From positions 1 through 38,506 of the forward strand of contig JAJDZM010000117.1 of assembly GCA_022824615.1 (NCBI GenBank): a DNA stretch of 38,506 nucleotides. Direction: 5' to 3'. This document shows, piece after piece, positions 1-38,506 of this stretch (the first letter of the stretch is position 1; the number at the start of each line of letters is the position of its first letter). The DNA is from Candidatus Binatia bacterium. GTDB lineage: Bacteria > Desulfobacterota > Binatia > Bin18. The position numbers and the translations under genes are program-made. The notes under the pieces are model-generated. The model did no database searches. It was not told the DNA's origin and saw only the letters and a program-made list of their open reading frames with translations.

Positions 1-2
1 TA

Positions 3-170
3 CCGGGGGAGATCAGTCCCGAAGATGAAACAACATGGCGCTATGTCATGCGTGACCCAGATGATGTGCTGATTGTCTGCGCGGGAGCCCAAGGCGGGAG
101 CTGGTCGGCGTGCTTACCGGGCTGGGGAAATAAGTGGACGCGCAGCGTGACCGAGTTGGTGCGGATGTAA
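3..170 (+). CDS. C-terminal end of an unknown protein (partial, 5' end outside window)
   Basis: An open frame enters the window at base 3 and runs 55 codons to TAA at 168-170. The translation has a plausible protein composition, with a DPDDVLIVCAGAQGGSW core and a Trp/Gly-rich tail ending SVTELVRM. I do not recognise the family. The stop lies 25 bases before the start of the UGSC selenoprotein, on the same strand, so the two are probably co-transcribed. Only the C-terminus is visible, so no function is assigned. The other two forward frames are closed early by stops, which supports this frame. Confidence 0.55.
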   Translation, partial: PGEISPEDETTWRYVMRDPDDVLIVCAGAQGGSWSACLPGWGNKWTRSVTELVRM

Positions 171-195
171 CTGAGACAAGAAAGGAGGACGACGA

Positions 196-738
196 ATGCG
201 CCGTACGGTTTTTGATCCGACTCTCCCTTTGGAAACGCAGGCCTTTGCGTATGCGCCGCGGCCCGGCGCGTTCCAGGGGCTGCGAGTCGGCGTGGTGGAA
301 AACACCAAGTTCAATTCCAAGGAATTGTTGTGCAAGGTGGCCGAGCGGCTGGAGCAGCAGCACGGCATGCATCTGGTGTCCGTGAATCGCAAGCAGTCGT
401 CCGGCCATGCCGTCAACCAGGAGGCGATTGCGCTGTTTCAGCAACAGGCCGATATTGTGCTGGCCGGTGTGGGTGACTGAGGGTCGTGCAGTTCGAGCAG
501 TGTGCTCGACGGACTGAAATTGGAGCGCGCCGGTATCCCGACCGCATCCATCGTGACCACGCCCTTTATTGCCACCGGTCGCGCCATGGTCGCCAGTTGG
601 GGGGTGCAGGACTATCAGTTTCTGGTGACTGCCCACCCCATAGCCAATCTGACAGAAGACGAGTTGGACACTCGGGCGGACGAACTGGCCGGACAGGTGC
701 TGGACTTCTTTCAAAACGCTGCGCCGACTTCGGATTGA
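196..738 (+). CDS. UGSC-family selenoprotein, selenocysteine encoded by in-frame TGA at 478-480
   Basis: One reading frame of 181 codons is split only by TGA at 478-480. Up to the TGA it encodes a 94-residue N-terminal part starting MRRTVFDPTLPLE and ending LAGVGD. After it the same frame continues with Gly-Ser-Cys, giving the U-G-S-C motif that names this family, then 82 more residues to a second TGA at 736-738. Known family members carry Sec or Cys at this position in a redox-like U/C-x-x-C arrangement; substrate and partners are not established. AGGAGG at 183-188 sits 7 bases before the ATG. A stem-loop starts 8 bases after the TGA. Automated callers would report two short genes (196-480, and 502-738 from a GTG). 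It precedes two amidohydrolases and a flavin oxidoreductase on the same strand. A sequencing error or ordinary stop is unlikely given the exact motif and frame. Confidence 0.88.
489..516 (+). promoter_or_regulatory. Candidate bacterial SECIS element
   Basis: Immediately after the Sec TGA, CAGT (489-492) pairs with ACTG (513-516) and TCGAGCA (493-499) pairs with TGCTCGA (503-509). The apical loop is GTG (500-502) and CGG (510-512) forms a bulge on the 3' side. The loop starts 19 bases after the TGA, within the short spacing usual for bacterial SECIS elements, which are read by SelB inside the coding region. The apical G and the asymmetric bulge fit the general form, though the 3-base loop is tight. 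Pairing was done by eye. Confidence 0.6.
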
Positions 739-825
739 CACCCCCGGAGGGGCACTGTAACAATAGCGCCTCATACGAACACGCGAGTTTCCAATACACC
801 CAGGTGTACGCGCGGAGGAGGGAAG

Positions 826-1980
826 GTGTTTCAAACCTCACGGCTACCGTATGCAGGGGCCATTGATGCCGATGGCCATATCAACGAACCCGCCGATCTG
901 TGGGAGCGGTATATTGACCCGGAATATCGTGATCGGGCCATTCGGATTCGGCCCGGCCCGGACGGGCTCGACCATCTGGAACTGAACGGCCGGCGCTCGC
1001 GCTATTTTGACGCGGAAATTCTGGCCCGTGGCACCAGTATGGGCAGCACGTTTGAAGAACGCACTGGCATTAAGCAACAGGGTTACACCAAAAGCGTTCC
1101 CTTTGGAGGGAACGACCCCCAGGAACGTCTGGCCCTGCTCGATCAGGAAAACCTGGCCAAGGCGCTGATCTACCCGACGATCTGTCTGGAATGGGAAACC
1201 GAAGTCACCGACCATGATCTGGCCCAGGCTTACACCCGCGCCTATAACCGCTGGATCGTCGATTTTTGTTCCGACTCCGGCGGTCGGCTGATTCCGATCG
1301 CCCACATCTGTCTCACTTCAGGTGAAGCCGCGGCCCAGGAACTGGAGCGCGCCGTCAAAGCCGGGGCCAAGGGCGCTTTTCTCTCACCCTATACGCTGAC
1401 CGACAAAGCCCACGGGCATACGGACCACGATCCGTTCTGGGCTATGGCCCAGGACCTGGATATTCCGATCGGGATTCATCCGGTCGCCGAGCCACCGAAC
1501 CGGCGGGTCTACCAACGCTTTCGGGAGATGTATAAATGGGGTGAATGGTGGGTGGATATGCTGGGCGGCCAGGGTCCCCAACAGGCTTTTTTGGGGCTGT
1601 TCCAATACGGTCTGTTCGACCGCTTCCCCAAAGCAAAAGTCGTCGTGCTCGAATCCGGGGCCGGCTGGATCGGGCATATGCTCGACCGCATGGACGCGGC
1701 GTATAAGACCGCGCTCGGTAGAAGCGTTCCGCTCAAGGAAGTTCCGAGCTATTACTTCCAGCGCCAGTGTTGGATATCGGCCGACCCGGATGAGCGCGCC
1801 CTGCCGTACCTGATTGAGTATATTGGCGCGGACAAGTTCTTCTGGGCGAGCGATTTCCCCCACGACGACCATACCTGCGACTATATTAAAGACCTGACAA
1901 AGATGGTGGAGCCGCTGTCCGAAGACAGCCGGCGGAAAGTTCTGGGTGAGAATGTAGCCGGCGTGTATGGGCTGTCCTGA
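826..1980 (+). CDS. Amidohydrolase family 2 (PF04909-type) metal-dependent hydrolase
   Basis: This 384-residue protein looks like the ACMSD/amidohydrolase-2 TIM-barrel group, cytosolic enzymes that hydrolyse or decarboxylate small acids. The N-terminal DADGHINEP stretch (residues about 14-22) matches the first metal-binding strand, GIHPV (about 217-221) gives a His on a later strand, and ASDFPHDD near residue 345 carries the C-terminal metal Asp typical of the family. The chosen start is a GTG with GGAGGAGGG just upstream; no better in-frame ATG exists nearby. It lies 87 bases after the selenoprotein and 52 before a flavin oxidoreductase. A second, divergent member of the same family follows at 3178, so the two probably act on related substrates in one pathway. 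The substrate cannot be read from sequence. Confidence 0.88.
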   Translation: MFQTSRLPYAGAIDADGHINEPADLWERYIDPEYRDRAIRIRPGPDGLDHLELNGRRSRYFDAEILARGTSMGSTFEERTGIKQQGYTKSVPFGGNDPQERLALLDQENLAKALIYPTICLEWETEVTDHDLAQAYTRAYNRWIVDFCSDSGGRLIPIAHICLTSGEAAAQELERAVKAGAKGAFLSPYTLTDKAHGHTDHDPFWAMAQDLDIPIGIHPVAEPPNRRVYQRFREMYKWGEWWVDMLGGQGPQQAFLGLFQYGLFDRFPKAKVVVLESGAGWIGHMLDRMDAAYKTALGRSVPLKEVPSYYFQRQCWISADPDERALPYLIEYIGADKFFWASDFPHDDHTCDYIKDLTKMVEPLSEDSRRKVLGENVAGVYGLS

Positions 1981-2032
1981 GCCGACGCGCGTATCTGTGT
2001 AAAGCAACGAATAACCAAAAAAGGAGTAGGTT

Positions 2033-3151
2033 ATGCAATTCGGTCTGCTGTACGAAATGGAAACGCCCCGCCCGTGGAACAAGCTGAGTGAGTACAATGT
2101 CTACCACGAAGCCCTGGCCCAGATAGAACGGGCCGACCAGATTGGCTTTGACTATGTGTGGGAGGTTGAGCACCATTTTCTGGAGGAATACTCCCACAGC
2201 CCGGCCCCCGAAGTGTTCTACGGTGCGGTCTCGCAGCGCACCAAGAACATCCGCATCGCCCACGGCGTGCGTCTCCTGCCGCACCGCTTCAACCATCCCA
2301 TCAAGGTGGCGGAACAGGCCGCCGTGCTCGACATTCTGAGCAATGGGCGGATGGACCTGGGCACGGGCCGGTCAACCACCGCCCAGGAGTTGGACGGCTT
2401 TGGGGTGGATTACGACCGGACACGTGAGGAGGTGCGTGAGGCCCTTGACGTGATCGTGAAGGCCTGGACTGAAGAAGTCCTGGAATACAACGGCAAAACG
2501 ATTCAGGTCCCGCCCAGGCGGGTCGTACCCAAACCTATTCAAGAGCCGCACCCGCCGATGTGGATGGCCTGCGTGGCACCGGACAGCTATGAAATGGCCG
2601 CCGACCGCGGCCTGGGCGTGCTCAGCTTCAATCTGAACTGGGAACAGGTCCAGAAGACCATGGACACCTATCGTGAGAAGTGCAAAGACCGCAGCGACGT
2701 GGTGTCGCAGGTGATTAACGAGCGGTTTGCCGGGGTAGCCATCTGCCATGTGGCCGAGAGCAAAGAGGAAGAGGAGATCGGCATCGCCGGGGCGCGCTGG
2801 TTTCTGCACAACGTGGCCAAGTTATTCGAGCCCCTGATGGTCAAGAACAATCTGTACTCGTACGAATATCTGCGTAGCCTGTTCGACCTGGAAGCGGACG
2901 CTAACGATCTGAGCGACGCGCAGATCAAAGAGCACCCCATGGTCACGGTCGGTAACCCGGATGAGGTCAACCGCAAGCTCGAAACCTTTGATCAGGCCGG
3001 GCTGGACCAGGTGATTTTCTTTAAGCAGGCCGGTCGGATTCCGCATAAGAACATCATGCGCTCGATTGATCGGATCGGGCAGTATGTGATTCCGTATTTC
3101 AATCCGCACAAAGCAACGCCGACCGAGGAAACGCTGTTCTCGGCAAAATAA
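2033..3151 (+). CDS. Luciferase-like (LLM class) flavin-dependent oxidoreductase
   Basis: The 372-residue product has the bacterial-luciferase fold signature (PF00296-type). It starts MQFGLLYEMETPRPW, has EVEHHF near residue 44, a long RLLPHRFNHPIKVAEQAAVLD segment and a DLGTGRST loop. Such enzymes are usually FMN- or F420-dependent monooxygenases or dehydrogenases in the cytosol. AAGGAG lies 7 bases before the ATG. The gene sits between two amidohydrolases in a tight same-strand cluster (gaps 52 and 26 bases), which suggests an oxygenation step feeding a hydrolytic step, although the order and substrate are inference. A second LLM-class enzyme is at 33358-34380 on the other strand and is clearly a different subfamily. 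Confidence 0.88.
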   Translation: MQFGLLYEMETPRPWNKLSEYNVYHEALAQIERADQIGFDYVWEVEHHFLEEYSHSPAPEVFYGAVSQRTKNIRIAHGVRLLPHRFNHPIKVAEQAAVLDILSNGRMDLGTGRSTTAQELDGFGVDYDRTREEVREALDVIVKAWTEEVLEYNGKTIQVPPRRVVPKPIQEPHPPMWMACVAPDSYEMAADRGLGVLSFNLNWEQVQKTMDTYREKCKDRSDVVSQVINERFAGVAICHVAESKEEEEIGIAGARWFLHNVAKLFEPLMVKNNLYSYEYLRSLFDLEADANDLSDAQIKEHPMVTVGNPDEVNRKLETFDQAGLDQVIFFKQAGRIPHKNIMRSIDRIGQYVIPYFNPHKATPTEETLFSAK

Positions 3152-3177
3152 GGCCGCTACACAAGGAGAAGCTATAC

Positions 3178-4281
3178 ATGCTCAAACCCATTATCTCTTC
3201 TGATTCGCATATCACCGAACCACCGGGCACCTATGTGGATCGTATTGACAAGAAATATAAAGATACCGCGCCGCACATGATCCACGACGAGAAGAAGGGT
3301 GATCTATTCGTTATCAGTGGCATGAAGCAGCCGGTCCCCATGGGTCTGGTTGCCGCTGCCGGCCAGAAGGCCGAGGACCTCGCTATGTTCGGGGCCAAGT
3401 TTGAGGACCTGCACCGTGGCGGCTGGGACCCGGAAGCGCGTCTGGCCGACCAGGACCGGGACGGCGTTGCCGCTGAGGTTATCTATCCCACCGTCGGCAT
3501 GCTGCTGTGTAATCACTCCGACTTTGACTATAAGAAAGCCTGCTTTGACGCCTATAACGAATGGATTGCGGAATACTGCTCCGCCCATCCGGCTCGTCTG
3601 ATCGGCCTGGGCCAGACCGCCATGCGCTCGGTTGATGAAGGCATAGACGACCTGCGCAAGATCAAAGAGTTGGGTCTGCGCGGGGTGATGATGCCCGGCA
3701 ACCCCCAGGTGTCCGATTACGACGACCCGCTCTACGATGTGTTCTGGCAGGCGGCTATCGATATGCAGATGCCGCTGAGTTTTCACATCCTCACCAGCCG
3801 GAGCGATGTGGTCGGCTCCTCTCCACGCGGACCCAAGCTGAACGGCTTCCTGTCCATTATTCGGGGCAACCAGGACCTGATGGGGACGTTTATTCTGGGT
3901 GGCGTGTTTGAACGCAATCCCAAACTGAAAATCGTGTGTGTCGAAGCCGACGCCGGCTGGGTGCCGCACTATATGTACCGCATGGATCATGCCTACGACC
4001 GACACCGCTACTGGCTGAAACCCGGCCAGGAACTGTCAAAGATGCCGAGCGAGTATTTCAGCGAGCATATCTACACCACCTTTCAGGACGACTGGGTGGC
4101 GTTCCGCATGAAGGATATGTGCAACCCGCGCCGCCTGATGTGGGCCAACGATTTCCCGCACAGCGACTCGACCTGGCCGTGGTCGCAGGAACTCCTGAAG
4201 GAGCACACGGCACATCTCACGGAAGAAGAGAAGAACTGGATTCTTCACGACAACGTAGCCGAGCTGTACAACCTGGACTAA
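3178..4281 (+). CDS. Amidohydrolase family 2 metal-dependent hydrolase (second copy)
   Basis: A 367-residue member of the same family as the product of 826-1980. It opens with the SSDSHITEPPGTY metal-binding strand, has SFHIL near residue 200 where the barrel His is expected, and ends with WANDFPHSDSTWP near residue 322, the usual C-terminal Asp site. The two proteins differ along most of their length, so this is not a recent tandem duplication. AAGGAG 9 bases upstream supports the ATG at 3178. It is the last gene of the operon and is followed 24 bases later by a strong intrinsic terminator. Its substrate is unknown; decarboxylase rather than hydrolase chemistry is possible in this superfamily. 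Confidence 0.88.
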   Translation: MLKPIISSDSHITEPPGTYVDRIDKKYKDTAPHMIHDEKKGDLFVISGMKQPVPMGLVAAAGQKAEDLAMFGAKFEDLHRGGWDPEARLADQDRDGVAAEVIYPTVGMLLCNHSDFDYKKACFDAYNEWIAEYCSAHPARLIGLGQTAMRSVDEGIDDLRKIKELGLRGVMMPGNPQVSDYDDPLYDVFWQAAIDMQMPLSFHILTSRSDVVGSSPRGPKLNGFLSIIRGNQDLMGTFILGGVFERNPKLKIVCVEADAGWVPHYMYRMDHAYDRHRYWLKPGQELSKMPSEYFSEHIYTTFQDDWVAFRMKDMCNPRRLMWANDFPHSDSTWPWSQELLKEHTAHLTEEEKNWILHDNVAELYNLD

Positions 4282-4304
4282 AAGACTGGCGAGCGTACCA
4301 ACCG

Positions 4305-4331
4305 GGGCGTCCAAAACGGACGCCCTTTTTT
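4305..4331 (+). terminator. Rho-independent terminator closing the selenoprotein/amidohydrolase operon
   Basis: GGGCGTCC (4305-4312) is the exact reverse complement of GGACGCCC (4318-4325), with a 5-base loop, followed at once by six T residues (4326-4331). It lies just after the stop of the second amidohydrolase. Confidence 0.9.
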
Positions 4332-4416
4332 ATGTCGTCTTCCAGGCTTGGAGCATGGAGGGGAAGCCGCTCCTAGCGCGTTTCACGATAAGTTGTAGCC
4401 GTGCCAGTACGCTTGC

Positions 4417-4490
4417 GTCATGCCGGACTTGATCCGGCATCCAGAGGTCGGGAGACTGGGGACCTGGATGCCCGCTTGCGCAGGAATGAC
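4417..4490. repeat. REP/BIME-like bipartite palindromic element, left flank of defence island
   Basis: A 74-base element begins GTCAT and ends ATGAC. It contains the dyad TGCCGGA...TCCGGCA, then CATCCAGAGGTC mirrored by GACCTGGATG, then a second GC hairpin (CCCGC...GCAGG). A related 52-base copy in the opposite orientation lies at 17447-17498. Elements of this style are dispersed intergenic repeats in many proteobacterial genomes; there is no coding content. Confidence 0.7.
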
Positions 4491-4518
4491 GGGCGACTAC
4501 ACAGCATCGTTATTTGCT

Positions 4519-4782
4519 CTAGGCGTCAACCTTCTCGGCCAGCCAGACTTTGATGAGCGACTGGTACGGAACATCTCGCTTGTTAGCCGCGATCTTGATC
4601 CGCTCCAGCAGATCGATGGGTAACCTGAGGGAAATCGCTTTGGTGGATGGTTTGAGGTTGGGGAACCGGACGCGTTCGGCCTTACTCCAGTCCACATAAT
4701 CGGTCGAATCGTGACTTTCCCAAAAGGCTTGCTCTTCCGCCTCGTTCTTGAAGGTCGGAATGGATTTACGTTTCCTGCTCAT
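4519..4782 (-). CDS. brnA: BrnA-type antitoxin (CopG/ribbon-helix-helix related)
   Basis: An 87-residue protein with the arrangement of BrnA antitoxins. An acidic N-terminal half contains EAEEQAFWESHDSTDY, which in this family wraps the toxin. The C-terminal half (KAISLRLPIDLLERIKIAA...VPYQSLIKVWL) is a ribbon-helix-helix DNA-binding domain. It follows the BrnT gene with a 17-base overlap on the minus strand, the usual toxin-first order. In characterised systems BrnA neutralises BrnT and represses the shared promoter; here that is inferred from family. It marks the left edge of the island, directly inside the palindromic repeat. Confidence 0.85.
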   Translation of the reverse strand: MSRKRKSIPTFKNEAEEQAFWESHDSTDYVDWSKAERVRFPNLKPSTKAISLRLPIDLLERIKIAANKRDVPYQSLIKVWLAEKVDA

Positions 4783-5068
4783 AACGGACTCGCTCCTTGC
4801 GGCTCATATCTCGGGCGGAGATGATGCGAATCAGGGAGTTCTCTTCTCGCAACGTCCAGGTTACATGCAGCCGTCGTCCTGCCTTGGTGACGCCGAGGGC
4901 ATGGAACCGTAGCTCGGACCGACTATGACCGGGATCGCTGACAATTAGAAGCGGTGTGTTGAAGAATACTTCCTCTGCTTCGGACTGACTGACGGCATGT
5001 TTCTCAGCACTCTTCCGGGCGTTCCCCCGGTCCCACTGAAAGCCGACGATCCGGTCAAGGTCAATCAT
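4766..5068 (-). CDS. brnT: BrnT-type ribonuclease toxin
   Basis: This is a 100-residue BrnT-family toxin, a small RelE-fold ribonuclease that blocks translation when free of BrnA. Family features visible are GFQWDRGNARKSAEKHAV near the N-terminus, then SEAEEVFFNTPLLI, an internal RxxxLGVT-like stretch and the near-invariant RIISARDMSRKERVRYE C-terminus. I start it at the ATG giving MIDLDRIVGFQWD. A longer frame to 5161 adds 31 residues with no family resemblance and runs through AT-rich sequence that looks like promoter. Its 3' end overlaps brnA by 17 bases, so translation of the pair is probably coupled. Confidence 0.85.
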   Translation of the reverse strand: MIDLDRIVGFQWDRGNARKSAEKHAVSQSEAEEVFFNTPLLIVSDPGHSRSELRFHALGVTKAGRRLHVTWTLREENSLIRIISARDMSRKERVRYEQET

Positions 5069-5187
5069 CTTTGTATATGCCCATAATATACTGAATGAAT
5101 CAAGAGATTCTATAATGACCGGCATTGAAAAGATGTGATACGGTCCAAGCTCGATACGCATTGGTGGCTAAATAGAGAGGCGTAAGA

Positions 5188-5775
5188 ATGGAGAGCACAA
5201 AGGACACGGGGACCAGACAAGGGTCTGAGAGCATCATCGACCTCAGACAGGAGTTGATTAACCTGTATGCCAGCGAACAAATGCTGGCGTTCTTTGAGTT
5301 TACGCTTGAGCGCCCCGGAAACGAGGCGCTCTCCGGGCTGTGCCGCATTGCCCAGCCAAAGTCCGACCGCTCGACGTTACGTTATCTCTCGCTTATTTTC
5401 CTCGTTGACACCCCTGACTCCACAGCCCGACTCGTCGTCCAGAAAGCTCTGGCCCGGCTTGAGGGCAGCGCCCTGAAAACTGCCGTGCCCGGTATGACAG
5501 ACGGCGCTATCATCTCAAGTCTGAATTCCAGCACCGAGAACTATATCGCCCAGACGGACCTGCTGCTGGAAAGCGAGGTGAACAAGGCGTTCATCACGAC
5601 CCAACTCATTCCCGCCATCGCCCGTATCGCCCAACTCCACCTGACCCATGTTGAGTGGTGGGAGGAGAGCCGCAGCCTGGCTGCCCCACCAGCCGACCCG
5701 CCATCCCCGCCGTCTTCCCTACTAGCCACGGTTCGGGATTGGCTGAGGCGTTCCCTCTCCTCTGGCTCTTCCTGA
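5188..5775 (+). CDS. Hypothetical protein, 195 residues
   Basis: I do not recognise this family. The N-terminal 160 residues look soluble and mostly helical, with a patch LTLERPGNEALSGLCRIA-like in character followed by RYLSLIFLVDTPDSTARLVVQKALARLEG. The C-terminus is a Pro/Ser-rich linker (APPADPPSPPSSL) ending in a short basic amphipathic stretch. There is no signal peptide and no clear catalytic motif. GAGAGG lies a few bases upstream of the ATG. It starts divergently from brnT, 119 bases apart, and precedes the XRE-ImmA gene by 222 bases, so it may be an independent cargo gene of the island. Composition and strand continuity support a real gene. Confidence 0.6.
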   Translation: MESTKDTGTRQGSESIIDLRQELINLYASEQMLAFFEFTLERPGNEALSGLCRIAQPKSDRSTLRYLSLIFLVDTPDSTARLVVQKALARLEGSALKTAVPGMTDGAIISSLNSSTENYIAQTDLLLESEVNKAFITTQLIPAIARIAQLHLTHVEWWEESRSLAAPPADPPSPPSSLLATVRDWLRRSLSSGSS

Positions 5776-5927
5776 AATCAGAATGTTTTCTCGAATAATA
5801 CCCTAGGTCTGCATTGTCTTTGACGTGCATCTGCCTAACCTCCTGCTTGATTTGGGATGTGCTAAAATAGAAATATATATGTAAGATATTGATAATAAAT
5901 GTTAGATTATATAAACATTAGTTGAGC

Positions 5928-5947
5928 ATCATGCGATGGCGCATGAT
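5928..5947. promoter_or_regulatory. Perfect 8-bp inverted repeat upstream of XRE-ImmA gene (candidate operator)
   Basis: ATCATGCG (5928-5935) and CGCATGAT (5940-5947) are exact reverse complements around a 4-base centre, 50 bases before the start of the XRE/ImmA gene. No T-run follows, so it is not an intrinsic terminator. The surrounding 5855-5920 is strongly AT-rich and includes TGCTAAAAT (5860-5868, extended -10-like) and TTGATA...TATAAA (5889-5915). The simplest reading is an operator for the XRE protein encoded next to it. Confidence 0.45.
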
Positions 5948-5997
5948 ACGATTCCCGTGGCAAACAGGAGGTTTTTTCAACAATCTGGAGGTGCTAC

Positions 5998-7236
5998 ATG
6001 GCTATTACTCCTAGAGAAATTGGGCAACGATTGCGATTCGCGCGTGAAAGCCAGCGAATCACCCAAGAGGCCGCTAGTGCGATGATCGGACTTCAACGGT
6101 CCGCGATCAGCCTTATGGAATCAGGCCAGCGGCAGGTCTCCACGCTTGAGTTGACCCGTCTGGCCGACCTATACGGACGGCCAGTCGCTTGGTTCGTCAA
6201 CACGGATATCTTAGTTGCGCAGGAAGACCCGGTCGTTGCGCTCTTCCGTGCGGAACCAGGACTGCAAGGTGAGGTCGTTCAGACGCAAGCATCGCGTTGT
6301 TTGCGTCTGCTCAGAGAGGGGGCGTCGTTGCGACAACTGATTGGCCGAGAGATCACTGTCTCCCTGCCGCGTTACGAATTGCCTCCACCTCGGTCGGTAG
6401 GACAGGCCATCGCTCAAGGGCAGTTTGTGGCCGAGCAGGAACGTCGGCGCCTCAATTTTGGTAAAGCTCCTGTAAGTAAAGTACCTGAGACGTTGGCTCA
6501 CCAGAACATATGGACAGCCGCTTTGGACCTGCCGGGTGAGGTTTCTGGCCTATTTCTGAGCAGTCCTGACTTTGGCATGGCAATTGTGGCTAACCTTGCC
6601 CAATCGTCGGTTCGGCGGCGATTCTCTTACGCACACGAATACGGTCACGCGCTTATGGACCGTGATAAGTCAGCCACCGTTACAAGTGCCCACAACGCCA
6701 AAACGAGGACCGAACAGCGAGCTAATGCCTTTGCAGCCGCCTTCCTCATGCCTGAAGAAGGGGTGCGGGATTTTCTGTACGGCTTAGGTAAAGGACGGGG
6801 GTCGCGTCGAGAGGAAGCGGCCATGGATGCTGTCACTGAGGAAGGTATCCGGGGGGCGTTGCGAAGCCCTTCGCGTTCACAGAACGTCACCTATGCAGAC
6901 ATAGCGCTTTTGGCTCGGCACTTTGGTGTAAGCTATGCGGCGGCTGTTTGGCGGCTACGCGGCCTGAACTTTGCTAGCGCCGATCAGACCCAAGTACTTC
7001 TCGGTCAAACCAGAGAGGCCCATCGCTATCTACGTGCTGTAAGAGCATTTTCCGCTATAGATGAGTCCGAGAGCGAAGCGCCTGCCGAGGTGCATCAAGA
7101 CCATGAGTTAGATTGGCAGGTTCTATCGCTGGCTCTGGAGGCGTGGTGGCGCGAGGAGATTTCGCAGGCTCGATTGCTCGAAGTAGGGAGATTGTTGGAC
7201 ATTGAGGATGAGACGATTCTCGACTTAGCCGATTGA
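5998..7236 (+). CDS. XRE-family HTH regulator fused to ImmA/IrrE metallopeptidase
   Basis: A 412-residue two-domain protein. Residues about 8-65 form an XRE helix-turn-helix (IGQRLRFARESQRITQEAAS... SAISLMESGQRQVS). The middle carries the zinc peptidase motif H-E-Y-G-H at about 213-217, with the downstream E-x-x-A-N-x-F-A helix (Glu about 239) supplying the third ligand. This matches ImmA/IrrE peptidases that cleave repressors. The C-terminal 150 residues hold a DIALLARHFGVSYAAAVWRLRGL segment typical of the family. CTGGAGGTG lies just ahead of the ATG. A PIN-domain gene follows after 10 bases; XRE-ImmA plus PIN pairs recur in toxin-antitoxin-like loci. Autoregulation through the dyad at 5928-5947 is likely but inferred. 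Confidence 0.88.
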   Translation: MAITPREIGQRLRFARESQRITQEAASAMIGLQRSAISLMESGQRQVSTLELTRLADLYGRPVAWFVNTDILVAQEDPVVALFRAEPGLQGEVVQTQASRCLRLLREGASLRQLIGREITVSLPRYELPPPRSVGQAIAQGQFVAEQERRRLNFGKAPVSKVPETLAHQNIWTAALDLPGEVSGLFLSSPDFGMAIVANLAQSSVRRRFSYAHEYGHALMDRDKSATVTSAHNAKTRTEQRANAFAAAFLMPEEGVRDFLYGLGKGRGSRREEAAMDAVTEEGIRGALRSPSRSQNVTYADIALLARHFGVSYAAAVWRLRGLNFASADQTQVLLGQTREAHRYLRAVRAFSAIDESESEAPAEVHQDHELDWQVLSLALEAWWREEISQARLLEVGRLLDIEDETILDLAD

Positions 7237-7246
7237 GTCTCTTTGA

Positions 7247-7762
7247 ATGTGGCAGAAAGACCCAACGCCGATTGTTCTTGATACCTCAGTCCTGCTCAAT
7301 TTTGTAAAGATTGGTCGCATCGCTTTACTTGGTCAGCTCGGCCTATCAGTCGTCTTACTCGATCAAGTTCTCGATGAGGTAAGAAATACGGAGCAAAGAG
7401 GTATGGTCGAAGACGCCGTGACGGCAGGTATCCTTGATTTACAAAGCGTACGTAATCCGGCGGAGGTAGCCCTATTTTCTGAACTTCGGTCAGGCGGGCG
7501 GCTTGGTGCAGGCGAATGTGCCGTCCTAGCCGTTGCTCTTACTCGGAATTGGGTCGCTGGACTTCAGGACCGAAGGGCACGAACTGAGGGTCAAAATCGA
7601 CAGAAAGGCCTAAGAATCTGTCAGACAGAGGACTTGGTACTGGTATTGCTCCAAGCTGGACATCTGACCCTCGAAGAGGCAGACGGGTTTCTTGCCGAGT
7701 GGGCGGCGAAACATCGCTTCAGGTCAAGGCTCACCAGCTTCCGTGATTTGATGCACATATGA
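7247..7762 (+). CDS. PIN-like nuclease domain protein, partner of XRE-ImmA
   Basis: A 171-residue protein with the acidic landmarks of PIN ribonucleases. They are the N-terminal VLDTSVLLNF (first Asp), a mid-protein GRLGAGECAVLAVAL (Gly-Ala-Gly-Glu, second acid) and LQDRRARTEG (third Asp in a D-x-x-A-R context). A C-terminal helical pair follows (LTLEEADGFLAEWAAKH). It starts 10 bases after the XRE-ImmA stop without a clear Shine-Dalgarno site, so translation is probably coupled. It probably acts as an RNA-cleaving effector or toxin controlled by the upstream regulator/peptidase; that functional link is inference from gene pairing. All three acids are present, so it looks catalytically intact. 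Confidence 0.8.
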   Translation: MWQKDPTPIVLDTSVLLNFVKIGRIALLGQLGLSVVLLDQVLDEVRNTEQRGMVEDAVTAGILDLQSVRNPAEVALFSELRSGGRLGAGECAVLAVALTRNWVAGLQDRRARTEGQNRQKGLRICQTEDLVLVLLQAGHLTLEEADGFLAEWAAKHRFRSRLTSFRDLMHI

Positions 7763-7813
7763 TTCTAAAAGCAAGGCAATGGAGAGGGAAAACTAACCAT
7801 TGAAAGAAATAAG

Positions 7814-8671
7814 ATGAGTGAACCATTTTACATCCTGTCCATTGATGGTGGTGGGTTCCGAGGACTCTTTGCCGCCCATCTGCTGAAACGGATGGAAGAA
7901 GAGTGGCAACTCAATTGGGGAAGCCGTTTTCGTCTAATGGCAGGCACCAGTACCGGGGCAATTTTGGCTGCTGGCTTAGCCTGTGGAAAGTCTGCCGTGC
8001 AGTTGGCTGCCTTCTACGAGGCTCACGGTAAAGCGATATTTACCCCTCGACTGCGTTCCCGTCTTGATCTCTTAAAGCTCTTCACGAGTCGGTATCCGAA
8101 TAATAAACTCCAGAGGCTCCTTGAGGGAATATTGGGTAATATGACCTTGGGGCAAGTTGAAATTCCACTCATCCTACCTTCTGTTGATATAGGCAACGGT
8201 TGTGTACATGTCTTCAAATCGAAATACCATGACGCCTTCGTCCGGGATCCGAATGTACGAGTGTCGGATGCCGTCCTAGCATCCTGTTCCGCTCCAACTT
8301 ATTTTGACCCCGTCGTCGTTGCTGAGAAGTATCAACTTGTTGACGGTGGCCTCTGGGCCAACAATCCGTCCCTCATTGCAGCTATTGACGCCCACTATCG
8401 GCTTAAAATCCCACTTGAAAAAATGCGAGTGCTCTCGATCGGTACTGGCAAGAGCAAGGTATTTTACCCACGGAGCCAAAGCAAATGGAAAGACCGTTTG
8501 CTTGGTAGTTGGCAAGGTTGGGGCCTTCTGACTCGCTGGCAGCGTAGCAAGTTCATCGACCTGATCTTTAACCTCCAGTCTGACAATGCTCACAACATGC
8601 TCTGCCTACTGATGGGTGAGAGTCCGATCAATTCGAGGCAAGTTCTTCGGTTGACTTTCGAGGCAGAGTAG
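7814..8671 (+). CDS. capV: CapV-like patatin phospholipase, CBASS effector (ended early by an amber codon)
   Basis: A patatin-fold phospholipase with the full catalytic set: the oxyanion-hole motif DGGGFRG (about 11-17), nucleophile elbow G-T-S-T-G (44-48, Ser46) and the dyad D-G-G (177-179, Asp177). In CBASS such proteins are activated by a cyclic dinucleotide made by the neighbouring CD-NTase and degrade inner-membrane phospholipids, killing the infected cell. The frame stops at TAG 8669-8671 after 285 residues, in the middle of a typical C-terminal segment (RLTFEAE). The same frame continues with 38 sensible codons to TAA at 8788. The product is therefore either a truncated effector, a decayed allele or a readthrough product. 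The start ATG follows a weak GAAAG purine stretch. The catalytic core is complete, so activity may survive. Confidence 0.88.
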   Translation: MSEPFYILSIDGGGFRGLFAAHLLKRMEEEWQLNWGSRFRLMAGTSTGAILAAGLACGKSAVQLAAFYEAHGKAIFTPRLRSRLDLLKLFTSRYPNNKLQRLLEGILGNMTLGQVEIPLILPSVDIGNGCVHVFKSKYHDAFVRDPNVRVSDAVLASCSAPTYFDPVVVAEKYQLVDGGLWANNPSLIAAIDAHYRLKIPLEKMRVLSIGTGKSKVFYPRSQSKWKDRLLGSWQGWGLLTRWQRSKFIDLIFNLQSDNAHNMLCLLMGESPINSRQVLRLTFEAE

Positions 8672-8788
8672 CCATTGCCTTTGGATGCCGTCCGAAAGCG
8701 AGACGACTGGGTCACCAAGGCGGACCACCTCTTTACTCACAAATCCCCAAAAATTGCCGAGTTTCTCTCCATCGAAAGGAGCCCGTAA
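8672..8788 (+). pseudogene. In-frame C-terminal extension of capV beyond the amber codon
   Basis: The 38 codons after TAG 8669-8671 stay in frame to TAA 8786-8788. They translate to PLPLDAVRKRDDW, then VTKADHLFTHKSPKIAEFL and a short tail. This reads like the natural C-terminus of patatin effectors: a plPLD turn, an AD...F(T) helix start and a terminal IxxFL helix. With it the protein would be 324 positions, closer to usual CapV length. It indicates one nonsense change in an otherwise intact gene, or a sequencing error. Confidence 0.65.
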
Positions 8789-8908
8789 TAATGAACGAAT
8801 TTTGATTGCTCCCTCCCATTTATTCCTGTCAGCAGTCCTTAGAAGGATTGGTGGATAGATTAATCGCAAGAGAATCACGAGCATACGATAACCAGGAGAT
8901 CATAAGAC

Positions 8909-9883
8909 ATGAAACACGCTCAATTCTTTAACGACTTTCTCAACGATGAAGTAAATCTCAATCAATCTCGTCTTGATCGCCTAAATACCAGTGTGAAGGC
9001 CGTCAACGAATTTCTGTCTCAAAACTTGGACTCTTACAAGCGGGTTGAACGCCAGGGGTCATATGCCTTGAAAACCATCATTAAACCTGTCGATGACGCC
9101 CAAGAATATGATGCTGATATCTTGCTATACATGGCGTATGACAGAGATAAAAATCCCAGGGAATACATCGACGAACTCTATCAGTGCCTTATCAAGAATA
9201 AGGTGTATGCGGAGAAGGGGCATAGGAAAACCAGATGTGTAGTCTTGGACTATGCAGGAGACTTTCACCTGGACATTGTTCCGTGCATCGCCGGAGAAGA
9301 GGACAAGCAGTACATCTGTAACAACAAGACTAATGATTTCGAGCGCACCGACGGAACAGGGTACAGAGACTGGTTTAACGACAAGACTCACGTCACACAT
9401 GGAAACCTTAAAAGGGTTGCAAAACTCTTAAAATATCTCAGAGACCACAAGGGGAATTTCACTGCGAAATCAATTCTTCTGACAACACTCGTAGGCAATA
9501 CTGTGTCTGGTGGAAATGATGGCAACCACTTCAAAAGTCTCCCCGATGCACTGAAGACCGTTTCAAATCGAATAAACGATTTCTTGCAAAACAACCCGAG
9601 AATGCCGGGAATAGCCAATCCCGCCTTACCGGAAGAAGATTTCACACGGCATTGGGACCAAAAAAAGTACGATAATTTCAGAAGGCTGTTCAATATCTAC
9701 AACGATAAGATCAACACTGCCTTTGATGCTAAAGAGCATGACGACAGTATCGAAAAGTGGCGTGACGTATTTGGAGAGAATTTTGGAAAAAAGAAAGGGC
9801 AGGGTAACAACGGTAGCGGTAGAAAATTCAGGGAAAATACTACCCCTGTCATAGTCCCGCCTAGAAAACCATACGTGCAATGA
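8909..9883 (+). CDS. CD-NTase (cGAS/DncV-like nucleotidyltransferase) of CBASS
   Basis: A 324-residue nucleotidyltransferase that in CBASS makes a cyclic di- or trinucleotide on phage infection. The core is visible: a G-S motif (QGSYALKTIIKP, Gly50-Ser51), the metal-binding D-x-D (EYDADILL, Asp68/Asp70) and the third acid in DFHLDIVP (Asp122). The helical C-terminal half holds RVAKLLKYLRDH. The last 40 residues form a flexible basic/Gly-Asn tail ending PPRKPYVQ, the kind of free tail that E2-type partners act on in type II CBASS. AGGAG precedes the ATG by 10 bases. The stop overlaps the next start (ATGA). The gene is visibly more AT-rich than the flanking restriction genes, which suggests separate acquisition. 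Confidence 0.88.
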   Translation: MKHAQFFNDFLNDEVNLNQSRLDRLNTSVKAVNEFLSQNLDSYKRVERQGSYALKTIIKPVDDAQEYDADILLYMAYDRDKNPREYIDELYQCLIKNKVYAEKGHRKTRCVVLDYAGDFHLDIVPCIAGEEDKQYICNNKTNDFERTDGTGYRDWFNDKTHVTHGNLKRVAKLLKYLRDHKGNFTAKSILLTTLVGNTVSGGNDGNHFKSLPDALKTVSNRINDFLQNNPRMPGIANPALPEEDFTRHWDQKKYDNFRRLFNIYNDKINTAFDAKEHDDSIEKWRDVFGENFGKKKGQGNNGSGRKFRENTTPVIVPPRKPYVQ

Positions 9884-10224
9884 AGCCAACAGACAGTGAT
9901 ATCGAATGGCTGAAATGCCTTTTCCCTAGCTTATGCTATAAGCCGGAGGAGCAGAAGATCGTAGGAGAACTGAGCTTCTGTGCTTGTTATGACAAGACAT
10001 CTCAGAGGGTAAAGATTGAACTTTATGGACCTGATGACTCTATCAGAAAATCGGACGGTTTTCTTTGCGATGTGTTTGAAGTCGAAATCCTTTTGGATGA
10101 TGAGTCGATCGGAGATAACGGTTGGCCTCAGGTGCATGAGGTGGGTGGCCGGTCCAAATCTATTGCGAACAAATACGGCGTGAAGATGATCGATCTGCAT
10201 TTTTTCCCCAGCAATGGGCCATGA
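9880..10224 (+). CDS. E2-like CBASS accessory protein, truncated before its catalytic cysteine
   Basis: A 114-residue product overlapping the CD-NTase stop by four bases. Its course resembles the N-terminal two thirds of bacterial E2-like proteins in short type II CBASS: IVGELSFCACYD, then FEVEILLD, then WPQVHEVGGRSKSIA and IDLHFFPSNGP. In such proteins the LH-x-x-P-x-x-G stretch is normally followed at once by Cys-Leu-Gly with the active-site Cys. Here TGA (10222-10224) comes right after Pro, and from about 10212 the DNA reads as the end of higB in another frame. The gene therefore appears cut by a deletion or recombination and should lack conjugating activity. Assignment to E2 is from pattern recognition only; the Cys residues present (12, 19, 34, 36, 63) lie outside the expected site. 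Confidence 0.6.
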   Translation: MKPTDSDIEWLKCLFPSLCYKPEEQKIVGELSFCACYDKTSQRVKIELYGPDDSIRKSDGFLCDVFEVEILLDDESIGDNGWPQVHEVGGRSKSIANKYGVKMIDLHFFPSNGP

Positions 10225-10310
10225 CTGTGAACGGACCCTGGCGGATTTGCTTTGAGTTCCGTAAGGGCGACGCCTTTAATGTCGAGATCGTTGACTACCA
10301 CAAAGGATAG
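10212..10310 (+). pseudogene. higB: C-terminal remnant of a HigB/RelE-family toxin gene
   Basis: The frame ending TAG 10308-10310 encodes QWAMTVNGPWRICFEF followed by RKGDAFNVEIVDYHKG. This is the characteristic last third of HigB toxins (W-x-x-x-V-N-x-x-W-R-I-x-F ... D-A-x-x-V-E-I-x-D-Y-H). No HigB N-terminus precedes it; upstream DNA is the E2-like gene in a different frame. Only 29 residues follow its one ATG (10221). The HigA start is 4 bases beyond the stop, the normal higBA order. The toxin is thus broken while its tail, which contains the higA ribosome binding site, is kept. Confidence 0.75.
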
Positions 10311-10314
10311 AACC

Positions 10315-10599
10315 ATGCTCCCTACTTCACATCCCGGCAGACTGCTGAAACGCGAGCTTGAGGCGCGTAACCTGAGTGCCAACAGGTTGGCACTCGCCCT
10401 TGGCGTGCCATCCGGCCGTATCACCGATATTTTGAATGGCCGCCGGTCGATTACCGCCGAGACCGCGGTTCGGCTTGGCTGTTATTTCGGCAACCGACCG
10501 GGGTTCTGGCTCGAACTCCAGAGCCAATACGACATTGCCTTGGTCGAACGAGACCGGGGAGAAGAGATAGCTAAGCAGGTGCGACCCGCCGGGACTTGA
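10315..10599 (+). CDS. higA: HigA-type antitoxin (XRE family), orphaned
   Basis: A 94-residue helix-turn-helix antitoxin. HPGRLLKRELEARNLSANRLA-like opening, then ALGVPSGRITDILNGRRSITAETAVRLGCYFGN and FWLELQSQYDI are the standard HigA/VapI hallmarks. I choose the ATG at 10315, preceded by AAAGGA in the higB remnant; a longer frame from 10252 only adds residues read from the higB tail in another frame. Its toxin partner is truncated, so it may now act only as a DNA-binding repressor or as an antitoxin against a HigB elsewhere. It separates the CBASS genes from the restriction locus. Confidence 0.85.
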   Translation: MLPTSHPGRLLKRELEARNLSANRLALALGVPSGRITDILNGRRSITAETAVRLGCYFGNRPGFWLELQSQYDIALVERDRGEEIAKQVRPAGT

Positions 10600-10672
10600 T
10601 CTCATCACTGGCCTGGGAAACGAATGACCGCCAGACCGGGAAGACGTTGCATTGAGGGTGACGGCGCCTGTT

Positions 10673-10711
10673 CCCTCGCCCCTTGGGGGAGAGGGCTAGG
10701 GAGAGGGGTGA
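10673..10711. repeat. C/G-tract dispersed repeat
   Basis: CCCTCGCCCC is followed by TTGGGGGAGAGGG and GGGAGAGGGGTG, an imperfect hairpin plus a repeated GAGAGGG unit. Short intergenic sequences of this style are common dispersed repeats in GC-rich genomes. It lies between higA and the pentapeptide gene and has no T-run, so termination is uncertain. Confidence 0.4.
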
Positions 10712-10744
10712 TTTCGAGATAAATCCTATAGTCGGCACGCTGCG

Positions 10745-12103
10745 ATGAATCTTTTTCTTATTTTCCAGTACGGCCTTGTCGGTGCGTTTGTCGTCTTATT
10801 GGGGACTTTCCTGCTTGTCATGGTCTCCGAAAGTATGGCAGGGAGTGTTTCTCAGCTTTTCGGCTTACACACGAAAAACAAAACGCTGCAATTTCTCGGC
10901 ATCGGCATGGGCGGTGTGCTACTCGCCCTGCAAGCCCTGATGTCCTACAAACGCGCCAAGGCGTTGGAGGACACCGCAAACGCGCAGGCTGAAGCTGCGA
11001 AGGCCCAGGCCAAGGCTACGGAGGAACAGGCAAAAGCCAACCAGAACACCGAGCAGGGACAACGGCAGGAACGTCTAAAAAATGCCATTGAACACCTGGG
11101 GCATGACAATGCTTCGGTGCGTTTGGGCGGGGCTTATGAACTATTCCATCTCGCTCAAGATACGAAAGACTTACGTCAGACTGTTCTGGACATCCTCTGT
11201 GCTCATATCCGCCGGACGACGGGCGAAGACGAATATCGGAGAAAGTATAAGTCAAAACCCTCCGAAGAAATTCAAAGCCTACTTACCTTGTTGTTCGTGC
11301 AGGAGCATGAGGTCTTCAAAGGGCTGCATATTAACTTGCAAGGGAGCTGGCTGGACATGGCCAATCTCAGTGGGGCACGTTTAGAGAACGCCTTTATGGT
11401 CGGTGCGTGGCTGGAAGGGGTTGATCTCAGTAAGTCGTCTCTACAAAGAGCTGACCTTAGCGATACGCACCTGCAAATGGCTAATCTTCGTGAGGCGAAC
11501 CTTCAAGGAGCCGAGCTTTCCTGGACACGTCTACAGAGGGCTAGGCTTGGCGAAGCGCAGTTACAGGGGACTAATCTTGTCATGGCGGGCCTGCAAGGGG
11601 CTGATCTGAGCCTAGCTCGGCTACAAGGGGCCAATCTTTGGAGAGCAAAGATGCAAGGGGCCGATCTGAGCGGAGCACGGCTACAAGGGGCTAATCTGCA
11701 TGCGGCAGAGATGCCGGGGGTTAGTTTGTGCGCGGCAGAAATGCAAGGGACCGTTCTGTACGGGACAAAGATGCAAGGGATCATCAGCAGTGGAAGCGAC
11801 GGATTTTTGCCTCCGTTTGAAGAGCTAATGAAAAACAGAGTTGGCGGAGGAAGTGATCTCAACGGGATTATTTTTGAAGGAGAGTTGAGCCAGGAAGACC
11901 TGGATTCCTTTACCGAATGTTTGCCCGATAAGAAGGCAAAGGAATTGCGAGAGAAGCTGAAGCCTCACATTGGCAAGCTGGCAATTCGTGAACTGCCAGA
12001 AAGCAGCCGCGCCATTACCGGGGCCTACACCGCCGAAGAAGCCGAACAATGGATTGCCGAATACAACGAGGCCATATCGGAAGTACCTGGGAACAATAAC
12101 TGA
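10745..12103 (+). CDS. Membrane-anchored pentapeptide-repeat protein
   Basis: A 452-residue protein with two N-terminal hydrophobic segments (about 5-30 and 49-66). An Ala/Gln/Glu coiled coil follows (about 75-112, with AQAEAAKAQAKATEEQAKA character), then a small helical domain (LKNAIEHLGHDNASVRLGGAYELFHLA), and about 30 pentapeptide repeats of the A(D/N)LxxA type from about 195 to 347. A C-terminal domain of about 100 residues follows, with SRAITGAYTAEEAEQWIAEYNEA. The helical stretch plus pentapeptides recurs in bacterial membrane proteins of unknown role. Its TGA overlaps the mod ATG (TGATG), so it is translationally coupled to the type III methyltransferase. That coupling makes it a candidate extra component of the restriction locus, although function is unknown. 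Confidence 0.8.
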   Translation: MNLFLIFQYGLVGAFVVLLGTFLLVMVSESMAGSVSQLFGLHTKNKTLQFLGIGMGGVLLALQALMSYKRAKALEDTANAQAEAAKAQAKATEEQAKANQNTEQGQRQERLKNAIEHLGHDNASVRLGGAYELFHLAQDTKDLRQTVLDILCAHIRRTTGEDEYRRKYKSKPSEEIQSLLTLLFVQEHEVFKGLHINLQGSWLDMANLSGARLENAFMVGAWLEGVDLSKSSLQRADLSDTHLQMANLREANLQGAELSWTRLQRARLGEAQLQGTNLVMAGLQGADLSLARLQGANLWRAKMQGADLSGARLQGANLHAAEMPGVSLCAAEMQGTVLYGTKMQGIISSGSDGFLPPFEELMKNRVGGGSDLNGIIFEGELSQEDLDSFTECLPDKKAKELREKLKPHIGKLAIRELPESSRAITGAYTAEEAEQWIAEYNEAISEVPGNNN

Positions 12104-13656
12104 TGCCCACCCTCCACTGGCTCACCCGAGACGAAGACCTCCGCACCGCCTCCCGCGTGCCGTATCGGTTATTGGAAGAAGCGCCCGACCTGTCGGCGGG
12201 AGAGCCGGACACGGGCAACATGCTCATTCAGGGTGACAATCTGGAGGCGCTCAAGGCGTTACTGCCGTTCTATGCCGGGCGGGTGAAGTGCATCTATATC
12301 GACCCGCCGTACAACACGCACTCTGCCTTTGAGCATTACGACGACAGTCTCGAACATACGCAATGGCTGGCGATGATATGGCCGCGTCTCGAACTCCTGC
12401 GTGACTTGCTGGCTGAAGACGGTTCGATCTGGGTGTCGATTGACGATAACGAAGTCCACTATCTCAAGGTTATCATGGACGAGGTGTTTGGAAGGTCAAA
12501 CTTCCTGACCTCCTTCATTTGGAAGAAAAGCTACGGTGGCGGGGCTAAAGCAAAATGGTTTGTGGGCCTTCACGAAGAAGTCCTCTGTTACACAAAAGAC
12601 CTGAGTAAATTTCCTGAAATATTCTTGCCTCCCGACCCCGATGTCGTGAGAAAGTATTACAAGTATCAGGACGAAAAATTCGTGGAGAGAGGGCCGTATC
12701 GTTTGCAGCCATTGGCAACCACGAGCATGGATGACCGTCCCAATCTTCGATACCCGATTACACTTGAGAACGGTGAGGAGATTTGGCCGGAAAAGCAGTG
12801 GCAATGGTCAAAAGAACGTTCTTATCAGGCGCTTGCAGACGGGGAACTTGTGATTTCCAGAAGAAAGGGGAAAACGGTTGTCTCTTACAAGCAATACCTC
12901 AAAGACGAGAGAGGAGAAGAAAGAAAACGTAAGCCGCAGACCATAATTGAAGGGCATTATACGCAGCACGGAACGTATCAAAGTATGGAACTGTTCGGCT
13001 TGCAAGACAAGTTCGCTTTTCCTAAGCCCGAAGGTCTCATTGAATATATCTTTGAGGCGGCCACCAACCCCGGCGACTTGGTGCTCGACTCCTTCCTCGG
13101 CTCCGGCACCACAACGGCGGTCGCCCACAAGATGGGCCGGCACTACATCGGCATTGAGATGGGTGAGCATGCGGTGACACATTGCGTGCCGCGTCTGAAC
13201 AAGGTCATAGCCGGCGAGCAGGGCGGCATCTCAAAAAGTGTCGGCTGGCAGGGCGGGGGTGGGTTCCGTTTCTACCAGCTTGGACCGCCAGTGTTTGACG
13301 AGGCGGGGCAGATTCGAGCGGACATCCGCTTTCCGGTGTTGGCTGCCCATGTCTGGTTCAGTGAAACCGGGCATCCGTGGAACGGAGGCGGGGATTCGCC
13401 CTTTCTGGGTCTGCACGACGGCCACGCCTATGCACTGCTGTACAACGGCATCCTGGGAGACAAGCGACCGAATGGCGGCAACGTGCTGACGCGGGCCACA
13501 CTTGCTACGATTCGGGAGGAGATTGAGCGCAAGCATGCGCGCTTCAACGGTCCGCTGACCGTCTATGGTGAGCAGTCGCGGCTGGCCTCTGCTACTTTGG
13601 AACGGATTGGCGTCACCTTCAAGCAAATGCCGTATGAGGTGAAGGCAAGAACATGA
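12103..13656 (+). CDS. mod: Type III restriction-modification methyltransferase (Mod), adenine-specific
   Basis: A 517-residue beta-class amino-methyltransferase. The catalytic D-P-P-Y motif is at about 67-70 (KCIYIDPPYN), and the SAM-binding motif with F-x-G-x-G-T-T is at about 327-337 (LVLDSFLGSGTTTAVA), in the motif IV before motif I order expected of Mod. The variable middle (about 140-300) is the target recognition domain and is visibly more AT-rich than the ends. Mod methylates one strand of an asymmetric site and gives specificity to Res. It starts inside the stop of the pentapeptide gene. Its last codons (FKQMPYEVKART) recur, diverged, in front of res. No defect is visible, so modification is probably functional. 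Confidence 0.92.
   Translation: MPTLHWLTRDEDLRTASRVPYRLLEEAPDLSAGEPDTGNMLIQGDNLEALKALLPFYAGRVKCIYIDPPYNTHSAFEHYDDSLEHTQWLAMIWPRLELLRDLLAEDGSIWVSIDDNEVHYLKVIMDEVFGRSNFLTSFIWKKSYGGGAKAKWFVGLHEEVLCYTKDLSKFPEIFLPPDPDVVRKYYKYQDEKFVERGPYRLQPLATTSMDDRPNLRYPITLENGEEIWPEKQWQWSKERSYQALADGELVISRRKGKTVVSYKQYLKDERGEERKRKPQTIIEGHYTQHGTYQSMELFGLQDKFAFPKPEGLIEYIFEAATNPGDLVLDSFLGSGTTTAVAHKMGRHYIGIEMGEHAVTHCVPRLNKVIAGEQGGISKSVGWQGGGGFRFYQLGPPVFDEAGQIRADIRFPVLAAHVWFSETGHPWNGGGDSPFLGLHDGHAYALLYNGILGDKRPNGGNVLTRATLATIREEIERKHARFNGPLTVYGEQSRLASATLERIGVTFKQMPYEVKART
13617..13652 (+). repeat. Mod 3'-end direct repeat, left copy
   Basis: The last 36 bases of mod before its final codon share 31 of 36 positions with 14713-14748, by direct comparison. 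The two copies lie on either side of the DUF3800 gene. Confidence 0.8.
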
Positions 13657-13715
13657 TTGGTTGACGAGTGGCAGGACAATTTGTACCTACTCATCCTCCT
13701 GCAAAACGGTTCAGC

Positions 13716-14603
13716 ATGACTTGGTTACTCTTTATTGACGAGAGCGGACACGATCACAGAACCACGCCCTATGAGGTTCGGGGCGGGTTTGCGATTCACG
13801 TTCGTTCGCTCTGGGCCTTCGTGCAGAACATGCGGCGGCTGGAGATCAATTGTTTCGGCTGCTCGTTGCACGAATACAAGAAAGAGATAAAAGGCTCTAC
13901 CTTGCTCGACCGGAAACGCTACAAATTCGCCGGACAGAGCGGACTGCTAAGCGATGCAGATAGGCGCAATCTCTGCCGGTCCTTTCTGGCCAAGGGCCTC
14001 ACGCAAGAGATACCCAGCGCGAATGAATTTACGGCCTATGGCCAAGCCTGCCTCCAGATGGCGCGAGGGACAATTGCTCTCCTGCAACAACATGAGGCCG
14101 TATTGTTGGCTTCCGCCATACCGCGAGATGTTGCCAAGCCGTCGGGCTACCGGGTCGATAACTATCTGAGGAAAGATATTGTCTTCCTGCTTGAGAGATT
14201 CTTCTACCTCCTGGAGGAAAAACGTGAACACGGCGTAATCGTCATGGACGAAACCGAGAAACGCCAAGATCGAAGATTTGTCACCAGACTGGAAAGATAC
14301 TTCACGAAAACCAGTGAAGGTCAGCATAGAACGGAGTGGATCGTACCAACTCCGTTTTTCGTCTCATCCGATATGACATACGCTATCCAAGCAGCGGATG
14401 TGTGTATCTATTGCATAAACTGGGGATTTCGTATTCCCCAGCGTCAGATGGACGCCGAGCATCGCGCCGAAATCGCTAATATGTTCGGGCGCGCCCTAGC
14501 GAGCCTTCAATTTCGCGGGCAGAGGGAGAGAAACGGCCGTATCTTCGAAACTTACGGAATCGTCTATGTCTCTGACCCATATGAAGCCAGACCGGCCCCA
14601 TAA
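13716..14603 (+). CDS. DUF3800-domain protein inserted between mod and res
   Basis: A 295-residue protein starting MTWLLFIDESGHDH, the D-E-S-G strand that opens DUF3800 proteins (RNase H-like fold, often near restriction and other defence genes). Later parts fit too: LHEYKKEIKGS, then VIVMDETEKRQDRRFVTRLERYF and DMTYAIQAADVCIYCINWGFR, a late Asp-rich helix typical of the family. The ATG at 13716 gives this family start; an upstream GTG at 13668 would add 16 unrelated residues. Family members are predicted nucleases or nucleic-acid binders without established substrate. Normal type III loci have mod and res adjacent or overlapping, so this gene is an insertion into that operon. Confidence 0.82.
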   Translation: MTWLLFIDESGHDHRTTPYEVRGGFAIHVRSLWAFVQNMRRLEINCFGCSLHEYKKEIKGSTLLDRKRYKFAGQSGLLSDADRRNLCRSFLAKGLTQEIPSANEFTAYGQACLQMARGTIALLQQHEAVLLASAIPRDVAKPSGYRVDNYLRKDIVFLLERFFYLLEEKREHGVIVMDETEKRQDRRFVTRLERYFTKTSEGQHRTEWIVPTPFFVSSDMTYAIQAADVCIYCINWGFRIPQRQMDAEHRAEIANMFGRALASLQFRGQRERNGRIFETYGIVYVSDPYEARPAP

Positions 14604-14712
14604 AAAAAGAGGCAACGCTCCGTCCGCCACTCCTGCACTTCATGTGCATGACTGCTTACGAAGCCGAGCCTCCACACCTGAAGGTAAGCTGTTGTCGCCA
14701 GACAGTCAACCT

Positions 14713-14748
14713 CTTCAAGCAGATGCCGTATGATGTGAAAACAAGGAC
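14713..14748 (+). repeat. Mod 3'-end direct repeat, right copy, supplying the res ribosome binding site
   Basis: This stretch reads LFKQMPYDVKTRT in the frame of res and matches the end of mod (TFKQMPYEVKART) at 31 of 36 bases; most differences are silent. It contains AAGGA (14743-14747), placed 8 bases before the GTG start of res. In compact type III loci the end of mod directly precedes res, so this looks like the tail of an older mod gene left behind. Confidence 0.75.
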
Positions 14749-14755
14749 CAGCTCT

Positions 14756-17398
14756 GTGCAACTCAAGCAATATCAGGCCGATGCGCTGGCCGTTCTGCGC
14801 CGCTTCTTTGAAGAAGCCCGCATGGCCGGGCCGAAGAACGCCTACGAAACCATTACCAAGGAATCCGACTATGCGGACCGGCTCGGACGCTATGGTGGAA
14901 CGTATCGCGCCCCGCTCGCGGACCTGCCGAACGTACCGTACGTCTGCCTGCGCCTGCCGACCGGCGGTGGCAAAACCATTCTGGGCGCTCACGCCGTTGC
15001 CGTGGCGCGTGATGCCTGGGTAGAGAAAGACTATCCGCTGGTTCTGTGGTTGGTGCCGACAAAGACCATCCGTTCGCAAACCGTCGAGGCTTTGAAGAAC
15101 GCCGGTCACCCGTATCGGCAGGCGCTGGATGAAGACTTTGACGGTCGGGTACGCGTGTTCGATATTGCGGACTTTACCCATATTCGTCCCCACGACCTGC
15201 GCGACCACTGTTGCATTGTGGTCGGCACCATTCAGACGCTACGGGTCAAGAGTACCGAAGGCCGTAAGGGCTATGCCCACCACGAGGAAATGGAACCGCA
15301 TTTCTCCGCTGTCCCAGACGCTACGCCGGGTCTGGAGAAACTGGAGGGTGGCGGCGTCAAGTTCTCCTTTGCCAACCTGTTGCATATCCACCGACCGCTA
15401 ATGATCGTGGATGAAGCCCACAACGCCGTGACCGGCCTGACGCGCGAGATGCAAACGCGGGTCAATCCGTGCGCGATTATCGAGTTCACCGCCACTCCCC
15501 GGCCCAAGTCGAATATCCTGTACAGCGTCTCCGCCCTGGAACTCAAACGCGAAGACATGATCAAGCTGCCGATCATGTTATCCGAGCACGACACCTGGCA
15601 AGACGCGGTCACCGGCGCGATTGCGAATCGGGCGTCTCTGGCTGAAGCCGCCAAACGAGACGCCGCCTACCTCCGGCCCATTGTCCTGTTCCAGGCTCAG
15701 AAGAAGAACCAGGAAATTACAGTCGAAGCCCTGAAAAAACATCTGACGGATGTCGAGCACCTCCCCGACCACGCAATCGCTGTCGCCACTGGCGATCAGC
15801 GAGAATTGGATGGTATCGACCTGTTCGACCCGCGCTGTCCGATTGAATACGTCATCACCGTCGAAGCCCTGAAAGAAGGCTGGGACTGCTCCTTCGCCTA
15901 TGTGTTTTGCTCGGTCTCGCGTATCCACAGCGCAACAGACGTGGAACAGCTATTGGGCCGCGTGCTGCGCATGCCCTACGCTAAGCGGCGCAGAACTGCT
16001 GAGCTGAACCGGGCGTATGCCTATCTGTCCGAGCCGTCCTCGGGGACATCCGCTCGAGCATTGACCGATAAGCTCGTTGCGATGGGGTTTGAGGAAGATG
16101 AGGCGAGCGACAATATTGAGCAGATACAGGGAGAGTTGGACGGCAAGGACAGTCTTTTCAGCACCAGCGACCAGCCGCCGCCATCCTTCCGACATACACT
16201 TTCGGTGACACCGGAGGCGCTGTCAGCCTTGAAGCAGACACAACGAGACGGTGTGACAGTACGCGCGACTGGTGGCGGGACAGTTGAGATCGAGATTGTT
16301 GGCCCTGTGGACGACGCCCTGGAAAAGGTCATCTTTTCAGCAGTTCCAAAGGCGGAACGCGCGCGGGTTGCCGAGTCATTTGAGAAGTACAGAAAGTTGG
16401 TAAGGAGCCAGTTGTCGCCTGCGGAACAAGGGGCGACGTTTGAGATTCCGCGTCTCATGGCGGAGCTCCAGGGAGAGCTTGAGTTCGCCGATACCGACGT
16501 GTTCATGGAAGATCACGATTGGTCGCTGCTCAACCACTCACCGCAATTGGACGAGCATGAATTCACGATCAGGGAGACTGCGCGCAGTTTTGAGATCGAC
16601 ACTGACGGCAGGCACGTCACCTATCAGTTCGCGGGCGAGGAGGAACAACTCGCGCTGAACGTAGACGTAGCCGGCTGGACGCCTGAAGCTCTGGTCCTGT
16701 GGCTCGACCGACAGGTACGTCAGCCCGACATCGGGCAGGGTGAATTGATCAAATGGCTCTCCGAACTTGTTGGCCATCTCATAAACAGACGTAGCCTGCA
16801 TATCGCCGCGCTCATGCGGTGCAAATTCATCCTGGCGCGGAAAATACGCGACAAGATTGGAGCCATTCGGCAGCAGGAGCGGAAGAGCGTCTATCAACAG
16901 CGTCTTTTCACACCCGGGGCAAAAGTCGAAGTATCCTTCGACGCTACCTTCTCATTCAAGGCTGGGATGTATCAGGACCAGCGGCGTTACCGAGGGCATT
17001 GGAAGCCGGGAAAGCATTTTTTAGGCCCTGACCACGTTCCGGCCTTTGACGGGGCAGACGATGGCGAGGAAGTACGTTGCGCTCAGGCTCTCGACAGTCT
17101 GCCTGGCGTGAAATACTGGATTCGTAATGTGGCCCGCCACACGGAATCATTCTGGCTGCCGACCGCTACGGACAAGTTCTACCCCGACTTCGTGGCGCTG
17201 CTGAACGATGGGCGGCTGCTCGTTGTTGAATATAAGGGCGCGCATATCGCCGATGGAGCGGATACCGCGGAGAAACGAACCATCGGCGAACTGTGGCAAC
17301 AAAGAAGCAACGGCAGGGGTCTTTTCCTCGTTGTTGAAAGACGCCTCAACGGACGGAACGTCTACCAACAGTTGATGGAGAAAATCGGCACTGCCTGA
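14756..17398 (+). CDS. res: Type III restriction endonuclease subunit (Res)
   Basis: An 880-residue SF2 helicase-nuclease from the chosen GTG (MQLKQYQADALAVLRRFF). Motifs are Walker A P-T-G-G-G-K-T at about 68-74, D-E-A-H at about 219-222, motif III T-A-T-P (FTATPRP) and a motif VI-like region VEQLLGRVLRMPYAKRR. The C-terminal nuclease core is D-x(about 13)-E-x-K in YPDFVALLNDGRLLVVEYKG (about 811-829). With Mod it translocates and cuts unmethylated DNA. A longer frame from ATG 14642 adds 38 residues read from non-family DNA and the mod-tail repeat; AAGGA at 14743 and the family N-terminus favour GTG 14756. No frameshift or missing motif is visible. Confidence 0.92.
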   Translation: MQLKQYQADALAVLRRFFEEARMAGPKNAYETITKESDYADRLGRYGGTYRAPLADLPNVPYVCLRLPTGGGKTILGAHAVAVARDAWVEKDYPLVLWLVPTKTIRSQTVEALKNAGHPYRQALDEDFDGRVRVFDIADFTHIRPHDLRDHCCIVVGTIQTLRVKSTEGRKGYAHHEEMEPHFSAVPDATPGLEKLEGGGVKFSFANLLHIHRPLMIVDEAHNAVTGLTREMQTRVNPCAIIEFTATPRPKSNILYSVSALELKREDMIKLPIMLSEHDTWQDAVTGAIANRASLAEAAKRDAAYLRPIVLFQAQKKNQEITVEALKKHLTDVEHLPDHAIAVATGDQRELDGIDLFDPRCPIEYVITVEALKEGWDCSFAYVFCSVSRIHSATDVEQLLGRVLRMPYAKRRRTAELNRAYAYLSEPSSGTSARALTDKLVAMGFEEDEASDNIEQIQGELDGKDSLFSTSDQPPPSFRHTLSVTPEALSALKQTQRDGVTVRATGGGTVEIEIVGPVDDALEKVIFSAVPKAERARVAESFEKYRKLVRSQLSPAEQGATFEIPRLMAELQGELEFADTDVFMEDHDWSLLNHSPQLDEHEFTIRETARSFEIDTDGRHVTYQFAGEEEQLALNVDVAGWTPEALVLWLDRQVRQPDIGQGELIKWLSELVGHLINRRSLHIAALMRCKFILARKIRDKIGAIRQQERKSVYQQRLFTPGAKVEVSFDATFSFKAGMYQDQRRYRGHWKPGKHFLGPDHVPAFDGADDGEEVRCAQALDSLPGVKYWIRNVARHTESFWLPTATDKFYPDFVALLNDGRLLVVEYKGAHIADGADTAEKRTIGELWQQRSNGRGLFLVVERRLNGRNVYQQLMEKIGTA

Positions 17399-17446
17399 AG
17401 CTGCTGAAGCAATGCGCGATTCTGTGCCGCTGGCTCCCTCTGCCCG

Positions 17447-17498
17447 CTGGATGCCGGATCACAGCCTGCCCCGGACATGATCCGGGGTCCGGCATGAC
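17447..17498. repeat. REP-like palindromic element, right flank of defence island (inverted relative to left copy)
   Basis: Read on the minus strand it begins GTCATGCCGGAC and ends GATCCGGCATCCAG, matching the first half of the element at 4417-4490 in reversed orientation, with an extra GC hairpin (CCCCGGACATGATCCGGGG) in the middle. It lies 48 bases after the res stop, so the two copies bracket the island from BrnA to Res. Confidence 0.7.
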
Positions 17499-17513
17499 AC
17501 GAACGCAGCACGG

Positions 17514-17744
17514 CTACAGCCCATTGTGCAACGTGCCGGTCCGCAAGCCGGCAAGCTGTTTACGCGGCGCTCCGTCTAATTGACCATGAATACGGTTGAA
17601 CCAGCTTTTTCGTTCAGCCGGGGACACCCTATACCAGTCTAAAGAGAGCATGGCGTGCGAACCACAGTAGGGACAAACTCCTTTGGGGAGGCGGGTCAGT
17701 AATGCTTCACAGTCTTGACATTGATAAGTAAACGTTCCCTTCAT
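17514..17744 (-). CDS. Small zinc-ribbon protein
   Basis: A 76-residue product starting MKGTFTYQCQDCEALL with C-x-x-C, then VCPYCGSHAML with a second C-x-x-C, spaced as in a zinc ribbon. A basic tail follows (SPAERKSWFNRIHGQ, APRKQLAGLRTG). GGAGG lies 6 bases upstream of the chosen ATG; a longer frame to 17789 lacks this support. Size and single zinc knuckle suggest a small nucleic-acid or protein-binding factor, but I do not recognise a named family. It lies just outside the right repeat and is convergent with res. Confidence 0.55.
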   Translation of the reverse strand: MKGTFTYQCQDCEALLTRLPKGVCPYCGSHAMLSLDWYRVSPAERKSWFNRIHGQLDGAPRKQLAGLRTGTLHNGL

Positions 17745-17897
17745 CCGCAACCTCCACTCCTCATCTACAGGAACCGATGGACAATCCATCTCCTAGTATA
17801 CCAGTTTCTTCTCAGCGGTACATACGCGGTTAAGAGGGGGTGGGGGATTGCGCGGGGCTGTTGTTTGCGCATACTCCACCTGCGTGGGGGAATGAAC

Positions 17898-19088
17898 ATG
17901 GTGCAACCGTTGGCTGGTTTTCGGGTCCTTGACCTCTCGCGCATATTAGCCGGGCCGTTCTGCGCCATGACCCTGGGAGACCTGGGGGCCGAGGTCATCA
18001 AGGTCGAACGGCCGGGAAGCGGTGATGATACCCGTGCCTGGGGTCCGCCGTTTGCGGGTGGGGAAAGTGCGTACTACCTCTGCGCCAACCGCAATAAGAA
18101 AAGTATCACCGTCAATCTCAAATCCGATACGGGCAAGGAGTTGATTCGTCGCCTGGTCCGGGTCAGCGATGTGCTCATTGAGAACTTCAAATCCGGGGAA
18201 ATGGCGTCGCTGAATCTTGGCTATGAACAGCTCAAGCAGGAGAATGCCGGACTGGTCTATTGCGCGATTACCGGTTACGGCCAGACCGGACCGGACAAAG
18301 ACCTACCCGGCTACGATTTTATTATTCAGGGCAGGGGCGGAGTGATGAGCATCACTGGCGAGGCCGAGGGCGAGCCGATGAAAGTCGGAGTCGCCATTAC
18401 CGACATCACTGCCGGTTTGTTCGCCGCCAATGCCATTCAGGCCGCCTTGCTCGCCCGCACGAAAACGGGCCAGGGGCAGGCGATCGACATCTCTCTGCTG
18501 GACGCCCAGGTCGCGTGGCTGGCCAACGTTGGTAGTAATTATCTGGTGTCCGGCACCAAGCCCGGTCGATATGGCAACGCTCATCCATCCATTGTGCCGT
18601 ATCAGTCCTTTCAGGCCCAAGATGGCTATTTTTGTCTGGCCGTTGGCAACGACAGCCAATGGCAGAAACTCTGCCAGCTTATTGCCCGCCCTGAGCTGGC
18701 GGTTGATGAACGATTTTCTACCAACCCCGCGCGAGTGCAAAACCGGGCGACTCTTATCCCGCTTCTCCAAGACGTGTTTGGCACGGACACGGTGCAGGGC
18801 TGGTTGCGGCAAATTCGGGCCGTGGGGATTGCGTGCGGGCCCATTCAATCCGTTGACGAAGTCTTTGCGGATGAACAGGTGCTTGCTCGCGACATGCGCG
18901 TGCCCATGTCGCATCCAACCGCAGGAGAAGTCCTGCTTGCCGGCTCGCCGCTCAAACTCTCTGCGACCCCGGTCGAGTTTTGCCTCCCACCACCTTTATT
19001 GGGAGAGCATACGGACGAGGTGTTGACGAAGTTGCTGGGCTATTCGGCGCAGGAGGTCAGGCGGTTGCACGAGGAGGGCGTTGTTTGA
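17898..19088 (+). CDS. CaiB/BaiF family (class III) CoA-transferase
   Basis: A 396-residue family III CoA-transferase. The N-terminal LAGFRVLDLSRILAGPFCAMTLGDLGAEVIKVERPGSGDDTR is the family signature; the catalytic Asp expected near residue 165-170 falls in the GYDFIIQGRGG region (Gly-Tyr-Asp). Later GYFCLAVGNDSQWQKLCQLI and the C-terminal LGEHTDEVL are also standard. These cytosolic enzymes move CoA between carboxylic acids, or act as racemases. ATGs at 17892 and 17898 are both possible; GGGGG at 17886-17890 is better spaced for 17898. An open frame extends to 17715 but without family similarity. It stands alone on the plus strand, converging with the PIN/AbrB pair. Confidence 0.88.
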   Translation: MVQPLAGFRVLDLSRILAGPFCAMTLGDLGAEVIKVERPGSGDDTRAWGPPFAGGESAYYLCANRNKKSITVNLKSDTGKELIRRLVRVSDVLIENFKSGEMASLNLGYEQLKQENAGLVYCAITGYGQTGPDKDLPGYDFIIQGRGGVMSITGEAEGEPMKVGVAITDITAGLFAANAIQAALLARTKTGQGQAIDISLLDAQVAWLANVGSNYLVSGTKPGRYGNAHPSIVPYQSFQAQDGYFCLAVGNDSQWQKLCQLIARPELAVDERFSTNPARVQNRATLIPLLQDVFGTDTVQGWLRQIRAVGIACGPIQSVDEVFADEQVLARDMRVPMSHPTAGEVLLAGSPLKLSATPVEFCLPPPLLGEHTDEVLTKLLGYSAQEVRRLHEEGVV

Positions 19089-19101
19089 TTACCGGCACAC
19101 T

Positions 19102-19536
19102 TTACCTGTTGGCTGTTGCAAAAGGATTGCGAACCCTCACACTCCCATACATGCGCGTATGCTGAAAGTCTTCGGAGAGGATTTCGGTCAGTCCGTAGAC
19201 TTCCGCGTAGGCCCACAGGTGGGCATCAAACCAGGATAAACCGTACGCTGCCGCACCCCGTAAGGCGGTCCGCAACACAGCTTCATTGGGATAAAGGACT
19301 CTAAACTGAGCCAGCATTTCTTCTGCCTCGCGTCGGGCATCCGCTGGCTCCAGGAGTCGGACTTCGGGTTTGCCGCGGGTCGTTGCCGCAACGAACTCGA
19401 CAACAGCCTGATGCGGTACCCTGGCTTCATCGGATTTGATGCCTTGGCGTAGAATGTCGGTCGCAATCCGCTGCTTTTCCGGAAAGCGAGCGTCGTAACG
19501 ATAGACCAGGATATTGGTATCAATGAGGAAGGCCAC
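19102..19536 (-). CDS. VapC-like PIN-domain toxin
   Basis: A 144-residue PIN ribonuclease. Acidic residues sit where expected: AFLIDTNILVYRYD at the N-terminus, HQAVVEFVAATTR (Glu), GLSWFDAHLWAYAE (Asp) and ILSEDFQH near the end. I start at GTG 19536, giving MAFLIDTN, which overlaps the AbrB-type antitoxin by 17 bases; upstream GTGs (19554 or 19605) are possible but add non-family residues. With the preceding gene it forms a standard antitoxin-toxin operon, in which the toxin cleaves RNA when free. It lies outside the repeat-bounded island. Confidence 0.82.
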   Translation of the reverse strand: MAFLIDTNILVYRYDARFPEKQRIATDILRQGIKSDEARVPHQAVVEFVAATTRGKPEVRLLEPADARREAEEMLAQFRVLYPNEAVLRTALRGAAAYGLSWFDAHLWAYAEVYGLTEILSEDFQHTRMYGSVRVRNPFATANR

Positions 19537-19813
19537 GTTGGTACAGGTCTTCACGCGTCCAGCCACGGCGGTGCGCCCGCTTACGAGGTTCTGCCAGCGA
19601 TTCACGCTTGCGCTGCCGTGTTGTTGCGGTGTCGAACAACTCCAGACGTTCGTTTACGTTGAGCACGGCGGTTGATGTGCCTGCGGCTGGAGGTACGACT
19701 CGGATTACGTCCCCTGCGGCCTCGAACCGAATCTCGTCGCCGGGCCGGATGTGATACTGTTCGGCGAGGGCCTTGGGAACCGTCACTTGTAGCTTGCTGG
19801 TAATTTTCGCCAT
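19520..19813 (-). CDS. AbrB/MazE/VapB-type antitoxin
   Basis: A 97-residue SpoVT-AbrB protein: AKITSKLQVTVPKALAEQYHIRPGDEIRFEAAGDVIRVVP is the swapped-hairpin DNA-binding domain, and the C-terminal RKRAHRRGWTREDLYQRGLPH is the toxin-binding tail. It precedes the PIN toxin with a 17-base overlap, antitoxin first, which normally ensures antitoxin excess and autoregulation. The start ATG lies 41 bases before the DUF1329 stop on the same strand; whether it shares that transcript is unclear. Confidence 0.85.
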   Translation of the reverse strand: MAKITSKLQVTVPKALAEQYHIRPGDEIRFEAAGDVIRVVPPAAGTSTAVLNVNERLELFDTATTRQRKRESLAEPRKRAHRRGWTREDLYQRGLPH

Positions 19814-19854
19814 ATCCTTACTTTAGCAATGACAACTTCCTTGTCAATCTCGCA

Positions 19855-21213
19855 TTACCGTCGCCCCTCGCTCAGGATATTCACGTCGTAGCGTTCTTCG
19901 ACGTGTTCGAGATCGACATCGGGGTATTCGATAGTGTAGGCGGAGAAAATCGTGGCCTGCTCTTGTTTGACATCAACAATCGTAAAACCGATATTGCGGG
20001 GCACCTGCTTGCCCCGGTCCGACTCGGCCTGACTGGGGTCTTCGGACCAGCCGTGCAGCAGGTCGTTGACCTTCCAGAGCTTGCCATCAGCGTCAAAAAC
20101 CAGGACCATCGCCGTCTCATAGGTCTCCGCATCCCAAAAATAGATTTTGCTGCTGTAGTTGCGGGGCATGGTCGGCGTTTGTTCGACAACGGCACATAAA
20201 CGCAGCTCCCAGCGGTCGTTGGGCAGCCAGCCGTTGGGGCCGTAGAAGCGGGCGTACGGGTGCTGGGAATTCATGACGTGCAACAGTACTTTCCAGCCCA
20301 GAAATTTCCACTCATGGTCGAGGATACGTCCGGAAAATCCGGTAAAATCGTCCAGCGTCATTTCTGTTCCGGCAACGGAATCATCCCGTTCATGCGTGGA
20401 CAGGCGACGGACCTTGCGCAGTTGGGGCAGGAAGCCCCAGGCGTCGTCCGGCTGACGCGGGTTATCATATCGATAGATCATAAACCGTTGTCCGCGGACA
20501 TCGTACGGCTCCAGCACTTCGACATAATCCTTGTATTCAAATCGCCCCGCGTCATTGAGGGGCAGGAGATGACCCTGCTGTGACAGTTGCGCCAGATGAT
20601 TGTGGTAGACGCGTTGGTAGAGGGCAACGAGATGACGGATGGCTCTCCCTCCGCCCTGAATCAGGTCCTCCGGGAACCCGGACAGGCGTGACGCGCTGCC
20701 GCCCTTGGCAATGAGGGCCCCCAGATAGCGCTCGACATTCATCCCGTAGTACTGCCAGCGGTAATTGAAGTTCCAGGCGGCTTTGACCCCTGAGGTCGGG
20801 TCGTCAGGGTTGATCAGCGCTTGGGCAAATGGTCGCCCGGCAATATAATTCTCCAGTGCTCCGTCCGCGGCGAGGCGGGTTTGATTAGCGTACTGCTCGG
20901 TCGCAGCCAGATAATCGGGGTGGGGTGGGTAATGGCCCGTGGGCGCAACGTGAAACTCGACTTCAGGAAAATCAAACTCGTCAATATAGCGCGGTGGTAA
21001 GAAAGGACGCAGCTTCTCCAGGTCAGTCTGCCCCAGAATATCGCCCTCTTTGAATTGGGGCAGTGTGGTCAGATTCGTGCTGATCCACCCTTGGATATCT
21101 TCCCGAGTAGGCAGACCTTGGCCCTGCGAGTGCGCAGCATTCGTGAATACCCCGCCGAGTGCAAGGGTAACCAGGACGCCGCAAATAAGGATGGAAAAAG
21201 CCGTTTTGTGCAT
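19855..21213 (-). CDS. DUF1329 outer-membrane-lipoprotein-sorting-like protein
   Basis: A 452-residue exported protein. The N-terminus from the chosen ATG (MHKTAFSILICGVLVTLALGGVFTNAAHS) is a signal peptide, with GAAGGAAA about 9 bases upstream; the longer open frame to 21447 only adds non-family sequence. Internal landmarks fit DUF1329: DRYDNPRQPDDAWGFLPQLRKVRRLS-like text, a DDFTGFSGRI stretch, RWELRLCAVVEQTP and SSKIYFWDAETYETAMVLVFD. The family has a LolA/LppX-like fold and is often encoded beside RND/MMPL exporters and Ycf48-like proteins, both of which occur at 35-38 kb here. It is probably a periplasmic carrier of hydrophobic molecules; the cargo is unknown. Confidence 0.82.
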   Translation of the reverse strand: MHKTAFSILICGVLVTLALGGVFTNAAHSQGQGLPTREDIQGWISTNLTTLPQFKEGDILGQTDLEKLRPFLPPRYIDEFDFPEVEFHVAPTGHYPPHPDYLAATEQYANQTRLAADGALENYIAGRPFAQALINPDDPTSGVKAAWNFNYRWQYYGMNVERYLGALIAKGGSASRLSGFPEDLIQGGGRAIRHLVALYQRVYHNHLAQLSQQGHLLPLNDAGRFEYKDYVEVLEPYDVRGQRFMIYRYDNPRQPDDAWGFLPQLRKVRRLSTHERDDSVAGTEMTLDDFTGFSGRILDHEWKFLGWKVLLHVMNSQHPYARFYGPNGWLPNDRWELRLCAVVEQTPTMPRNYSSKIYFWDAETYETAMVLVFDADGKLWKVNDLLHGWSEDPSQAESDRGKQVPRNIGFTIVDVKQEQATIFSAYTIEYPDVDLEHVEERYDVNILSEGRR

Positions 21214-21368
21214 GTCGTCCGTTTCCTTCAGGTCAGATTCTCTTGCCGTTAGCCTAACCGAGCCCTCGTACTGCCGCAAGGATGCGGTCGGCTCAAGCGC
21301 TTTGAGAAAACCCGGCGAAAACGGCTGTGGATGAAGGGTGTGGGAAGCAGGGTATGGAAAAGAATGCG

Positions 21369-22556
21369 TCAGCCCTCCGGCTGGGCGCTTTCTCGCGTCC
21401 CCCCTGCTGCTCCAAGCGCGCCGATGAGAGCGACCCCGCCCGCGCACAAAAACATCACCGTAAAATCCGTGTATTCGAGGACGGCCCCCAAGACGATACT
21501 GCTCAACCCCACCCCAACATCGAACGCACCCATCAGCGTGGCCAGCGCCGCCCCGCGCTCGTGCAGGGGCGAGCGATCAACCACCAGGGCCATGATGGAG
21601 GGTTGTACCCCTCCGAATCCCAAGCCTTGTAAGGCGGCTGCAACCAGAAGGCCGAAAAGGGACGACGAAAACGCGAGCGTGGTCATTGCAACCGTAAGAC
21701 AGACCATGCCGGGAACAATCACCGCCGCGCGGCCAAAGCGGTCGGACAGCCGTCCGGCAAAGGGGCGTGAGGCTACGACCACAACGGAATACACGCTGAA
21801 GTATATGCCCGGATTGCCAAGGTCGGCGGCCTTCACAAAGAGCGGAAGAAAGGAGACCACCGCACCGAAGGTGACCGTCATGCAGACGGCAATAAAACCG
21901 GGAAAGAGCGCGGCCCGGCTCACCCATTTGTGCTGCTGGGGGCTTGTTTGGTGCGGGGACGGAGCGCGCGCCGGCTCCCGGATGAGCTGTGCCAGGACTA
22001 GGCTGCCGAGGGCGAGGACCGCACACAGCCAGAACAGGGAATCATAACCGATGTGGCCGATGAGCATGACCCCTAGCGCCGGCCCGATGGTCATGGCCAG
22101 GTTGAGGGACATGCCGTAATATCCCATCCCCTCTCCGCGCCGACTCGGCGGGGCCAGGTCGGCAACAATGACCCCGGCGGCGGTCGTATAGGCGGCTATC
22201 CCGAAGCCGTGAAAAAAGCGCAGACCCAGCATGACCGAGACAGACTCGGCCTGGGTATAGAGCGCGGGAGCCAGACAGTAGATGAGGGCGCCAATACTGA
22301 GAATGGTTTTGCGGCTCCACTGGTCAACCAAACGGCCGGTCATGGGACGCACGAGCAGGGCGGAGACGGCGAACGCACCCATGATCAGGCCGACCTGGGA
22401 GTCCGCGCCGTGGAGTTCCTCAACCACAAAGACCGGCAGGACGGCAAAGAGCAGGAACATGCTGCCGGCAAACAAAAAGGTCCCCAGACACAGCAGGATA
22501 AAATCTCGTGTGAACAAGGCTTCCGGACGTTGCGAGGGGGAGGGAGACTCAGGCAC
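21369..22556 (-). CDS. Major facilitator superfamily transporter
   Basis: A 395-residue membrane protein with about 12 hydrophobic segments. The MFS motif A-type loop between TM2 and TM3 is seen as GRLVDQWSRKTIL, repeated in the second half as GRLSDRFGRAAVI. An acid-basic loop (EPARAPSPHQTSPQQHKW) lies between halves. The arrangement resembles drug or small-solute exporters; substrate unknown. The start is GTG (22556), with no in-frame ATG close by. It follows the SDR gene by 48 bases on the same strand and likely shares its transcript. Confidence 0.86.
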   Translation of the reverse strand: MPESPSPSQRPEALFTRDFILLCLGTFLFAGSMFLLFAVLPVFVVEELHGADSQVGLIMGAFAVSALLVRPMTGRLVDQWSRKTILSIGALIYCLAPALYTQAESVSVMLGLRFFHGFGIAAYTTAAGVIVADLAPPSRRGEGMGYYGMSLNLAMTIGPALGVMLIGHIGYDSLFWLCAVLALGSLVLAQLIREPARAPSPHQTSPQQHKWVSRAALFPGFIAVCMTVTFGAVVSFLPLFVKAADLGNPGIYFSVYSVVVVASRPFAGRLSDRFGRAAVIVPGMVCLTVAMTTLAFSSSLFGLLVAAALQGLGFGGVQPSIMALVVDRSPLHERGAALATLMGAFDVGVGLSSIVLGAVLEYTDFTVMFLCAGGVALIGALGAAGGTRESAQPEG

Positions 22557-22604
22557 GGCGGCTGAGTCTATAGGCGGTAGTGGGGAGGAGCAAGGGACGC
22601 GAAT

Positions 22605-23360
22605 TTAGAGCATGATATCGCCGCCATTGGGGCTGAGGCATTGGCCGACATAGTGGCTCGATTCGTCGGAGGCAAGAAAGACGTAGGTCGGCGCAATATC
22701 GTCAACCGTTGCCAGATGGCCTTTGGGAATACTGGCCCGAATGGCCTCCAGAGCCTCGCTGCTGATGCCCTTGAGGATGGGTGTCTGTGTCGCGCCGGGG
22801 CCGACGCAGTTCGCATTGATATTACGGGTTCCGATCTCACGTGACAGCGAGCGGGTAAACGCAATGATGGCGGCCTTGGCCGCACAGTAATGACCCAGGC
22901 CGGGCGAGCCGAGATAGGCGAGTTGCGAGGCAGTACTAATAATTTTGCCGTAGTCCTGTTTATACATCAGCGGCAGGACCAGGCGCGTACACAGAAAGAC
23001 ACTTCTCAGGTTGACCGCCAACATCTGGTCCCACATGGAAACCGGCATATTCTCGACGGTTGCGGCAGAGGCAATGCCGGCATTGTTGACCAGAATGTCG
23101 ATGCGTGCATAGGTCTGTACCGTGGTATCAACGAGGTGCTGCACCTCATCTTCCCGGGAAACGTCCGCCCGAATGGCGACTGCCCGACGGCCAAGAGCTT
23201 CGATATCCTGCTGGACCGCCGCGGCATTGTCAGCCTGGGAATCATCAGGGTAGTTGAGGGCAAGGTCGGCCCCCTCTTTGGCAAAGGCGAGGGCGACCGC
23301 TTTTCCAATACCGCTGCTTGAGCCGGTGATGAGGGCGATTTTGTTGTCGAGCTTTCCCAT
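22605..23360 (-). CDS. Short-chain dehydrogenase/reductase (SDR)
   Basis: A 251-residue classical SDR. It has the cofactor motif TGSSSGIG (about 13-20), the NNAG motif (about 92-95), the catalytic Ser in STASQLAYLG and Y-x-x-x-K in HYCAAKAA (Tyr about 159, Lys about 163). The C-terminal Asn-Gly-Gly is standard. It is a soluble NAD(P)-dependent oxidoreductase of the FabG-like group; the substrate cannot be read. GGAGAG upstream of the ATG supports the start. It follows a putative lipoprotein gene by 14 bases and precedes the MFS gene, so it is in the middle of a minus-strand operon downstream of hyuAB. Confidence 0.9.
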   Translation of the reverse strand: MGKLDNKIALITGSSSGIGKAVALAFAKEGADLALNYPDDSQADNAAAVQQDIEALGRRAVAIRADVSREDEVQHLVDTTVQTYARIDILVNNAGIASAATVENMPVSMWDQMLAVNLRSVFLCTRLVLPLMYKQDYGKIISTASQLAYLGSPGLGHYCAAKAAIIAFTRSLSREIGTRNINANCVGPGATQTPILKGISSEALEAIRASIPKGHLATVDDIAPTYVFLASDESSHYVGQCLSPNGGDIML

Positions 23361-23374
23361 TGGTCTCTCCTCGC

Positions 23375-23884
23375 TTATATGGGCTTGTTCTTGATCTGCA
23401 TGGCCACGAGTGTTTCGTCTGTTTTTTCAAACAGGAGCTGGAGCGCGGTTTCCGTATCAAAAGCCTGTGGCGCTTCGAGCCGGGCACCAATAGCCGCCTT
23501 CAGAAACGGGTAGTCGGTCACCCAGATAGTAAACTGTGGTGGTTGCTGCTCTTCGGACTGTTGCGTGTGCCATTCCAGTACTTTGTCAGCGACTTGCAGA
23601 TAGGCCACGATGGTGTTGACGTACGGCCGCATTTCGTGGGGCGTCTCCTCCATCTCTTGCTGCACAACGGTTTGAAACGCCTGGAACTCGGCATGGTAGG
23701 TCGGATAATCCAGTCCGGCATACCCCAGGTCCAGCAACGGTCGGAGAGCGGCTGCAATGTCGCGGTGTCCGGTCAACGGCTGGTTACGGAGTTGGTCACA
23801 GGAAAAGAGAAGGAAGAAGGCGATGACGAACACACGCCAGGCTTTTCGATGCAAACCGACAGTGGAAGCGTTGAGGGCTATCAT
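23375..23884 (-). CDS. Hypothetical small lipoprotein
   Basis: A 169-residue protein I do not recognise. Its start has a basic N-terminus and a hydrophobic run ending in LLFSC (RKAWRVFVIAFFLLFSCDQLRN), a plausible lipoprotein signal with the acylated Cys at about 29. Asp at +2 would in Enterobacteria retain it at the inner membrane. The mature part is predicted helical and soluble (LRPLLDLGYAG, FQTVVQQEMEE, YLQVADKVLEWHTQQ). It lies between hyuB (77 bases upstream) and the SDR (14 bases downstream), probably one transcript. Confidence 0.65.
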   Translation of the reverse strand: MIALNASTVGLHRKAWRVFVIAFFLLFSCDQLRNQPLTGHRDIAAALRPLLDLGYAGLDYPTYHAEFQAFQTVVQQEMEETPHEMRPYVNTIVAYLQVADKVLEWHTQQSEEQQPPQFTIWVTDYPFLKAAIGARLEAPQAFDTETALQLLFEKTDETLVAMQIKNKPI

Positions 23885-23961
23885 TGGTCTCGAATGACAG
23901 GTGAGTGCTCGATGTCCCTGACCTTTATTCTCTTCCTTAGGAACAAGGTAAAGACAAAGGG

Positions 23962-25851
23962 TCAGGCCGCGACTTTCTTCACCCCGTTTGTTTCCCAGCC
24001 GGGTGGTAAGCTGGGAGCCGTGGGCGGCTCCAGTCCAGTCTCCTCTTTACAGCGTGCCAGGAGTTCTTGGAGTGGCGGACCAAAATCGAACGTCTGTAGC
24101 TCGCCCCGGCTTTCCTTCATGCGTTGCCGCAACGCTTGGGTGGCGTCCTCGTCCACTTCAGATGTTTCTGAGTCGCACACCACACCGTAATCGGAGGCAG
24201 CTTTTTTCACGGACACCAACTCGCGCACGACATCAACCCGGACTTTTTCGATGTCGCGTTCCAGCGGGTCGCCCCAGCCGCCGCCGCCTGCGGTTTGGAA
24301 GATGAGCTGGTCGCCCGGTTCAACTTTGATCTGGTCGCATTTTGAGGGCAGGACGGTTCGGGTTCCATCGGTGTGGACCAGGATTTTTGTTGAGCGCATC
24401 CCCGGTTTACCCCCGAGAATCCCCCAGGGGGGAGTCAGCCAGCGGTCGTCGTGAATGGCGATCTCACCCGGTTCGAGAAAGGTGTACCATTTGTCGATGC
24501 CGTTCCCGCCCCGATGCAAACCGGCTCCGCCGGAGTCGATGACGGACGAATAGCGGTCTACGCGCAGGGGGCAATAGCTTTCGAGGTATTCAGTCGGAAT
24601 ATTGGTGAAGAGCGGCCACCAGGAGTGACCATCCATACCGTCGCCAATCGGTCGGCCCGGAATGCCGCCGTAGCCAATCTCCATAATAAAGAAGAAGTTG
24701 TCGTCCTTATCGTTGCCGCTGTACAGCAAGTGAGGGCTGGTGCCGTAGCCGGCCGCGGTCGTCAGTTCCGGGCTCTGCTGGCCGAGACAGCCGCCCATGA
24801 CATCAAACAGGCGGGCCAGGGCATGGGTGCGGCAGCCCAGCGGAGCGGGGAATTTCGGATGGAGGAGGGAGCCGTCCGGCATGCGGGCGTCGATCAGATC
24901 GTAAAAGCCGTCGTTAAACAGAATCTGGGGGTCGTAGACCATGATGAGGTAGACGCCGATGAACATCTTGAACATGCCCGGATTGAGATAAAAATTGATC
25001 GGCCCAACCGCCTGCGGGTCGGTGCCGGTCCAATCGAAAATCGCCTTATCGTCCTCACGCCAGATGGTGAGTTTCATTTTGAACGGACCGTTGCCGAGCC
25101 CGTCATCATCAATATAGTCCTCGAAGGACTGGGGCTCGGTCGGGATATTGCGCTGGATGAGGGTCTGGACGGCCCGATAGGTCCGGTCCAGCAATGCCTG
25201 ACAGGCGGCCAGATAGATATCCCGCCCAAAGCGCTCACACAGTTCCCGTACACGCTGCTCAGCGGTTTTACAGCCGGCCACAATCCCCATGAGGTCCGAG
25301 CGGTTCATCATCGGGATGCGGACATTGTTCAGAATCAGATCCAGGACGGCCTGGTTGAGTTCTCCTTTTTCAAACAGTTTGACGGGCGGAATGCGGAGTC
25401 CCTCACCAAAGATTGAGGTCGCGTTGGTCGGAAACGAACCGGGCAGCGGGCCGCCCACATCCATTTGATGGCCGAACATCGAAGTCCAGCCGATGAGTTC
25501 GTCGCCGTCAAAGACGGGAACCAGCACGAGAAAGTCGTTGATGTGGGAAATGGCCCCCCCGCACAGATAGGGGTCGTTGAGCAGAATGACATCACCGGGA
25601 TAGAGCGGCTGGTCAAAACGCTCCATCATCTCCCGGATATAGGAGCCGAACTGCCCGACGACCATCCGGCCGTTGGGATCACAGATCATGGGGAATTCGT
25701 CGTGCTGCTCGCGGATCACCGGTGACATGGCCGTGCGGAACAGCACCGCATCCATTTCATAGCGGTAATTCTTGAGCGCACTCTCGATAATGTCGAGAGT
25801 AACGGGATCGACTTCTATATCTGGAATCTCAGCAATTTTTACATCGCGCAT
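23962..25851 (-). CDS. hyuB: Hydantoinase B/oxoprolinase family, HyuB subunit
   Basis: A 629-residue HyuB-type subunit. It has the typical REQHDEFPMICDPNGRMV entry, ILLNDPYLCGGAISHINDFLVLVPVF, then KMKLTIWREDDKAIFDWTGTDPQAVGPIN, and the C-terminal FQTAGGGGWGDPLERD signature followed by an added Lys/Glu-rich tail. With HyuA it forms an ATP-dependent amide hydrolase or carboxylase (hydantoins, oxoproline, or acetone/acetophenone-type substrates). The start is 13 bases after the hyuA stop with GAGGGG upstream. The length is slightly above the usual family length because of the C-terminal extension of about 60 residues. Which chemistry is used cannot be decided from sequence. Confidence 0.9.
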   Translation of the reverse strand: MRDVKIAEIPDIEVDPVTLDIIESALKNYRYEMDAVLFRTAMSPVIREQHDEFPMICDPNGRMVVGQFGSYIREMMERFDQPLYPGDVILLNDPYLCGGAISHINDFLVLVPVFDGDELIGWTSMFGHQMDVGGPLPGSFPTNATSIFGEGLRIPPVKLFEKGELNQAVLDLILNNVRIPMMNRSDLMGIVAGCKTAEQRVRELCERFGRDIYLAACQALLDRTYRAVQTLIQRNIPTEPQSFEDYIDDDGLGNGPFKMKLTIWREDDKAIFDWTGTDPQAVGPINFYLNPGMFKMFIGVYLIMVYDPQILFNDGFYDLIDARMPDGSLLHPKFPAPLGCRTHALARLFDVMGGCLGQQSPELTTAAGYGTSPHLLYSGNDKDDNFFFIMEIGYGGIPGRPIGDGMDGHSWWPLFTNIPTEYLESYCPLRVDRYSSVIDSGGAGLHRGGNGIDKWYTFLEPGEIAIHDDRWLTPPWGILGGKPGMRSTKILVHTDGTRTVLPSKCDQIKVEPGDQLIFQTAGGGGWGDPLERDIEKVRVDVVRELVSVKKAASDYGVVCDSETSEVDEDATQALRQRMKESRGELQTFDFGPPLQELLARCKEETGLEPPTAPSLPPGWETNGVKKVAA

Positions 25852-25864
25852 GATTGGACCCCTC

Positions 25865-27919
25865 TCATTGTGCAGTGGGCTGAATCAAAATATTACCATA
25901 TGTATCAATTTCTCCAGAAAAGCCTGGGAGGACGACCGTCGTTGAGTCCATCTCGGTTACAATCGCCGGACCGGGCAGGCGATTGCCTGGCTTGAGCTTG
26001 GCCCGATCATAAATTGGGGTGGTCAAAAAATCGCCATCAAAATAAATCCGGTGTTCGTCAACTTGGGCGTGGGCCGCGGAGGGTCCGTCCGTTTCGCCCT
26101 CGGGCCAGTGCAACGTCGTTCCCGTGCCGAGGGCGACCGCACGAAGGTTGACGATCTCACACTCGGCGTCCAGACGAAAACGGTAGAGCTGTTCGTGTAG
26201 GGCGTGAAATTGTTCCGCCAGCGCCGCCGTTCCGTTGGTTTGTAACTCGTGGAGTGTTGTCGTCATCGGCAGTTCATAGCCCTGGCGGAAGTAGCGCATG
26301 TCGGCGTTATAGAAAATCCGCTGCTGCTGTCGAGAGATGCCTTCCTGCTCCAACCAGCCGGTCGCCTCCGCGCTCAGCCCTTCGAGAATCTCAATGACCT
26401 CCGGCGCGGTAATCTGATCCAGGGTGCGGAAGACGGTCCGAGAGAATTCTTCCCGGTAGTCGCAACACACATCGCCCATTGCGCATAAAATGCCCGGTGC
26501 GGGGGGGACGATAACCGGAAACGCGCCAATAAGCTTAGCCACCGCGTTGGCGTGCAACGGTCCGGCGCCGCCAAATGCGGCCAGGGCGAAATTGCGGGGG
26601 TCGTAGCCGCGCTGGACGGAGACCAGACGCAAGGCCCCGTGCATATTCTCATTGACGATGTCCAGGATGCCCTGGGCGGTCTGATATACATCGAGGCCGA
26701 GATTTTTTCCAATACGCTCGACCGCGGTGTGGGCGGCCTCCGTATCCAGCGTCATCTCGCCGCCCAGCAGATTGGGGGGCAGATGGCCCAGGACCACGTT
26801 GGCGTCTGTCACCGTGGGCTCCGTCCCACCCTGGCCATAGCTGGCCGGACCGGGAGCGGCGCCGGCACTCTGCGGACCGACCCGGAGCGCGCTGGTAATC
26901 TCGGGCACATGCGCAATGGAGCCGCCGCCGGCCCCGATACTGCGGACATCGACCGAAGGAACCTTAATCGGGAAATAGCCCAGGGTCGTTTCCCGCGAAA
27001 TCGTCTGGCTGCCATCCTGACACAGGGCCACGTCGGTGGACGTACCGCCCATATCGAGGGTCAACAGATGCGGGAAGCCGGCCTTTTTGGCAATATACAG
27101 CGCTCCCGCAACGCCACCGGCCGGGCCTGACATCACAGCGTACACCGGTCGTTCCTGTGCCATACGCAAGGTCATCAGGCCGGCGTCAGAGCGGAGAATA
27201 TTGACGGCCGCCTTCAGGCCGTGCGCTGTGAGCTGATCTGCAAAGCTGCGCATATACTGGGCGACTTTCGGCCGCACATAGGAATTCATCACCGCGGTGA
27301 GAGCGCGTTCGTACTCCCGGAACTCCGGCAACACTTCCGACGAAGCGGTAATCGGCGTGTTGGGTAGGACCTCATGGGCGATCTCTTTGACGCGCTTTTC
27401 ATGGCTTTGGTTGGCGTACGAGTTAATGAGAGAAATCGTCAGCGCTTCGATTCCTTGGACGCCCAAATCTTGCAGGTCGGTACGCAGCGCGTCTTCGTCC
27501 AGCGGGGTGACCACCTGCCCGCGGGTGTCGATGCGTTCGATAGCCTCGCGGGTGTATTCGATGGCCGCGGGCGGGTCCGGCTTCTCCATGATCATCCAGC
27601 CGGCGAGCGGCCCCGGCGTCCAGGAACGCGCCAGGTGGAGGATTTGCTTAAAGCCTTGGGTTGTAATCAGGCCAACCTTGGCGCCCTTGCCCTCAAGGAC
27701 GGCGTTGGTTGCCACGGTCGTCCCGTGCATAATCTGGGCGATGTCGCCGGGCGAGATGTTGGCTGAACGGCAGATTTTCTCAATCCCGGCCAGCACGCCA
27801 ACCGATGGATCGCTGGGGGTAGACGGAGTTTTGGCGCGAATCTGCCGACCATTCTCCTCGTCGAAAAGGATAAGATCGGTAAACGTGCCACCGACATCAA
27901 CGCCAAGTTTGAAGGACAT
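25865..27919 (-). CDS. hyuA: Hydantoinase A/oxoprolinase family, HyuA subunit
   Basis: A 684-residue HyuA subunit, actin-like ATPase fold. It opens with KLGVDVGGTFTDLILFDE (phosphate loop), has IMHGTTVATNAVLEGKGA, then MSGPAGGVAGALYIA, TLDMGGTSTDVALC (second phosphate motif) and SIGAGGGSIAHV. These are the diagnostic blocks of the hydantoinase A/acetone carboxylase group. Partner of the HyuB encoded 13 bases downstream. A sigma70-like promoter at 27977-28006 lies about 58 bases before the start, so hyuA is probably the first gene of the operon. No defects seen. Confidence 0.92.
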   Translation of the reverse strand: MSFKLGVDVGGTFTDLILFDEENGRQIRAKTPSTPSDPSVGVLAGIEKICRSANISPGDIAQIMHGTTVATNAVLEGKGAKVGLITTQGFKQILHLARSWTPGPLAGWMIMEKPDPPAAIEYTREAIERIDTRGQVVTPLDEDALRTDLQDLGVQGIEALTISLINSYANQSHEKRVKEIAHEVLPNTPITASSEVLPEFREYERALTAVMNSYVRPKVAQYMRSFADQLTAHGLKAAVNILRSDAGLMTLRMAQERPVYAVMSGPAGGVAGALYIAKKAGFPHLLTLDMGGTSTDVALCQDGSQTISRETTLGYFPIKVPSVDVRSIGAGGGSIAHVPEITSALRVGPQSAGAAPGPASYGQGGTEPTVTDANVVLGHLPPNLLGGEMTLDTEAAHTAVERIGKNLGLDVYQTAQGILDIVNENMHGALRLVSVQRGYDPRNFALAAFGGAGPLHANAVAKLIGAFPVIVPPAPGILCAMGDVCCDYREEFSRTVFRTLDQITAPEVIEILEGLSAEATGWLEQEGISRQQQRIFYNADMRYFRQGYELPMTTTLHELQTNGTAALAEQFHALHEQLYRFRLDAECEIVNLRAVALGTGTTLHWPEGETDGPSAAHAQVDEHRIYFDGDFLTTPIYDRAKLKPGNRLPGPAIVTEMDSTTVVLPGFSGEIDTYGNILIQPTAQ

Positions 27920-27976
27920 GAAGAGCCTGCACTTTCTGATCCGATTGCATTGCTAAAGTTTTGTAATCAGGTGTGA

Positions 27977-28006
27977 ATTATATGAAGCTAAGTGTCCACG
28001 TCGCAA
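27977..28006 (-). promoter_or_regulatory. Candidate sigma70 promoter for hyuAB
   Basis: On the minus strand TTGCGA (28006-28001) and a perfect TATAAT (27982-27977) are separated by 18 bases. The -10 box ends 57 bases before the hyuA ATG. This fits the sigma70 consensus and the gap between hyuA and the upstream lipoprotein gene; activity is inferred. Confidence 0.5.
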
Positions 28007-28015
28007 GTCCGAGCA

Positions 28016-31000
28016 TTAGGGGGCTGACGTTTCGCCAGTAGACCCTGGAGCTTGACCGGCGACTTCTCCTGTGAACACAATGGCGTTCTCATAGGCACTA
28101 ATGGTATCCTCGCGCTGCTTGAGGAAGCGTCCTATCTTCGCTTTGACGACCGTGTTGAGGTCGGTAATGACCGCGTTGAGCGCGGTTCTTCTCCCTTCTG
28201 TGGTGCCGTTCGTTCCGTTTGGCGGCTCCTCAGGAATATTTTCCCGGAGGCGAGCTTCCAACTGGTTACGGTAGTGGTCCATTGCGTGTAATGCCTCAAC
28301 AATGCGTGCGGGGCGCTGCGTAACCTGTTCCGGCTTGCTGGGATCATCCTTGTTCAGTTCCGTGACTGTCTCTTTCAGATGGACTTCTACACTCGACAAT
28401 TGGGCTTCGGCTTCCGTGCGTACCTCCTTTGTTCCAGGGTCCTTGACCCAAGCAGTCTGCACCTCCGATGGTAGATCGTTGAGCGCAGCCTTCACGGCTT
28501 TGAAAGTCTCTTCCGTCGCCCGGCTATATTCCTCCTGATGCTTCGCGAACACCGCCTCCAGGGCTGTTAGCTGGCGGGCCGGTGCCGAGCCGGTGCTTGG
28601 TTCTGGACGGTTTACGAGGTCTGTGCCGAGCCGCCCACTCAGAGCGAACTGGCCGAGTGTTGTGGCAGATTTAGTGATATCCTCGGTATCAGCGGAATAA
28701 CTCTTGACATACCAGTTACCGATGTCGTCCTGCACCATGACATAGTTGGTACGTCCGGCCCCACCAACGCGGATAGTGTTGATGTTCTGCCAGAATTGCC
28801 GGTCGATTTGCGAAAGTACTGCCGGACTTATATCCGACTTATCAAAATAGCGCGTAAGCGTTCCTCCAAATACCGGGATACTCTTGAGCGAATGACGTTG
28901 GAGTTCGTTTCGCCAGGTGAGGCCTGGGTCGCTCTGCAATGATGCGGCGGGATAGCTGGATCTGAGATAGGAAGACGCGGGTCGGATGAATGCCAGTCGC
29001 GTGCGTGATTCGTACGCCGCGCGCAGAGCATTGGTGAGGTTCCCAGCGTCGCTATCCTGGCCATCCTTAATGGCTGTAATGCGTTCGTACTCAAGGACTG
29101 CAATCAGTCGATCAAGAACTTCCCGAGAGGTCTCAAGGTCGTCAGTTCTAATTTTGGGACTCTCTGGCTTATCAAAATCCTCGGAAACTTGGCTAGCGCC
29201 ATATCGTGCATGGCCCACGCTCTCTTTCAATGACTTCTTATGCGTTTCCCGGGCTTGAAGTTCGTTCGCTTGGTTCAGAATCGAGTTCCCTACCGCCTGC
29301 AGAACCTGTGTATATTCATGGATTCTTTTGTCATCTTTGGAGAGAGGTTGGGTGAGTAAATCGATGGTATAGTCCTTGGTATAGTCAAGGAGTGTCTTTG
29401 GGTCGTCGCGCGATATTAGATTGTCGTAGTCAGCAACAAAAAGCATTTTTTGGGCGAACCTGACGAGCGCATCGCGGAGGCGGTGGGTTTCCACTGATGT
29501 ATCACTTTTGCCATGTCTCTTGGAGATATCATCTTGCTCCAAATAGTCCTCAATCATAGATTCGAGACCGTCGTTCAGGCGACCACGGTCCAATCCGCTC
29601 ATCGCAGCACCGGATTCCTCCTGAAGTCTTTCTACATCCTCTATATTAAACTGAATTTCGTCTCCTCCTTGACCACTGGCGCGGGCTAATCCAAACTCTC
29701 GCCGTTCCTCAAATTTGTAGCGTTTCAAGGTACAAGTGTCGTAATTGTCCGTTGGTAGGGAAGAATAGGGGAATACGCGGTGGGCTTCTCTCAGTGCGGT
29801 CGCCGTCTTAAGGGGGTTGTGTGCGAGTTCAAAAAGGAGAAATTCTTTGAAAGCCGGAGTGCCGCCGCTGAGAACTCTTCCGTCGTCTTTTGCATGATCG
29901 GCAAATTTCCGCAGTTCCCGAGAAAACCAATGTGGGTCTCCTTCAACGGATTTTATGAACGCCTGGAGGTTGATTCGCCCGGTCAGAAGGGATATCTCCC
30001 GCGCCTTGAGCACTCTCCGGGCAAGCTTCTGGGCACTTTCTGAATCTGAACGTGGTCCAAAGGCGTCCAGGATATCAAGGTTGATCCGAAGGAGGTCGCG
30101 AAGTGCGGACCTTGCCGATAGGAACGATTGAGCAATCGAGGTTGCGATGTGGACGAATTCCCTTTTCGTGTTACTCTCCGCTTCAAACAGCAAGTCTGCA
30201 TGTGCCTGGACCAACTTATCGTTGCTAAGAAGGCCGTAGGCCCAGTTGGAACCCCGGTGTTTTCCTGTAAAGCTCTTCATCAGGGAATGTAAGCGATGGT
30301 TAGGGGCTGCCCATGGACTCAGATCAAAGATTTCCTTGTGTGCATTCTGTATTTTTTTCGCAGCATGACGTTCGGGACCCTCCCTGGCCCAGAGCTGGCC
30401 ATAGGCTTCGATAAGCTCGTCAATGGTGCTGTAACATTTCTTCTTTTTCTTTGGCTTTGAGCAGGTGGCTTCCAAGGGATGACCATCCGGGAGCGAACTA
30501 GGCGTACTTCCTGGGCTCTCTGGGATGAGTCCGGGGTACATGGCGTCCTTGAATGCTTTCCAGTCTCTATTGTCTCCCTGGAAATTTCGCCACGCTTTGC
30601 GATATTGCCATACTGCTTTCCGAGCACGCCGTTCGAGCCATCCGATGTACTCTGGAGGTCGATTTTCGTAGAGGCAAAGGATCGCGTTAACACGCCTGGC
30701 GTCATCGCTTTCAAACCTTATCGGACGTTTCTTCTCTGCCTTCTCCATCTCCTTCTTCTCAGTATCCTCATCCTCCTGAATGCATCTACCGTATCTCTCA
30801 TCAAGAACACTACGAAGCGGTTCTTGTCTTCCAAAACTTATGGTTTCTTGTCGTGCGGCCTCCTCCAAACGATCCCGGAGCCGCATCAGGACCGGTCTGG
30901 CACCGATAGCCATGACTGCCATCTGTTCGAGTTGGACCTCTTCGTGGTTAGCGAGAGGACCTTTGTAGACGTCGACGTCAATCTTGGTGACCGCGCAGCC

Positions 31001-31057
31001 GGTGAGGGCGGCGATAACTATGAGGCACAGGGAGAAGCGGGAGGAGGTCGCCACCAT
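28016..31057 (-). CDS. Very large lipoprotein of unknown function
   Basis: A 1013-residue protein with a lipoprotein signal (CLIVIAALTGCAVTK, Cys about 21). The mature start (KIDVDVYKGPLANHEEVQLEQMAVMAIGARPVLMRLRDRLEEAA) is followed by a long, mainly helical, charged body. It includes a Lys/Glu-rich stretch (DTEKKEMEKAEKKRP, about 97-112), many Trp/Arg-containing helices, a segment NTIRVGGAGRTNYVMVQDDIGNWYVKSYSAD near 770 that looks beta-rich, and a C-terminal coiled-coil-like region (about 840-990). No catalytic motif is evident. A second lipoprotein gene is 32 bases upstream on the same strand, so the two probably work together at the envelope. I do not recognise a named family. Confidence 0.72.
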   Translation of the reverse strand: MVATSSRFSLCLIVIAALTGCAVTKIDVDVYKGPLANHEEVQLEQMAVMAIGARPVLMRLRDRLEEAARQETISFGRQEPLRSVLDERYGRCIQEDEDTEKKEMEKAEKKRPIRFESDDARRVNAILCLYENRPPEYIGWLERRARKAVWQYRKAWRNFQGDNRDWKAFKDAMYPGLIPESPGSTPSSLPDGHPLEATCSKPKKKKKCYSTIDELIEAYGQLWAREGPERHAAKKIQNAHKEIFDLSPWAAPNHRLHSLMKSFTGKHRGSNWAYGLLSNDKLVQAHADLLFEAESNTKREFVHIATSIAQSFLSARSALRDLLRINLDILDAFGPRSDSESAQKLARRVLKAREISLLTGRINLQAFIKSVEGDPHWFSRELRKFADHAKDDGRVLSGGTPAFKEFLLFELAHNPLKTATALREAHRVFPYSSLPTDNYDTCTLKRYKFEERREFGLARASGQGGDEIQFNIEDVERLQEESGAAMSGLDRGRLNDGLESMIEDYLEQDDISKRHGKSDTSVETHRLRDALVRFAQKMLFVADYDNLISRDDPKTLLDYTKDYTIDLLTQPLSKDDKRIHEYTQVLQAVGNSILNQANELQARETHKKSLKESVGHARYGASQVSEDFDKPESPKIRTDDLETSREVLDRLIAVLEYERITAIKDGQDSDAGNLTNALRAAYESRTRLAFIRPASSYLRSSYPAASLQSDPGLTWRNELQRHSLKSIPVFGGTLTRYFDKSDISPAVLSQIDRQFWQNINTIRVGGAGRTNYVMVQDDIGNWYVKSYSADTEDITKSATTLGQFALSGRLGTDLVNRPEPSTGSAPARQLTALEAVFAKHQEEYSRATEETFKAVKAALNDLPSEVQTAWVKDPGTKEVRTEAEAQLSSVEVHLKETVTELNKDDPSKPEQVTQRPARIVEALHAMDHYRNQLEARLRENIPEEPPNGTNGTTEGRRTALNAVITDLNTVVKAKIGRFLKQREDTISAYENAIVFTGEVAGQAPGSTGETSAP

Positions 31058-31089
31058 TCTTTTCCTTCTACTTGCTGCTCTCTTTCTCT

Positions 31090-31728
31090 TTATTCGATGT
31101 CGAGGTCGCGGCGCAGTTCGGCCAACTGCTCCCTGTCGGCCTTAGTGGCCACGAGGGCCTGAAAGAGCTTCTGTGTGAGGTTGGTGTTGCGGCGCTCTTC
31201 GATGACCTTTGAAATTTTACTCACGGCCTCGTCAATGTCGCGGAAGAACTTCTCGGGGCTGGAGCCCATAACGATAACTAGACGGTGGCTCCTCGGCGCT
31301 CTACGGAAGCCTTGGGGTCCGAACAAGACGAGACGGCGCCCCTCACTGAGGTCGCTGAGCAGTGAGTCCTCTACCTGGCTGATGGTGATGCGGCCGGCAT
31401 CGTCGAAGTTGACCGAGGTACCCAGTGAATCAATGAATTGAGCCGGGACCCAGCCCGAGGCGAACCGCACGGAACTGATGAAGCTTGCTTGGCCATGTAC
31501 CCGAATGCGGTACATCTGAGGCGGTAGCTGGTCCTGCGGATCAAAGACGCCGAAGTAGTAGGTCTGCTGTATTTCGTTGGTCGGAGCTTGAGCCCCCGCT
31601 ACTGTTGCGATTCCAGCACCCAATGCGACGGTCTGCTCGGTGGTGGCACAGCCTTGAAGGAGAACAGCCAAAAGGGCGATTGATAGGCCCGCAACCCAAC
31701 TTCTGGCCTCAGGGGTTGTGCGTCTCAC
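31090..31728 (-). CDS. Lipoprotein of unknown function, operon partner of the 1013-residue lipoprotein
   Basis: A 212-residue protein. The signal (GLSIALLAVLLQGCATTEQ) has a clear lipobox with Cys about 27. It is followed by a Gly/Ala stretch (VALGAGIATVAGAQAP), a beta-rich domain (TYYFGVFDPQDQLPPQMYRIRVHGQASFISSVRF ... GRRLVLFGPQGFR...RLVIVMGSSPEKFF), and a helical tail (DEAVSKISKVIEERRNTNLTQKLFQALVATKADREQLAEL). The start is GTG with AAAAGG upstream. It is the first gene of the lipoprotein pair. The family is unknown to me; the FFRDIDEAVSKI region suggests a ligand-binding or assembly role, but this is a guess. Confidence 0.7.
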   Translation of the reverse strand: MRRTTPEARSWVAGLSIALLAVLLQGCATTEQTVALGAGIATVAGAQAPTNEIQQTYYFGVFDPQDQLPPQMYRIRVHGQASFISSVRFASGWVPAQFIDSLGTSVNFDDAGRITISQVEDSLLSDLSEGRRLVLFGPQGFRRAPRSHRLVIVMGSSPEKFFRDIDEAVSKISKVIEERRNTNLTQKLFQALVATKADREQLAELRRDLDIE

Positions 31729-31819
31729 GGTTAGACCTTTTCATATTGAGATAGAATGTCTGGTGGACATCACTTCCTCTATAATGTCCGTATTGTAGAA
31801 CCGCCGTCCCGGCAGGTGG

Positions 31820-32152
31820 CTAAGACGAAACCGCGCGAACCGCGGCCTGGTACGATTCCGTGGTCTCGCCCTTGTCGGTTTCTTCCAACTCCTGGTGGAC
31901 AACCCGTAGGACCCGTTCGAGGTATTCCGCCCGCCAGCGTTCCCGTTCGGCCATAACGGCGTCATCCGGACGATAGGCTTCGATGTCGTGCTGCGTGAAC
32001 AGGCCCTTGGCAGCAGCGAGACGCTCAACGCTGTCGAGGCGCTCCCGTAGCACAGAGACCTCGCCGGCCAGGGCCATGACAATCCCCATAACCGTATCGA
32101 TCTGGGGGTCGTTGAAAAAAGTCGGGCGCTTGCCTTTTGCTTTGCGCGGCAT
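31820..32152 (-). CDS. Hypothetical 110-residue protein downstream of a methyltransferase
   Basis: A small protein starting MPRKAKGKRPTFFNDPQIDTVMGIVMALAGEVSVLRERLDSVERL. The middle is a heptad-like helix (VSVLRERLDSVERLAAAKG) followed by QHDIEAYRPDDAVMAERERWRAEYLERVLRVVHQELEE, which reads as a short coiled coil. AGGAGA 6 bases upstream and a 12-base gap after the methyltransferase stop indicate coupled expression. I do not recognise the family; it may be an oligomerisation or accessory subunit for the methyltransferase or flavin enzyme of the operon. Confidence 0.7.
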   Translation of the reverse strand: MPRKAKGKRPTFFNDPQIDTVMGIVMALAGEVSVLRERLDSVERLAAAKGLFTQHDIEAYRPDDAVMAERERWRAEYLERVLRVVHQELEETDKGETTESYQAAVRAVSS

Positions 32153-32164
32153 GAAGGTCTCCTG

Positions 32165-33319
32165 CTATTTGGTCGCGCCAAAGACGAACCACGCCCCGCC
32201 GCCGCCGAAATCGCCGCCTTGAAATTTCTCGGTACGGGCCTGGGCACGTTCCAGGGCACTCGGGATCATCGTCTGGATGACACCCCGTGCGGCAAAGCCG
32301 GACTCTTCGGCCAGCTTTTGGAGGTCCATGGAATGCACCGTCCCCCAGAAGGGTTCGTTGTTGTTATAGGTGTCCCAGTCAAGAATAAATGCCTCGTAGG
32401 GCGGCATGCCCTCATATTGCGGCACCTCTTGGTGGAGCATCATGCCCCCCGGCCGTAACAAGCGGTGGCACTCTTTCATGATATTGCGAATGGCCTGACT
32501 CGAAGTCTCGTGCAGCAAAATATGGGAGACGATAAGGTCAAACGAGCCCGCCTCGAAATTGGTCCGCTCCGCATTCTGCTGAGAGAAATGGACGCGCTTG
32601 CCCAGTGCCTCGGCGCGTGCATGGGCATAGCGCAGGACGGGTGCGCCCACGTCAACGGCAAAGACTTCGGCTTCGGGGTAGGCGTCAACATAGGGCAGGG
32701 TGCTATGCCCGACGGTGCAACCCATATCCAGGATGCGAGCGGGCCGGAAGTCCGCATGCTGCTCTTTGAGGTGCAGCACAACCGACTGACCCATTTCATC
32801 GTTCAGGCTACCTAAGCGGCTCATGGCGTAAATGTAGACGGCCCGGTCATAGGTCGCTCCGGCGGCTACGTCGTCCTGTCCCAACTCGGTATGATAGCCG
32901 CCCGGCTGACAGTGAATGTCTACGGCTGTGTGGTAGGCCGGAATGGCTAAATCCGGATTCAGGGTGAGAGAGCCGAGCGTCTTTCCGTTTGTCGCGGCGC
33001 GCTCCCGTAGCTGCGGGAGCTGGCGTTCCACGCTCACATTGACCGAATCCCACATCATTTCCTGGCTGGTCCGCAGCAACGTGCTCCACATCTGGTAATA
33101 GGGTTCGTCCTGCATGACGCTGCGGACTTCGTGCCGGTCTTGGGGAGGACGCTGATGTTCACGGGCAAAGCGGGGAGCCGCCCTATGCTCGTAAATAGTT
33201 TTATTGCCAGGTGAAACTTTGGTGGCCAGATGGACCTTGAGAGTGTGGACAAAATTTTGCCGCGCCAACTCGTCGTGGGTAGCTGTCGGGAGCAGATCGT
33301 GTTGTAACTGCGTATTCAT
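32165..33319 (-). CDS. SAM-dependent class I methyltransferase
   Basis: A 384-residue protein whose C-terminal half is a Rossmann methyltransferase. Motif I is RILDMGCTVGHSTLPYV (about 204-220), the acidic end of beta2 is VFAVDVG, then NAERTNFEAGSFDLIVSHILLHE and LLRPGGMMLHQEVP. The N-terminal 190 residues are family-specific, helical, and probably bind the substrate. The ATG at 33319 has GGAGGAG upstream; an extra 14 codons to 33361 overlap the neighbouring gene and are unlikely. The C-terminus is Gly-rich (FQGGDFGGGGAWFVFG). It lies 38 bases after the LLM oxidoreductase, so oxidation and methylation of one metabolite is plausible. Confidence 0.88.
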   Translation of the reverse strand: MNTQLQHDLLPTATHDELARQNFVHTLKVHLATKVSPGNKTIYEHRAAPRFAREHQRPPQDRHEVRSVMQDEPYYQMWSTLLRTSQEMMWDSVNVSVERQLPQLRERAATNGKTLGSLTLNPDLAIPAYHTAVDIHCQPGGYHTELGQDDVAAGATYDRAVYIYAMSRLGSLNDEMGQSVVLHLKEQHADFRPARILDMGCTVGHSTLPYVDAYPEAEVFAVDVGAPVLRYAHARAEALGKRVHFSQQNAERTNFEAGSFDLIVSHILLHETSSQAIRNIMKECHRLLRPGGMMLHQEVPQYEGMPPYEAFILDWDTYNNNEPFWGTVHSMDLQKLAEESGFAARGVIQTMIPSALERAQARTEKFQGGDFGGGGAWFVFGATK

Positions 33320-33357
33320 AGTGACTCCTCCATGCAATGTGTACCCTCTCCATAGCG

Positions 33358-34380
33358 TCATTCGGCAAAGGCGGCAATCATTGCGGCGTTATTGCGACGC
33401 ACCTCTTCCGGGTCGGCGGCAAAGGAGGGGCTGAGCAAGAGCAGCGTATCAAACAAACCGTCAAACGCGGCGAGCTGTTGCCGGACATCATCGGGTGTCC
33501 CGGCTAAGACCAGGGCATCAACCATCTCGTCACTCACAGCCGCAAGCATGGCCGAAACGTCATTGCGTGCCATCGCGTCTCGGATGGCGAGCTTGGCCTG
33601 CGTAAAGCCTGGGGGGTCAAGAATCACATCGAAATAGGGCAGGGTGGCATAAAAGGCGACGGCATGTCTGGCCAAATCACGAGCCCGCTGACGGTTGGTA
33701 TGCACTGCGCAGCATTTCACGGCGCAAATCTCGAAGCCGTTTCTGTCTCGCCCGCTGCGGCTGAAGCCCTTTTTCAGATTCGGGTGAACGACATCCGTGA
33801 AATATCGAGGCGTATTGAGCACGTTGAGGATAATGCCGTCGGCCAGTGCCCCGGCGAGCTGGATCATATTGGGTAGCACCGCGGCCAGATAGATAGGAAT
33901 GCTGGGATAGACCGGCTCGGTGAGACGTTGATAGTTGCGAACCTGATAAAATTCACCGCTATATTCGACCGCCTGCGTTGGTGAGCCCTGCCACATGGTG
34001 CGAATACACTCAACATACTCACGCATCCGAGCAACGGGTTTGCGGTATTCCAGGCCGTGCCACTGCTCGTTCCAGTCCTTTGGGGCGGTCCCAAGCCCAA
34101 GAATGAAACGCCCGTGGGTGTATTCGGCAAGGGACATTGCGCCTAACTCGGTCAACATGGGAGGACGAGCAAAATGGGCGACCGCCGTCCCGAGGCGAAC
34201 GGTCCGAACCGCACTGGCTATGGCGGTCAGTGGCACAAAGGCATCTCGCCACAACTCAGCGGCCCAAACGCTCTCTGCTCCGGCGTCTTCCGCTTGCGTG
34301 GCAAAGCGGACAATATGATCAAGGCTCAGCTTATCCCCATTAAAGAGAACGCCCCATTTTAACGACCTGACTTGTGCCAT
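33358..34380 (-). CDS. Luciferase-like (LLM class) flavin/F420 oxidoreductase
   Basis: A 340-residue LLM-class enzyme: VRSLKWGVLFNGDKLSLDHIVRFATQAEDAGAESVWAAELW, then VPLTAIASAVRTVRLGTAVAHFARPPMLTELGAMSLAEYTHGRFILGLGT and YPSIPIYLAAVLPNMIQLAGALADGIILN are the usual strands of this TIM barrel. The RFILGLGT signature and late GTPDDVRQQLAAF helix are characteristic of F420-dependent members, though FMN use is possible. First gene of a three-gene minus-strand operon with the methyltransferase and the 110-residue protein. The 200-base region upstream separates it from a divergent lipoprotein gene. Confidence 0.88.
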   Translation of the reverse strand: MAQVRSLKWGVLFNGDKLSLDHIVRFATQAEDAGAESVWAAELWRDAFVPLTAIASAVRTVRLGTAVAHFARPPMLTELGAMSLAEYTHGRFILGLGTAPKDWNEQWHGLEYRKPVARMREYVECIRTMWQGSPTQAVEYSGEFYQVRNYQRLTEPVYPSIPIYLAAVLPNMIQLAGALADGIILNVLNTPRYFTDVVHPNLKKGFSRSGRDRNGFEICAVKCCAVHTNRQRARDLARHAVAFYATLPYFDVILDPPGFTQAKLAIRDAMARNDVSAMLAAVSDEMVDALVLAGTPDDVRQQLAAFDGLFDTLLLLSPSFAADPEEVRRNNAAMIAAFAE

Positions 34381-34550
34381 ACGAAGAATCTCCTCGCCCT
34401 TCCGGTTCTATGCTTCCGCCCGCGGCACCTGCCCTATACGTGAGAGGAAGGGATAATAATATAACATGGTTTGACAGCGTGTGGCCAAAAAAATGTGGAG
34501 TAATTTTTCCGAGTATGCTATAGGAGACCGTTGCCTTTGTAGAGGATGCA

Positions 34551-34567
34551 AGGACCTGAGAGGTCCT
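34551..34567. other. Perfect 7-bp hairpin in leader of small lipoprotein gene
   Basis: AGGACCT (34551-34557) and AGGTCCT (34561-34567) are exact complements around GAG, ending 13 bases before the TTG start of the lipoprotein gene. It has no T-run. It could be an operator or affect translation initiation. TATGCTATAG at 34514-34523 may be an extended -10 box. Confidence 0.4.
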
Positions 34568-34580
34568 GTTCGGAAAAGCC

Positions 34581-34997
34581 TTGAGAATTCTTTTGACGAT
34601 TCTGGTCGGCTGCGCCCTGACCGGATGCGTGAGTCGTCCGACAAAACCGCTGGTTTTGACCGAACAGGTGGGGGCGCTTCCTATCGAATTCACGACGAAA
34701 AATTGCACGATTCCTATTCTTGATTCTCCTCCCGCGTCAGCCCACGAGGTGATCGCACGCGTGAAAACGTATGGCAATCCGGGTACGGGCATGGAAGCCA
34801 TGCAGACTGCGCTGCACCGTGAGGCGTGTGCGATAGGAGCGGAGGCCATTGTCCTGCAACGAATGAAAGCCGGAGAGTTCCAGGACGAAATAACGGTGGC
34901 CCACGTCGGGGCGAGTACCGCCCGAGACTATCGAAGCCGGGCAGACTACGAATTCCAACTGGTTGGTTTGGCCATTCGATATACACAAAAAAACTGA
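34581..34997 (+). CDS. Small lipoprotein, unknown function
   Basis: A 138-residue protein from a TTG start; the first residues MRILLTILVGCALTGCVSRP form a clean lipoprotein signal with Cys about 16. The mature domain (GALPIEFTTKNCTIPILDSPPASAHEVIARVKTYGN ... ALHREACAIGAEAIVLQRMKAG ... DYEFQLVGLAIRY) alternates strand and helix. It resembles the small alpha/beta lipoproteins with an ACAIGADAI-type helix found across Gram-negatives, whose role is not known. No good Shine-Dalgarno sequence is present, and a 7-bp hairpin lies just upstream. It stands on the plus strand ahead of the propeller/exporter genes. Confidence 0.72.
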   Translation: MRILLTILVGCALTGCVSRPTKPLVLTEQVGALPIEFTTKNCTIPILDSPPASAHEVIARVKTYGNPGTGMEAMQTALHREACAIGAEAIVLQRMKAGEFQDEITVAHVGASTARDYRSRADYEFQLVGLAIRYTQKN

Positions 34998-35143
34998 GAT
35001 GTAAATGCCTTCAATTATGCCGGTGAGGCAGCCCTTGAGGGGTCACTTGACAGTTCTGTCCGTACTTCATAGATAAGGGGACTTAACCTCGGAATCTTAC
35101 AAGCGACAACACTGTTCCCCGTATCAGTTAAGGAGAGAATATC

Positions 35144-36376
35144 TTGAAAAGACAAATACGTTTGGTGTGGCGTCACACGGCTTGGAGCGTTCTGGTCGCC
35201 GCCCTCTTTACGCTGTCAGCTTGTATTGAAGCAGCCGACGAGGAGGTGTTGCGCGAACTCAACGAAATGGGGGCGTCCAGGGGGAATGTGTTTCCCGACC
35301 GTGAAGACTACTATGACGCCTTTGTCCTTGACGCGAACAATGCGTGGGTCTCTGGCGGACGGGGGCTGATCCTGCATGTGACCAATAACGGGCAGGATTT
35401 TACCATGCTGGAGACCGGGGTCCAAAAGGCAATCTACGAGATTGACTTTGCGACCGCCGAGGATGGGGTTGCCGTTGGACAGGATGGCATAGTCCTCAAG
35501 ACCGACGACGGAAAGACCTGGACTCGGATTCCTATCGAATTACCGCTGCTGGACTGGCAGGTGGCCCAGCCTCACTATTTCGCGGTCAGCCGTGGTGCGG
35601 ACGCGCAGCACATTTGGGCCGTCGGTCCGGTGGGCGCCATTATCCGCTCACAAGACGGTGGAGAGACCTGGGAGAATCTCTCGCTGTGGTGCGATATGAG
35701 CTTCGATAATTTTGCAACGTCGGACCCCGCGGATGATCCCGAGTCAACCCTGCGGCTGAATCCATGCGATGTGACGCTGAACGGGGTGTCCTTCCCCACG
35801 AATACGGAGGGGTGGGTCGCGGGCGAATTTGGGATTATCTTGCGCACCCAGGATGGTGGCGTCACTTGGCAGCGGCAGCGCAATGTGCACAACCTGCCGA
35901 AATATACTCGCCCGGAACTCCCTGAAGAGGAAGCGATCCGACAGCGTATCCCCCCTCTCTATATTGAAGACCTTTTCCTGATTGATGTGGATTTTCGCAG
36001 CGCCCAGGATGGGTATGTCACCGGGGAGAGTGGCACGTTGTTACAAACGACAGATGCGGGGGAAACGTGGACAAACATTCCCAGTGGGAGCTTTAATACG
36101 CTCCTGTCCGTCACCGCCGCTCCAGATAACAACCGCAATGACTTTGCCACGGGCGTGCTCGGCACGCTTGCCTCAGCCACAGGTGACTCATGGCAGCTTG
36201 ACGAGAATATCCGCCAGGATGTGCTGACCTGGATCCGTACGGCGTCTTTTGCTCCTGATGGGCAATTTGGCGTTGCGTGCGGAGGGAAGGGCACGGTCCT
36301 GGTCACTACCGATAGTGGCAAGAGTTGGGCCACCGCGGACAAGGCAAAGCTGTATGCCGCGAACCCGTCTCTCTAG
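35144..36376 (+). CDS. Ycf48-like/BNR-repeat beta-propeller lipoprotein
   Basis: A 410-residue exported protein from a TTG start (AAGGAGAG about 8 bases upstream). The signal (WSVLVAALFTLSACIEAADE) has a lipobox, Cys about 27. The mature protein is a beta-propeller with repeated Asp/Gly-box strands, for example VTNNGQDF, KTDDGKTW, RSQDGGETW, RTQDGGVTW, QTTDAGETW and VTTDSGKSW, as in Ycf48/BNR proteins. Members of this group occur directly upstream of RND/MMPL exporters in many uncultured bacteria, as here (107 bases before the MMPL gene). It is probably a periplasmic scaffold or cargo-binding partner of the exporter rather than a photosystem factor; that is inference. Confidence 0.85.
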   Translation: MKRQIRLVWRHTAWSVLVAALFTLSACIEAADEEVLRELNEMGASRGNVFPDREDYYDAFVLDANNAWVSGGRGLILHVTNNGQDFTMLETGVQKAIYEIDFATAEDGVAVGQDGIVLKTDDGKTWTRIPIELPLLDWQVAQPHYFAVSRGADAQHIWAVGPVGAIIRSQDGGETWENLSLWCDMSFDNFATSDPADDPESTLRLNPCDVTLNGVSFPTNTEGWVAGEFGIILRTQDGGVTWQRQRNVHNLPKYTRPELPEEEAIRQRIPPLYIEDLFLIDVDFRSAQDGYVTGESGTLLQTTDAGETWTNIPSGSFNTLLSVTAAPDNNRNDFATGVLGTLASATGDSWQLDENIRQDVLTWIRTASFAPDGQFGVACGGKGTVLVTTDSGKSWATADKAKLYAANPSL

Positions 36377-36483
36377 GGTGGATGTAGTCATTAGCAAAAC
36401 AACGCTGTCATGACTGACATGCCTATAAACACGACATATTACTCACACACTGCTACGCCCTTGCTCGCGTAAGGAGGAATAAC

Positions 36484-38506
36484 ATGGCCCATACCCCCCC
36501 AGGTCACCCAAAAGGCACCGCCGACCGTATCATTGAAGCCTATCTGGCGGTTCTCTGGCGACACCGCCTTGCGTATATGGTCATTTTGGCGATCGCGACT
36601 GTCCTCTGGGGCTATCAAGCCCGTAAGGTCGAAATGTACAGCCAGTTTGCCGACCTCCTGCCCCAGGGCCATGACTACATCCAAGCCTATAACCAGCATC
36701 GGACGACCTTTGGCGGAGCCAATATCGTGACGGCAGTCCTCCAGGTAGAGGAAGGGGATATTTTCACCAAAGAAAACCTGGAAAAGGTTCGCTACCTCAC
36801 GGACCAACTCGACCAGATTACCGGTGTGGACCATAACCAGGTGGCTTCGCTCTCCCACGTCAAAATCCGCAATATCAAGACCTTGCCGGGCGGTATGGTG
36901 CGTTCGTACCCGGTGCTTCCCGTTGATGTACCGGACGATCCCAATGAGCTCAGCGCGCTGAAATTCGAGATGTTCAATAACGATATCGTTATGAACAAAT
37001 ACGTCTCAGAGGACGGCAAAGCCGCGCTCGTTCTCGCCGGATTTAACGAAGACCGGCTGGATTACCGGGAGATTCAACGTGAGATCACGCGCATCCGGAG
37101 TGAAATAGAAGACGACAACACGAACGTGTACGTCGCTGGTGAGCCGGCGCTCAAAGGCTGGGTCTGGTTTTTCACCGGCGAGCTGTTCCTGATCTTTACC
37201 TTCACCGGAATAATGGTCTTTCTTGCGCTGATTATCTATTTTCGGCGGGCCTACGGGGTGCTTGTCCCGTTAATTGGCGCAGCCATCCAGACCGTGTGGG
37301 GTCTGGGTTGGGTCGGCTGGTGGGGCTTTAATCTTGACCCGCTCATCCTGGTGATTCCGCTGCTGATCACGGCCCGCTCGGTCAGCCACGCGGTGCAGAT
37401 GATTGAGCGCTATTTCGAAGAACTCGAGGTCTCGCAAGACCAGGAGAAAGCGGCGTTTACCTGTCTGAGCGACTTGTTTCTACCTGGTGTGACGGGCGTC
37501 ATAAGCGACTCCGGTGGGATTCTCGTCCTGTCCGTGGCCACCATCCCGCTGATCGAGAAGCTCGCCTACTACGGCAGTTTCTGGGCCTTTGCCAATATCT
37601 TCTGCATTACACACACCATGCCCATCCTGCTGTCGTATTTCCCAAGGCCAAAGCAGACGGAACATTTTATTCCGCGTTGGATGGAGGTCACGCTGATCAC
37701 GGTCGGTAATATCGCCACCGGGCCGACCAGTCGCTGGGTGATTATGGTCGCCGCCGCAATAACCATCTTCTTTGGCGTACGGACCGCGATCACCGTACCG
37801 ATTGGCGAGCAGGAAGCCGGCTCGCCGCTCTTGTGGCAGGATGCCCACTATAATGTGTCCGCCCGGACGATTAACGAGCGATTCGCCGGGGCCAACCAAC
37901 TGGTGATCTACCTGGAAGGCGAGCGTGAGCATATCCTCAAGGAGCCGCACGTGCTCGACACCCTTGAGGAGATGCGCCGCTATTTGTTGGAGCAGGTTGA
38001 GGCAGGAGACACGCGCGAGCTGTACACGTTGGCGCGTAATCTGAACCGCCGCTATCATTACGGCGACCCGCGCTGGCAGGTCATTCCTCCTGACAGGTCC
38101 ATCACTGGGAACTTGATTTTTGTGTATGAAGCCTCGGCTCCCATATCGGGGGTTATTCTCGAGTACACCGATATGGTCTACCAGAACGGCCAGTTTGTCG
38201 TGTTTTACAAGGACGTAAAAGGCGACACCGTCCGTGAGGCGATCGCCCGGGCGAAGAAGTTCATGATTGAGCACCCCATTGAGGGGGTGAGTCTGCGTTT
38301 GGCCGGCGGATTTATCGGAACGACAGCAGCCCTGAATGAGGAGATTGATCGCTCTGAGAAGCAGGCCGCCATGCTCGTCATTGCGACGGTTTACACCCTT
38401 GTCCTTTTGAGTTACGGTTCCATCATTGCGGCGACCCTGGTGATGCTCGCGCTGGTTGCCGCGGGGGTAGCTAGTTATATGTACGTCTCCTTTATGGGCA
38501 TCGGCA
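36484..38506 (+). CDS. RND superfamily exporter, MMPL type (3' end outside window)
   Basis: An open frame of 674 codons runs off the window, so the C-terminus is missing. AAGGAGGAA precedes the ATG. TM1 (YMVILAIATVLWG, about 31-43) is followed by a periplasmic domain (about 50-225). A block of hydrophobic segments comes next (LFLIFTFTGIMVFLALIIYF, VLVPLIGAAIQTVWGLGWVG, ILVIPLLITARSVSHAVQM, ISDSGGILVLSVATIPLI), then TM near 418 (WVIMVAAAITIFFG), a second periplasmic domain, and the start of the last TM block (AAMLVIATVYTLVLLSYGSI). This half-repeat layout is the MMPL/HpnN-type RND fold. It exports hydrophobic or lipid-like molecules using the proton gradient; cargo unknown. Linked to the Ycf48-like gene just upstream. 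Confidence 0.88.
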   Translation, partial: MAHTPPGHPKGTADRIIEAYLAVLWRHRLAYMVILAIATVLWGYQARKVEMYSQFADLLPQGHDYIQAYNQHRTTFGGANIVTAVLQVEEGDIFTKENLEKVRYLTDQLDQITGVDHNQVASLSHVKIRNIKTLPGGMVRSYPVLPVDVPDDPNELSALKFEMFNNDIVMNKYVSEDGKAALVLAGFNEDRLDYREIQREITRIRSEIEDDNTNVYVAGEPALKGWVWFFTGELFLIFTFTGIMVFLALIIYFRRAYGVLVPLIGAAIQTVWGLGWVGWWGFNLDPLILVIPLLITARSVSHAVQMIERYFEELEVSQDQEKAAFTCLSDLFLPGVTGVISDSGGILVLSVATIPLIEKLAYYGSFWAFANIFCITHTMPILLSYFPRPKQTEHFIPRWMEVTLITVGNIATGPTSRWVIMVAAAITIFFGVRTAITVPIGEQEAGSPLLWQDAHYNVSARTINERFAGANQLVIYLEGEREHILKEPHVLDTLEEMRRYLLEQVEAGDTRELYTLARNLNRRYHYGDPRWQVIPPDRSITGNLIFVYEASAPISGVILEYTDMVYQNGQFVVFYKDVKGDTVREAIARAKKFMIEHPIEGVSLRLAGGFIGTTAALNEEIDRSEKQAAMLVIATVYTLVLLSYGSIIAATLVMLALVAAGVASYMYVSFMGIG

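Follow-up and report, generated by a model that had tools for sequence, protein, structure and literature searches.

Among the systems closest to the locus analysed here are the selenoenzymes of the GrdB and PrdB types, in which, according to the relevant passages of PMC13188914, PMC9908766 and PMC10838667, a selenocysteine (Sec) subunit acts on amino compounds together with a carbonyl-bearing second subunit. GrdB enzymes resemble the module described below in pairing a Sec subunit with a second subunit and, as passages of PMC10838667 indicate, in forming paralogue families with different substrates. D-proline reductase, PrdA/PrdB, is similarly built from a small Sec subunit and a larger partner, but the likeness is drawn through the PrdB side only, and just 2 of 56 UGSC proteins match the PrdB model TIGR04483. 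Fluoroacetate reductase (FarB/FarE), a GrdB-type Sec protein for which cleavage of a bond other than C-N is proposed in the passages of PMC10838667 that treat it, offers a parallel for new substrates; unlike the subunits of the UGSC module, FarB and FarE are described there as true homologues of GrdB and GrdE, and they occur in anaerobes.

The UGSC family is documented in passages of PMC2398784, PMC9312934 and PMC13188914. In its UGSC passages, the 2008 ocean survey (PMC2398784) counts 255 UGSC sequences in an ocean-metagenome table, reports a fusion of UGSC to a protein named 'Unknown_1' and supposes UGSC to be thioredoxin-like. The pertinent passage of PMC9402790 assigns to UGSC 8.2% of selenoprotein genes, and the UGSC entry of a 2016 table (PMC5029168) reads '26' and '33', probably organisms and genes. 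UGSC ranks among the most abundant selenoprotein families of ocean metagenomes, and the passages on it give no function. Neither a regular partner nor a kinship with GrdB is stated in the UGSC passages of PMC2398784, PMC13188914, PMC9312934, PMC9402790, PMC5029168, PMC7539508, PMC5330540 and PMC7435645, and genomes with up to 23 UGSC copies are not described in the passages on the family. What is new here is the module of a partner protein and UGSC, together with its tie to GrdB; the family itself was already known, and the gene described below is a further member of it.

The in-frame TGA and selenocysteine incorporation

The window, by which we mean the whole 38,506-nt stretch of DNA analysed, is contig C245 of genome G000, a 4.98-Mb assembly in 308 contigs with an estimated completeness of 89.6% and contamination of 4.6%. 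On its forward strand, the frame at positions 196–738 encodes a protein of 180 residues with Sec at residue 95. As originally predicted, the frame is interrupted only by TGA 478–480 and ends at TGA 736–738, so that one gene uses TGA both for Sec and as a stop. The internal TGA is followed directly by GGG TCG TGC (Gly-Ser-Cys), and its residue, U95 of the U-G-S-C motif, occupies a column that is invariant (U or C, both written C) in the 56 UGSC proteins of alignment A2, which comprises the window protein and sequences from 55 of 68 loci. The read-through protein matched PF24696 (UGSC) with 179.9 bits (E 6.1e-53, cut-off 25) and NF041046 with 138.1 bits (cut-off 125), which bears out its assignment to a known selenoprotein family; the parts on either side of TGA 478–480, taken separately, each matched the family as well. 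The homologues continue through the TGA position and showed none of the truncation that would have spoken against read-through. The statement that ordinary gene callers read two short genes here held for the first half, an open reading frame of 94 aa at 196–480, but not for the second half, which has no in-frame open reading frame of at least 80 aa. The window protein has Ser101 at the position of the motif's third Cys, which is Cys in 93% of A2; this third Cys is thus probably not essential.

The original prediction depended on a Sec machinery in the same genome, and all of its parts were found above the family cut-offs: SelA (C202:27917–29248) adjoining a tRNA-Sec with anticodon UCA (C202:29293–29384), SelB on contig C127, and SelD within a 759-aa frame on contig C190. 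UGSC occurs at seven loci of the genome, every one of which contains a single in-frame TGA, and the six other paralogues are 27–35% identical to the window protein. UGSC genes were present in 38 of the 395 genomes of our phylum sample, and an in-frame TGA occurred in 83 of the 90 matches listed for these 38 genomes (up to eight candidates scored per genome); one of these 83 contains TAG and TAA too. No UGSC match was obtained in 14 control genomes. Three genomes (G033, G208 and G252) have 15–23 UGSC matches each, mostly in frames of about 530–640 aa with one TGA, as expected of fusions, and some of their matches have no TGA or two TGAs.

A bacterial SECIS-like hairpin, UCGAGC-AGUGU-GCUCGA, lies at positions 493–509 (+), 12 nt from the TGA to the stem, and consists of a 6-bp stem (493–498/504–509) and the 5-nt loop AGUGU. 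We evaluated its conservation in an alignment of 72 sequences, obtained from 99 distinct sites after 27, mostly of a common marine type, had been dropped by hand for size. Pairing was retained in 83.3% of cells, 37 cells differed at both positions of the pair, and covariation scored 0.285; none of 500 shuffles reached any of these values, and versions of the hairpin slid along the alignment attained at most 50.9% pairing, 23 cells and a score of 0.134. With all 99 sites, 85.5% of cells paired and 38 were changed on both sides, again reached by 0 of 500 shuffles for either. Two weaker measures, both-side change in five of six pairs and the occurrence of 12 pair types, were equalled by 145 and 26 of 500 shuffles, respectively, and the outermost pair was unpaired in 24 of the 72 sequences. 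The window itself shows a compensatory change, with A-U in place of the usual U-A at columns 19/29. The mean folding z-score just past the TGA was −1.14 (74 sites, one of them misplaced), whereas four other offsets gave −0.12 to −0.33. Folded alone, the window sequence was not unusually stable (z +0.30), the hairpin being seen in the centroid only, and an Rfam search of the window returned nothing at gathering scores. The stem-loop predicted downstream of the TGA is thus borne out by position and covariation but not by significant stability of the window sequence taken by itself.

These results leave little room for readings without Sec. It is highly improbable that TGA 478–480 is an ordinary stop or a sequencing or assembly error, leaving two short genes or a pseudogene. 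The unremarkable stability of the window hairpin and the incomplete, 308-contig assembly would accord with such a reading, whereas the in-frame TGA, shared by all seven paralogues and by 67 of the 69 external loci (drawn from the best of at least 580 stretches; see below), together with the covarying hairpin, the full Sec machinery and the conservation of both halves argue against it. Codes in which TGA is reassigned occur in some bacteria, which is what can be said for a genome-wide reassignment to an amino acid such as Trp or Gly; we regard this as the most improbable reading of all, since gene 196–738 itself ends at TGA, the homologue from Natrialba (locus L102) has Cys at the aligned site rather than Trp or Gly, and the genome encodes SelB and a tRNA dedicated to Sec. 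Judged from its sequence, gene 196–738 almost certainly encodes a genuine selenocysteine protein.

The partner protein and its linkage to UGSC

In five other UGSC loci of G000, a protein of 346–380 aa, hereafter the partner (345–380 aa overall), is encoded directly upstream of UGSC; the partners of these loci share the motif G-x-TDGL-x-x-PPT. The window retains the 3′ end of such a gene at positions 3–170 (+), about 55 C-terminal codons ending in TAA 168–170, its 5′ part having been lost at the contig edge. Positions 15–161 matched positions 300–350 of the partner profile A3 (built from 52 of 79 loci) with E 2.1e-5. The UGSC gene therefore does not lead its operon, contrary to the original prediction. 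The partner of locus L139 is the nearest relative both of the window fragment (47% identity to residues 291–341) and of an N-terminal fragment located where contig C231 ends (residues 17–289), and the nearest relative of the window UGSC in A2 is the UGSC of L139; the contig break thus probably cuts a single partner gene. The seventh UGSC of G000 sits at the end of contig C146, where a downstream partner could be lost, and a profile search found no partner match on that contig.

None of the 52 partners in A3 matched Pfam-A or NCBIfam at E 0.01, and PDB sequence searches with UGSC and the partner gave nothing meaningful. Cys78 and Asn117-Gly118-Pro119 are invariant in the partner. Fumarase and cyanuric acid hydrolase were the best PDB matches listed for its fold, and we rejected them as their TM-scores to the query, about 0.2–0.27, are too low. 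With no confident fold match (TM at most 0.27 among the matches listed), a role of the partner in substrate binding is a guess.

To assess the linkage from the partner side, we searched another collection with the partner only. Of the confirmed stretches, which numbered at least 580, we kept the 80 best, representing 79 distinct loci. As the query was built from partners adjacent to UGSC, this sample is not blind, and the linkage may be looser among more remote partners. UGSC accompanied the partner at 69 of these 79 best loci: within 250 bp downstream in 63, farther downstream in five and upstream in one, leaving ten without it. The 69 UGSC genes in this best-of-580-or-more sample have TGA in 67 cases and Cys in one (Natrialba asiatica), and one (L111) is cut by the contig end before the motif. 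In Natrialba asiatica DSM 12278 (L102, 5354–7887), the stop codon of the Cys-type UGSC gene overlaps the start of the partner gene, and a DUF6282 gene then follows. As for the ten loci of the same sample that lack UGSC, six are from Poribacteria, L113 ends 197 bp downstream of the partner, and L067, L069 and L077 have no UGSC in the 2–6 kb downstream; a tblastn search of all ten with the A2 sequences gave no hit at E 1e-3. The Poribacteria loci (L114, L123, L125, L132, L133 and L135) encode a shortened partner of about 310 aa with no UGSC nearby, which may act by itself or together with a different subunit.

Outside G000, 9 of the 30 loci examined have the partner and UGSC fused in one frame of 582–604 aa with a single TGA. 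'Unknown_1' of PMC2398784 is probably the partner. As the UGA would interrupt such fusions, gene callers probably split or truncate the enzyme in many genomes. Copy numbers are also close: UGSC/partner matches, fragments included, numbered 7/7, 12/12, 23/24, 17/19, 15/16 and 4/3 in six genomes chosen for having several UGSC genes, the seven partner matches of G000 including the C231 and C245 fragments that are probably one gene. Across 46 loci, the distance matrices of partner and UGSC correlated with r 0.834, a value attained by none of 1000 permutations (maximum 0.256); the correlation partly reflects common descent. The paralogous pairs within G000 are better evidence, though few; five of them (10 comparisons) gave r 0.844. 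Adjacency, fusion, near-equal copy number and parallel divergence all point to one two-subunit enzyme, and on these sequence-level grounds we are highly confident that the partner and UGSC form a two-component module.

The module also occurs beside Sec genes. Of the 79 partner loci kept as the best of at least 580 stretches, 12 contain a tRNA-Sec (L083, L084, L091, L095, L097, L101, L105, L107, L120, L121, L124 and L142), and 12 of the 21 tRNA genes detected in the loci are of this kind. The order SelB-type protein, tRNA-Sec(tca), partner and UGSC, all on one strand and with the first two directly upstream of the module, recurs in seven of them (L083, L084, L091, L095, L097, L120 and L121), as compact clusters located at about 3.1–10 kb of each locus. 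In L091 and L121 the series continues with a protein of Pyr_redox-AIRS composition, as in an Ndh-SelD fusion. This arrangement is consistent with UGSC as one of the main users of Sec in bacteria with such clusters.

Kinship with GrdB and the proposed enzyme

We compared the 56-sequence UGSC alignment by hhalign with a profile of the GrdB Sec domain built from ten loci of the same phylum. The comparison gave 96.0% (E 4e-9, as a single comparison) over 81 columns and placed Sec on Sec. The two halves of the alignment gave 94.8% and 96.1%, the seven G000 paralogues 91.8%, and the alignment with the motif masked 67.1% (E 5e-5), while the controls remained low: five column shuffles at most 0.3%, a reversed profile 2.1%, and UGSC against GrdE 2.4%. 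Among NCBIfam models, GrdF matched 18 of the 56 UGSC members, GrdB 18, various_sel_PB 7, PrdB 2 and GrdH 2; the GrdB-type matches are weak (E 1.5e-5 to 0.01), and most members have none. The match of the window protein to PrdB (TIGR04483) lies around Sec, with E 6e-4 and 19.3 bits against a cut-off of 300. A relation of UGSC to short PrdB-like proteins was not significant (1.9%, three compared).

The GrdB, GrdF and GrdH models (TIGR01917, TIGR01918, NF040794 and NF040795) share with UGSC a U-G-[ST]-C motif, and UGSC has, like GrdB, E..GIP-like and PHP[IL]-like blocks downstream. Unlike GrdB, UGSC has no long N-terminal part, and the match, restricted to its second half (residues about 82–178), covers only about 80–90 residues. 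These comparisons of sequence profiles indicate that the second half of UGSC very probably belongs with the GrdB superfamily. In the predicted structure (pLDDT 91.8), UGSC is an alpha/beta domain of Rossmann-like type in which Sec immediately precedes the helix 96–111, and the best PDB folds were FMN reductases, with flavodoxins lower, at TM-scores of about 0.4–0.5.

The partner differs from the GrdE and GrdI that accompany GrdB: a relation to GrdE or GrdI-like sequences, picked for comparison by their place beside grdB, was rejected at 0.2% and 0.1%, respectively, and the partner was unrelated to full GrdB as well. The carbonyl subunit of GrdB enzymes is thus missing. GrdA (PF04723) had no match in five of the seven genomes searched (G000, 89.6% complete, as well as G198, G208, G252 and G367) and matches in the other two, G033 and G026. 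With a partner that is not GrdE and no GrdA found in G000, GrdB-like chemistry would have to finish without the acetyl-phosphate branch. Elsewhere in G000, a partial match to PF07355 (GRDB) was found at L160 (C36:6875–7294), with no TGA in the matched part. The hosts seem to differ too: many UGSC relatives belong to marine and soil groups that are likely aerobic, unlike the typical hosts of GrdB enzymes, which come mainly from anaerobes.

On balance we favour the view that partner and UGSC constitute a two-subunit, GrdB-like selenoenzyme, with a partner unrelated to GrdE, that would cleave a C-X bond reductively. Reductive C-X cleavage, a claim made by analogy, is plausible but slightly short of an even call. 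The partner would bind or activate an organic substrate, with the invariant Cys78 and Asn117-Gly118-Pro119 possibly involved. Sec95, at the start of the helix that follows a beta strand in the Rossmann-like domain, could serve as the nucleophile on an electrophilic carbon and displace the leaving group, which is an amine in GrdB and might be N, S, O or halogen for UGSC. The resulting Se-alkyl or selenenyl state may be resolved by the invariant Cys98 as a selenylsulfide, which a cellular thiol system would then return to the reduced form, GrdA taking no part. The many paralogous pairs per genome would be substrate-specific versions.

Two other functions have to be weighed against this proposal. 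The supposition of the 2008 ocean survey, that UGSC is a thioredoxin-like selenol/thiol oxidoreductase, would make the partner its redox client, and the UxxC spacing does resemble a redox motif. The confidently predicted Rossmann/flavodoxin-like model speaks against a thioredoxin-like fold, however; no recognised thioredoxin-fold entry was among the 50 PDB hits listed, and the nine NCBIfam families matched by the 56 members include GrdB-type models and none of the thioredoxin family. We consider this reading quite unlikely. A selenium enzyme of some other chemistry, such as a non-reductive lyase, transferase or hydrolase or a detoxifying peroxidase, with Sec as nucleophile or redox residue but without reductive C-X cleavage, has rather more in its favour: the partner family, absent from Pfam and NCBIfam, has an invariant Cys78, the neighbouring genes are highly varied, amidohydrolase-type genes follow UGSC in the window, and the DUF6282 gene after the Natrialba partner looks by eye like a metal-dependent hydrolase. 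It is nevertheless unlikely in view of the kinship with GrdB, whose characterised relatives cleave reductively according to the relevant passages of PMC13188914 and PMC10838667.

Returning to the GrdB-like reading, partner and UGSC may represent a new class of two-component selenium enzyme, a proposal that we make tentatively, with the balance tilting somewhat against it. Such a class would join a GrdB-derived Sec subunit to an unrelated substrate subunit of new fold, occur in bacteria of marine and soil habitats as well as, with Cys in place of Sec, in at least one haloarchaeon, be clustered in some alphaproteobacteria with selB, tRNA-Sec and selD, and number up to two dozen pairs or fusions in a genome, each specific for its substrate. 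If this is true, selenium would be central to the carriers' use of some class of organic nutrients. With a regular partner, the kinship with GrdB and Natrialba asiatica DSM 12278 as a named strain that has the Cys form, the function of UGSC becomes a question that a defined experiment can address.

Genes around the module

The genes that follow UGSC in the window, all on the forward strand, encode an Amidohydro_2 family protein of 384 aa (826–1980; PF04909, E 2.2e-30), with a GTG start preceded, by eye, by a GGAGG-like site, a luciferase-like (LLM class) flavin-dependent oxidoreductase of 372 aa (2033–3151; PF00296, E 1.5e-54) and a second Amidohydro_2 family protein of 367 aa (3178–4281; PF04909, E 3.5e-26). 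The amidohydrolases and the flavin oxidoreductase predicted as the operon context are therefore real, but this setting is not conserved among the loci examined and thus says little about the substrate. Other UGSC loci of G000 have MFS, cyclase, SMP-30 or other neighbours. Outside G000, we scanned 99 of 145 same-strand neighbours after manual removal of the other 46, most of which were frames of very small or very great length; SelB was the commonest (8), followed by thiolases (5), with Bac_luciferase at 2 and Amidohydro_2 absent from the 25 families listed for these 99. An attempt to read the substrate from genomic context was given up, there being no widely shared third gene and, in some loci, Sec-machinery genes. 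Three of the seven G000 UGSC loci (the window, C254 and C217) have an LLM-type protein no more than about 5 kb away, a proximity that is given no weight here. The varied context and the many paralogues together suggest substrate diversification.

Farther along the window, a type II toxin-antitoxin pair lies just downstream of the operon on the reverse strand (4519–5161), consisting of a CopG-type antitoxin (PF12441, E 9e-37) and a BrnT ribonuclease toxin (PF04365, E 2e-22). A defence-like group of genes occupies positions 8909–17398 (+) and encodes a SMODS/DncV-type nucleotidyltransferase (CBASS-like), a pentapeptide-repeat protein, an N6/N4 DNA methylase and the res subunit of a type III restriction system.
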